A model generated the notes under the pieces. It did not search any database. It saw only the letters and a program-made list of their open reading frames with translations, and was not told the DNA's origin. From Ignavibacteriota bacterium (GTDB lineage Bacteria > Bacteroidota > Ignavibacteria > UBA10030 > UBA6906), in the NCBI GenBank assembly GCA_003162635.1, contig PMNE01000030.1, positions 144,889 to 189,555 on the forward strand: a stretch of DNA of 44,667 nucleotides, written 5' to 3'. Each line of letters starts with the position of its first letter. Within the stretch, counting starts at the first letter, position 1. The position numbers and the translations under genes are program-made. Below, piece by piece: positions 1 through 44,667 of this stretch.

Positions 1-98
1 AATGTCGCAATCTGGGCCTCGGCCGCGCTGAGCGACAAAGCCGCGGCGATGCAAACGAAACGCGTTCTGCCAGGCAGGAACCCGCCGCGGAAGACCAT
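1..98 (-). CDS. N-terminus of an exported protein, partial (runs off the left edge)
   Basis: Reading leftward from an ATG at 98, an open frame continues to the window edge for 32 codons. The visible part looks like a Sec signal peptide: arginines near the start, a hydrophobic stretch FVCIAAALSLSAAEA, and an Ala-Glu-Ala/Gln cleavage-like site. No SD is visible upstream. It diverges from the receiver gene starting at 163, and the space between holds that gene's promoter. The mature protein lies outside the window, so no function can be named. Confidence is limited by the short length. Confidence 0.5.
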   Translation of the reverse strand, partial: MVFRGGFLPGRTRFVCIAAALSLSAAEAQIAT

Positions 99-109
99 GG
101 GCAAATTGT

Positions 110-138
110 TTGACTTTTGGGGCAATTTTCGGTATATA
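110..138 (+). promoter_or_regulatory. Sigma-70-like promoter of the receiver gene
   Basis: TTGACT at 110-115 and TATATA at 133-138 are separated by exactly 17 bp. Transcription would begin near 145, about 18 nt before the ATG at 163. This makes the upstream in-frame ATG at 49 unlikely, because it lies before the promoter. The match is close to the sigma-70 consensus and unlike the Bacteroidia -33/-7 pattern. Confidence 0.7.
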
Positions 139-162
139 GCGTTGACATTACTACACCTACCC

Positions 163-528
163 ATGGACCAATTACGAATTCTCTATGTTGACGACGATCC
201 CGATCTGCGGACGATCGTCCGGGATCAGTTGACGCTCGTGGGTTACGTGTTGGACGAAGCGGAGGATGGCGCCGTCGCGATCCAAATGTTGGGGACTGGG
301 AATTACGACCTGATGCTCCTCGATATCAACATGCCGAGGAAGTCGGGGATCGACGTACTGAAGATCATCAAGGACCAGGGATTGAAGTGCAAGGTCATCA
401 TGCTGACCGGGCGGGTGGGCTTCTCCGTGGCCACGGAGACGCTGAAGCTTGGTGCGGATGACTACATCACGAAGCCTTTTACCATCGACTATCTTCTCTT
501 TTCGATCAAGCGGGTCATGGGACGATAA
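163..528 (+). CDS. Single-domain response regulator (CheY-like receiver)
   Basis: The 121-residue protein is one complete receiver domain with no output domain. Visible hallmarks are the acidic triad D10-D11-D12, phospho-acceptor D54 in LLLDINMP, T82 in VIMLTG and K104 in TKPF. It should be phosphorylated by a histidine kinase and act through protein contacts or as a phosphorelay intermediate. I chose the start at 163 because the family begins just before ILYVDDD and because a good promoter lies between the upstream ATG at 49 and this one. No kinase lies beside it, so its partner is unknown. A strong terminator follows, making it a one-gene transcript. Confidence 0.88.
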   Translation: MDQLRILYVDDDPDLRTIVRDQLTLVGYVLDEAEDGAVAIQMLGTGNYDLMLLDINMPRKSGIDVLKIIKDQGLKCKVIMLTGRVGFSVATETLKLGADDYITKPFTIDYLLFSIKRVMGR

Positions 529-558
529 CCCGTCCCCTGCGTGACGGCAGTTTCACTG

Positions 559-600
559 AACGACAAAAGCGGCTCTTCGGCCGCTTTTGTCGTTTTGTTC
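559..600 (+). terminator. Strong intrinsic terminator
   Basis: A perfect 13-bp stem (561-573 with 580-592), extendable by two A-T pairs, encloses the loop TCTTCG and is followed by TTTTGTTC. It lies 30 bp after the receiver stop and before the end of the convergent ahcY gene at 622. It is best oriented for the plus strand, and the A/T-rich stem base could also help stop ahcY transcripts. Confidence 0.9.
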
Positions 601-621
601 TCTCCCATCCACCATGGAGGC

Positions 622-1902
622 TTACGTGCCGGCGCTGAAGTCCTCCATATAGGCTTCCTGCTCGGGCGTCAGTTTGTCGATCCTGATTCCCTGCGTCGAA
701 AGTTTCACGTTGGCGATCTCCTGATCCTGTGCGGACGGGATGTCGTGGACGCCGTTCTCAAGGCGAACCCCCTTGCGGTGCAATTCCACAAGCCGGAGCT
801 GCGACATGAACTGGTTGGCGAACGACATATCCATTACCTCCGACGGGTGTCCCTCCGCCGCCGCCAGGTTCACCAGACGGCCCTGGGCGAGCACATAGAT
901 CCTTCGGCCGTTTTTGAGCGTGTATTCTTCGTTGTTCATCCTGATCTCGCGTTTCCTCTTTGTGAACTTCGCGAGGTGGACGAGATTTACTTCGCAATCA
1001 TAGTGCCCTGTATTGCATACGATCGCCCCGTTCTTCATGACCTTGAAGTGCCTATCAATGATAACGTCCTTCACTCCCGTGGCGGTAATAAACACGTCGC
1101 CGACCTTCGCCGCCTGGTCCATCGGCATCACGCGGTAACCTTCGAGGGTTGCTTTCAGGGCGGCAGTCGGTTTTACTTCGGTCACGATGACATTGGCGCC
1201 GAGTCCCTTTGCGCGCATCGCAACACCCTTCCCGCAATGACCGAACCCTGCCACGACGATATTCTTTCCCGCCAGCAGTACGCTGGTGGCCCGCAGCACG
1301 CCATCGAGGGTTGACTGTCCGGTCCCGTAGACGTTGTCGAAATCCCATTTCGTCTCAGCATCATTGACCGCGATCACCGGATACTTCAATGCGCCGGCCC
1401 CGGCCATGGCGCGGAGGCGGTGGACGCCCGTCGTCGTTTCCTCCGTCCCGCCGATGACGAATTTCTGGGCAAATTCCGGATGCTTGTTGTGAATCGTAAA
1501 AATGAGGTCCGCACCGTCGTCCAGGGTCAGGTGGGGGTGAAACTTCAGTGTCTCCTCGATGCACCAATAGAACTCCTTTGTATTCATCCCGTGCCAAGCG
1601 AAGATCGACGTTCCGTCCTTTGCCAGGGCAGCCGCAACAGCGTCGTTGGTGGACAGCGGATTGCAGCCGCTCCAGCTCACCTCCGCACCGGCTTCGATGA
1701 ACGTCCTGACGAGGACCGCAGTCTCCTTGGTGACATGGAGGCAGCCGGCAATGCGATAGCCCTTGAACGGCTTTGTCTTCGCATATTTCGCGCGCAGTGC
1801 CGTAAGCACCGGCATGCGCGATTCCGCCCATTCGATCAGGAGGTTTCCCTGGGACGCAAGGCCCAGATCCTTCACCTTGTACTTCCCCGACTTGTGATTC
1901 AT
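622..1902 (-). CDS. ahcY: S-adenosylhomocysteine hydrolase
   Basis: This cytoplasmic enzyme reversibly splits S-adenosylhomocysteine into adenosine and homocysteine, removing the product that inhibits methyltransferases. The 426-residue frame has EETTTGVHRL, AVNDAETK, the NAD-binding glycine loop GFGHCGKG, ATGVKDVI and GHPSEVMDMSFANQ. Its length and glycine loop resemble the shorter archaeal/Thermotoga-type enzymes rather than the longer proteobacterial or eukaryotic form. The open frame extends upstream to 2076, but the start at 1902 is preferred: it has a GGAGAG SD, it follows metK by 34 bp, and the extra N-terminal residues look non-coding. It is the last gene of the nucleotidyltransferase-metK-ahcY operon. 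Confidence 0.95.
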   Translation of the reverse strand: MNHKSGKYKVKDLGLASQGNLLIEWAESRMPVLTALRAKYAKTKPFKGYRIAGCLHVTKETAVLVRTFIEAGAEVSWSGCNPLSTNDAVAAALAKDGTSIFAWHGMNTKEFYWCIEETLKFHPHLTLDDGADLIFTIHNKHPEFAQKFVIGGTEETTTGVHRLRAMAGAGALKYPVIAVNDAETKWDFDNVYGTGQSTLDGVLRATSVLLAGKNIVVAGFGHCGKGVAMRAKGLGANVIVTEVKPTAALKATLEGYRVMPMDQAAKVGDVFITATGVKDVIIDRHFKVMKNGAIVCNTGHYDCEVNLVHLAKFTKRKREIRMNNEEYTLKNGRRIYVLAQGRLVNLAAAEGHPSEVMDMSFANQFMSQLRLVELHRKGVRLENGVHDIPSAQDQEIANVKLSTQGIRIDKLTPEQEAYMEDFSAGT

Positions 1903-1936
1903 TCCGTTTCTGCTCTCCAGTGAGTAAATGTGATGA

Positions 1937-3079
1937 TTACTTGATTGCTTTGAGGAGTTTATCGACGAGGTCAAGCTTCTCCCACGTAAAATCCTTGTCA
2001 TTCCGTCCGAAGTGCCCATAGGAGGCCGTCTTCCGGTAGATCGGGCGGCGGAGGTTAAGCCGTCTGATGATTCCACCCGGCGTCATGTCGATCTCCTTGA
2101 TGATTGCCTTGTCCAATTCACTGTCGGGAATGCGTCCTGTCCCACGCGTATCCACGTGGATTGACACGGGTTCCCGGACCCCGATCGCATAAGCGACCTG
2201 GATGAGACATTCATCCGCCAGTCCCGATGCGACGATGTTCTTGGCGATATGTCGTGCTGCGTAGGCCGCGCTTCTATCGACCTTGGAAGGATCTTTTCCG
2301 GAGAATGCGCCGCCGCCGTGGGGGGCCTTCCCGCCGTACGTATCGACGATGATCTTCCGGCCCGTGAGACCGGTATCGCCATGGGGGCCGCCGATTTCAA
2401 ATCTCCCCGTCGGATTGACGAGAATCACCGTCTCCTTGTCCAAGAGACCTTCGGGGATGACAGGTTTGATCACGTAGCGGATCACGTCCTCTTTGATCTT
2501 CTTCTGCGTGACATTCGGATCGTGCTGGGTGGAGATCACGACGGTGTGCACCCGCGAAGGTTTCTGTCCGTGATATTCAATCGTCACCTGCGATTTCGCG
2601 TCGGGACGGAGGTACGGCATCAGCTTTGGCTGTTTCTTCCGAAGATCGGTGAGGCGCTTCACCAGTTTGTGGGCGTACATAAGAGGCATCGGCATGAATT
2701 CCGGTGTCTCGTTCGTCGCATAGCCGAACATCATCCCCTGGTCTCCCGCCCCGCCCGTGTCGACACCCCTGGCTATGTCTGGCGACTGTGAATGAATGCT
2801 GGAAAGCACCGAACACGACTCGGCGTCGAACCGGTATTCGGCCTTTGTGTAGCCGATGTCACGAATGACCTGTCGGACGATGTCCTGGACCTCGATGTAG
2901 GCATGCGTGGTAATCTCCCCGCCAACCAACACAAGCCCCGTCGTTGCGAACGTCTCGCACGCCACACGTGCATTCCTGTCTTGCGCGAGGATTGCATCCA
3001 AGATCGCATCGGAGATCTGATCGCAGACCTTGTCCGGATGACCTTCCGAAACGGATTCTGACGTAAACAGATATGACAT
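1937..3079 (-). CDS. metK: S-adenosylmethionine synthetase
   Basis: It makes S-adenosylmethionine from methionine and ATP, the first step of the activated methyl cycle that ahcY closes just downstream. The 380-residue protein starts [17 protein letters not shown], the family's N-terminal signature, and contains [12 protein letters not shown] and the phosphate-binding [13 protein letters not shown] region followed by YGG...[11 protein letters not shown] placed the start at the ATG at 3079 because TTGAGGAAT lies correctly upstream; an in-frame TTG at 3091 lacks this. The gene follows the nucleotidyltransferase by 40 bp and precedes ahcY by 34 bp, consistent with one transcript. Confidence 0.96.
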
Positions 3080-3119
3080 GGTATTCCTCAAGAGTGGACG
3101 AATAGGTAAAAACCCAGGT

Positions 3120-4097
3120 TCAGAAAAATTCGATTTCGGACTCCCCGCCGATGTTGATCCGCTTGAAACTCCCTGTCAGCACAGAACCGTTTCCGATGAT
3201 GGAATTATCGAGCAACATTCCTTGTACGCGGGCACCTTCGCTGATGATCGAGTTGCGTATCACGCATCCGCTCACTTCGGCATTATTTCCCACCGAAGTA
3301 TTGGGGCCGACGATACAATTCGAAAGGTTCGCAGAAGGTGCGATATAGACGGGTTCGTTGATCACGACGCCGGGAATCGCATTGCTGGTGGAGCGTTTTT
3401 GCAGCAGGGCTCTGTTCGTCGAGAGAAGCGTCTCCGGTTTTCCACAATCATACCAACCTTCGACCTTGAACGGCACGATCATTTCTCCCCGATCGATCAT
3501 CCCTTGGAGGGCGTCGGTGAGCTGGTATTCTCCCTTCGTCCGTGCATCGCGGGTCACCAGATCGTTGAGACACTCAACAAGAAGCCGGGGGTGGACAATA
3601 TAATAGAGCCCCACAATTGCAAGATTTGTCGTCGGCTTTTCCGGTTTTTCGACAAGGCGGATAATCCTGCCATTCTGGATTTCCGCCACACCAAACCTGC
3701 GCGGATCCTCAACGGCTTTCACCCCGAGTGCGGAGACTTTTCCCTGCAGAACCGGCGCAAGGTCGACATCGAATATCGTGTCGCCAAGGATGATGAGGAT
3801 CGGTTCTGCGCCGATCGTCTTTTCCGACAGGTGGATCGCGTGCCCGAGGCCGAGCCGCTCTTCCTGTTCCACATAGTCGACGGGAAAGTCCGGGTATGCA
3901 CCGCTGACGTACTCCCGGATTTTCTCGCCCATATTCCCAACGACAATAGTCGCTTCGGTAATACCTTCGCCACGGACCTTGTCAATGATATGGCCGAGAA
4001 TCGGTTTCCCGGCGACATTGAGCAGGACTTTGGGGAGAGCGTACGTATGAGGACGGAGCCGGCTGCCGACTCCGGCCACCGGTATGATTGCTCGCAT
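3120..4097 (-). CDS. Sugar-1-phosphate nucleotidyltransferase (glucose-1-phosphate thymidylyltransferase-like)
   Basis: The 325-residue protein has an N-terminal nucleotidyltransferase domain (about residues 1-235) with the pyrophosphorylase signature [16 protein letters not shown], the metal-site segment [10 protein letters not shown], the sugar-site segment VEKPEKP and [14 protein letters not shown] left-handed beta-helix tail (about 250-320) shows hexapeptide repeats such as [19 protein letters not shown]. It should join a nucleoside triphosphate to a sugar-1-phosphate in the cytoplasm, giving nucleotide sugars for envelope glycans. The exact nucleotide and sugar cannot be read from sequence. 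It heads the operon with metK and ahcY. Confidence 0.85.
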
Positions 4098-4138
4098 GGT
4101 CTGTCAGTACTCTTGCAAATCAGGAATAAAAGTCATGT

Positions 4139-4167
4139 AAGGTAAAGAACCGGTCTCCCAGAAGCAA
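4139..4167 (-). promoter_or_regulatory. Candidate promoter of the nucleotidyltransferase-metK-ahcY operon
   Basis: On the minus strand TTGCTT (4162-4167) and TACCTT (4139-4144) are 17 bp apart, with transcription predicted to start near 4132, about 35 nt before the ATG at 4097. The -10 box matches only TAnnnT, so this is a moderate candidate. It lies in the divergent region shared with the isomerase promoter. Confidence 0.4.
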
Positions 4168-4246
4168 GATACTCATTCGCTGCGGCCGTTCAGGAGATCT
4201 GCGTCACACGTCCCTTGCGAACGATTCTTGCAATGAGCGGTGATGT

Positions 4247-4275
4247 TTGATTCTCAGGCGCTAAATTGGTATAAT
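4247..4275 (+). promoter_or_regulatory. Sigma-70-like promoter of the isoprenoid/HPr/envelope operon
   Basis: TTGATT at 4247-4252 and a perfect TATAAT at 4270-4275 are 17 bp apart. The predicted transcription start, near 4282, lies after the GTG/ATG codons at 4240-4245 and 27 nt before the ATG at 4309, so it decides the start of the isomerase gene. Confidence 0.75.
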
Positions 4276-4308
4276 TTTGAGGATTTCCATTACCCCACCC
4301 ACGATCCC

Positions 4309-5355
4309 ATGCCCAAGAAGGCACGCACACACACCACGGCATCACGAAAGGAACAACACGTCGAGATTCTCTCACGGCGTGATATCCGTTTTCGCGGGAA
4401 GACGACCGGCCTGGAGCGTCTGGATTTCGTGCACAACGCTCTGCCAGAAATCGATCTCGCGGAAGTCAGGACGGGGACCGAGTTTCTAGGGCGGAAGCTC
4501 GCGCTCCCATTCATGGTCTCCTGCATGACGGGCGGCTTTGCCGGTGCGCTGGCGATCAACCGCGGCCTTGCGACTGTTTGCGAGGAAAAACGGATCGCTA
4601 TGGGCGTGGGGAGCCAGCGGCAGGCGCTGGAGGATAGTCAATTCCACCGCACATTCCGTATCGTCCGGGAAGTCGCCCCATCGATCCCCGTTGTGGGAAA
4701 TATCGGGGCGGCCGAAGTTGCGGGCCTGAGAGACGCGGCGCCGATACAGAGACTCATCGAGATCATTCACGCCGATGCATTTGCGGTCCATTTGAACGCT
4801 CCCCAGGAGTTCATGCAGCCCGAAGGGAATCCAAGGTTCCGCGGCGTTTTGGAGGGAATAGCAATGTTGGTACGCTCCCTCCCCATTCCCGTCATCGTCA
4901 AGGAAATCGGCGCAGGCCTCTCAGCAGACGTGGTCGGCCGCCTGCTGGATGCTGGGGTTCGCTGGATCGACGTTGCGGGGGCGGGAGGGACGAGCTGGAC
5001 CGGAGTGGAGACACTCCGCCGGAAGGATCGGACGGTGGGAGAACATTTCTGGGACTGGGGCATTCCTACGGCGGACGCGGTAAGGGATGCCGCAATGCTC
5101 CGCACGCAGGGACACAGCTTCACCCTCGTGGCTTCCGGTGGGATAACGACCGGACTGGAAGCAGCAAAATGCCTTGCACTCGGCGCAGATATTGCCGCAG
5201 CCGCAAGACCGATGCTCTCGGCACTCCACGCAAAGGGGGTTGCCGGTCTCCGAGAGGTGATTGACGCATGGGCAATGGAGTTGCGCGGCGCCATGTTCCT
5301 GACCGGCAGTCGCACCCTCGCCGACCTCAGACTCGCGCCCCTCGTGCGCCGATGA
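4309..5355 (+). CDS. fni: Type 2 isopentenyl-diphosphate delta-isomerase
   Basis: This FMN- and NADPH-dependent enzyme interconverts isopentenyl and dimethylallyl diphosphate. The 348-residue TIM-barrel protein shows SRKEQHVEI near the start, SCMTGG, GVGSQRQAL, GNIGAAE, the substrate/metal segment HLNAPQEFMQPEGN, VIVKEIGAG, VAGAGGTSW and ASGGITTG, all typical of the type 2 family and absent from the unrelated type 1 enzyme. The frame is open from 4240, but the promoter at 4247-4275 favours the ATG at 4309; no SD is seen there. The stop overlaps the next start as ATGA, which fits coupling to the prenyl synthase that uses its product. Confidence 0.93.
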   Translation: MPKKARTHTTASRKEQHVEILSRRDIRFRGKTTGLERLDFVHNALPEIDLAEVRTGTEFLGRKLALPFMVSCMTGGFAGALAINRGLATVCEEKRIAMGVGSQRQALEDSQFHRTFRIVREVAPSIPVVGNIGAAEVAGLRDAAPIQRLIEIIHADAFAVHLNAPQEFMQPEGNPRFRGVLEGIAMLVRSLPIPVIVKEIGAGLSADVVGRLLDAGVRWIDVAGAGGTSWTGVETLRRKDRTVGEHFWDWGIPTADAVRDAAMLRTQGHSFTLVASGGITTGLEAAKCLALGADIAAAARPMLSALHAKGVAGLREVIDAWAMELRGAMFLTGSRTLADLRLAPLVRR

Positions 5356-6389
5356 GGACATCGAAGAGATCGGCATATCGCCGCCGGATGGAAGAGTTGC
5401 GTCGAGAGGCAGGCCGGAATCTCCGGATTCTCCCGGCGGCGATCACGGCGCGCTCGCTGCGCAACGGATGCACGTATCTGCTCGACGGCGGGGGAAAGCA
5501 TATCCGCTCCACCATCGTCGTCCTTTCCTGCCAGGCCGTCGGCGGCAAGGGCGCGGATGCGGCAGACGCCGCGGCCGCGGTGGAGATCCTCCATAACTTC
5601 ACACTTGTCCATGACGACATTATGGACAACGCCGATGCGAGGCGCGGAAGACGAACCGTCCACACGAAGTGGGATGTGAATCTGGCTCTGCTGGTCGGGG
5701 ACGTGCTGGTGGGCAGCGCGTATGAACGCCTGCTGAAGGGGGCCAGGGGGCATCACCGGGAGCTCGCTGCCCTCTTCACACAGGGGTTAATCGACGTCTG
5801 TGACGGACAAGCGCTCGATCTCGAGAATGAGCGCCGCAAGGATGTCACCGTCGCGCAATACTTTCGGATGATCGAAAAGAAAACGGGGGCCCTCCTGGGG
5901 ATGTCGGCCGAACTGGGCGGGATCATTGGGGGCGGAACCCCGCGACAGCAGCGCGCCCTGCGCGTCTTTGGTCGCTGCCTCGGCAGGGCGTTTCAGCTCC
6001 AGGATGATCTGCTCGACGTCGTCGCGGACCCGGCAGACTTCGGAAAGACGATCGGCGGCGACATCATCGGAAGAAAGAAAACGTTCCTCCTCCTGACGGC
6101 AGTCCGAAAGGCCGCCGGAGGGGACCGGCGCCTGCTGGAGTCGGTGCTTCGCAAGGGAAACTCGTCCAGGCCGTGGAGGAAGCGGACCGGAGCGCTGACA
6201 GAGGCAGGGAGAGAGACCGTTGCGGCGGTCGCGGCGCTCTACGAAAGGTGCGGAGCTCTGGACGATGCGCGGCGCCTTATCCGCCGGAATACCGACGAAG
6301 CTCTCCGCTCGCTGTCCCGCCTGCCGGACACCGTCGCGCGCTCCATGCTCGTCCAGCTTGCCGAGGATCTCACCACGCGGGTGTCATGA
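5352..6389 (+). CDS. Polyprenyl diphosphate synthase, probably geranylgeranyl diphosphate synthase
   Basis: The 345-residue all-helical prenyltransferase condenses isopentenyl diphosphate with allylic diphosphates. The first aspartate-rich motif is HDDIMD followed by ADARRGRRT, the second is QLQDDLLDVV, and GGKHIR near the start binds isopentenyl diphosphate. The residue five positions before the first motif is Phe (NFTLVHDD), which in characterised type I archaeal enzymes limits the product to about C20; long-chain synthases carry a small residue there. The first motif is DDxxD with no insertion, unlike bacterial FPP synthases. A C20 product is therefore inference. The start overlaps the isomerase stop (ATGA), and the ptsH gene follows after 7 bp. 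Confidence 0.88.
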   Translation: MRTSKRSAYRRRMEELRREAGRNLRILPAAITARSLRNGCTYLLDGGGKHIRSTIVVLSCQAVGGKGADAADAAAAVEILHNFTLVHDDIMDNADARRGRRTVHTKWDVNLALLVGDVLVGSAYERLLKGARGHHRELAALFTQGLIDVCDGQALDLENERRKDVTVAQYFRMIEKKTGALLGMSAELGGIIGGGTPRQQRALRVFGRCLGRAFQLQDDLLDVVADPADFGKTIGGDIIGRKKTFLLLTAVRKAAGGDRRLLESVLRKGNSSRPWRKRTGALTEAGRETVAAVAALYERCGALDDARRLIRRNTDEALRSLSRLPDTVARSMLVQLAEDLTTRVS

Positions 6390-6396
6390 GAGACGA

Positions 6397-6663
6397 ATGA
6401 TCGAACAAACGGTGACGATCCTGAACCGGAAAGGGCTTCACACCAGACCGGCCGCCCTGTTGGTAAAAACCGCGGCGCGCTTTCAATCGGAATTGACCCT
6501 GGCAAAGGATGGATTCGAAATCAACGGCAAGAGCATTATTGGGGTGATGACGCTCGCGGCGGAACAGGGTTCGCAGCTTACGATCCGTGTCGAAGGACCC
6601 GATGAGGAAGAGGCCGCTGCCGCCATTGTTGCGATATTTGAACGCAAGTTCGACGAGGAATAG
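6397..6663 (+). CDS. ptsH: HPr phosphocarrier protein
   Basis: This small cytoplasmic protein takes phosphate from Enzyme I on a histidine. The 88-residue frame has the active-site segment GLHTRPAAL with H15 and R17, and the regulatory-site segment INGKSIIGVMTL with S46, where HPr kinase acts in lineages that have it. The start at 6397 gives exactly a family-length protein and a GAGAG SD; the longer upstream open frame overlaps the prenyl synthase. Enzyme I begins at the base after its stop. No sugar permease (EII) gene is in the window, so the phosphate acceptor could be regulatory or encoded elsewhere. Confidence 0.95.
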   Translation: MIEQTVTILNRKGLHTRPAALLVKTAARFQSELTLAKDGFEINGKSIIGVMTLAAEQGSQLTIRVEGPDEEEAAAAIVAIFERKFDEE

Positions 6664-8451
6664 ATGGAATCCGAAATCACCATACGACCCGAAGTCGTCC
6701 TGAAGGGCATTGCCGCCGCACCTGGCATCGCCTGTGGCGCGGCGTACCTGTACAGCAAACACGTTCCTCAGGTCCAGGTCAAGTCGATCGTCCCGAAGGA
6801 AGTCGAGGGAGAGGTCCAGCGGCTGCGCAACGCCACGTCCCGTTCGGAAAAGGAATTGTCGAAGATCCATGCTTTCGCAGAGCAGCGGCTGGGGTCCCAG
6901 AACGCGCGGATCTTCGAGGCACAGATCATGATCCTCAGCGACCAGATCCTGATGGGATCGATCGAGAAGCGAATAGGCGCCGAGTTGAAGAACGCCGAAG
7001 CAATTGTGGCGGATGAGATCAATAAATACAAACGCGTGATGCTCGCGTCCCCTGATGAATACATGCACGAACGGGCGCACGACGTGGACGATATCATGAA
7101 CAGGATCATTCGGAACATTCAGGATCAAAAGCTGTATTCGCGCCTGGAAGGCGAGTCTATCATTGTGTCGGAAACGCTTGCGCCGGCCGACACGGTGGTG
7201 TTCAGCAGGAATCAGATTCTGGGCTATGCAACCGACATGGGAGGCGTGACGTCGCATGCGGCGATCCTGTCGCGTTCATTGAAGATTCCCGCTGTCGTCG
7301 GACTCCGCACGGCAACGAAGTTGATCAAGACGGGTGATACGATCGCACTGGACGGGTACGCCGGTGTCGTCGTCCTCAACCCCACCGAAGAGACGCTGCA
7401 AACGCTGATGCAGAAGAGACAGCGATTCAAGGAGTTCGAAGAGCGCCTCGTCGATATCGCAGGACTGCCTGCAGAGACACCCGATCATAAGCATATCGAG
7501 TTGTCGGCCAATATCGAATTCGACGACGAGATCGAATTCTGCCGACAGCAGGGATCTGCCGGGATCGGCCTGTTCCGGACAGAAAGCCAGCTCATCGGGA
7601 AAGAGCGATATCCGACGGAAGAGGAACAATACGAGGTCTACCGGGCCGTTGCCGATGGAATCTCCCCGCACTCGGTGATCTTCCGCACTTTCGACGTCGG
7701 CGGGGACAAGATCGGGCCCGATACGGAACATGAGGAGAATCCGTTCCTTGGATGGCGGGGCATCAGGGCGATGCTCGACCGGCCGGAACTCTTTCTCGCG
7801 CAGCTTCGCAGCATTCTCCGCGCCAGCAGCGGGAAGAACGTCCGGATCATGTTCCCCATGGTCTCCAACGTTACGGAAATCCTCCGCGCCAAGGCAATGG
7901 TCGAACAGGCGAAGAAGGAACTGAACACGCGTGGCATGCCGTACGATGCGGGGGTTAAGGTCGGCGTGATGGTGGAAATTCCGGCGGCGGCGGTCATGGC
8001 GGACCAGATCGCCGGCGAAGTGGACTTTCTAAGCATCGGCACGAATGATCTGATCCAGTATCTTCTCGCCGTGGACAGAAACAACAACGCTGTCCAGTCG
8101 GTCTACCAACCCTTTCATCCCGCCGTGCTGCGCACCATCAAGCACATCATCGAGGCCGGGCACAAGCGCGGCGTTTGGGTCGGAATGTGCGGGGAAATGG
8201 CGGGCGATCCTCTGGCCACGGTGTTGTTGGTCGGCCTCGGAATCGACGAGCTCTCCGTCATCCCCGTGGTGCTCCCGGAGATCAAGAAGATTATCCTCTC
8301 CATACGCCAGCGGGACGCGAAGCGGGTTGCTGAAAAAGCTCTCTCTCTCCCGACCGATCAGGAGGTCCGCGATTACCTCTGGTCGGTCATGCGCGACAGG
8401 TTGCCCGAGATACCCTTCGAAGAACAATCCGACATAGGAGTTCCTCCATGA
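6664..8451 (+). CDS. ptsI: Phosphoenolpyruvate-protein phosphotransferase (PTS Enzyme I)
   Basis: Enzyme I autophosphorylates from phosphoenolpyruvate and passes the phosphate to HPr. The 595-residue protein is of normal length. An N-terminal HPr-binding/phosphohistidine domain contains MGGVTSHAAILSRS with catalytic H198, and a C-terminal TIM-barrel PEP-binding domain has GIGLFRTE, MFPMVS, VMVEIPAA, IGTNDLIQY and GMCGEMAGD with the conserved C509. It starts directly after the HPr stop and overlaps the isomerase gene as ATGA, so HPr, Enzyme I and the isomerase should be translated in concert. Confidence 0.96.
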   Translation: MESEITIRPEVVLKGIAAAPGIACGAAYLYSKHVPQVQVKSIVPKEVEGEVQRLRNATSRSEKELSKIHAFAEQRLGSQNARIFEAQIMILSDQILMGSIEKRIGAELKNAEAIVADEINKYKRVMLASPDEYMHERAHDVDDIMNRIIRNIQDQKLYSRLEGESIIVSETLAPADTVVFSRNQILGYATDMGGVTSHAAILSRSLKIPAVVGLRTATKLIKTGDTIALDGYAGVVVLNPTEETLQTLMQKRQRFKEFEERLVDIAGLPAETPDHKHIELSANIEFDDEIEFCRQQGSAGIGLFRTESQLIGKERYPTEEEQYEVYRAVADGISPHSVIFRTFDVGGDKIGPDTEHEENPFLGWRGIRAMLDRPELFLAQLRSILRASSGKNVRIMFPMVSNVTEILRAKAMVEQAKKELNTRGMPYDAGVKVGVMVEIPAAAVMADQIAGEVDFLSIGTNDLIQYLLAVDRNNNAVQSVYQPFHPAVLRTIKHIIEAGHKRGVWVGMCGEMAGDPLATVLLVGLGIDELSVIPVVLPEIKKIILSIRQRDAKRVAEKALSLPTDQEVRDYLWSVMRDRLPEIPFEEQSDIGVPP

Positions 8452-9497
8452 CAACGGAACAGATACGTGCTGTTGATCCCCGCGGAATGTATGACCTGAT
8501 CAGGAATTTTCCGACCCAGGTGCGTGAAGCAGTCGCCATCGGCACCTCCGCAACGATCTCGCTCCGGGCCAAAGGGATCGAACAGATCGTCTTGTGCGGT
8601 CTCGGTGGATCGGCGATCGCCGGGGATCTTCTCCGCAGCTACCTCGCGGACGAATTGAAGGTCCCCTTCCTCGTGAACCGGGCCTATGCACTCCCCCGGT
8701 TTGTCGGCCCGAAAACATTGGTGATCATCTCCAGCTATTCCGGCAACACCGAGGAAACGAACACTGCCCATCGCGAAGCCATCAAGAGGAAAGCGAAGAT
8801 TCTCTGCATCACGTCGGGGGGAACGACAGCGAGACTCGCGAAGGCGCGCCGATCTTCTCTCATCATCGTTCCGGGCGGCCTCCCGCCGCGCGCCGCGCTC
8901 GGATATTCTTTCTTCCCCCTCCTTCTTGCATTGACAAGAATGGGATTCATCAAGAGCAAGTTCCGGGACATCAAAGAGACCATCGCCCTTCTTGAGGTGA
9001 AATCCGCCCTGTACGCGCAACCCGACGGCATCGATAACCTCCCCCGCACGCTTGCCGAGCAGCTGCGCCACCGTCTTGGCGTTGTCTATTCCTCCACCGA
9101 AAGATTCGACAGCGTGAACACGCGCTGGAGGGGACAGATCGCGGAGAATGCCAAGTCGCTTGCGTTCGGACACGTGCTTCCCGAAATGAACCACAACGAG
9201 CTCGTGGGATGGAAGGTCCTGAAGGAACAAATGCAGGAGATGCAGGTGTTCTTCCTGCGTGACAAGCAAGACCATCGAAGAATCAGCATCCGGATGGATA
9301 TTACCAGGGGGATGATCGCCCAACACACATCTCACGTGACCGAAGTCTGGAGCGAAGGGTCGTCCCTCCTGGCCCGCATCTTCTCGTTACTCTACCTCGG
9401 CGACTGGATGAGCTTCTACCTTGCCGTGCTCCATGGGGAAGACCCCATGCCGGTTGCCGTCATCGACCATTTGAAGCAGGAATTGGCCAAGGTATGA
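8448..9497 (+). CDS. Bifunctional phosphoglucose/phosphomannose isomerase
   Basis: The 349-residue SIS-fold enzyme should interconvert fructose-6-phosphate with glucose-6-phosphate and mannose-6-phosphate. It has CGLGGSAIAGD near residue 50, the sugar-phosphate loop ISSYSGNTEET near 105, PPRAALGYSFFPLL and the C-terminal EMNHNELVGW, the pattern of the bifunctional PGI/PMI family rather than classical Pgi. It overlaps ptsI and the following micro-ORF by 4 nt each, linking PTS phosphotransfer with hexose-phosphate metabolism. Dual activity is known for the family and not shown for this protein. Confidence 0.88.
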   Translation: MTTEQIRAVDPRGMYDLIRNFPTQVREAVAIGTSATISLRAKGIEQIVLCGLGGSAIAGDLLRSYLADELKVPFLVNRAYALPRFVGPKTLVIISSYSGNTEETNTAHREAIKRKAKILCITSGGTTARLAKARRSSLIIVPGGLPPRAALGYSFFPLLLALTRMGFIKSKFRDIKETIALLEVKSALYAQPDGIDNLPRTLAEQLRHRLGVVYSSTERFDSVNTRWRGQIAENAKSLAFGHVLPEMNHNELVGWKVLKEQMQEMQVFFLRDKQDHRRISIRMDITRGMIAQHTSHVTEVWSEGSSLLARIFSLLYLGDWMSFYLAVLHGEDPMPVAVIDHLKQELAKV

Positions 9498-9589
9498 CCC
9501 GACAACAGAAAATTGCCGTCGTCGTCGCGCTCCTGACGCTGGGGCTCATAGTTTTTGTCACGGTATTCCGGAACGGCACGTCCTGGTAA
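9494..9589 (+). CDS. Putative 31-residue single-span membrane micro-protein
   Basis: An ATG overlapping the PGI/PMI stop as ATGA opens a 31-codon frame ending in TAA at 9589. The peptide has a short basic N-terminus (MTRQQK), one hydrophobic stretch IAVVVALLTLGLIVFVTVF long enough to cross a membrane, and a short tail RNGTSW. The coupling, the membrane-protein composition and the fact that it fills the gap before the next gene all favour a real gene, but I recognise no family. It could also be a coupling device carrying ribosomes toward the outer-membrane gene at 9643. Confidence 0.5.
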   Translation: MTRQQKIAVVVALLTLGLIVFVTVFRNGTSW

Positions 9590-9642
9590 TGCTCTTCCGT
9601 GCGGGCCGGCAACGGCCCGCCGGAGCCGACAAAGGATCTGCG

Positions 9643-12495
9643 ATGAGACGGTTTCTGCGGCTGCTACCCTTCTTCCTTCTCCCCTCATTTTTCGGCCCTG
9701 TACCTGCCGGAGCCCAATTTTTCTGGTTCGGGCACAACAAAGTGCAGTACACCGATTTTCAGTGGCGCGTCCTGACCACCGAGCATTTCGATATCTACTT
9801 CTACCCCGAAATGCAGGGGCTGGCCGAGCAGGGAGCCGCCCTGGCGGAGGAGAGCTACGCCGTTCTGCAGACCCGTTTCAATTACGCCCTCGGTGGCCGC
9901 GTCCCGCTCATCTTCTACAGCTCACACTTGCACTTCGAACAGACCAATACCACCAGTGGTTTCATTCCCGAGGGGGTGGGAGGGTTCTTCGAATATCTCA
10001 AGGGACGGGTAGTCATCCCGGCCGACGGATCCATTGCACACTTCCGCCACGTCATTCGCCATGAACTTGTTCACGTCTTCATGACTGCCAAGCTCATGCA
10101 CGTTCTCTCCGACCACCGCAAAACGGCCGACCGCATGCCTCCGCTCTGGTTCACGGAGGGTCTCGCCGAATACTGGTCCACGGCGTGGGATGACCAGGCA
10201 GAAATGGTGTTGCGCGACCTGGTGCTGAACGGCAACGCAACGGGACTGGACAACATGGAGAGAATCTCAGGGACGTTTCTCATGTACAAGGAAGGGCAGA
10301 TTGCCCTTCAATTCCTCTCCCGAACCTACGGCGAGGACAAGATTCTGCTTCTGATGGAGAACTTCTGGAAGGACCCCTCCTTCCAGGAAGTTTTCAGGAT
10401 CACGACCGGGAAGAGTTTCCAGGAGTTCGACGAAGAATGGTTGTACGCCCTGAAGAAACAGTACTTCCCCCTTCTGGCCCGCAACGATGAACCCGGAAGG
10501 GCGGCGCGGAACATCGTCGAGGAAGGATTCAATTCCAAGCCCGTCGTTTTCGAAACAGACTCGGAACGAACCGTCTACTTCATTGGCAATAGGACCGGCT
10601 ACACCGGCATTTATGCCAAGCGCCTCGACAGCACGGACCAGCAATCCCCTGCCGTCAATGTCATCGAGGGAGAACGAACCGACGAACTGGAAGCGTTTCA
10701 TCCTCTCCAGGGGCGTATCGACATCTCCCCGGCGGGTCGGCCGAATGGCCGACCGGTCCGGCTTGCGTTCGTCACGAAGAGCGGAGAGAATGACGCACTT
10801 CACATCGCCGACATACGATCGGGTGAGATCGTTGCGACATATAAATTCGCAACGCTCGTCAGCATCGGTTCGGTATCATGGTCCCCGACCGGGGATTCAC
10901 TTGCTTTCTCGGCGATCGATAAAGGGGGACGGAGCGATCTCTACATCTTTACTCCCGCTACGGAGGAACTGCGGCGACTGACCGACGATAGCTACGACGA
11001 CCGCGACCCTGCCTGGTCTCCCGACGGCAGAACGATCGCTTTTGCATCCGACCGAACCCCGTACGGAAAAGATGGGACATATAACCTCTTCCTCTACGAT
11101 CTCCCCTCCGGCCGTGTGGAATATCTCACGTACGGGAAAGAATCCACCGGTTCTCCTGCCTGGTCGAAAGACGGTTCACGGATCGCGTTCACATCGGACC
11201 TCGACGGCGTGCAGAACATTTGGGTGATCGACATGAGGCGCTCCCCTGTCCGGGGAGTCCGCAGCATGTCCCGCCTCACCCGTTTCACGACGTCGGCATT
11301 CGACCCTGCCTGGACGATCTCGGGGGGTCTCGTCTTCACCGCATTCGAAAAGCTCAGCTTCCGCATCAAGGAGATTCCCAACGTGATGGCGGTCATCGAC
11401 ACGTCCGGCGATGTCCGGATCATCGACCTTTTCGGGAAAGACAAGCCGTGGGAACCTTCGACACTTGCGGGATCGACGTCTGTGAAGACTCTCCCTTACC
11501 GGGGAGAGTACAGTCTCGACATTGCGGAAAGCGCGATTTCCACTGATCCGGTCTTCGGCACGTCGGGCGGGGCCATTGTAGCGCTCAGCGATCTTCTCGG
11601 CAATGACCAGTATTATTTCCTCCTTTACAACACCGCGGAGACGCAAGCCGATTTTCTCTCAAGCTTTAACGTTGCAATCTCGCGGGCATCGCTGGGACAA
11701 CGGACAAACTATGCTTATGGCATTTACCGTTTCAGCGGTCGGCGATATGACCTGACGGTGCAGGACGACTACTTTTACGAACGGGTGCACGGCGGGTATT
11801 TTTCGCTCAGCTTTCCCCTCAGCAAATTCCAACGGATCGAGACGGGGGCAAGTCTCAGCAGTTCGACGCGGGACCTCCAGGGAAGTCTGCCCGAACGGCG
11901 CGCGTTGCTCCTCTCCAACTCGATCTCCTTCACACACGACAATTCGCTGTGGGGTCCAACCGGTCCGCTCGACGGCACCGTGTTCAACCTGACTCTCGCA
12001 TACACGTCGGACATACAGTATTCCAACGTCAACTACTACAGCATCATCGCCGACTATCGGCATTATCTCCGACTTGCGACACGAAGCGCATTCGCCTCCC
12101 GGTTTTGGTTGTTCTACAATGACGGGCAGGAGTCGCGGCGATTCGTCATGGGGGGAAGCTGGGACCTTCGTGGGTGGCCACGCTGGTCGATCCGGGGCGA
12201 AAAGCTCTGGCTCACAAGTCAGGAGCTTCGCTTCCCCATGCTGGATGAACTGGGGATGCTCTTCCCCTTCGGCGGTCTTTCGTTTATGTCGTTCCGCGGT
12301 GCGCTCTTTGTCGATGCCGGCGGCGCATGGGATAACCAATACACGGAGACTCTCGGCAGCATTGGCGGCGGGATACGCTTCAATCTTGCCGGTGCCTTGG
12401 TCCTTCGTTTCGACGTCGGCAAGCGGATCGAGGATAATTTCCACCGGCTGCAGACCGGGATTTTCCAACAATTTTTCTTTGGGTGGGATTTCTGA
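9643..12495 (+). CDS. Exported zinc-peptidase-like / TolB-propeller / outer-membrane barrel protein
   Basis: The 950-residue protein begins with a signal peptide ending near VPAGAQ. Residues about 25-280 resemble a gluzincin peptidase: RHELVHVF with H140, E141 and H144, then WFTEGLAEYW with E172 as likely third zinc ligand. Residues about 400-530 carry TolB/PD40 propeller repeats (SWSPTGDSLAFS, AWSPDGRTIAFASD, AWSKDGSRIAFTSD). The remainder, about 640-950, is rich in alternating aromatic strands and ends with Phe like an outer-membrane barrel. The ATG at 9643 has an AAAGGAT SD and starts the signal peptide; the upstream in-frame ATG at 9589 adds a non-signal stretch. Substrate and activity are unknown. 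Confidence 0.85.
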   Translation: MRRFLRLLPFFLLPSFFGPVPAGAQFFWFGHNKVQYTDFQWRVLTTEHFDIYFYPEMQGLAEQGAALAEESYAVLQTRFNYALGGRVPLIFYSSHLHFEQTNTTSGFIPEGVGGFFEYLKGRVVIPADGSIAHFRHVIRHELVHVFMTAKLMHVLSDHRKTADRMPPLWFTEGLAEYWSTAWDDQAEMVLRDLVLNGNATGLDNMERISGTFLMYKEGQIALQFLSRTYGEDKILLLMENFWKDPSFQEVFRITTGKSFQEFDEEWLYALKKQYFPLLARNDEPGRAARNIVEEGFNSKPVVFETDSERTVYFIGNRTGYTGIYAKRLDSTDQQSPAVNVIEGERTDELEAFHPLQGRIDISPAGRPNGRPVRLAFVTKSGENDALHIADIRSGEIVATYKFATLVSIGSVSWSPTGDSLAFSAIDKGGRSDLYIFTPATEELRRLTDDSYDDRDPAWSPDGRTIAFASDRTPYGKDGTYNLFLYDLPSGRVEYLTYGKESTGSPAWSKDGSRIAFTSDLDGVQNIWVIDMRRSPVRGVRSMSRLTRFTTSAFDPAWTISGGLVFTAFEKLSFRIKEIPNVMAVIDTSGDVRIIDLFGKDKPWEPSTLAGSTSVKTLPYRGEYSLDIAESAISTDPVFGTSGGAIVALSDLLGNDQYYFLLYNTAETQADFLSSFNVAISRASLGQRTNYAYGIYRFSGRRYDLTVQDDYFYERVHGGYFSLSFPLSKFQRIETGASLSSSTRDLQGSLPERRALLLSNSISFTHDNSLWGPTGPLDGTVFNLTLAYTSDIQYSNVNYYSIIADYRHYLRLATRSAFASRFWLFYNDGQESRRFVMGGSWDLRGWPRWSIRGEKLWLTSQELRFPMLDELGMLFPFGGLSFMSFRGALFVDAGGAWDNQYTETLGSIGGGIRFNLAGALVLRFDVGKRIEDNFHRLQTGIFQQFFFGWDF

Positions 12496-13640
12496 TGCGC
12501 CATTGGCAGTTCATCGCCGCCGCGCTGCTGCTTCTCTCCGGCTGTGGCGGTCTCCGGCTTGACCGCGCGCCCGTCCCGCGCCCCGACGATTGGCCGACGC
12601 TCGCACGGAACGCGGAGAGAGAAGCATCCGTCCCGGCTCCCCTGCCGCCGCCGCTGCGCAGGATATGGGCGGAAGATGTCTCTGCGGGAATCGGGAGCGG
12701 GTCTCCCGTGGTCGTCGGGGGAATCCTCTTCGTGGGGACGCAGAGGGGTGAACTGTGCGCATTCGATCCCCGCACGGGCGACCGTATCGGCGGAAGCCGC
12801 TTCGGCGAATCCATCGAGGGGAGTCCGGTCATCGATTCGAACCTGGCGTTGATCCCCCTTTCGAATGCGCGGGAGTCACTGGTCGCCTTCAACCTGGTGA
12901 AGGGAATAGCGCAATGGAAAATGAAGTGCGGAGATATTGAAGTCTCACCCCTTCTTTTCGGCGGCAGACTGTATTTTGGCAACACACAAGGAACATTCTT
13001 CTGCATTGAACCACGGTCAGGTAAACAGCTCTGGTCATTCGCATTCCCATCGAATGAGAAGCGTTGGGGAATTCATTCCTCTGCGGCGACGGATGGCACT
13101 ATCATCGTTTTCGGCGCCGACAATGGAACTGTCTACGCACTACACCCGGTCGACGGCCATCTTTTGTGGAAACACGAGACAGGTGCCCCCATCTCCTCCC
13201 CATTGCTCGCTTCTCACGGCACGGTGTTCGTCTGCAACAGGAACGGTTCGGCGATCGCACTCGACGCCGCTACCGGAACCGTGGCGTGGCAGTGTACCCT
13301 CGATGCACCCGTGTTCGCCCATGCCGTCGTCCTCGACAGCATTCTTGTCGTCGGGACGGCAGCCGGGACTCTGAGCGGACTTGACCGCCGGACAGGCCAC
13401 TGCATGTGGCGGAGCGCACTTGACGGCCCCATTGCAGCGGGCGGTGCTGTGACCGGTGACATCCTGTATATCGGAACGCTCGCGAAGCATCTCTATGCCG
13501 TTCGGGTGGGAGATGGCCGGATCCTCTGGAGGGAAGAAGTCGGGGGACGCGTCCGAACACCCCCCATCATCGCGGGGGGCCGCCTCATTGTTGCAACGGA
13601 CGACCGGTCGGTGACAGCATTCGGCCCGGGCGAGCCATGA
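12495..13640 (+). CDS. BamB-like PQQ beta-propeller lipoprotein
   Basis: The 381-residue protein starts with a lipoprotein signal: hydrophobic residues up to LSGC, with C17 as the lipidation site. The rest is a string of PQQ-type propeller blades, each with a GGILFVGTQRGELCAFD-like core and a Trp-ending strand (GTVYALHPVDGHLLW, GTVAWQC). BamB has this architecture and helps insert outer-membrane barrels, so a scaffold role at the outer membrane is reasonable, but identity with BamB is not proven. The ATG at 12495 shares its A with the preceding TGA stop and follows a GGTGGG SD. The next gene overlaps by 4 nt. Confidence 0.85.
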   Translation: MRHWQFIAAALLLLSGCGGLRLDRAPVPRPDDWPTLARNAEREASVPAPLPPPLRRIWAEDVSAGIGSGSPVVVGGILFVGTQRGELCAFDPRTGDRIGGSRFGESIEGSPVIDSNLALIPLSNARESLVAFNLVKGIAQWKMKCGDIEVSPLLFGGRLYFGNTQGTFFCIEPRSGKQLWSFAFPSNEKRWGIHSSAATDGTIIVFGADNGTVYALHPVDGHLLWKHETGAPISSPLLASHGTVFVCNRNGSAIALDAATGTVAWQCTLDAPVFAHAVVLDSILVVGTAAGTLSGLDRRTGHCMWRSALDGPIAAGGAVTGDILYIGTLAKHLYAVRVGDGRILWREEVGGRVRTPPIIAGGRLIVATDDRSVTAFGPGEP

Positions 13641-14422
13641 CAACGAGACGCATTGTCGGTCTGATCGCCCTCTTTGTGGCTGCGGCCACCGCGCCTACGG
13701 TGACGACCGGAAGCACTGGAGGCACACGGTATGCTTCTGTCATGATCACCACGGGGGCGGACTCTGCCTGGCTCGTTCTTGACTCCGTCCGCGTGGGAAC
13801 AACTCCCTTTGCATCCGATTCTGTTGCGCCGGGGAGGCATATTGTGCGGCTCGTGCCGTTCGACATCCTCTCATGGCTGACGACACCGGTCGTTGACACG
13901 GTGGATATTGCCCCTGGTGAACACCGCCAGCTTCGCTACACCATGCCGGGAGGGATCGCGTTGCTCACCGAACCATCGGGGGCGAATGTCATGGTCCGTG
14001 ATTCGCTGATCGGTCAAACCCCTCTCCTTCTTTCCTCCTCCGGTTCGCCCACTCCGGATAGTCTGAACATCTCAAAGGAAGGATACAGCAGCATGTCCCT
14101 CCCGTTCCCTTCCGGGGGAGGCCTCGTTTGCCGAATCGCACTGAAGAGGGCTGGAACCAATTGCGAAAACCCGATGATCAAAGATGAAAACATCAACAGG
14201 AGTCCGGCGCGGCTTCTCTTCTGGGGAGGGGTGACGATTGCCGCAGGTTTTGCCGCTGCTTATTTGAAGATTCGGGCAGATGGGAAATCAACCGCATACC
14301 AGACAACGGGAGATCCCGACGCGCTTGCCGCCATGAGGCGACTCGACCGGGGAGCCGGCGTGTCGTTTGCACTGACGGAGATTTGTTTCGCGTTTCTGAC
14401 CTATTTCCTCCTTATCGACTGA
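13637..14422 (+). CDS. PEGA-domain membrane protein
   Basis: The 261-residue protein has an N-terminal signal or anchor, then two PEGA-like beta-sandwich modules: about residues 33-72 (DSAWLVLDSVRVGTTPF) and 104-135 (LTEPSGANVMVRDSLIGQTP). PEGA modules are surface or periplasmic binding modules. The C-terminal part has two hydrophobic segments, LLFWGGVTIAAGFAAAYL and FALTEICFAFLTYFLL, near the end. The start overlaps the BamB-like stop as ATGA and it is the last gene of the operon. It may anchor the upstream envelope proteins, which is inference from position. Confidence 0.75.
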   Translation: MTTRRIVGLIALFVAAATAPTVTTGSTGGTRYASVMITTGADSAWLVLDSVRVGTTPFASDSVAPGRHIVRLVPFDILSWLTTPVVDTVDIAPGEHRQLRYTMPGGIALLTEPSGANVMVRDSLIGQTPLLLSSSGSPTPDSLNISKEGYSSMSLPFPSGGGLVCRIALKRAGTNCENPMIKDENINRSPARLLFWGGVTIAAGFAAAYLKIRADGKSTAYQTTGDPDALAAMRRLDRGAGVSFALTEICFAFLTYFLLID

Positions 14423-14634
14423 CGAGATCTTGGACAGAAACACCCATTCGGCTCTGAAAAGCGGCAAGAGACGCAACGCCGATCCTCCCTGAGGGGAAGG
14501 GGAGCGTCCTCTCCCCGGGCTTGTTCGTGCGGACCTGAGAAAGGCACGTGGGAGAAGGGCGGGCATGGCGAAGAAGGCCTTTGAAGGGCGCACGGAGCAT
14601 TCCTCTTGCGCAATCCGATTGTTCGTGGGCAACC
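14423..14634. other. Intergenic stretch after the envelope operon
   Basis: No convincing gene is present; short minus-strand frames have an arginine/serine-rich composition typical of antisense noise. A GC-rich hairpin (14499-14504 with 14511-14516, 6 bp) could impede transcription, but no T-run follows, so I do not call it an intrinsic terminator. Confidence 0.5.
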
Positions 14635-14663
14635 TTGACTTTCTTCACGTCTACGGCTATATT
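14635..14663 (+). promoter_or_regulatory. Sigma-70-like promoter of the Crp/Fnr regulator gene
   Basis: TTGACT (14635-14640) and TATATT (14658-14663) are 17 bp apart, the same hexamers and spacing as at 19757-19785. The start of transcription would be near 14670, leaving a leader of about 150 nt. That leader contains a 10-bp palindrome GTCGATCGAC (14756-14765) of unknown meaning. Confidence 0.7.
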
Positions 14664-14817
14664 TCATTAATTATGTGGATTGCTTCTCCACCTCGCGGCT
14701 GACGAGACTGCAGGGTTTCCCCGAACATGCGGTCGACTCCCAGCGTTGAGATGCTGTCGATCGACACGGCGGAAAGTTCTCGGTCGTTCGTCCGTTTCCT
14801 ACCCATCCCCCATACAT

Positions 14818-15528
14818 TTGAGTGAGGCCATTCTGAACCCGGTAGTGAAGGACGAGATAGAGTTTCTGAAAAACGTCCCCATCCTCTGCGATATGGAGCC
14901 GATGGACCTCGACACCATTTCAAAGGTTGGAGTGAGGAAGAAGTACAAAAAGGGGAGCATCATCCTTCTCGAAGAAGAAGCGGGAGCGGCGCTCTTCGTC
15001 ATAGTGTCCGGCAAGGTCAAGATTGTCCGTATGGATGATGACGGCCGGGAGGTTATCCTCTCCATTCTCGGAGAGAGCGATTTTTTCGGTGAGATGGCGA
15101 TCCTCGACGGTCTCGCACGATCCGCCAGTGTCGTTGCCATCACCAAGTCCGAACTGTTTATGATTCACCGCCGGGATTTCCTCAAGTTGCTGCACGATTT
15201 CCCCTCGGTGGCCATTGCATTGCTCAAAGAGCTGACGATGCGTCTGCGGAAAGCGGACGCACAGATCAAGAGTCTGTCCCTGAAGGACGCGTCCGGCCGT
15301 GTGGCGAATGTTGTGCTTCAGCTCGCCGACGATATTGGCAAAATTCGCAAAGGACGAGTCGAGATTGACGAACTCCCTCTCCAGCAGGACCTCGCCAACA
15401 TGGCGGGGACTTCCCGCGAGACTATATCGCGCATGATACACTCCTTCATACGTGAAGGTCACCTGGAAATCGAGCGGGGGAAGTTGATCATCAACGACTA
15501 TGAGAAGTTCAAGTCCAGGTACCTTTAA
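14818..15528 (+). CDS. Crp/Fnr-family transcription regulator
   Basis: The protein (236 residues from the chosen start) has an N-terminal cyclic-nucleotide-binding domain with the phosphate cassette FFGEMAILDGLARSASV, which keeps the Gly-Glu and Arg-Ser-Ala pattern of cAMP-binding members, and a C-terminal Crp-type winged helix with recognition helix GTSRETISRMI. The FNR cysteine cluster is absent, so ligand control by a cyclic nucleotide is more likely than an iron-sulfur cluster. No ATG lies near the expected start: the in-frame TTG at 14818 gives a normal length, and a GTG shortly after is an alternative; neither has a clear SD. Targets are unknown. Confidence 0.88.
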   Translation: MSEAILNPVVKDEIEFLKNVPILCDMEPMDLDTISKVGVRKKYKKGSIILLEEEAGAALFVIVSGKVKIVRMDDDGREVILSILGESDFFGEMAILDGLARSASVVAITKSELFMIHRRDFLKLLHDFPSVAIALLKELTMRLRKADAQIKSLSLKDASGRVANVVLQLADDIGKIRKGRVEIDELPLQQDLANMAGTSRETISRMIHSFIREGHLEIERGKLIINDYEKFKSRYL

Positions 15529-15574
15529 GCTGACAGATCCTTCATCCGTTCTTTCTTACCCGGGCCCGTGTTGC

Positions 15575-16396
15575 ATGGTTGGCAAAGCGGATCTCCATCT
15601 TCACACAACGTTTTCCGACGGGGCCCTCTCTCCCAACGATCTCATTCACCGGGTGCACAAGGCGGGACTGACGACTGTCGCCGTCACCGACCATGACAAC
15701 ACGGGCGCGATTGATGAATCCCGTGCTGCAGCCCTCTCCCTCGGCATCGAAGTGATCTCCGGGGTTGAGCTGAGCACCGTGGTGGGGGAGCAGGATATTC
15801 ATATCCTCGGGTACTTCTTTGATCACCACGACGCGGCCCTGCAGGATCATCTCGCGCTCTTCCGCGAGGAACGCCGCAAGAGAGCTGAACGGATCGTTGA
15901 GAAGCTCAATCGACTGCAAGTTCCGTTGACCCTTGAATCGGTGCTGGAACAGGCGGGGATGGGATCCGTGGGGCGGCCGCACATCGCCAATGCGCTGATG
16001 GAAGAGGGACTGACCGGCACGTATCACGAAGCGTTCTACAAGTATCTAGGTTTTGGCAAACCCGCGTACGAGAAGAAGTATCTCGTGACCCCGCAAGATG
16101 CGTTCCGGCTGATCGCCGATGCGGGGGGGCTGTCGTTCCTTGCCCATCCGGCACATGCAGTTGATGAATCGCTTCTCCGCAAGTTGATCGAAGCGGGAAT
16201 CGACGGTATTGAGGTTGTCCATCCTTCGCACACGCAGGAGCGGGTGGCGCATTACAACGGTATCGTCAGTGAGTATTATCTTCTCGCCAGCGGCGGTTCG
16301 GATTTTCACGGAGGTCGCAGCAACGACCGGGAAGTTCTCGGACGATACTTCATTTCCACTGATACTGTCACCATGATGCGACGCCGGCTTCAGTAG
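15575..16396 (+). CDS. PHP-domain phosphoesterase, RNase AM (YciV/TrpH) type
   Basis: The 273-residue protein carries the metal-binding motifs of the PHP fold in order: ADLHLHTTFSDG, VTDHDNTGA, GVELST, GRPHIANAL, FLAHPAH, VVHPSH and GSDFHGG. This order and length match the YciV/TrpH group, whose E. coli member is a 5'-to-3' exoribonuclease acting on short RNAs and 5'-ends of rRNA; the same fold in other proteins hydrolyses nucleoside bisphosphates. The ATG at 15575 places the domain right at the start; an open frame reaching back to 15500 lies within the regulator gene. It follows the Crp/Fnr gene by 46 bp. Confidence 0.85.
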   Translation: MVGKADLHLHTTFSDGALSPNDLIHRVHKAGLTTVAVTDHDNTGAIDESRAAALSLGIEVISGVELSTVVGEQDIHILGYFFDHHDAALQDHLALFREERRKRAERIVEKLNRLQVPLTLESVLEQAGMGSVGRPHIANALMEEGLTGTYHEAFYKYLGFGKPAYEKKYLVTPQDAFRLIADAGGLSFLAHPAHAVDESLLRKLIEAGIDGIEVVHPSHTQERVAHYNGIVSEYYLLASGGSDFHGGRSNDREVLGRYFISTDTVTMMRRRLQ

Positions 16397-16420
16397 CCGT
16401 TGCGCCCGGAGAAAGATCAA

Positions 16421-16912
16421 ATGATTCATACCATCGAAGGAAATCTGTCCGCACGGGGCCGTTCTTTTGCCATCGTCCTGAGCCGCTTTAACAGCCTCAT
16501 TAGTGAGGCGCTGTTGCGCGGCGCATTGGATTGCCTGGCCCGTCACGGGGCCGAGGAGAAGGACATTACCGTCATTCGTTGTCCCGGAGCTTTTGAGATT
16601 CCGCAGGTCGCGTTGCGCTTGGCGTCGGCGGGGAGTATCAATGCCGTGATCTGTCTTGGTGCTATCATCCGCGGCGATACGCCACATTTCGATTATATCG
16701 CGACGGAGGCGGCAAAGGGAGTGGCCCAGGCAGCGATGCAGACTGGGACTCCGGTGACATTTGGTATTTTGACGACAGAGACCCTTGAACAGGCGCTGGA
16801 GCGTGCCGGTGCAAAAGCAGGGAACAAGGGATGGGATGCAGCACTCTCGGCCATCGAGCTTGTTGACTTGATGCGGCAGCTCCCGGAGGGGAAAAAAGGG
16901 GCGACAACTTGA
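16421..16912 (+). CDS. ribH: 6,7-dimethyl-8-ribityllumazine synthase
   Basis: It catalyses the penultimate riboflavin step, joining the ribitylamino-pyrimidine to dihydroxybutanone phosphate to make lumazine. The 163-residue protein has SRFN near the start, [11 protein letters not shown], the phosphate/active-site segment [17 protein letters not shown] with catalytic H89, and GNKGWDAA near the end. The ATG at 16421 has a GGAGAAAG SD; an in-frame TTG at 16400 is less likely. No other riboflavin gene is nearby. Confidence 0.95.
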
Positions 16913-16952
16913 CTGAAACGACGGGACCGCATGGAGCGGTTCCCGACCGACG

Positions 16953-19256
16953 ATGACGGTGGATATGATGCTGCGAGGGAGGCGTTTCTGGGCATTCCTC
17001 CTCCTGGCAGCCGGCACGGCGACAGCCGTCGCTGGGACCTGGAGGAATTACACGTCGATGAAGGACGTGAAGGGGATTGCGAGGGACGGACATACGTACT
17101 GGGCCGCAACCAGCGGTGGACTGTTCCGGTGGGACGAAGGAACGACCCGGTACCAAAGCCTGACGAACGCGGAAGGTCTCCGCAGCATCGACCTCACGGC
17201 CGTCGATATTGACCACAATGGTACTGTATGGACCGGCGCATCGACCGGTGTCCTCCACGCGTACTCTCCCTCCGAAGGCATCCTCCGTTCCATCCTCGAT
17301 ATCGCCAATTTCCAGGGGAAGACCGACAAGAACATCAACGCCATTGCAGCGATCGGCGATACTCTTGTTGTCAGTACAGACTTCGGTCTGAGTATGTACA
17401 ACCTCGCTCGCGGCGAATTCGGCGACACATTCACACGATTCGGCACCCTGGCGACAAATGTGAACGTCATTTGTCGTTCCGCGACAATCTCGACAGGCAG
17501 AATTTGGGTAGCCATCTCGGACGGTGCTTCCATCTCGCGGATCGCATCTGCAAGTCTCGCGAACCAAAATCTTCTTGCCCCCGATGCATGGACGCTGGAA
17601 GCTGTCGGCGGAACGACTGCCGTCCCGCTGGCTTTGGCAAGTTTCTCCGGGCGGGTGTATGCCGGAACGACGGCAGGGCTCTTCTCGTTTGACGGCGCCA
17701 CGTGGCAGCCGCTCCCCGCACTTGCAGGGAAATCCATTATTGCGCTAAAAGCCGGGTCGTCCACCCTCGTGCTCTGCACATCGGCCCGCGAAGTGTGGAC
17801 TGTCGACCAGGCAAACAACGCTCAGCAGCAAGGAACCGCCCTTCCTTTTGCGCCAACATCCATCACGACAGATTATAGCGGGAACGGAGTCGTCGGCGTC
17901 CTCGCAGGAGGGATCGTCACTCTGGAAGGACAGACGTGGACATCCCACTTTCCCAACGGACCGAATTCTTACCAATTTGTCAACGTCACCGTCGCACCCG
18001 ACGGGACCGTTTGGGGTGCTTCAGGAAAGGACGCGGGAAAAGGGATGTACCGCTTCAACGGGAAGGATTGGAAGTCGTTCACAACGCAAAACAGCCCCCT
18101 GCCGAACGATGAGGTCTACCGGGTCTCCGTTGGGTGCAGCGGCTCCATTTGGGGAAGCACGTACGGAGGCGGGTTCGTCGAGATTCTGCCGGGAACCGAC
18201 ACGATCGACGCTTCGCACGTCTATGGAACCAACGTCGGGATGGTCGGCGTGTCAAACAACATCAGTTATATCGCCGCAAGTTCAGTCGCGTGCGACGCCG
18301 CAGGGAATGTCGTGATGACGTGCATTTCTCCGGCAGACCGCCGCACACTTACCATCCGCGAGTCCAATGGAACCTGGCGAAGAATGCCGGTCATGACATC
18401 TTTCGGAGGGACCCCGGTCACCAGTCTCGCGGACGGGCCTGTCGATCGATGCTTTGCTGTCGACGCATCCGACAACCTTTGGGCGATCATCCGCGATCCT
18501 GCCTATAAGGGTGTCGTGTCCTTGCATAAGGGCGCGAACGGCGAGTTTGACAGTGTCGCAACGTCGTTCGTTACATCTGCCAACGGACTCCCGAGCAACA
18601 ATATCAACACCATTGTTGTGGACAGGGAAAACGACATCTGGGTCGGGACCGACCTCGGCATCGCCATCATCTCCGATCCTGACAACCCCACCCAATCGGG
18701 GGGGATCGCGGCGTACACCCCGCTGGATGGTTTGGTGATCAATTCGATTGCTGTTGATGCGCTCAATCAAAAGTGGGTGGGAACGAGTGAGGGAGTGATC
18801 CTCCTCTCCCCCGACGGGGTGCAGGAACTTGCGTCGTACACCGTGGAGAGCACAGACGGAAAGCTCATGGATAACAACGTCCTGAGCGTCGCAGTGGACG
18901 GAAGGACCGGAAACGTGTACTTCGGCACCGCATCGGGGCTTGCGAGTTTGACCACTTCGGCAGTCGAACCGAAGGAGGCATTCGGTACACTGACGTCCTA
19001 TCCCAGCCCGTATCGCGTGCCGAACACCATCCCCCTCACGATCGACGGACTCGTTGCCAATTCCAGCATCAAAATTCTCACGAGCAGCGGGTCGCTGGTG
19101 CGCGAAGTCAAGTCGCCCGGCGGCAGGGTGGGTTATTGGGACGGTCGCGACACACGCGGAAGTGTTGTCGCTTCAGGGATTTATATCGTTGTCGGGTTCA
19201 CCGATGACGGGAGCCAGACGGGAACGGGGAAGATTGCCGTCATACGAACGCAGTGA
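16953..19256 (+). CDS. PorZ-like two-propeller protein with C-terminal sorting-type domain
   Basis: The 767-residue exported protein starts with a signal peptide (RRFWAFLLLAAGTATAVAG). The rest consists of repeats of a two-component-propeller type: GIARDGHTYWAATSGGLFRW, DGTVWGASGKDAGKGMYRF, DIWVGTDLGIAIIS, QKWVGTSEGVILLSPDG. The opening WRNYTSMKDVKGIA and the STDFGLSMYNL segment resemble PorZ, the type IX secretion component on the cell surface. The last 90 residues (SYPSPYRVPNTIPLTIDG ... GIYIVVGFTDDG) form a FlgD/Ig-like domain like type IX sorting domains. The start may be 16953, 16965 or 16968. No other secretion-system gene is in the window, so it may instead be a cargo protein. Confidence 0.75.
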   Translation: MTVDMMLRGRRFWAFLLLAAGTATAVAGTWRNYTSMKDVKGIARDGHTYWAATSGGLFRWDEGTTRYQSLTNAEGLRSIDLTAVDIDHNGTVWTGASTGVLHAYSPSEGILRSILDIANFQGKTDKNINAIAAIGDTLVVSTDFGLSMYNLARGEFGDTFTRFGTLATNVNVICRSATISTGRIWVAISDGASISRIASASLANQNLLAPDAWTLEAVGGTTAVPLALASFSGRVYAGTTAGLFSFDGATWQPLPALAGKSIIALKAGSSTLVLCTSAREVWTVDQANNAQQQGTALPFAPTSITTDYSGNGVVGVLAGGIVTLEGQTWTSHFPNGPNSYQFVNVTVAPDGTVWGASGKDAGKGMYRFNGKDWKSFTTQNSPLPNDEVYRVSVGCSGSIWGSTYGGGFVEILPGTDTIDASHVYGTNVGMVGVSNNISYIAASSVACDAAGNVVMTCISPADRRTLTIRESNGTWRRMPVMTSFGGTPVTSLADGPVDRCFAVDASDNLWAIIRDPAYKGVVSLHKGANGEFDSVATSFVTSANGLPSNNINTIVVDRENDIWVGTDLGIAIISDPDNPTQSGGIAAYTPLDGLVINSIAVDALNQKWVGTSEGVILLSPDGVQELASYTVESTDGKLMDNNVLSVAVDGRTGNVYFGTASGLASLTTSAVEPKEAFGTLTSYPSPYRVPNTIPLTIDGLVANSSIKILTSSGSLVREVKSPGGRVGYWDGRDTRGSVVASGIYIVVGFTDDGSQTGTGKIAVIRTQ

Positions 19257-19322
19257 GGCCGACGTCCTCACACGTATCATCAAAGAACACGCGGGGTCAC
19301 TCAAAAAAGGAGGGCAGGGACA

Positions 19323-19595
19323 TTGGACAATAACGGCTACAAAGATGAGATCTTCACGAAACGAGTGAGAGCCGGCAAGCGGACGTACTTCTTCGATGTG
19401 AAGTCGACCAAGTCTGAGAAAGACTTCTACATCACGATCACGGAGAGCAAGCGGGTCGGTGAAGAGGAGTATGAAAAGCACAAGATCTTCCTGTACAAGG
19501 AGGATTTCGATAAGTTTCGCGAAGCATTGGAAGAAACCGTCGAGCACGTGCAGGCCGAGCTTCTCGAGCACGGTGAACCGGTAAAGCAGGAGTAA
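19323..19595 (+). CDS. PUR-family nucleic-acid-binding protein (DUF3276)
   Basis: The 90-residue protein (RVRAGKRTYFFDVKSTKSEKDFYITITESKR ... HKIFLYKEDFDKFREAL, shown in part) has the beta-sheet plus helix pattern of the bacterial PUR-alpha-like family, known for binding single-stranded DNA or RNA. The start is TTG at 19323: the best SD in the window, AAAGGAGGG at 19306-19314, lies 8 bases before it, and no ATG is suitably placed. It lies 66 bp after the PorZ-like gene and before a terminator. The target nucleic acid is unknown. Confidence 0.82.
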   Translation: MDNNGYKDEIFTKRVRAGKRTYFFDVKSTKSEKDFYITITESKRVGEEEYEKHKIFLYKEDFDKFREALEETVEHVQAELLEHGEPVKQE

Positions 19596-19599
19596 GAAA

Positions 19600-19640
19600 G
19601 GAAGCCGCCTGGCCAATGCCTGCGGCGGCTTTCCCCTCTT
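19600..19640 (+). terminator. Likely intrinsic terminator after the PUR gene
   Basis: AAGCCGCC (19602-19609) pairs with GGCGGCTT (19624-19631), with a 14-nt loop and a following pyrimidine-rich TTCCCCTCTTCC. The T-run is imperfect. It ends the transcript that includes the PorZ-like gene, and a new promoter follows. Confidence 0.55.
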
Positions 19641-19756
19641 CCACACGCAGTGCCCGGATGGCCCCGTTGCAAGGACGGGGCCAGTTTCTTCCGGTCCACT
19701 ATTCCCCCCCTCTCGAGATTCCCCGGAAGGCAATCTCTGTCCGGAGGAGGGGCAAT

Positions 19757-19785
19757 TTGACTCTCTCCAGACCGTTGCCTATATT
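19757..19785 (+). promoter_or_regulatory. Sigma-70-like promoter of the yceD-rpmF-fab-rnc operon
   Basis: TTGACT (19757-19762) and TATATT (19780-19785) are 17 bp apart, the same two hexamers as the Crp/Fnr gene promoter. Transcription would begin near 19792, with a leader of about 100 nt before the ATG at 19893. Confidence 0.75.
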
Positions 19786-19798
19786 AAATGGCTTTTGC

Positions 19799-19871
19799 CA
19801 ATCCGCCAGCGCGGGTTGAATATTGCGTTTTTTGGCTGATTTTCTTGAAAGGGGGAACTCGGCCCCCTTTC
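19799..19871 (+). promoter_or_regulatory. Structured mRNA leader of the yceD-rpmF-fab operon
   Basis: Three elements follow the promoter. An 8-bp hairpin (19799-19806 with 19811-19818, one G-T pair) comes first, then a T6 run at 19828-19833, and then a perfect 9-bp hairpin GAAAGGGGG/CCCCCTTTC (19847-19855 with 19863-19871, loop AACTCGG). The second hairpin ends 21 nt before the yceD start. This could be an attenuator or a ribosomal-protein or ligand-controlled element; no known riboswitch was recognised. Confidence 0.5.
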
Positions 19872-19892
19872 GGATGACCAGGGGGATGTTCC

Positions 19893-20408
19893 ATGAAAAT
19901 ACAGGTTGGGGGGCTTTCCGAAGGCCTGCACACGTACGCCTTCGCGCCGACCCCCACCGAGCTGGGATTGCCGCGGGAATTTGAGGGAATTGTCGAGGTG
20001 GGCGCAACCCTTGAAAAGACAGGGAAGGATCTCTTCCTCAGAGTCAAAGCTGCGGCACAGGGGGTGTGGGAATGCGACCGGTGCATCACCGAGTTTCGAT
20101 GCCCTCTCTCGGCTCACTACGTGATGTATTATGTGTGGGAAGAAGAAGCGGCAGCACAGTTTGATCCATCTGAAGTGCAGCTGATACCGGCAGGCGTAAG
20201 CGCCATTGATATCACGGAAGACCTTCGCCAGACCTTGCAGTTGGCAGTGCCGCTGAAGCGTCTCTGCCGTGAAAGCTGTAAGGGACTTTGCCCTCAATGC
20301 GGAAAGAACTTGAACGACGGACCGTGCGGGTGTACGCCGTTGGCACCCGACGGGCGGTGGGACAAGCTCAGAGAATTGATGACTGACACAAAGCACGATG
20401 CACGATAG
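19893..20408 (+). CDS. YceD family protein (DUF177), 23S rRNA accumulation type
   Basis: The 171-residue protein has the DUF177 pattern: a beta-rich N-terminal half, the cysteine pair CDRC, DITEDLRQTLQLAVPLK, and a Cys-rich C-terminal stretch KGLCPQCGKNLND followed by CGC that could bind zinc. Family members act in ribosome assembly and accumulation of 23S rRNA in E. coli and plants. The ATG at 19893 follows a GGGGGAT SD. It sits directly before rpmF, the usual arrangement, and behind the structured leader. Confidence 0.9.
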   Translation: MKIQVGGLSEGLHTYAFAPTPTELGLPREFEGIVEVGATLEKTGKDLFLRVKAAAQGVWECDRCITEFRCPLSAHYVMYYVWEEEAAAQFDPSEVQLIPAGVSAIDITEDLRQTLQLAVPLKRLCRESCKGLCPQCGKNLNDGPCGCTPLAPDGRWDKLRELMTDTKHDAR

Positions 20409-20417
20409 GAGCACGCG

Positions 20418-20600
20418 ATGCCAAATCCGAAGCGACGACATTCAAAGACCCGCGGACGGAAACGCCGCACACATTACAAAGCGACAGCGGCAGCCGTTGC
20501 GGAGTGCCCAAATTGTCACACACAGAAACTTCCTCATCGCGCCTGCCCAAATTGCGGGTACTATAATGGCCGCTCCATTGTCGTACCCAAGTCATCCTGA
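20418..20600 (+). CDS. rpmF: 50S ribosomal protein L32
   Basis: The 60-residue protein begins MPNPKRRHSKTRGRKRRTH, the very basic L32 start, and keeps four cysteines in CPNCH and CPNCG, the zinc-binding form. A GGAG SD precedes the ATG. It sits 9 bp after yceD and before plsX, the conserved yceD-rpmF-plsX order. Confidence 0.97.
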   Translation: MPNPKRRHSKTRGRKRRTHYKATAAAVAECPNCHTQKLPHRACPNCGYYNGRSIVVPKSS

Positions 20601-20682
20601 CAGAAGCTGAGACGTTCAACGCCGGAAGTCCTGCGCTGCCCACGACGGACAGCGGCTCGTTCTTCCCGCGAAGACGATCCTA

Positions 20683-21744
20683 TTGCCCACTCCCTTGATT
20701 CCCCACGAAGGATACATAACCATCGCGGTTGACGCAATGGGGGGAGATTATGCCCCCGCGGTTGTTGTGGAAGGTGCCCTTTCGGCACTCGCGACACCCG
20801 GTCATCACATTGCTGCGATACTGGTGGGGCGACAGGAACAGATCGAACGCGAGCTCGCCCGGTTTCCAGCGGAGGCCGCACGCCTTCGGAATGTTGGACG
20901 ACTGAACGTTGTCCATGCGCCGGACGTCATCGAAATGCACGACCTGCCGAACGCGGCACTGAAGACGAAACGGAAATCGTCCATCAGCATCGGCCTGGAG
21001 ATCCACAAAGAGGGAAAGGCGCAAGGGTTTGTCAGCGCGGGCAATACTGGCGCCGTTCTCTCTGCTTCCACACTCATTCTTGGCCGGCTCAAGGGAGTCG
21101 CACGCCCTACCATCGGCGCGCTCATCCCCACAGCAGATTCCCCCTGCTTGCTGATCGATTCCGGCACGAATGTCGACTGTCAACCGAGGCACCTGTACGA
21201 GTTTGGCGTCATGGGTTCGCTGTACGTTTCGACGATGCTCGGGAAATCCCGGCCAAAGGTGGCACTGTTGAGCATCGGCGAGGAGGAGACCAAGGGAAAC
21301 GAAGCCAGCATTCATGCCTACGCACTCTTGAAGAAGAGCGAACTCAATTTCGTGGGAAACGTCGAGGGGCGTGATGTTCTGAGAGGAGAAGTTGATGTCG
21401 TCGTCTGTGACGGGTTTGTCGGAAACATCCTGCTGAAATTCGGCGAAAGCGTTCCCTCCTTCCTCAAGGCGAAGTTTCTCCGGTACGCGAAGACGGGCCT
21501 CCTGGCAAAGTTGTCCGTTCTCGTTGCCCGGAGCGGAATGCGATCCGTCTTGAAAGATATGGACTACCAGGAGCAAGGCGGAGTGCCGCTTCTTGGCGTC
21601 AACGGCGTGTCCATCATCGGACACGGCGGTTCCACACCCAAAGCGATCAAGAATATGATCCTGCGGGCCGAAGAAATGGTTCAGCAACGCGTGCATCACA
21701 AGATTCAGGAAATTCTCCAGGCGCAATCACACGGAGTGGCATGA
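20683..21744 (+). CDS. plsX: Acyl-ACP:phosphate acyltransferase PlsX
   Basis: It forms acyl-phosphate from acyl-ACP for phospholipid synthesis at the membrane. The 353-residue protein has IAVDAMGGDYAP near the start, SAGNTGAVLSAS, DSGTNVDCQP, LLSIGEEETKGN, DGFVGN and the C-terminal LLGVNGVSIIGHGGS. No ATG precedes the conserved VDAMGGD, so the start is a TTG at 20683 (or 20695), with a weak SD. The stop overlaps fabH as ATGA. Confidence 0.94.
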   Translation: MPTPLIPHEGYITIAVDAMGGDYAPAVVVEGALSALATPGHHIAAILVGRQEQIERELARFPAEAARLRNVGRLNVVHAPDVIEMHDLPNAALKTKRKSSISIGLEIHKEGKAQGFVSAGNTGAVLSASTLILGRLKGVARPTIGALIPTADSPCLLIDSGTNVDCQPRHLYEFGVMGSLYVSTMLGKSRPKVALLSIGEEETKGNEASIHAYALLKKSELNFVGNVEGRDVLRGEVDVVVCDGFVGNILLKFGESVPSFLKAKFLRYAKTGLLAKLSVLVARSGMRSVLKDMDYQEQGGVPLLGVNGVSIIGHGGSTPKAIKNMILRAEEMVQQRVHHKIQEILQAQSHGVA

Positions 21745-22745
21745 GCAAGCGACGCGCAACGATCACTGCGGTGGGACATTGGGTTCCGGAGCGGAAGCTG
21801 ACAAACGCCGACCTTGAAAAGATGGTGGACACGACGGATGAATGGATCCGGACCCGGACCGGTATCCTGGAACGAAGGATACTCGACAACGGCGCGACAT
21901 CGGACCTTGCAGTCGGCGCACTCCGGGTGATGCTGGAACGGCGCGGCATAGGCGCCATGGACCTTGATTTGATCATTGTGGCAACGATTTCGCCGGACAT
22001 GTTCTTTCCATCGACCGCCTGCCTTGTCCAGGAGAAGATTGGTGCGAAGAACGCGTGGGGATTCGATCTCTCTGCGGCCTGCTCCGGATTTCCCTTCGCA
22101 TTGGTCACGGGGATGCAATTTATCGAGAACGGCACCTGCAAGAAGGTGGCAGTTGTGGGGGCGGACAAGATGAGCAGCATTACCGACTATTCCGACCGGA
22201 ACAACTGCATTCTCTTCGGCGATGCCGGCGGTGCTGTTCTCCTGGAGCCTGCGGCCAATGACGGCGAGGGCATTCTGGATCACATCCTTCGATGTGATGG
22301 AGCGGGAGAAAGATACCTCCATATGCGCGGCGGCGGAAGCCTCAATCCCCCGACGCATGAAACGGTCGACAAGAAGATGCACTACATTTTTCAGGACGGG
22401 AAATCGGTCTTTAAGGTTGCCGTGGTGAAAATGGCGGATATTTCCGCGGAGATCATGGAGCGCAACGGTCTGACCGGGAAGGATGTCGACTGGCTTGTGC
22501 CGCACCAGGCGAACCTTCGCATCATCGACGCCACGGCGAAGCGAATGGGTCTCGACCCCTCCAAGGTGATGATCAACATTGAGAAGTACGGAAACACCAC
22601 GGCAGCGACGATCCCCCTTTGTCTTTCCGAGTGGTGGGAGACGGGCAAGCTCCGGAAAGGTCATACCATCGTGATGGCGAGTTTCGGCGCGGGTTACACG
22701 TGGGGGGCAGTCCTCATGAAATGGACCGCAGAGAACGGGCGATAG
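21741..22745 (+). CDS. fabH: 3-oxoacyl-ACP synthase III
   Basis: It starts fatty-acid synthesis by condensing acetyl-CoA (or another primer) with malonyl-ACP. The 334-residue thiolase-fold protein shows the triad: C114 in SAACSGF, H255 in VPHQANLRI and N285 in KYGNTTAA. The primer preference (straight or branched) cannot be read. It overlaps plsX by 4 nt and is followed 2 bp later by fabD. Confidence 0.96.
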
Positions 22746-22747
22746 GC

Positions 22748-23674
22748 ATGGCCACGCGCGCTTTCGTTTTTCCGGGACAGGGATCCCAGTATGTCGGCAT
22801 GGCGCAGGATATCTATGAGGCCGACAGCAGCGCACGGGCAATGATGGAGCGTGCCGACCAGATTCTTGGCATACCGTTGACCTCGATCTGCTTTCGCGGC
22901 CCGGAAAACGAGCTCCGGCAGACAGGGAACACGCAGCCGGCGATATTCCTCCATAGTATGGTATTGTTCGCGCAGATCAAGAAACGTCACCCGTCCGACG
23001 GAACACTGCCTGCCATGGTGGCCGGACACTCGCTTGGCGAATATTCGGCACTCGTCGCCGCAGGCGCTTTGTCGTTCGAAGACGGGTTGCGCCTCGTAAG
23101 GATCCGGGGCGAGCTCATGCAGCAAGCCGGGGAGAAATGCCACGGGACGATGGCCGCGGTAGTCGGTCTTTCCTCCGAAGCGATCGAGGAAGTGTGCGCT
23201 GAAGCGTCGGCCGCAGGCATCGTCCAGCCCGCCAACTTCAATTCGCCGGGTCAGATTGTCATCTCCGGATCGGTGGAAGGGGTTCGCAAGGGGATGGATC
23301 TTGCAAAGGCCCGCGGTGCGAAATTGGTAAAGGAGCTGGTTGTCAGCGGGGCCTTTCATTCACCTTTGATGGAAGGGGCCCGGGAAGGGCTGAAGAAGGC
23401 GCTCGACCTTGCAACGATACGCGATGCGGAGATACCCGTGTATGCCAATGTCACCGCGGAACCGGTCACGCATGCAGCCGAGATCCGCGATCTGTTGTAC
23501 CGCCAGTTGACGCACCCTGTCCGCTGGGAACAGTCGGTACGTGCCATGGCGCGCGACGGCGCGCAGGCATTCCTTGAGGTGGGACCGGGCAAGGTTCTCC
23601 AAGGACTGATTGGGCGGACTCTTCCGGGGACGGCAACATCAGGAGCGAGCGCATGGAACGATGTCTTGCAGTGA
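22748..23674 (+). CDS. fabD: Malonyl-CoA:ACP transacylase
   Basis: It loads malonyl groups onto ACP for chain extension. The 308-residue protein begins [14 protein letters not shown] and has [12 protein letters not shown] with nucleophile S95, and [10 protein letters not shown] with the catalytic His. The ATG at 22748 lies 2 bp after fabH; the open frame extends back to 22619 within fabH, but the family start is at 22748. Confidence 0.96.
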
Positions 23675-23684
23675 GGAGGGGACG

Positions 23685-24284
23685 ATGATTGCGCCGGACA
23701 AATCGCTGAGAATTCACCAGTACACATTCTCCGGAGAGCTCTTCTCGAAGGGATTCCCGGAGGGGGGCGGACCGTGTCGGTGTTCCTCCGCTTGTTGTGA
23801 AGGAGGCGTGTACGTGGATCTCCATGAACGCGACGTCATCATGGCGCATCAAGGGATCATTGCGCGGGAGATGGACGAGACGCAGAACAACGATCCTTCG
23901 TCCTGGTTCGAAGAACAGGTGGAGGACGACCCCGATTTCGCCTCCGGCCAACGTGTGGGAACGCAGGTCATCAACGACAAGTGCGCGTTCCTCGACAAAG
24001 AGGGACGCTGCGCTATCCAGCTGGCGGCGATAAACGCAGGCATGCACCGGTGGGCATTGAAGCCCTTGTTCTGCGTCCTCTACCCCATTGAGATCTCGAA
24101 TGGGACGGTGGGGTTCGATGACATGCTCCAGGAAGAGCACTCCTGTTGCACGATCGGCTCGACGTTCATCACCCCGTTGTTCGCCGGATGCAAGGAAGAA
24201 CTGGTGCATCTCGTCGGTGAGGATGGCTTCGCGATCATGGAAGCCCACTATGAGACTCTTCACGAATCGGAAAAGCAGCGATGA
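23685..24284 (+). CDS. DUF3109 family cysteine-rich protein in the fab operon
   Basis: The 199-residue protein matches DUF3109, a family common in the FCB group with no established function. It is cysteine-rich: the cluster GPCRCSSACCEGG near residue 27, then NDKCAF, GRCAIQ, LFCVLYP, EEHSCC and AGCKEE, consistent with a metal or iron-sulfur site. The ATG at 23685 has a strong GAGGAGGGG SD; the open frame extends upstream into fabD. It sits between fabD and fabG and overlaps fabG as ATGA, so it is translated together with the fatty-acid enzymes. Confidence 0.8.
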   Translation: MIAPDKSLRIHQYTFSGELFSKGFPEGGGPCRCSSACCEGGVYVDLHERDVIMAHQGIIAREMDETQNNDPSSWFEEQVEDDPDFASGQRVGTQVINDKCAFLDKEGRCAIQLAAINAGMHRWALKPLFCVLYPIEISNGTVGFDDMLQEEHSCCTIGSTFITPLFAGCKEELVHLVGEDGFAIMEAHYETLHESEKQR

Positions 24285-25027
24285 CTTACCTGCAGGACAA
24301 GGTGGCGCTTGTCACCGGCGGGACCAGAGGCATTGGTCGGGCGATTGTCGAACGGCTTGCAGCCGACGGCGCAACGGTTGCTTTCACGTACAAGAACTCC
24401 GTTGCCATCGCGGATGAACTTGTGGCATCGATGCGCGCAGCGGGCCGGAAGGTTTCCGCTCACCAATCGGATGCTTCTTCCGGAGCCGACGCAGCGGCGG
24501 TCGTCGCCACAGTCCTCGCACAGCACGGCCGGATCGACATTCTCGTGAACAACGCCGGTGTCACCAAGGATGGACTGCTCCTCCGCATGAGCGAGCAGGA
24601 TTGGGACGATGTTCTGACGACAAATCTGAAAAGCGCATTTCATCTGACGAAGGCGGCGTACCGGAGCATGATGGGACAACGGGCGGGAAAGATTATCTAC
24701 ATTACCTCGGTCGTCGGCATCACCGGGAACGCGGGCCAGGCGAACTACGCCGCGTCCAAGGCCGGCCTCATCGGCTTTGCGAAGTCTATTGCAAAAGAAC
24801 TTGCTTCTCGCAATATTCAGGTGAATGCGGTTGCGCCGGGATTTGTCGATACCGACATGACCGGCGCATTGTCGCCCGACCAGAAGAAAGCGATGGCAGA
24901 GTTCATCCCGATGAAGCGCACGGCGCGACCCGAAGAGATCGCATCGGTGGTGGCGTTCCTTGCTTCCGACGCCGCGTCATACATGACGGGTCAGGTTGTT
25001 TGCGTCGACGGGGGCATGACCATGTGA
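24281..25027 (+). CDS. fabG: 3-oxoacyl-ACP reductase
   Basis: It carries out the NADPH-dependent ketone reduction of each elongation cycle. The 248-residue short-chain dehydrogenase shows the cofactor loop TGGTRGIG at about residue 13, NNAG, the catalytic Ser in ITSVVG, Y156 and K160 in YAASKAG, and a C-terminal GQVVCVDGGM. It overlaps the DUF3109 gene by 4 nt and is followed 62 bp later by acpP. Confidence 0.95.
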   Translation: MTYLQDKVALVTGGTRGIGRAIVERLAADGATVAFTYKNSVAIADELVASMRAAGRKVSAHQSDASSGADAAAVVATVLAQHGRIDILVNNAGVTKDGLLLRMSEQDWDDVLTTNLKSAFHLTKAAYRSMMGQRAGKIIYITSVVGITGNAGQANYAASKAGLIGFAKSIAKELASRNIQVNAVAPGFVDTDMTGALSPDQKKAMAEFIPMKRTARPEEIASVVAFLASDAASYMTGQVVCVDGGMTM

Positions 25028-25089
25028 GTCGTTTACAGCATCGTTGAACAAGAGTTTTCATTCCATCACTTATCAAGGAGGTCAGCGTC

Positions 25090-25326
25090 ATGGCGGACAT
25101 TGAAGGAAAAGTGAAAGAGATCATCATCAATAAGCTGGGGGTCGACGAAGGACAGGTGACGACGGAAGCATCTTTTACCAACGACCTTGGCGCCGACTCG
25201 CTGGACACCGTTGAACTGGTCATGGAGTTTGAGAAGGCGTTCAATCTCCAGATCCCGGACGAGGACGCGGAGAAGATTGCCACCGTGGGTGACGCAGTCA
25301 AATACATAACGTCCAAAACTGCCTGA
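25090..25326 (+). CDS. acpP: Acyl carrier protein
   Basis: The 78-residue acidic protein carries the phosphopantetheine site in [12 protein letters not shown], with S37 as the modified serine, and the typical [16 protein letters not shown] end. A GGAGG SD lies before the ATG. A separate GC-rich hairpin follows and may set its high expression relative to fabF. Confidence 0.98.
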
Positions 25327-25343
25327 TGACAGGCACGGTTTTC

Positions 25344-25377
25344 CCCGCCCCCCGCACTGCTTTCCCTGGGGGGCGGG
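25344..25377 (+). repeat. Perfect 10-bp GC hairpin between acpP and fabF
   Basis: CCCGCCCCCC (25344-25353) pairs with GGGGGGCGGG (25368-25377), with a 14-nt loop and no T-run after it. It starts 18 bp after the acpP stop. It is likely a stability or processing element protecting acpP mRNA, or a partial terminator. Confidence 0.7.
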
Positions 25378-25403
25378 CGGAGAAGCAAGGAGAGATCGCA
25401 GGC

Positions 25404-26657
25404 ATGACGACGAATAACAGACGAAGAGTGGTTGTGACGGGAATGGGGGTGATTGCGCCCATCGGAAATTCTGTCGACGACTTTTGGAAAAACCTTGTTG
25501 CCGGCACGAGCGGTGCGGCGAACATCACGTACTTCGATACTGCGGCATACGATACGCATTTTGCCTGTGAGCTAAAAGGATACAAAGCGACCGACTTCCT
25601 CGATCGCAAGGGGGCCCAGCGCATGGATCCCTTTTCGCAGTATGCACAGATCGCCGCCGACCAGGCGGTGGCCGCTTCCGGTGTCTCTGCAAAGGATGAG
25701 GATCCGGACAGATTCGGCGTCGTGTTCGGCTCGGGTATCGGCGGCATGACCACCTACGACACGCAGTTCAAGAACCTCATGCAGGGGGGGCCGGGACGCA
25801 TCAGTCCGTTCTTCATCCCTATGCTTATTCCCGATATCGCCTGCGGGAACATCTCGATCAGACACGGTTTCAAAGGCCCCAACTACGCAACGGTCTCTGC
25901 GTGCGCGACGGCATCGCACGCCATCGGCGATGCCTTCCGGATCATTCAATACGGGGACGCAGAAGTGATGCTTTGCGGCGGCGCGGAGGCTCCCATCACG
26001 CCGATGGGCCTGGGCGGATTCAATGCGATGCGCGCCCTCTCCACACGGAACGACGCGCCCGAGAAGGCAAGCAGGCCCTTCGATGCTCAGCGCGACGGCT
26101 TCGTCATGGGCGAAGGCGGCGGAGCTCTTCTCTTGGAAGAGCTTGAGCATGCACAGAAACGGGGCGCGACCATCTATGGCGAAATTGCAGGCATTGGCTT
26201 TACCGCCGACGCCCACCACATTACCGCACCCCCCGAAGGGGGTGAAGGAGCTGTCCGTTCCATGCGCCGGGCGATCAAGGACGCCGGAATCAGTTCTGAC
26301 GACGTGGAGTATGTGAACGTCCACGGCACTTCTACGCCTCTCGGGGACATCAGCGAGACCATGGCAATCAAGACGGTCTTCGGCGAGCACGCGAAGAAAC
26401 TCAGCATCAGCTCCACGAAATCCATGACCGGTCATTTGCTCGGCGCGGCCGGTGCCATCGAGGCAATCGCGACGCTTCTCGCCATCAAGAACGGCATGAT
26501 ACCGCCGACCATCAACTACGAATTCCCCGATCCCGCCTGTGACCTCGACTACACCCCTAATGTCGCGGTGAAGCGGAACATCACCTATGCCATCAGTAAC
26601 ACGTTCGGCTTTGGCGGGCACAACGCAACGATCCTGGTCAAGAAGTTCATCGAGTAG
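25404..26657 (+). CDS. fabF: 3-oxoacyl-ACP synthase II
   Basis: It elongates acyl-ACP with malonyl-ACP. The 417-residue protein has VVVTGMGVI at the start, C167 in [23 protein letters not shown] with the first catalytic His, and [13 protein letters not shown] with the second. The ATG at 25404 follows a GGAGAG SD and the family start; an upstream in-frame ATG at 25326 lies before the acpP-fabF hairpin. It is followed by rnc 8 bp later. Confidence 0.96.
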
Positions 26658-26665
26658 ACTGTTGC

Positions 26666-27454
26666 ATGGCGCTGCTGCGCATACTGTTATCGCGGTTCTT
26701 CCGGGCGGCGGGCCTGCGGGCCCGCCGCGGGTCAGCCGCCGCCGGCGATGATCCGGGGCACCTGCGTTTCAACCCGAAGAAGCGCGAGTTTGAAGGCATC
26801 CTTCACTACCGCATCCGCAATACCGACCTGTTCGTGCACGCGTTGATGCACCGTTCCTCGTTGCAGCAGCACCACCCCACTGCCGCGTCGAACGAACGCC
26901 TCGAATACCTGGGCGACTCGATTCTCAATCTGATCGTCGGGGAATACCTGTACCACCACTTCCCCGATGCGGAAGAGGGCGAACTGACCAAGATGCGCTC
27001 GCGGCTCGTGAACCGGAAGGCCCTCGCCGCGTACGCCACATCGATCCGGCTCGGAGAGTTCGTGCAGACCAGCCCGAGCGCTTCGGGTACCCTCGGGAAG
27101 GGGCGGGAGACAATTACCGCTGACTGTCTCGAAGCGGTCGTCGCTGCATTGTACCTTGATGGCGGATTCGCCGCCGCCCGCAGGTTCCTCGAGAGGCTGA
27201 TCTTCGAGGCCATCGATCTCGGTGACGTTGCAACCGCCGACGACAACTACAAGAGCCGGCTCCTGGAGTACTCTCAGGGACGGGGATTCGGCGTCCCCCG
27301 GTATGCGATCATCCGCGAGGAAGGTCCTGACCACGATAGAACGTTTACCGTCAACGTGATGCTCGCCGGCATCAGAAAGGGAACCGGCAAGGGAAAGAAC
27401 AAGAAGGAGGCCGAACAGGCAGCCGCGGAGCAGGCCCTCGAACATCTTTCGTGA
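26666..27454 (+). CDS. rnc: Ribonuclease III
   Basis: It cleaves double-stranded RNA in rRNA and mRNA maturation. The 262-residue protein has an N-terminal catalytic domain with NERLEYLGDSILNL and TADCLEAVVAALYLDGG, which contribute the metal-binding acidic residues, and a C-terminal dsRNA-binding domain with YKSRLLEY and GKGKNKKEAEQAAAEQAL. A basic, variable extension of about 30 residues precedes the domain, so the true start may lie a little further downstream. It follows fabF in the conserved acpP-fabF-rnc order. Confidence 0.94.
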   Translation: MALLRILLSRFFRAAGLRARRGSAAAGDDPGHLRFNPKKREFEGILHYRIRNTDLFVHALMHRSSLQQHHPTAASNERLEYLGDSILNLIVGEYLYHHFPDAEEGELTKMRSRLVNRKALAAYATSIRLGEFVQTSPSASGTLGKGRETITADCLEAVVAALYLDGGFAAARRFLERLIFEAIDLGDVATADDNYKSRLLEYSQGRGFGVPRYAIIREEGPDHDRTFTVNVMLAGIRKGTGKGKNKKEAEQAAAEQALEHLS

Positions 27455-27460
27455 TCACCC

Positions 27461-27874
27461 ATGCCCATCCTTGAGGACGATACCGCGATTGCAGAGCGCC
27501 TTCGCAATGCCACGACCATCGCCGTTGTTGGACTCTCGGCCAGGCCGGAGCGCGACAGCCATCGCGTCGCACTCTACCTCCAGCGCCACCGCTACCGGAT
27601 CTACCCCGTCAACCCGTCTGTCGCCTCCGTTCTCGGAGAACCTTCCTACCCCGATCTTCTCTCCATCGGCGCGCAGGTCGATATTGTCGATATCTTCCGC
27701 CGGCCGGAATTCGTCCCGGCCATCGTCGAGGAGGCCATCCGCGCAGGCGCCCGATGCGTATGGATGCAATTCGACACCGCCCATGAAGAGGCCGCCGCCG
27801 TTGCTGCTGCTGCGGGACTGGATGTCATCGTCGACCGCTGCATCATGGTCGAACATCGCCGCCTCATCGGATGA
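27461..27874 (+). CDS. CoA-binding domain protein (YccU type)
   Basis: The 137-residue protein is a single Rossmann-like CoA-binding domain: IAVVGLSARPERDSHRVA, the YRIYPVNP strand, VDIVDIFRRPEFVP and GARCVWMQFD. Such small proteins resemble the N-terminal domain of CoA ligases but have no known activity. It starts 6 bp after rnc and overlaps the next gene as ATGA. Confidence 0.85.
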   Translation: MPILEDDTAIAERLRNATTIAVVGLSARPERDSHRVALYLQRHRYRIYPVNPSVASVLGEPSYPDLLSIGAQVDIVDIFRRPEFVPAIVEEAIRAGARCVWMQFDTAHEEAAAVAAAAGLDVIVDRCIMVEHRRLIG

Positions 27875-29202
27875 GAATCTTCCCGCCCGGCGCGGCAATC
27901 GCCGCACTCATGACACTTCTCACCGCGCCGCTCGCAGCCCAGGATACGACAATGCAACACCATCGCGTGGTCCTCGGTCTCGTCGATACCGTCATCGTCT
28001 CCGGCAATGAAAAGACGAAGAGTTATGTGATCCTCGACGAGATGGCTCTTCGGCCGGGATCGCTCGCCACGCAGGAGGCCATCGAGTATGATCGGGCGCG
28101 CATCTACAGTCTCCATCTCTTCACCAGCGTGGACATCTACTACGACTCCCTCGACACACAGCATTTCCTCTTCGTCAGCGTCCGCGAGCGCTGGTACATC
28201 ATCCCTATCCCCATTGTCGGCTTCCGCGACGGCGACACGAAGAAGCCCTATTATGGCGCGGGGGTCACACACACGAACTTCCTTGGGAGGAACCAGCGCC
28301 TCTCCGGCGCTTTGGTCTTCGGATTCGACCCGGAGGTCTCGTTCGCGTACGAGGACCCGCTCTTCGACCGTGACCACAGCGCCTATGCCGGTGTCTCTGC
28401 CGGCCTCGCCACCGTGAGAAACCGGAGTCTCGTGGAATCGGCCTTGACCGGCGACTTCGATGAACACCATAGGGATATCGATGTCAATGCCGGGAGACGA
28501 TTCACTCTGTTTGAAACCGCGGGAATCAACGGCGGCCTCCATTCCGTCACGGTTTCCTCTTATCGCGCGGGGAGGACTGCTTCGCCGAGCGGAACGGACG
28601 TTTTCCTCTATGCGACGATCAGCTACAGCTATGACTCCCGGGACCTCCGCGAATATGCGATGCAGGGCGCGCTCGTGACGCTGTTTGCAACGAAGAACGG
28701 CTTTGGCGAATCGCACGTCGACTTCTCCCGCTTCGGTGTAGACTTCAGGAAATTCATCCCTCTCCTCTCCGAGGTGTCGGTCGGCGTACGTGCCTTTACG
28801 ACCCAGGTGTCGGGAACGATCATCCCAACGTATGCCCGCTCGTATTTTGGATTACAGGAACGGGTCCGTGGGTACTATGAGGCGCTCTGGGAAGGAGAAA
28901 ACCTTGCGGGGGGTACAATCGAATTCCGCTATCTGTTCCTTTCGCCCCTGACGTTCCAGGTTACCAGTCTCCCCCTCCCCCAGGAATTCGCAGTCTGGCG
29001 GTTCGGAGCCGCTCTGGCCCTTTTCAGCGATGCGGGAGCGGCATGGTACCGACATGATAAACTCTCGCTTCCGCTCTTCGGCCTTGGATACGGCGGCGGG
29101 CTCGACTTCCTCCTCCCCTACAGCTTCATCCTCCGAACCGAGTATGCATGGAACGATCACGGCAAGGGGGAGTTCATCATCGACCTGCGAGCATCCATAT
29201 AG
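27871..29202 (+). CDS. Omp85/BamA-like outer-membrane protein with one POTRA domain
   Basis: The 443-residue protein has a signal peptide (AALMTLLTAPLAAQD), one POTRA-like region (about 40-110: VDTVIVSGNEKTKSYVILDEM ... LFTSVDIYY, shown in part), and then a barrel of alternating strands with the Omp85-like turns GAGVTHTNFLGRNQRLSG and FYSYDSRD-type segments (ISYSYDSRDLREY). With only one POTRA it is shorter than BamA and resembles the TamA/surface-antigen group of small Omp85 proteins. It could insert or export proteins at the outer membrane. The start overlaps the CoA-binding gene stop as ATGA. Confidence 0.82.
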   Translation: MRIFPPGAAIAALMTLLTAPLAAQDTTMQHHRVVLGLVDTVIVSGNEKTKSYVILDEMALRPGSLATQEAIEYDRARIYSLHLFTSVDIYYDSLDTQHFLFVSVRERWYIIPIPIVGFRDGDTKKPYYGAGVTHTNFLGRNQRLSGALVFGFDPEVSFAYEDPLFDRDHSAYAGVSAGLATVRNRSLVESALTGDFDEHHRDIDVNAGRRFTLFETAGINGGLHSVTVSSYRAGRTASPSGTDVFLYATISYSYDSRDLREYAMQGALVTLFATKNGFGESHVDFSRFGVDFRKFIPLLSEVSVGVRAFTTQVSGTIIPTYARSYFGLQERVRGYYEALWEGENLAGGTIEFRYLFLSPLTFQVTSLPLPQEFAVWRFGAALALFSDAGAAWYRHDKLSLPLFGLGYGGGLDFLLPYSFILRTEYAWNDHGKGEFIIDLRASI

Positions 29203-29204
29203 CC

Positions 29205-29906
29205 ATGGACCAGTTCTATACACCCCCCCGCCTTGTTACTCCCCCCTCTCTTACCATCGAAGGCGACGAGTTCAATCATCTCAACCGCGTGATGAGACTG
29301 GGCCCGGGCGATGCCGTGCGCGTGGCAGACGGCGCGGGGAACATGTACGAGGCCGTGATCGCAAGCGTCTCCCGCCTGGCGGCTACTTGCACGATTGCGT
29401 CGCACAGCAGCCGCGTTCACGAATCCTCCCGCGAAGTGACGCTGGGGATTGGCATCCTGAAGAACCCGGCGCGGTTCGACTTCCTCGTCGAGAAGGCCAC
29501 CGAACTCGGCGTATACGCCATTGTCCCGCTCCTGACGGAGCGGACCGTCCCCCGCTCCGCAAAGATCGACCGGTGGCAACACCTCTGTCTTGCCGCGATG
29601 AAGCAGTCGGAACGGTGCGTCCTCCCCGAAGTGCGCCACCTTACGACGTTCGACGAATTCCTCGCGTCAGCGCCGAAGGATGGCGACAGGTTCATTGCCC
29701 ACGAAAGGTCGACCCTGCCATTGCCATTCCCAGGGGAGTCAGCAAATGCGTCGGCGATCATGTGCGTCGGGCCGGAGGGGGGATTTAGCGACGCTGAGAT
29801 AGGGCGTGCAGAAAACGCGGGGTTCACATCAGTTGCGCTGGGACCGCGGCGCCTGCGCACGGAGACGGCGGCGATCAAAATCCTTGCGCTCACCCTCCAC
29901 GACTGA
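29205..29906 (+). CDS. rsmE: 16S rRNA (uracil-1498-N3) methyltransferase
   Basis: It methylates U1498 in 16S rRNA with S-adenosylmethionine. The 233-residue protein has a small N-terminal PUA-like domain with FNHLNRVMRL, FLVEKATELGV, and the C-terminal knotted SPOUT domain with VGPEGGFSDAEI and LGPRRLRTETAAI. The ATG at 29205 lies 2 bp after the Omp85 stop, with no SD, so it should depend on coupling. It is the last gene of the operon and meets the GH76-like gene tail to tail. Confidence 0.93.
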   Translation: MDQFYTPPRLVTPPSLTIEGDEFNHLNRVMRLGPGDAVRVADGAGNMYEAVIASVSRLAATCTIASHSSRVHESSREVTLGIGILKNPARFDFLVEKATELGVYAIVPLLTERTVPRSAKIDRWQHLCLAAMKQSERCVLPEVRHLTTFDEFLASAPKDGDRFIAHERSTLPLPFPGESANASAIMCVGPEGGFSDAEIGRAENAGFTSVALGPRRLRTETAAIKILALTLHD

Positions 29907-29929
29907 CGGTCCCGCGACGAGGATCGCAG

Positions 29930-31174
29930 CTACCGCGACGCAGATTTTGACACGCTCCCCCGGCCGGGAGGAAGCGTGTGCATGACATACGCAAAGACCC
30001 CGAAGGCGCGCACCGCTTCCGCCTGGGCGTGTACCGTCCCCACTTCATTTACGCGGTATCCGTCTTCTCCCCCGTTCGGATTCCACCCGTTCCGTATCCC
30101 ATGATCCGCTTCCCGGTGGAGAAGAACCCGAGCCCTCCCGTGACCGTTCGTCCAGACGTGTTCGAGCATCCGGGTGATCTTCTCCGGCATGTCGCGTAAT
30201 TCATCCGGCGCAATCTGATACGCATCCAGCATGAAGTGAACGAACGCCCCATTTCCGTCCATGTGGATCTGATAGAAGTCCTTTGCATCGACCCAACCCG
30301 TCGCGGGGTTCATCAGCCGCCGCGCCGTGGCAACAACGATCGACTTGTATTTCGGATCCTTTGTCACCCGGTAGAGTGCGGACCCAATCGAGCAGTACTC
30401 TCCTCCCTCCCACGGAAGCTGCTTCCCGAACGCCGCGAGTCCGCGCTTTCCCTCCCAGCGGCCGTTTCCCTTGTAGAGTGTCTTCTCAACGCCGGGAATT
30501 TTCCCGTCTCCGTTCCAGACGAGAAGCGCGTCCCTGAGAAACTGTTGCTCTCCGGTCGCCTCGTAGAGCCAGCATGCGACGGAAACCATCTGGTTCATGT
30601 TTCCGTTTGTGAAGATCTGCTCATGCACCGCCGCACGGGGAGGCCAGTTGTACCAGCTCCAGAATCCTTCATGGCCGGAGAGGCGTCCTTCCTCACGCGC
30701 TTCGATGTAGCGCTGCCGCGCATCCGCCACCCAGCCCATCGCCTTCCCGCCGGTGAAACGCCACCAATACATCTCCGCAAGACAGACCCAGGCCCGGTCG
30801 TCCACCCAGGTCCCCGTGCACATCATGGTGAGATCATGCTCGATCGTGTGGAAACGGAGGAGAGAGGAATCATGTGTGACGGCGAACAGATGCGCGTCGC
30901 CGATGGCGCCATACGCTCCCTCCCAGCACGGGGTGTAGACACGGTGGAAAAGGCCGTCGATTGCCATGGTCCGCTGCACCCAGAGTTCATCGGCGTGGTC
31001 AATTTTCCCGGGGGCGGAAGCGATGACGGGATTGTCGTTGGGCGCGCGTACCGGCGGTCGGGAAGTTCCCCGAGGAAAGAGGCGGAACAAGAAAACGGCG
31101 GCAACGACGAGAATGCATGTCGTTGTGATCCACCGGGACGAGGAACGTCGCCGTTTTCCCCTTTTCTTGCTCAT
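29930..31174 (-). CDS. Membrane-anchored GH76-like (alpha/alpha-barrel) protein
   Basis: The 414-residue protein has a basic N-terminus (MSKKRGKRRRSSSR) and one membrane segment (ITTTCILVVAAVFLFRLF) followed by a large extracytoplasmic domain. Its pattern WVDDRAWVCLAEMYWW, QIFTNGNMNQMVSVACWLYEATGE and LRDALLVWN resembles glycoside hydrolase family 76 (endo-alpha-1,6-mannanase-like), with an Asp-Asp pair near residue 125 in the place of the catalytic pair. A helical-barrel epimerase or unrelated glycan enzyme is possible. No SD is present and the candidate promoter ends only about 10 bp from the ATG. Confidence 0.6.
   Translation of the reverse strand: MSKKRGKRRRSSSRWITTTCILVVAAVFLFRLFPRGTSRPPVRAPNDNPVIASAPGKIDHADELWVQRTMAIDGLFHRVYTPCWEGAYGAIGDAHLFAVTHDSSLLRFHTIEHDLTMMCTGTWVDDRAWVCLAEMYWWRFTGGKAMGWVADARQRYIEAREEGRLSGHEGFWSWYNWPPRAAVHEQIFTNGNMNQMVSVACWLYEATGEQQFLRDALLVWNGDGKIPGVEKTLYKGNGRWEGKRGLAAFGKQLPWEGGEYCSIGSALYRVTKDPKYKSIVVATARRLMNPATGWVDAKDFYQIHMDGNGAFVHFMLDAYQIAPDELRDMPEKITRMLEHVWTNGHGRARVLLHREADHGIRNGWNPNGGEDGYRVNEVGTVHAQAEAVRAFGVFAYVMHTLPPGRGSVSKSASR
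29950..29979. repeat. Inverted repeat at the convergent end of rsmE and the GH76-like gene
   Basis: ACACGCT (29950-29956) pairs with AGCGTGT (29973-29979) around a C/G-rich inner part. It lies in the last codons of the GH76-like gene and 43 bp after rsmE. No T-run follows on either strand, so it may stop or stabilise transcripts from either side but is not a classical terminator. Confidence 0.45.
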
Positions 31175-31183
31175 GGCACCGAT

Positions 31184-31212
31184 ATCTTACCACGGAAAAT
31201 GGTGGATTGCAA
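31184..31212 (-). promoter_or_regulatory. Candidate promoter of the GH76-like gene, giving a near-leaderless mRNA
   Basis: On the minus strand TTGCAA (31207-31212) and TAAGAT (31184-31189) are 17 bp apart. The predicted start of transcription, near 31177, would leave about three bases before the ATG at 31174, which also has no SD. Confidence 0.5.
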
Positions 31213-31316
31213 GCGGGGAATCGATGCGTGGGGGGAGTAAACGTCTCAGCAAAAGAACAGAAGATGCTCACCTCCGCTTGTCGTCAACCGCGGGCGCGCG
31301 ACAGATCGAACGCCTT

Positions 31317-31964
31317 TCACTTCGTCGGGAGTTTTTCTCCTTCGATCTTGCCGTCGACGACTCCCTGCGTCTCCGTCAGCATCTTCCGGCAGGTCTGCAG
31401 CAACGATTCCATTTCGCCGCTCTTCCAGCCGACAAAGTCTGTATCGTTCAGCGTCGACAAATTGATGCGAACATTGAGCGCCGCTCCCTCTGCGGCAGCG
31501 TGGAGCATCAGCGCCGCCACACCGGCATCGCTGACCGAGTTGTCGTTTCCGGCGGAGGCGACCTGGCGGGTGAGGGCAAGTCCGTCGATGCAATGCTTCA
31601 TGACCTCCAGTGGAACGAGAGTCGCCTCTTTGATTGCTTCCCTCACGGCGCTGAACCGGAGCGCCTTTTGCGGGTCCGTCTCCTTCGGAAGGGAATATGC
31701 TTCCATCACTTTCGAGAAGGCCGCGGTGTCCAGCTCCTGCAAATCCACAAACCGGATCCGGAGCTTTTCTGCCTGGCGCAACACATTCTTCATTTCCTCT
31801 TCGACGGAGGCATATTTCTTCTTGCCGATCGTCAGCCGGCAGACCATAGCCGTCAATGCCGCGCCGAGCGCACCGCTCAACGCTGCGACGGACCCGCCAC
31901 CGGGAGCCGGCGAAGAAGAGGCCAACTCATCGAGATATCCGTTCAAGGTCACCTTTGCAGGCAT
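31317..31964 (-). CDS. fchA: Formimidoyltetrahydrofolate cyclodeaminase
   Basis: It turns 5-formimino-THF into methenyl-THF and ammonia. The 215-residue helical protein has LASSSPAPGGGSVAALSGALGAAL near the start (shown in part), EVMKHCIDGL and NDNSVSDAGVAAL, as in the C-terminal half of the animal bifunctional enzyme. The ATG at 31964 has GGAAGGT upstream; the open frame extends back into ftcD. It follows ftcD by 19 bp, so the two halves of the animal enzyme are separate genes here. Confidence 0.9.
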   Translation of the reverse strand: MPAKVTLNGYLDELASSSPAPGGGSVAALSGALGAALTAMVCRLTIGKKKYASVEEEMKNVLRQAEKLRIRFVDLQELDTAAFSKVMEAYSLPKETDPQKALRFSAVREAIKEATLVPLEVMKHCIDGLALTRQVASAGNDNSVSDAGVAALMLHAAAEGAALNVRINLSTLNDTDFVGWKSGEMESLLQTCRKMLTETQGVVDGKIEGEKLPTK

Positions 31965-31983
31965 GGAGACACCTTCCCGTCGT

Positions 31984-33006
31984 TCAGAGCAATTGTGCTT
32001 CGATGATTTTCTTTTGTGAATCAAATGGCTCAAGCTGGCTCAGACCGAGCGCGTCGATCGCCGCCGCAATGAGGGCGTCGTCGGACGGGGCCTCCGGCGC
32101 GTAGAATCTTCCGGCCATGATGAGAGCTTCCTGTGGTGTCAGGCCGACGATCTCGCTCCCCGCCACGCCAATGCCGAGTGCTGCCGCCTGTTTCTTCACT
32201 TCTTCGAATGCCACGTGAGGCGGTGTGACGTGATAATTCACCAGGTTCATCGACACCTGTGCGATATCGTTCGCTTCGAGGAAAACACCCATCGCCTTGA
32301 CGGATTTCAACGTCCCGGAGACTGTAACCTTCTCTCCTTTGGCGTTCAGGACCTGCTTTCCGGAGGAATCCCTGGCCAATCGTCCGCTTTCACGGATCCG
32401 CTGGGCGATTTCGGTTGCGAGCTTTACATCGTTGGTTGTCAGATTGACATTGTACGCGATAAGAAACATGCGTGCCCCCGTGACTGTGGCGCCGGAACGT
32501 GCATTGAACACCGCCGCGCCGAAGTCCGGAGTCCAGACGGGGTCCTTCAGCTTTTCTGCAAGCCCTTCATATTCCCCCTTGCGGATCGCGGAGAGGTTCC
32601 GCCGTTCCGGGCGCGATGCCGCTTCCTCATACAGATACACCGGAATCTGCAGCTCTTCGCCCACCCGTCTCCCGAATTCCTTCGCCATCCGAACGCACTC
32701 GTGCATCGTCACGCCCGAAACGGGGACAAAAGGAACAACGTCCGTCGCGCCGATACGGGGATGCCCTCCCTTGTGCCGGGTCATGTCAATCAGTTCGGCG
32801 GCCTTCCGCGTGCCGAGGAACGCCCCCTCCATCACGGCGGCGGGCTCGCCAACGAACGTCACGACGGTCCTGTTGTAGTCCTGATCCGGCTCGGCGCTGA
32901 TGAACTTCACGCCGGGGACCGAGCTGATCGCCCCTGCAATGGCGTTGACAATCTTGATGCTCCGCCCTTCACTGAAGTTCGGCACACATTCAACAATGTG
33001 TTTCAT
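31984..33006 (-). CDS. ftcD: Glutamate formimidoyltransferase
   Basis: It transfers the formimino group of N-formimino-glutamate to tetrahydrofolate. The 340-residue protein begins IVECVPNFSEGR, with DQDYNRTVVTFVG, RHKGGHPRIGATDVVPFVPV and YNVNLTTND as family marks. The ATG at 33006 sits behind GGAGATAGG; the open frame extends 59 codons back into hutI. It lies 13 bp after hutI and 19 bp before fchA. Confidence 0.93.
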   Translation of the reverse strand: MKHIVECVPNFSEGRSIKIVNAIAGAISSVPGVKFISAEPDQDYNRTVVTFVGEPAAVMEGAFLGTRKAAELIDMTRHKGGHPRIGATDVVPFVPVSGVTMHECVRMAKEFGRRVGEELQIPVYLYEEAASRPERRNLSAIRKGEYEGLAEKLKDPVWTPDFGAAVFNARSGATVTGARMFLIAYNVNLTTNDVKLATEIAQRIRESGRLARDSSGKQVLNAKGEKVTVSGTLKSVKAMGVFLEANDIAQVSMNLVNYHVTPPHVAFEEVKKQAAALGIGVAGSEIVGLTPQEALIMAGRFYAPEAPSDDALIAAAIDALGLSQLEPFDSQKKIIEAQLL

Positions 33007-33019
33007 CCTATCTCCGTTG

Positions 33020-34264
33020 TCACAATTCCAGGATCGTCCCGTTCTTGATGGTCGTCCGGACATGATTCGTGCCAAAATGATATGCCAGGAAGCGATAGTC
33101 GGGCACATCGGCAACGATAATGTCGGCGTTCTTCCCCACCTCGATGCTGCCGACCGTGGAGGAGATGCCGAGAGCGGCGGCACCGTTCATCGTCGCTGCC
33201 GTGATCGATTCTTCGGGTGTCATGCGCATTTGTGCACAGGCGATGGTCATCATCATTGGCATCGAGTACGACATGCAGGAACCGGGATTGAAGTCGCTTG
33301 CGATCGCCACGGCGACCCCCGCATCGATAAGCGCCCGTGCCGGCGCGTAGCCGTGGCCGAGAAAGAACGAGACGCCCGGGAGAATGCCGGCGACAATCCC
33401 CGCATCACGCATCGCAGCGATACCAGCGGGGGAAATCCGCTCAAGGTGATCCGCGGAAACCGCACCGACACGCGCCGCAAGTTCGGCGCCGCCCCCCGCC
33501 GTCAGTTCGTCCGCGTGGATCTTTGGTTTCATACCCCACTGTTTCCCTGCCTCCAGTATCCGCTCCGCCTGCGCCGGGGTGAAAAACCCCTCCTCACAGA
33601 AGACGTCGCAGAAGGCCGCCAATTTCTTCTTCCCCACATACGGGATCATCTTGTTGACGATAAGAGCGACATACCCCTCCGTATCCCCTTTGTACTCTGG
33701 AGGAACGGCGTGCGCGCCAAGGAAAGTCGGGACTACCGTCATAAGCTCTTCGGACATCAGTTCGTTGATCCCCTCCAGCATCATCATTTCCGCATCCATG
33801 GTGAGACCGTATCCCGATTTGATTTCCACGGTCGTTGTGCCATGGCGCATCATGTCCGACATGAAGCGTCTCGTGTGCCGCTTCAGCTCCTTTTTTCCGG
33901 CGGCCCGGACATGAGTAATCGTGTCGAGGATTCCTCCCCCCTGTCCGGCGATTTCTTGGTATGACACGCCGTTCGCGCGGAGGGCGAATTCCTTCTCCCT
34001 GCTCCCGGCAAACATCATGTGGGTATGAGAGTCCACGAACCCCGGGAGTGCCACCATGCCGGAAGCGTCGAATTCGCCGACGTCGTCGGGAAGCGTTTCA
34101 TGCCATTCCTGCATCGGACCGACCCACGCGATCTTCCCTTCGCGGCAGAGGACGCCCGCATCGTTGATGACGCCCAGGTCGCGCATTGCGGCTCCTGTTG
34201 CGGCGGTTTTTCCGTTGGCAGCAACCGTAACGAGCTGAGAGATATTCTTGAGAAACAGATTCAC
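33020..34264 (-). CDS. hutI: Imidazolonepropionase
   Basis: It opens imidazolonepropionate to N-formimino-glutamate. The 414-residue amidohydrolase has the metal motif VDSHTHMMFAGSR, EIKSGYGLT, GAHAVPPE, KIHADEL, SADHLE and SDFNPGS. The start is a GTG at 34264: it gives VNLFLKNISQL, the normal family N-terminus, and lies 22 nt after the predicted transcription start of the promoter at 34293-34321. An upstream in-frame TTG at 34321 overlaps that promoter. No clear SD is seen. Confidence 0.93.
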   Translation of the reverse strand: MNLFLKNISQLVTVAANGKTAATGAAMRDLGVINDAGVLCREGKIAWVGPMQEWHETLPDDVGEFDASGMVALPGFVDSHTHMMFAGSREKEFALRANGVSYQEIAGQGGGILDTITHVRAAGKKELKRHTRRFMSDMMRHGTTTVEIKSGYGLTMDAEMMMLEGINELMSEELMTVVPTFLGAHAVPPEYKGDTEGYVALIVNKMIPYVGKKKLAAFCDVFCEEGFFTPAQAERILEAGKQWGMKPKIHADELTAGGGAELAARVGAVSADHLERISPAGIAAMRDAGIVAGILPGVSFFLGHGYAPARALIDAGVAVAIASDFNPGSCMSYSMPMMMTIACAQMRMTPEESITAATMNGAAALGISSTVGSIEVGKNADIIVADVPDYRFLAYHFGTNHVRTTIKNGTILEL

Positions 34265-34292
34265 GAGGGATGGGGGGTTGTGGAAGTGCAGA

Positions 34293-34321
34293 AAGATACG
34301 AAAACGTCTTCCGACGTGCAA
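34293..34321 (-). promoter_or_regulatory. Candidate promoter of the hutI-ftcD-fchA operon
   Basis: On the minus strand TTGCAC (34316-34321) and TATCTT (34293-34298) are 17 bp apart; transcription should start near 34286, 22 nt before the GTG at 34264. It gives hutI-ftcD-fchA its own transcript inside the minus-strand run. Confidence 0.5.
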
Positions 34322-34445
34322 GGCGCAAAGGAAGGCGCAGATTGTCGCAAGAGCAACAATTGCCTCGCAAGCGATATCACATCACCTCCAATGCAAACGC
34401 GAGAACGCCGGCACAGAACAGAACGGGAAACGGCGCTGGGGGAGC

Positions 34446-35558
34446 CTATCGCGCGCTGCTGAGCGCGCCGACCACCTGGGGAGAGAATTGCGGGAGACCG
34501 GGGTCGCGTCCCATCAATTCGACGTACTTTCTGAAGAACGCCCCCGGTCCGTCAATGACCGTGCTGACAAGGGCCTGACGACCGAGCGTTTGGTCAACCT
34601 GGCGCGCAACGATCATCCCGGTAATCGCCCCATAGTTGTCCCAGTAGCCCGAAGTGTTGGAGGCCCGGATGATATCGTCCGCCCGCCGGGCCGGGGTTTG
34701 GGGAGAAAGCAGTTCGGTCGAGGCGGCATTGAATGAAGCAAATGCGCGCTGTGCTCTCGCCAGTCCGTCGGCGGGAAGATGCCCGCGCGAGGATTGTATC
34801 AGGGAGAGATAGTATGCGATCCCTTCGTTCTGCGCGAGATCGAGAAGTTGGTCGAACGGCGTCCTGCCGGAAGCGTAGTACCCGCGCCACTCGGGGGATC
34901 CGTCCTTGTACACCCCGAAAGCCGCGTGAAACACCTCATGCGCGACAACGCTGAGCATTGCAATGAACCGCTCATCGGTCGAGCGGCCGTAATTGACCGC
35001 CTTTGCGAGATTCACCACGATCGTCAGTTCCCCTTCCCCTTCCCCGACGAAAACCGGCACGTTCCCATGCCACACCACCCGGCGGACGAAGGCATCAATG
35101 TTCTTGTCGCCGAAGGCGACGAAGTACACGGGAATCGTCGTTCTGATCCGAGTCCCCGCCGGGAAGAGCTGCGCGACGGTACTCACCACCTTCTGACCGA
35201 AATTCCGCTTCTGCGCTTCCGTCATCAGGTCGTTGATGTCCGCCACGCTCGCACGCGCTTCCTTCATATGGAAGACATCGTCTCCCAATGATTGGTTGAA
35301 TTTCACTGCTTCAAGAGCGTTCTCAAGGGCGGGCGTATCGAGCCGGCGTTGTACCAGGAGAGCTGTTGTGGAGAGCGCGATCTGGCTGCCGCGCAACGCT
35401 GCAATCGATGCGGGACTGCCGGAGAGTCCGCCATAAAGTTCAAGCGTCCTCACCGCCGATTCATAGTTGCTGATCAGCGTCACGTCGAACAAATCCGAGG
35501 TCTGGCCATGCGCCTGACCGACACAGAGAGCGAGGAGAACGAGGAAGGAGGAACGCAT
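34446..35558 (-). CDS. Exported putative zinc peptidase (DUF5700-like, HEVFH)
   Basis: The 370-residue protein has a signal peptide (FLVLLALCVGQAHG) and a zinc-peptidase motif AHEVFHAAF near residue 207, followed about 40 residues later by NEGIAYYL, a likely third-ligand Glu segment. Long-range resemblance is to the DUF5700 putative zinc-protease family; substrate and activity are unknown. The ATG at 35558 overlaps the stop of the phosphatase gene as ATGA, so the two are coupled. A 181-bp gap with the hutI promoter separates it from hutI. Confidence 0.75.
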   Translation of the reverse strand: MRSSFLVLLALCVGQAHGQTSDLFDVTLISNYESAVRTLELYGGLSGSPASIAALRGSQIALSTTALLVQRRLDTPALENALEAVKFNQSLGDDVFHMKEARASVADINDLMTEAQKRNFGQKVVSTVAQLFPAGTRIRTTIPVYFVAFGDKNIDAFVRRVVWHGNVPVFVGEGEGELTIVVNLAKAVNYGRSTDERFIAMLSVVAHEVFHAAFGVYKDGSPEWRGYYASGRTPFDQLLDLAQNEGIAYYLSLIQSSRGHLPADGLARAQRAFASFNAASTELLSPQTPARRADDIIRASNTSGYWDNYGAITGMIVARQVDQTLGRQALVSTVIDGPGAFFRKYVELMGRDPGLPQFSPQVVGALSSAR

Positions 35559-36772
35559 CAAAGGACCTTCACGACAACGATGGTCATGTCATCGTGCTGG
35601 GGAGCGCTCCCGGCATGGGTGCGTACCGCAGTCCTCAGCCGATCGATGATGTCGCGGGGCCGGAGAGTTTCGACGTCCGGCTGCCGGAGGAGGTCAACGA
35701 CGCGGTCTTCCCCGAAGACTTCCTGCTGTGGATTCATTGCTTCGGTAAAGCCGTCCGTCAGCATGAGCACGATATCCCCCGAATTGAGCTGCACGTTTCG
35801 TTCTTCGTAGCGCGTGTCTTGCTGCATACCGAGGGGAAAACGGAGGCCGGGGGCGTCGAGCCAGGTGACGCTCCCCGCACTCCGGAGCAACGGCTTTGTC
35901 TGACCCGCATTCGCAAACGTGATCGTGCGCGCAACAGGGTCCAGCGCGGCAAGAAGGAACGCCACAAAATGTCCGCGACGCGAATGAGTGTAGGTCCCGC
36001 GATTCAGCTGTGAGAGGATGGCCGCGGGAGAGGATGTGTGCCGGCACTCGCATGCAAGCGCACCGCTGGTGAAGACGGCCGACATGGCGGCTTCCATCCC
36101 CTTGCCGGAAACATCGACCACGGAGATGCCGAAGAGATCATGCCCGGACATCCCGAGGCATGAATACTCGAAAAGATCCCCCCCAACATTTGCTGCGGGT
36201 ACGGAAATACCCGTGATCTCGAATCCCTGCAGGGAGGGATCCTCCTTGGGCATGAGCGACATCTGCACGTCCTGGGCCAGCTTCAACTCGGTCTGCAGCG
36301 ATTCCTTCGCTCCCCGTTCCAGGGAGATAACCCAGGTGACGAGGTTGACAGCGCCGAGGACGAGTGCACCTGACACCACCAGGGGCATCAGACCGGGGCC
36401 TATGTTCGCGAACGCGGCCACGAGACCGAGCGCGATCAGTGTGTACGAAATGACGATCAACCGGAGGCGGTCGGGGGGGATGTTCTCATAGATCGTGTCT
36501 GTCGAAAGAAGGGAGAATGCAAGGGCATCCAGGAGCCGGATATCCTGCGGGGCCCCCTCGATCTTGCGGCGGAACTCTTCCTTCCTTTCGCCCACGGCGG
36601 CAGTGAGCCGTTCCCACATGACGTAGAGAACGCCCGCGACGATCAGATCGACGCCGAACCGGGCCCATCCCTTCCCTGCGATCCCCTGACCCATGGCACC
36701 AATCAGTTCCACGATGACGAGGACCTTGAGAAGCGCGGCGAGGATTTTTTTAAAGCGGACTGGATCGATCAT
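35558..36772 (-). CDS. Membrane SpoIIE-type PP2C phosphatase
   Basis: The 404-residue protein has four hydrophobic segments in its N-terminal half (VLVIVELIGAMG, VDLIVAGVLYVMW, LIVISYTLIALGLVAAF, LVVSGALVLGAVNLVTWVI), a short linker starting ELKLAQDVQMSLMP, and a C-terminal SpoIIE/RsbU-type phosphatase domain with VGGDLFEY, VVDVSGKGM, LMLTDGFTEAMN and HDDMTIVVVK, which supply the metal-binding acids. Such proteins dephosphorylate anti-sigma-factor antagonists. The next gene overlaps its stop by 4 nt. No partner switch protein is in the window. Confidence 0.88.
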   Translation of the reverse strand: MIDPVRFKKILAALLKVLVIVELIGAMGQGIAGKGWARFGVDLIVAGVLYVMWERLTAAVGERKEEFRRKIEGAPQDIRLLDALAFSLLSTDTIYENIPPDRLRLIVISYTLIALGLVAAFANIGPGLMPLVVSGALVLGAVNLVTWVISLERGAKESLQTELKLAQDVQMSLMPKEDPSLQGFEITGISVPAANVGGDLFEYSCLGMSGHDLFGISVVDVSGKGMEAAMSAVFTSGALACECRHTSSPAAILSQLNRGTYTHSRRGHFVAFLLAALDPVARTITFANAGQTKPLLRSAGSVTWLDAPGLRFPLGMQQDTRYEERNVQLNSGDIVLMLTDGFTEAMNPQQEVFGEDRVVDLLRQPDVETLRPRDIIDRLRTAVRTHAGSAPQHDDMTIVVVKVL

Positions 36773-37019
36773 AGCTCTTGTTCACGAGGCGATACATCCC
36801 GGCAATGCAGCCGGTTCACGCTTTCGGCTCTTCCTTTATGAAACCATCACAATGGAGAACCGGAAGCCGCGGATACTTGACAAATCGAGAGTCGGTCGCG
36901 GCCAGTCGACACAGGAGAAACCGACTCCCCCTTCCACTAGCGATGATCTGCGCGTGCCGGCACCGGACACAGAGCCCGCTCCCGGCATCGCGCGATTGTC
37001 CCTCAACGATCGGCACAGA

Positions 37020-37385
37020 TCACACCGCGGGCTGCTGCGGAGGCGCCTGCCAGAGAAAGAGCAGACATCCGTCCGGAGTCGCGAATTGCGCCCACCATCC
37101 CATGGCAGGGATCTCTGATTTCTTCGTCACCACTTTTCCCCTCACTCTTTTGATCGCCTTCAGCGTGGCGTCGATGTCTTCCACTTCGATATAGACATTG
37201 ACCTGCCCCTTCTTCGGCATCTTCTTCACAAGGAAGAACCCTCCGTTGGGCCGGGTCCCCGCATGGAAGACGACATAGTGCATGTCCGGGATGTCATCGA
37301 ACGTCCAGCCGAAGACGGCGCCGAAGAATTTCTTCGCCCTGGCGAAATTCGTTGTGGGGATTTCGATGTGACCGAAGCCGTTCAT
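37020..37385 (-). CDS. VOC-superfamily (glyoxalase/bleomycin-resistance fold) protein
   Basis: The 121-residue protein has the paired beta-alpha-beta fold of small VOC proteins: GFGHIEIPTTNFARAKKFFGAVFGW, VNVYIEVEDIDATLKAI and FATPDGCLLFLWQ (first motif shown in part). His and Glu residues could bind metal. Family reactions vary, so the substrate is unknown. A strong GAGGAGGAG SD precedes the ATG, and it lies 22 bp after hutU. Confidence 0.85.
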   Translation of the reverse strand: MNGFGHIEIPTTNFARAKKFFGAVFGWTFDDIPDMHYVVFHAGTRPNGGFFLVKKMPKKGQVNVYIEVEDIDATLKAIKRVRGKVVTKKSEIPAMGWWAQFATPDGCLLFLWQAPPQQPAV

Positions 37386-37407
37386 GATCTCCTCCTCGAA
37401 TGATTGG

Positions 37408-39072
37408 TTATGAGTGGCGTACCATCGGAATTCTCACATTCCAGCGGTTCGCGTTGGCGACCGCCCGTTCGTATCCTGCATCGGCGTGGCGCACGATCCC
37501 CATACCCGGATCGTACGTCAATACCCGTTCGAGGCGCGCTGCAGCCTCTGCGGAGCCATCGGCCACGACCACCATGCCAGCGTGGATCGAAAGCCCGATC
37601 CCGACACCGCCGCCATGGTGAACGCTGACCCAGCTCGCTCCTCCCGCCACGTTGAGCAGCGCATTCAGGATCGGCCAATCGGCGATCGCGTCGCTCCCGT
37701 CTTTCATCTTTTCCGTTTCACGATTCGGCGAGGCTACCGATCCGCAATCAAGATGATCCCGGCCGATCACCAGCGGGGCCTTGACTTCCTTCCGCGCGAC
37801 AAGGTCGTTGAAAATCTTCCCCATCGCCGCCCGCTCCCCGTAGCCGAGCCAGCAGATCCTGGCGGGAAGTCCCTGGAACTTCACCCGCTGCTGCGCCTGC
37901 GTGATCCAGCGGCAGAGGGGCTCATTGTCAGGGAACGTCTCCAGCACCGCTCGATCAGTCCGGAAAATGTCCTCCGGATCGCCGGAGAGCGCTGCCCAGC
38001 GAAACGGTCCTTTCCCGTCGCAGAAGAGCGGACGGATGTATGTCGGAACGAATCCGGGGATGTCGAAGGCATCCTCCACCCCTCCCGCCTGCGCCTCGCC
38101 GCGGATGTTGTTTCCGTAATCGAACGTCACTGCCCCGCGTCGCATGAGGCCGAGCATGGCGCGGACGTGGTCGGCGATTGATGCGCGGGCACAGGAGACA
38201 TACTTTGCGGGATCGCGACCGCGGAGGTCAAGCGCTTCGCGATACGACATGTGCGCCGGGACGTATCCGTCCAATGTGTCGTGCGCGGATGTTTGGTCGG
38301 TCAATACATCGACGACAATACCCCTGGCGAGGAGTTCGGGAAGCACTTCGGCAGCGTTCCCCAGGAGCGCCACCGAGCGCGCTTCCTTCAACTCACGCGC
38401 AGTTTGCAGGATGCTCAGAGCTTCATCGAGCGTCTCCGCCATTTCATCGACATACCCCGTCGCAAGCCGCTTCTCGATCCGTTCCCTGTCAACCTCGATG
38501 GCCAAACAGGCCGCACCGTTCATCGTCGCCGCCAGCGGCTGCGCCCCACCCATTCCGCCGAGCCCGGCGGTGACCAGCAGGCGCCCAGCGAGGGTTCCCC
38601 CGAAGGAACGCCTCGCACATTCGGCAAACGTCTCGTATGTTCCCTGAAGAATCCCCTGTGTCCCGATATAGATCCAGCTCCCCGCCGTCATCTGCCCGTA
38701 CATCGTGAGGCCCAGCGCATCCAGGCGCCGGAATTCTTCCCACGTTGCCCATTTCGGCACAAGCATTGCGTTGACGATCAGGACACGCGGCGCGTTGGTA
38801 TGCGTTCTAAAGACCGCCACCGGTTTTCCCGATTGCACCAGGAGTGTCTCATCATCGGCAAGGTCCCGGAGACAGCCGACGATGGCATCGAAACATTCCC
38901 AATTCCGCGCCGCTTTGCCGGCACCCCCGTAGACGATCAGATCCTGGGGTCTTTCCGCGACTTCAGGATCCAGGTTGTTCATCAGCATCCGCAATGCGGC
39001 TTCCTGGATCCAACCCCTGCACGAGAGCGATGTCCCGCGCGGGGCACGCACTGTGCGCGCACCGGCAGTCAT
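37408..39072 (-). CDS. hutU: Urocanate hydratase
   Basis: It adds water to urocanate, with bound NAD, to give imidazolonepropionate, the substrate of hutI. The 554-residue protein shows [69 protein letters not shown] and [11 protein letters not shown], all typical. The ATG at 39072 has AAAGGA upstream and starts one base after the preceding gene's stop; the in-frame start at 39117 lies inside that gene. Confidence 0.96.
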
Positions 39073-39073
39073 T

Positions 39074-39418
39074 TCAGTCCTTTGACAAAAACCGAATTTC
39101 GATCTTTCTATCCCCACCCTCTTCCGCTTTCAGGAATTTTATCCCTTGCAGCGAGTGGATGGGAAAGCAGAGAGTGTCGCCTTCATGCTCGAATGTCACG
39201 AAATCGGATCCCACTTTTAACAGGAGACCCTGGTTCGTCTGCATGCCCTGCAATCCTGCAAGCACTTCATGGATGGACGATTCCATCTTGACCGAATGTG
39301 CCTGCTCGGCCGCCGCTCCCGCACGCTTCTTCTGCGCGAAGGTCTGGGATGATTCTCCCGTAAGGAAAAGCAGGGCACTTCCCAGCACGATCATCGAGAT
39401 TACCGTGAACCGTCGCAT
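39074..39418 (-). CDS. Small exported protein of unknown function
   Basis: The 114-residue protein has a signal peptide ([19 protein letters not shown], then a region ending near FAQ) and a short mature part with [19 protein letters not shown] and a beta-rich end [15 protein letters not shown] recognise no family. The start at 39418 has a strong GAGGAGGA SD. The gene sits 14 bp after the adenosine-specific-kinase family gene and 1 bp before hutU, so it is in the same operon. Confidence 0.8.
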
Positions 39419-39432
39419 AAGCAATCCTCCTC

Positions 39433-39915
39433 TCATAGTTTGTAACCGATTGTACGAAGAAATTTCAATCTTGTTGCCACATCCGCTTCTGTTTCAACGC
39501 CTTTCGGGCGCACGCCATCCACCACCCCGAGGATTCCTCTCCCCTGGTCCGTTTCCGCCACTATGACCTGCGTGGGATTGGAAGTCGCGCAAAAGACATG
39601 GCATACTTCTGTCACGTTTTTGATCGGGTTGAGAATGTTGACGGGAAACCCCCCTTCCATGAAAATAATGAAGGAATGTCCCGCACCGACAGCAAGTGCA
39701 TTTTTCTGTGCCAGCAAGATGAGGGCGGGGTCGTTTCCGGCCGTACGTACGAGTGCCGGGCCCGATGACTCGCAGAAAGCGATGCCGAACTTCATCGAGG
39801 GGTTGGCCTGCACGATGGCTTCATAGAGATCCTCGACGGACTTGATGAAGTGGGTTTGCCCGAGGATGAAGTTCATATCGGCCGGTTTATCAATGGCGAC
39901 GAGGAATAGCTCCAT
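39433..39915 (-). CDS. Adenosine-specific kinase family protein (DUF355)
   Basis: The 160-residue protein matches the compact archaeal-type family annotated as adenosine-specific kinase: ELFLVAIDKPADMNFILGQ, FGIAFCESSGPALVR, AGHSFIIFMEGGFPVNILN and EVCHVFCATSNPTQVIVAET (each shown in part). The role in this lineage is uncertain; the annotation comes from structure-based work on archaeal members. The ATG at 39915 has an AAGGATT SD. Adenosine deaminase lies two genes upstream, which fits a link to adenosine. Confidence 0.8.
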   Translation of the reverse strand: MELFLVAIDKPADMNFILGQTHFIKSVEDLYEAIVQANPSMKFGIAFCESSGPALVRTAGNDPALILLAQKNALAVGAGHSFIIFMEGGFPVNILNPIKNVTEVCHVFCATSNPTQVIVAETDQGRGILGVVDGVRPKGVETEADVATRLKFLRTIGYKL

Positions 39916-39932
39916 AGGAAGAATCCTTCTGG

Positions 39933-40436
39933 TTATGCCGGAAGCAGACGGCGAAGGGTCTCCGGCGTCAGGAGCCACTGCAGCGTCCCCTCCCGCGCGC
40001 CGGTCGCGGAACGAAGCTCGATTTTTGCAACGGCCCCCGCCGGAATCGCGATAGAGGTCTGCGATGCGTCGGCGACGAGATACGAGAGGAGGAAGCCAAG
40101 GTCGGGCTGATGGCCGACCGCAACAACACCCCCGTCGTGCCCCGATGATACGACATCGTTGATGAACGCCGATGGCCGAAACCCAGGAGCGAGATTCCCC
40201 GTCACCCGAAGGTCGGGCGGTCCTGCGAGCCGCTCCACAAGGATGCGGGCAGTTTGCTGCGCGCGCAGGAGCGGACTCACCAGGACGACGGCGATCTTTT
40301 CGTCGAGGAGGGCCAACGCCCCCGCCACCATCGCCGCTTCCTCTTCTCCCCGCTCCGTCAGCGGCCGATCTCCATCCCGGAGAATGTCGCCACCAACCGG
40401 CGCCGCATGCCCATGCCGGACCACAAACAGATTCAT
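39933..40436 (-). CDS. sixA: SixA-type phosphohistidine phosphatase
   Basis: The 167-residue histidine-phosphatase-fold protein has the RHG motif VVRHGHAAP near the start, LTERGEEEA, SPLLRAQQTA and VGHQPDLG with the second catalytic His. SixA-type enzymes remove phosphate from histidines of phosphorelay or PTS proteins, so HPr/EI encoded at 6397-8451 or relay proteins are possible substrates (inference). The start at 40436 has a GGGATAAGG SD and lies 4 bp after the adenosine deaminase gene. Confidence 0.85.
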   Translation of the reverse strand: MNLFVVRHGHAAPVGGDILRDGDRPLTERGEEEAAMVAGALALLDEKIAVVLVSPLLRAQQTARILVERLAGPPDLRVTGNLAPGFRPSAFINDVVSSGHDGGVVAVGHQPDLGFLLSYLVADASQTSIAIPAGAVAKIELRSATGAREGTLQWLLTPETLRRLLPA

Positions 40437-40440
40437 CGCC

Positions 40441-41592
40441 TTATCCCTTCTTTGGTGGTCTTGCGGCTTCACGGCGGGAGAGTTGACCGAGACTACGCCG
40501 CGCACGTGCATATCCGGGCTTGATCACATCGTAGATGAGTCGGATGCGTTTGTAGTGCGGCGTGAAGGCACTTTTCATTGCATTGATGGTCAGCTTCTCC
40601 AGATCGGCCAGGTCCAGATGAAACACGCGATTCGCAATCCGGAATTCCTTCGTCATCGTTGTCGCACTCATGAGCCGGTCATCGGTGTTGAGTGTGACAC
40701 GGAAGTTGTACTTGTACAGAATCCCGAAGGGATGGCTCGGGAGATCGCGTACCGCGCCAGTGTCGACATTGCTGGTAAGGCAGATTTCCAGCGGGATGCG
40801 TTTGTCAAGGATATACTGGGCCAGGTAACCCATCTTGACGATCTTCCTTCTGTTCCGTTTATCCATGCTGATGTCTTCCACCAGTCGCGTCGCGTGTCCG
40901 ATCCGGTGCGCGCCGCACCATTGGATGGCCTGCCAGATGCTTTCCTTACCGAAGGCCTCCCCCGCGTGGATGGTAATATTGAAATTCTCGCGCTGGATAT
41001 AGTGGAAGGCGTCCACATGTTTCTTGGGCGGAAAACCACCCTCTTCCCCTGCGAGATCGAACCCGACGACGCCACGCTCGCGGAAGTCGACTGCGAGCTC
41101 GGCCATCTCCTTCGAGAGCCTCATGTTCCGCATCGCGCAGATGATGAGCCCGTACTCGACACCAAAGTCCTTCCTCCCGCTCTCCAATCCTCTCAGAACG
41201 GCGTTGACCACTTCATCCCAATGAAGTCCCCGCTGGGTATGAAAAACAGGGGCGAACCGGGTCTCCACATACACCACGCCATCGTTGTGCATGTCTTCCA
41301 TCATTTCGTACGCAACGCGCTCCAGCGCCTCTTCTGTCTGCATCACGCCGCACGTGTGGACAAACCCCTCGAGGTAGAGCGGGAGGCTCCCCCGCTTCCC
41401 CCCCCGGTGGAACCAATGCGCAAGAGCATCAGGATCCTCCGTCGGGAGTGCGTGATACCCGATTTCCTTTGCCAAGGCGATAATAGTGGACGGACGAAGG
41501 CCGCCGTCCAAATGGTCGTGTAACAGTGCTTTGGGGACAACTTGCAGGATTTTGTCGGGAATTCGCATGAGGTTAGAGAGATTCTGCCGCAT
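40441..41592 (-). CDS. add: Adenosine deaminase
   Basis: It converts adenosine to inosine and ammonia. The protein (383 residues from the chosen start) shows LLHDHLDGGLRPSTI, TIHAGEAFGKESI, HRIGHATRL, TSNVDTGAV and TLNTDDRLM, the zinc and catalytic motifs. The start is uncertain: ATG at 41592 or 41568, neither with a good SD; a longer open frame to 41712 would begin within the divergent control region. Downstream lie SixA and the adenosine-specific-kinase family gene. The AhcY product adenosine could be its substrate. Confidence 0.92.
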   Translation of the reverse strand: MRQNLSNLMRIPDKILQVVPKALLHDHLDGGLRPSTIIALAKEIGYHALPTEDPDALAHWFHRGGKRGSLPLYLEGFVHTCGVMQTEEALERVAYEMMEDMHNDGVVYVETRFAPVFHTQRGLHWDEVVNAVLRGLESGRKDFGVEYGLIICAMRNMRLSKEMAELAVDFRERGVVGFDLAGEEGGFPPKKHVDAFHYIQRENFNITIHAGEAFGKESIWQAIQWCGAHRIGHATRLVEDISMDKRNRRKIVKMGYLAQYILDKRIPLEICLTSNVDTGAVRDLPSHPFGILYKYNFRVTLNTDDRLMSATTMTKEFRIANRVFHLDLADLEKLTINAMKSAFTPHYKRIRLIYDVIKPGYARARRSLGQLSRREAARPPKKG

Positions 41593-41699
41593 AGCACGGG
41601 ATCCGTGCCTTCCCCGCCAGGGAAAACCGGTTGGCTTGACGAAGCCCGCGCACATTGACATCGGACTCCGGAGAGTCGAGTCATTCGATGGGTGTGACC

Positions 41700-41728
41700 A
41701 AAGTAACAACAAGACCGTTGAAAATCAA
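41700..41728 (-). promoter_or_regulatory. Candidate promoter of the add operon
   Basis: On the minus strand TTGATT (41723-41728) and TACTTT (41700-41705) are 17 bp apart, with transcription predicted near 41693. The -35 box lies inside the palindrome at 41715-41731. The -10 box is a weak match. Confidence 0.4.
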
Positions 41729-41731
41729 CGG
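41715..41731. promoter_or_regulatory. Perfect palindrome between add and the NtrC-type gene (candidate operator)
   Basis: CCGTTGA and TCAACGG flank the centre AAA. It overlaps the candidate -35 box of add and lies just upstream of the -35 box of the divergent regulator gene, so a protein bound here could affect both. The TTGA/TCAA half-sites are spaced by 3, not the 6 expected for Crp/Fnr sites. Confidence 0.5.
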
Positions 41732-41735
41732 GTTA

Positions 41736-41765
41736 TTGACTTTATGAGATGATTGTCGCTATTAT
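41736..41765 (+). promoter_or_regulatory. Candidate sigma-70-like promoter of the NtrC-type regulator
   Basis: TTGACT (41736-41741) and TATTAT (41760-41765) are 18 bp apart; transcription would start near 41772, 57 nt before the ATG at 41829. I see no -24/-12 sigma-54 promoter here. Confidence 0.55.
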
Positions 41766-41828
41766 TCGTGTTATGGTATCCGCGGGAATGCTCATTCCAT
41801 TTCTCCCATCTCCGACTTCTACCGCTCC

Positions 41829-43199
41829 ATGACAAAAAAAGATGTCTCGGTGCTCGTGGTTGACGATGAGGAAGCTCTCCGCTACATGCTTTCCGCTCTG
41901 TTGACCAATGCAGGATATTCCGTTGATACGGCGGTGGATGGTGTCACTGCGATCAATGCGATGCAGGCCAAGCTGTATCATGTCGTCCTGTGCGATGTGA
42001 AGATGCCCAAAGTGGATGGCGTGGAAGTCCTCCGGTTCATCAAATCGAATTTCCCCGGCGTCGAGGTGGTCATGCTGACCGGGATGAGCGACGTGAAGAT
42101 CGCGGTGGAGTGCATGCGCGCGGGAGCGTACGATTACATCACCAAGCCGACGACCTCCGATGAACTGTTGGGGACATTCCGTCGGGCCCTGGAACGGCGC
42201 CAGTTGCTCATCGACAACATTGTGATGAAGGGAACGTTGGATCGCCTGCAAGGTCCCTTCCAGATGGTCGGGGAGAGCGAGGCCTTCCGCCACGTTCTCG
42301 ACATCGCGGCAAAAGTGGCTCCGACGGAATCGACGGTCCTGATTCAAGGGGCAAGTGGGACGGGGAAGGAACTGGTGGCCAGTTATATCTTCCAGAAAAG
42401 CGACCGGTCAGGGGAACCCTTCGTGACGCTGAACTGCGCCTCCATCCCGGACACGCTCATCGAAAGTGAATTGTTCGGCCACGAGAAAGGGGCCTTCACC
42501 GACGCGCACCAGACAAAACAGGGAATCGTCGAGATCGCCAACAAGGGGACTCTTTTCCTCGATGAGATTGGCGACATCAGCCCTGTCGTTCAGCCGAAGA
42601 TTCTCCGTTTCATTCAGAGCGGCGAATTCCGCCGCGTCGGCGGGAACACAACGCTGAAAGCCGACTGCAGAATCCTCTCGGCAACAAACAGGAATCTCGT
42701 GGAAGAAGTCAAAGAGGGACGCTTCCGGAGCGATCTCCTCTACCGCCTCAACGTCATCACGATTGAAGTCCCTCCGCTCAAGGCACGGAAGCACGACATC
42801 CCCCTGCTCGTCGCATCGTTTCTGACGTCGAGGATGAAATCAAAGGTCAAAAAATCCATCTCCCCGCGCGCCGTCGAAATGCTGATGGAATACGATTGGC
42901 CAGGCAACATCCGCGAGTTGGAGAACGTCATCGAGCGGGCCGCGATTCTCTGCCGGAACGATTTGATTGAGCCGCAGGATCTCTCACTTCCCAATTCGCC
43001 TTTCGCTCTCCCCGGCACTGCCAGTGCCAACGAGAAAATCGGAACCGCCATTCCCTTGAAGGAAATCGAACGGCTCCACATTGAAGGCGTTCTTCGCAGT
43101 TTCCGCGGCAACAAGGCGGAAGCAGCAAAGATCCTCGGCATCAGCCTCAAGACCCTTTACACAAAGCTGCAGCAATACCAAATCAAACTCAAGCCCTGA
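41829..43199 (+). CDS. NtrC-type response regulator with a variant GAFTDA loop
   Basis: The 456-residue protein has an N-terminal receiver domain with phospho-acceptor D56 in LCDVKMP, an AAA+ domain (about 140-375) with Walker A GASGTGKE at 174-181, the loop GAFTDA at 221-226, Walker B TLFLDEIGD and the Arg segment RFRSDLLYRLN, and a C-terminal Fis-type helix-turn-helix (NKAEAAKILGISLKTLYTKL). The loop that normally reads GAFTGA carries Asp at position 225. The mutant loop of this kind is naturally found in some family members and may alter sigma-54 contact. No kinase gene is adjacent, so the partner is unknown. Confidence 0.92.
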   Translation: MTKKDVSVLVVDDEEALRYMLSALLTNAGYSVDTAVDGVTAINAMQAKLYHVVLCDVKMPKVDGVEVLRFIKSNFPGVEVVMLTGMSDVKIAVECMRAGAYDYITKPTTSDELLGTFRRALERRQLLIDNIVMKGTLDRLQGPFQMVGESEAFRHVLDIAAKVAPTESTVLIQGASGTGKELVASYIFQKSDRSGEPFVTLNCASIPDTLIESELFGHEKGAFTDAHQTKQGIVEIANKGTLFLDEIGDISPVVQPKILRFIQSGEFRRVGGNTTLKADCRILSATNRNLVEEVKEGRFRSDLLYRLNVITIEVPPLKARKHDIPLLVASFLTSRMKSKVKKSISPRAVEMLMEYDWPGNIRELENVIERAAILCRNDLIEPQDLSLPNSPFALPGTASANEKIGTAIPLKEIERLHIEGVLRSFRGNKAEAAKILGISLKTLYTKLQQYQIKLKP

Positions 43200-43252
43200 C
43201 ATCTGCGGATGTTGCAGGATGCCCCGGAGAAGATTGCACTCAGGGACCGGCT

Positions 43253-44659
43253 TCAGCGACTTCCCACGCTGCGGCAAGCCGCTCTTCCTACGCCCCACAC
43301 AACCAGCGACGCGAACAATCCCGGATACATGGGCTCGATCCCAAGAGGATAGGCCGTCGAACTCCCCATTGCCGTGCTCCACCCTGCAATCAGCCAACCA
43401 AGCGATACCCCCCACCCCAGGAGCATCGAAAGAAACGCGTACCCCGGCGGGCACTTCCAGCGTTCGAAGAACGACGACACCAACGGAACAAGCAAACCGG
43501 GGACGATGACCGTCCCCACAGTGTACCAAAGCTGGATCACGGAAGGGATGCCGAGGGCGAGAACCACCGAAAGCACTCCTGTCACGAGAAGTCCCCACCG
43601 GACGTGCGCGTTGGATGGTGCATCGTTCAACCTCCCCCGCACCCGTGCAACGATGTCCCGCCCGAGCGTCGTGGCCGACACAAAGGCAAGTGTGTTCAGC
43701 GTGGACATGATGGTCGCCAGCATGCCGACAAAGAACATCCCTTTCGCGCCGGACGGGAGCGTCGCCTCTGCGAGCAGTGGATACGCCATCACCGGCTGCT
43801 CCAGTGCCGGGAGCGCCGCCCGCGCATACAGACCAGCCGTCGCAGTCATCGCGTCAAAGATGAGCCAGAACACAATGGAAATGAGGATCCCCCGCTGGGC
43901 AACCGCTCCCGACTTTGCCGCGTAGCACCGCTGGTAGAACGAAGGGTCGATGAGGGTCCACAATGCAATGAAGAACCAGACAAGAACGAACTGCATTGAG
44001 TTTCCGCCGTTCCATGTCAGGTGCCCCGGCGGCACATGCTGAACAATAAAATCCCATCCTCCGAATTTCACCACGGCATAAGGGATGATGATACCGATCC
44101 CCGCAAACATCAGGAAGAACTCGAGCACATCGGAGTTCACATCCGACCGGAATCCGCCGGTAAAGAGATAGACGGTCGTCGCAACCGTCCCCGTGATGAC
44201 ACACAGGGTGAGCGACCAGCCCGTGACCATCTGCAGCAGGACGCCGATCATCAGCACATACGGTGCCGGAGTCATCAGCAGGAACGTCAGCACGCTGCCG
44301 AGGACGGCAGTCTTCCTGTCGTAGGCCTCTTCGAGCTTGTCGGGGATCGTCGTGAAGTTGGTCTTCCGTATCCGCTTCGCAAGAAGGAAGGCGAAGATGA
44401 TCGCGAAGAAGTAATACGGCACCCCCTGCACAACCCAGTTGGAAATTCCGTAGCGGTAGGAAAACTCGCCCACCCCGAGGATCCCGCCGTACCACGTGGA
44501 GACGAGTGTCATGACGAAGATCGGCGTGGTCAGCGAGCGGCCGGCAAGGAGAAACTCGATCTCTCCGCTTCCGCGGCGAGATGCAAGAAATCCGACGATG
44601 AGAACCGCGACAAAGTATGCGGCGATCACACCGATATCCAGCGGGGTGAATGTCACCAT
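43253..44659 (-). CDS. Sodium:solute symporter (SSS) family transporter
   Basis: The 468-residue protein has about 13 membrane segments, starting IGVIAAYFVAVLIVGFLA, with the family-type FLLAGRSLTTP after the first span and TGGFRSDVNSDVLEF in the sixth to seventh. This family uses sodium to import sugars, amino acids, nucleosides or organic acids; the substrate cannot be read here. The ATG at 44659 lies 8 bases from the window edge and fits the first membrane segment, so the gene seems complete. It converges with the NtrC-type gene across a 53-bp gap with no clear terminator. Confidence 0.9.
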   Translation of the reverse strand: MVTFTPLDIGVIAAYFVAVLIVGFLASRRGSGEIEFLLAGRSLTTPIFVMTLVSTWYGGILGVGEFSYRYGISNWVVQGVPYYFFAIIFAFLLAKRIRKTNFTTIPDKLEEAYDRKTAVLGSVLTFLLMTPAPYVLMIGVLLQMVTGWSLTLCVITGTVATTVYLFTGGFRSDVNSDVLEFFLMFAGIGIIIPYAVVKFGGWDFIVQHVPPGHLTWNGGNSMQFVLVWFFIALWTLIDPSFYQRCYAAKSGAVAQRGILISIVFWLIFDAMTATAGLYARAALPALEQPVMAYPLLAEATLPSGAKGMFFVGMLATIMSTLNTLAFVSATTLGRDIVARVRGRLNDAPSNAHVRWGLLVTGVLSVVLALGIPSVIQLWYTVGTVIVPGLLVPLVSSFFERWKCPPGYAFLSMLLGWGVSLGWLIAGWSTAMGSSTAYPLGIEPMYPGLFASLVVWGVGRAACRSVGSR

Positions 44660-44667
44660 CGTCGGGA

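Follow-up and report, generated by a model that had tools for sequence, protein, structure and literature searches.

What might a single protein that joins a zinc peptidase, a TolB-like propeller and an outer-membrane barrel do at the bacterial cell envelope? This question is raised by a gene at 9643-12495 (+) of the window, the 44,667-nucleotide stretch of DNA from an Ignavibacteriota bacterium that was analysed here. The initial annotation had read the three parts from a HELVH motif with a downstream glutamate at residue 172, propeller repeats and a barrel-like end. The frame is open and its product has 950 residues, the last of which is F950, and the order signal peptide, gluzincin-type peptidase, TolB-like propeller and Omp85 barrel (Table 1) is supported by profile matches, conservation and a confident structure model. 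The start at 9643, as read in the initial annotation, is preceded by an AAAGGA-like ribosome site and gives a clean signal peptide (MRRFLRLLPFF...PAGA/Q); mechanical ORF calling placed the start 18 codons upstream, at 9589. Q25, just after the cleavage site, is found in 100% of 105 aligned sequences. Separately, a 31-residue hydrophobic micro-ORF (MTRQQKIAVVVALLTLGLIVFVTVFRNGTSW) at window positions 9494-9589 (+) overlaps the stop codon of the isomerase gene that comes before it; in L038, L039, L040, L042, L044, L046 and L047, all close relatives, peptides resembling it lie upstream of the same gene.

Table 1. Features of the peptidase-barrel gene and of the two genes that follow it, in window coordinates.
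Feature	Residues	Coordinates	Strand	Basis
Signal peptide (AGA/Q)	1-24	9643..9714	+	sequence
Gluzincin-type peptidase domain (Peptidase_MA_2-like)	25-285	9715..10497	+	PF13485, conservation
HELVH zinc motif	140-144	10060..10074	+	invariance in homologues and paralogues
E172, predicted third zinc ligand, within WFTEGLAEYW	172	10156..10158	+	invariance
Y215, candidate transition-state residue (putative role)	215	10285..10287	+	invariance
TolB-like beta-propeller	286-587	10498..11403	+	PD40; TolB fold match
16-strand Omp85 barrel	623-950	11509..12492	+	PF01103, model, BamA fold match
LRGW, Omp85 loop-6 (V/I)RG(F/Y)-like motif, between strands 11 and 12	842-845	12166..12177	+	model, conservation
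FVDAG, Omp85 FxD motif, strand 13	889-893	12307..12321	+	model, conservation
BamB-like PQQ-propeller lipoprotein, lipobox LLSGC		12495..13640	+	PQQ_2 8.7e-60
PEGA-domain exported protein, hydrophobic C-terminus		13637..14422	+	PEGA 2.2e-9

The peptidase domain is the best conserved part of the protein, mean column identities across 105 sequences being 0.70 (peptidase), 0.67 (barrel) and 0.55 (propeller). H140, E141, H144, E172 and Y215 show no substitution in any of the 105 aligned sequences or in 30/30 paralogues of a second clade (clade B), and the pattern HExxH...W..E[GA] is kept in all 145 distinct full-length family members, with E172 lying 27 residues past HExxH (26-29 family-wide). Because H140, E141, H144 and E172 never differ among the 105 sequences, a chance HExxH can be rejected, as can a pseudo-enzyme arising through drift. 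In gluzincins, the HExxH helix is followed by a helix that supplies the glutamate ligand; in our model HELVH sits within a long helix spanning residues 131-157, and E172 within the helix after it, at 168-179. Pfam run on the whole 950-residue protein returns Peptidase_MA_2 (PF13485) at E 1.3e-4, and across the scans the window protein scores 22-25 bits, against a cut-off of 32.4. The same profile matches 20/20 family N-termini scanned as separate domains (best E 5.3e-15), and a homologous paralogue in the same genome scores 52-55 bits, above the 32.4 cut-off. A profile search for a solved relative of the peptidase domain found none, the collagenase matches being weak (E 0.07 and worse), and the fold-search matches of the full model are filled by the propeller and barrel, leaving the peptidase fold barely covered. 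As judged from its sequence, the domain is probably catalytic.

A full-structure prediction, which the initial annotation had proposed, was run with AlphaFold2 and the family alignment, giving a mean pLDDT of 82 and a pTM of 0.80; prediction from the single sequence reached a pLDDT of only 34. The propeller is recognised by PD40 (E 3.9e-21, on the 950-residue protein), and TolB aligns to the model over 242 residues with a Z of 26.7 and an rmsd of 2.2. It is TolB-like in fold, and we reject a TolB orthologue, since the protein scores 110.5 bits against the TolB equivalog TIGR02800, far below its cut-off of 343. The barrel-like end proves to be a real barrel: PF01103 matches at E 3.4e-12 and 47 bits, above its cut-off of 24, the model has 16 strands across residues 623-948, and BamA aligns over 305 residues with a Z of up to 23.5. 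R843 of the LRGW motif and D891 of the FVDAG motif are each present in 99% of clade A, the clade of the window protein, and in 30/30 clade B sequences, and the two motifs lie at what we take to be the places of the BamA loop-6 and strand-13 motifs.

The model also bears on how the barrel might be used. About 35 residues separate the end of the propeller (587) from the first barrel strand (623) and a POTRA domain is absent; because there is no room for one between propeller and barrel, we do not presume that the protein works as BAM does. The alignments of several BamA structures to the model begin at residue 92-119, a weak hint that this segment of the peptidase may lie near the position of BamA's last POTRA, that is, on the periplasmic side. 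Residues 98-120 contain many invariant positions, with low model confidence at 100-107, and we speculate that they could form an element comparable to the lid of PlpD that contacts the barrel lumen.

A search for homologues with the same domain order, which the initial annotation had also suggested, returned the 145 full-length members, and a family member is present in 173 of the 296 genomes sampled from the phylum. Orthologues occur across Ignavibacteriota, Rhodothermota, KSB1 and Calditrichota, and in the tree clade A comprises records labelled Ignavibacteriota, Bacteroidota, Rhodothermota, KSB1 and Calditrichota. The window's genome itself holds three tripartite members. The second (C11, 1057 residues) has the same three domains and falls outside clade A, and the third, more divergent copy (L122 / L008, G000:C17) carries HEFTH; its frame is interrupted by undetermined assembly bases and is therefore no evidence for a split gene. 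Since the three-domain architecture is found both in clade A and in the rest of the family, it was, judging from these sequences, in place before clades A and B diverged, and we reject a recent, singular fusion. PHROGs gave no match, and plasmid records gave partial relatives only.

The BamB-like and PEGA genes, which the initial annotation had taken to suggest an envelope module, are linked to the peptidase-barrel gene across phyla. In the window the three are tightly packed, the start of the BamB-like gene overlapping the stop of the peptidase-barrel gene (TGATG) and the start of the PEGA gene overlapping the end of the BamB-like gene (ATGA). A BamB-like gene comes directly next in 60 of the 71 clade A loci with enough sequence, and a PEGA gene is then present in 47 of those 60. 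This linkage is retained in KSB1, Calditrichota and Rhodothermales despite the loss of most other neighbours, and at KSB1 and Calditrichota loci the pair is the sole survivor of the window's neighbour set. At about 11 of the 71 orthologous loci no BamB-like neighbour was detected, so the protein may be able to do without this partner. One Ignavibacteriota subclade (L075-L081, L085 and L086) keeps the tripartite gene without BamB-like or PEGA neighbours. A profile of the PQQ protein found no match beside any of 30 clade B loci; at the remaining loci it found two, in the L114 and L091 genomes, both adjacent to family genes that are most likely the clade A copies there. The window's genome encodes no PQQ_2 protein other than the BamB-like neighbour. 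The best named match of this neighbour is TIGR03300 (BamB) at E 1.2e-50 and 172 bits, below the equivalog cut-off of 285, and on this sequence evidence we call it BamB-like and do not class it as BamB. A lipobox is recognisable in at least 46 of 62 BamB-like proteins, many of the others being stop-to-stop frames whose true start is unset.

We favour, tentatively and at somewhat less than an even chance, the reading of this protein as a metallopeptidase that is anchored in the outer membrane, faces the periplasm, has a BamB-like partner of its own and serves to process exported or outer-membrane proteins or to control their quality. The Omp85 barrel would hold the N-terminal peptidase and the TolB-like propeller at the periplasmic side of the outer membrane, where the zinc peptidase would cleave or remove proteins and the propeller could offer a docking surface. 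The co-encoded BamB-like lipoprotein, and the PEGA protein, may be partner subunits of a complex, and the likely substrates would be outer-membrane or exported proteins, in a role comparable to that of Escherichia coli BepA at BAM. A broader proposal, which we consider possible and rather doubtful, is that FCB-group bacteria devote a proteolytic complex in the outer membrane, distinct from BAM, to inspecting or processing outer-membrane clients in situ; its metallopeptidase would be part of an Omp85 protein that has a BamB-like subunit of its own.

The barrel itself invites a different explanation, in which the protein is a second, POTRA-less BAM-like insertase whose propeller and BamB-like lipoprotein hand certain outer-membrane proteins over to the barrel, the peptidase being mainly structural or substrate-binding. 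The loop-6 and FxD motifs and the BamB-like gene alongside fit such a protein, and Heinz & Lithgow (PMC4104836) liken WD40-Omp85 proteins to a BamA-BamB fusion. We nevertheless consider it unlikely, since a purely structural domain would not need catalytic residues that never vary, POTRA domains are absent, and the genome already has what appears to be an ordinary BamA-like protein. The latter (C81, 798 residues) is a separate multi-POTRA protein, so the window protein is an additional Omp85 protein. A second POTRA Omp85 (C62) is also encoded in the genome, and these assignments, like that of a PlpD-like patatin-POTRA-Omp85 protein on the same contig as the window (L126, G000:C98:101833-102756), are probable ones made from sequence features. 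One M48 peptidase is present in the genome. The window contains a further Omp85 protein of 443 residues at 27871-29202 (+), with apparently a single POTRA-like domain.

The peptidase could instead be a specific maturation protease that trims a single exported protein or lipoprotein, or a handful of them (components of the type IX secretion route, for instance), and has no part in general quality control. Three tripartite members in one genome suggest separate substrates, and a PorZ equivalog (T9SS_PorZ 313 bits, cut-off 260), hence a component of type IX secretion, is encoded a few genes downstream, at 16953-19256 (+). However, the conserved neighbours are the BamB-like and PEGA genes and include no T9SS component, and a PorZ-type gene lies nearby in closer relatives only and was not seen at the KSB1 and Calditrichota loci, which leads us to give this reading little credence. 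Less probable still is a self-exporting surface protease, whose barrel would bring the two N-terminal domains out onto the surface of the cell to degrade external protein: its domain order resembles the passenger-barrel order formerly assumed for PlpD, but the PlpD enzyme stays periplasmic (PMC11116518), peptidase residues 92-119 are placed by the model, on weak evidence, close to the barrel's POTRA side, and strict conservation with housekeeping-type synteny is unlike a secreted degradative enzyme.

Comparison with known systems sets the proposed outer-membrane-anchored peptidase in context. The initial annotation had regarded the domain order as unmatched among characterised proteins. Our literature search likewise found no characterised member of the peptidase-propeller-Omp85 family, but the order is not singular, as it belongs to a widespread family with paralogues, and the propeller-Omp85 combination was named in 2014 (PMC4104836). 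Heinz & Lithgow define WD40-Omp85 as one of ten Omp85 subfamilies, in a scheme that admits POTRA-less subfamilies, so that POTRA domains are usual and not universal. As described there, WD40-Omp85 proteins share an N-terminal TolB-like propeller, a C-terminal Omp85 barrel and the lack of a POTRA with the window protein; their text gives the WD40 domain only, whereas the window protein adds a strictly conserved gluzincin-type peptidase ahead of it, and the 'Metallo' subfamily carries a different domain, PF00149 (PMC4104836). The combination of propeller and Omp85 barrel was thus already known, and this analysis adds to it a peptidase domain, the invariance of that domain and a conserved neighbourhood of BamB-like and PEGA genes. 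A 2024 paper on PlpD describes the WD40-like and metalloprotease Omp85 subfamilies as not well characterised (PMC11116518), and neither a propeller nor TolB nor a peptidase is mentioned in a paper on the BAM complex of Flavobacterium. For the policing of outer-membrane assembly in Bacteroidota-like bacteria, the conserved peptidase-Omp85 protein with its BamB-like partner is a concrete and testable candidate.

PlpD is the closest experimental precedent for the proposed topology. Both proteins carry an N-terminal enzyme domain on an Omp85 barrel, and in PlpD the patatin domain remains periplasmic, the side proposed here, with its lid touching the barrel lumen (PMC11116518); PlpD differs in being a patatin-like lipase with a POTRA and no propeller. 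BepA is likewise a zinc metallopeptidase at the outer membrane, and lends its role by analogy and not by membership, as it is a periplasmic M48 enzyme without barrel or propeller (PMC8423444). TolB of the Tol-Pal system has the propeller fold in common with the window protein, in which the peptidase replaces the TolB N-terminal domain and the whole is membrane-anchored. With BamA and BamB it shares the barrel fold and motifs and an adjoining BamB-like gene; unlike BamA, it has no POTRA domains and carries a peptidase and a propeller. With it, the Omp85 superfamily would gain a further enzymatic class next to the patatin proteins.
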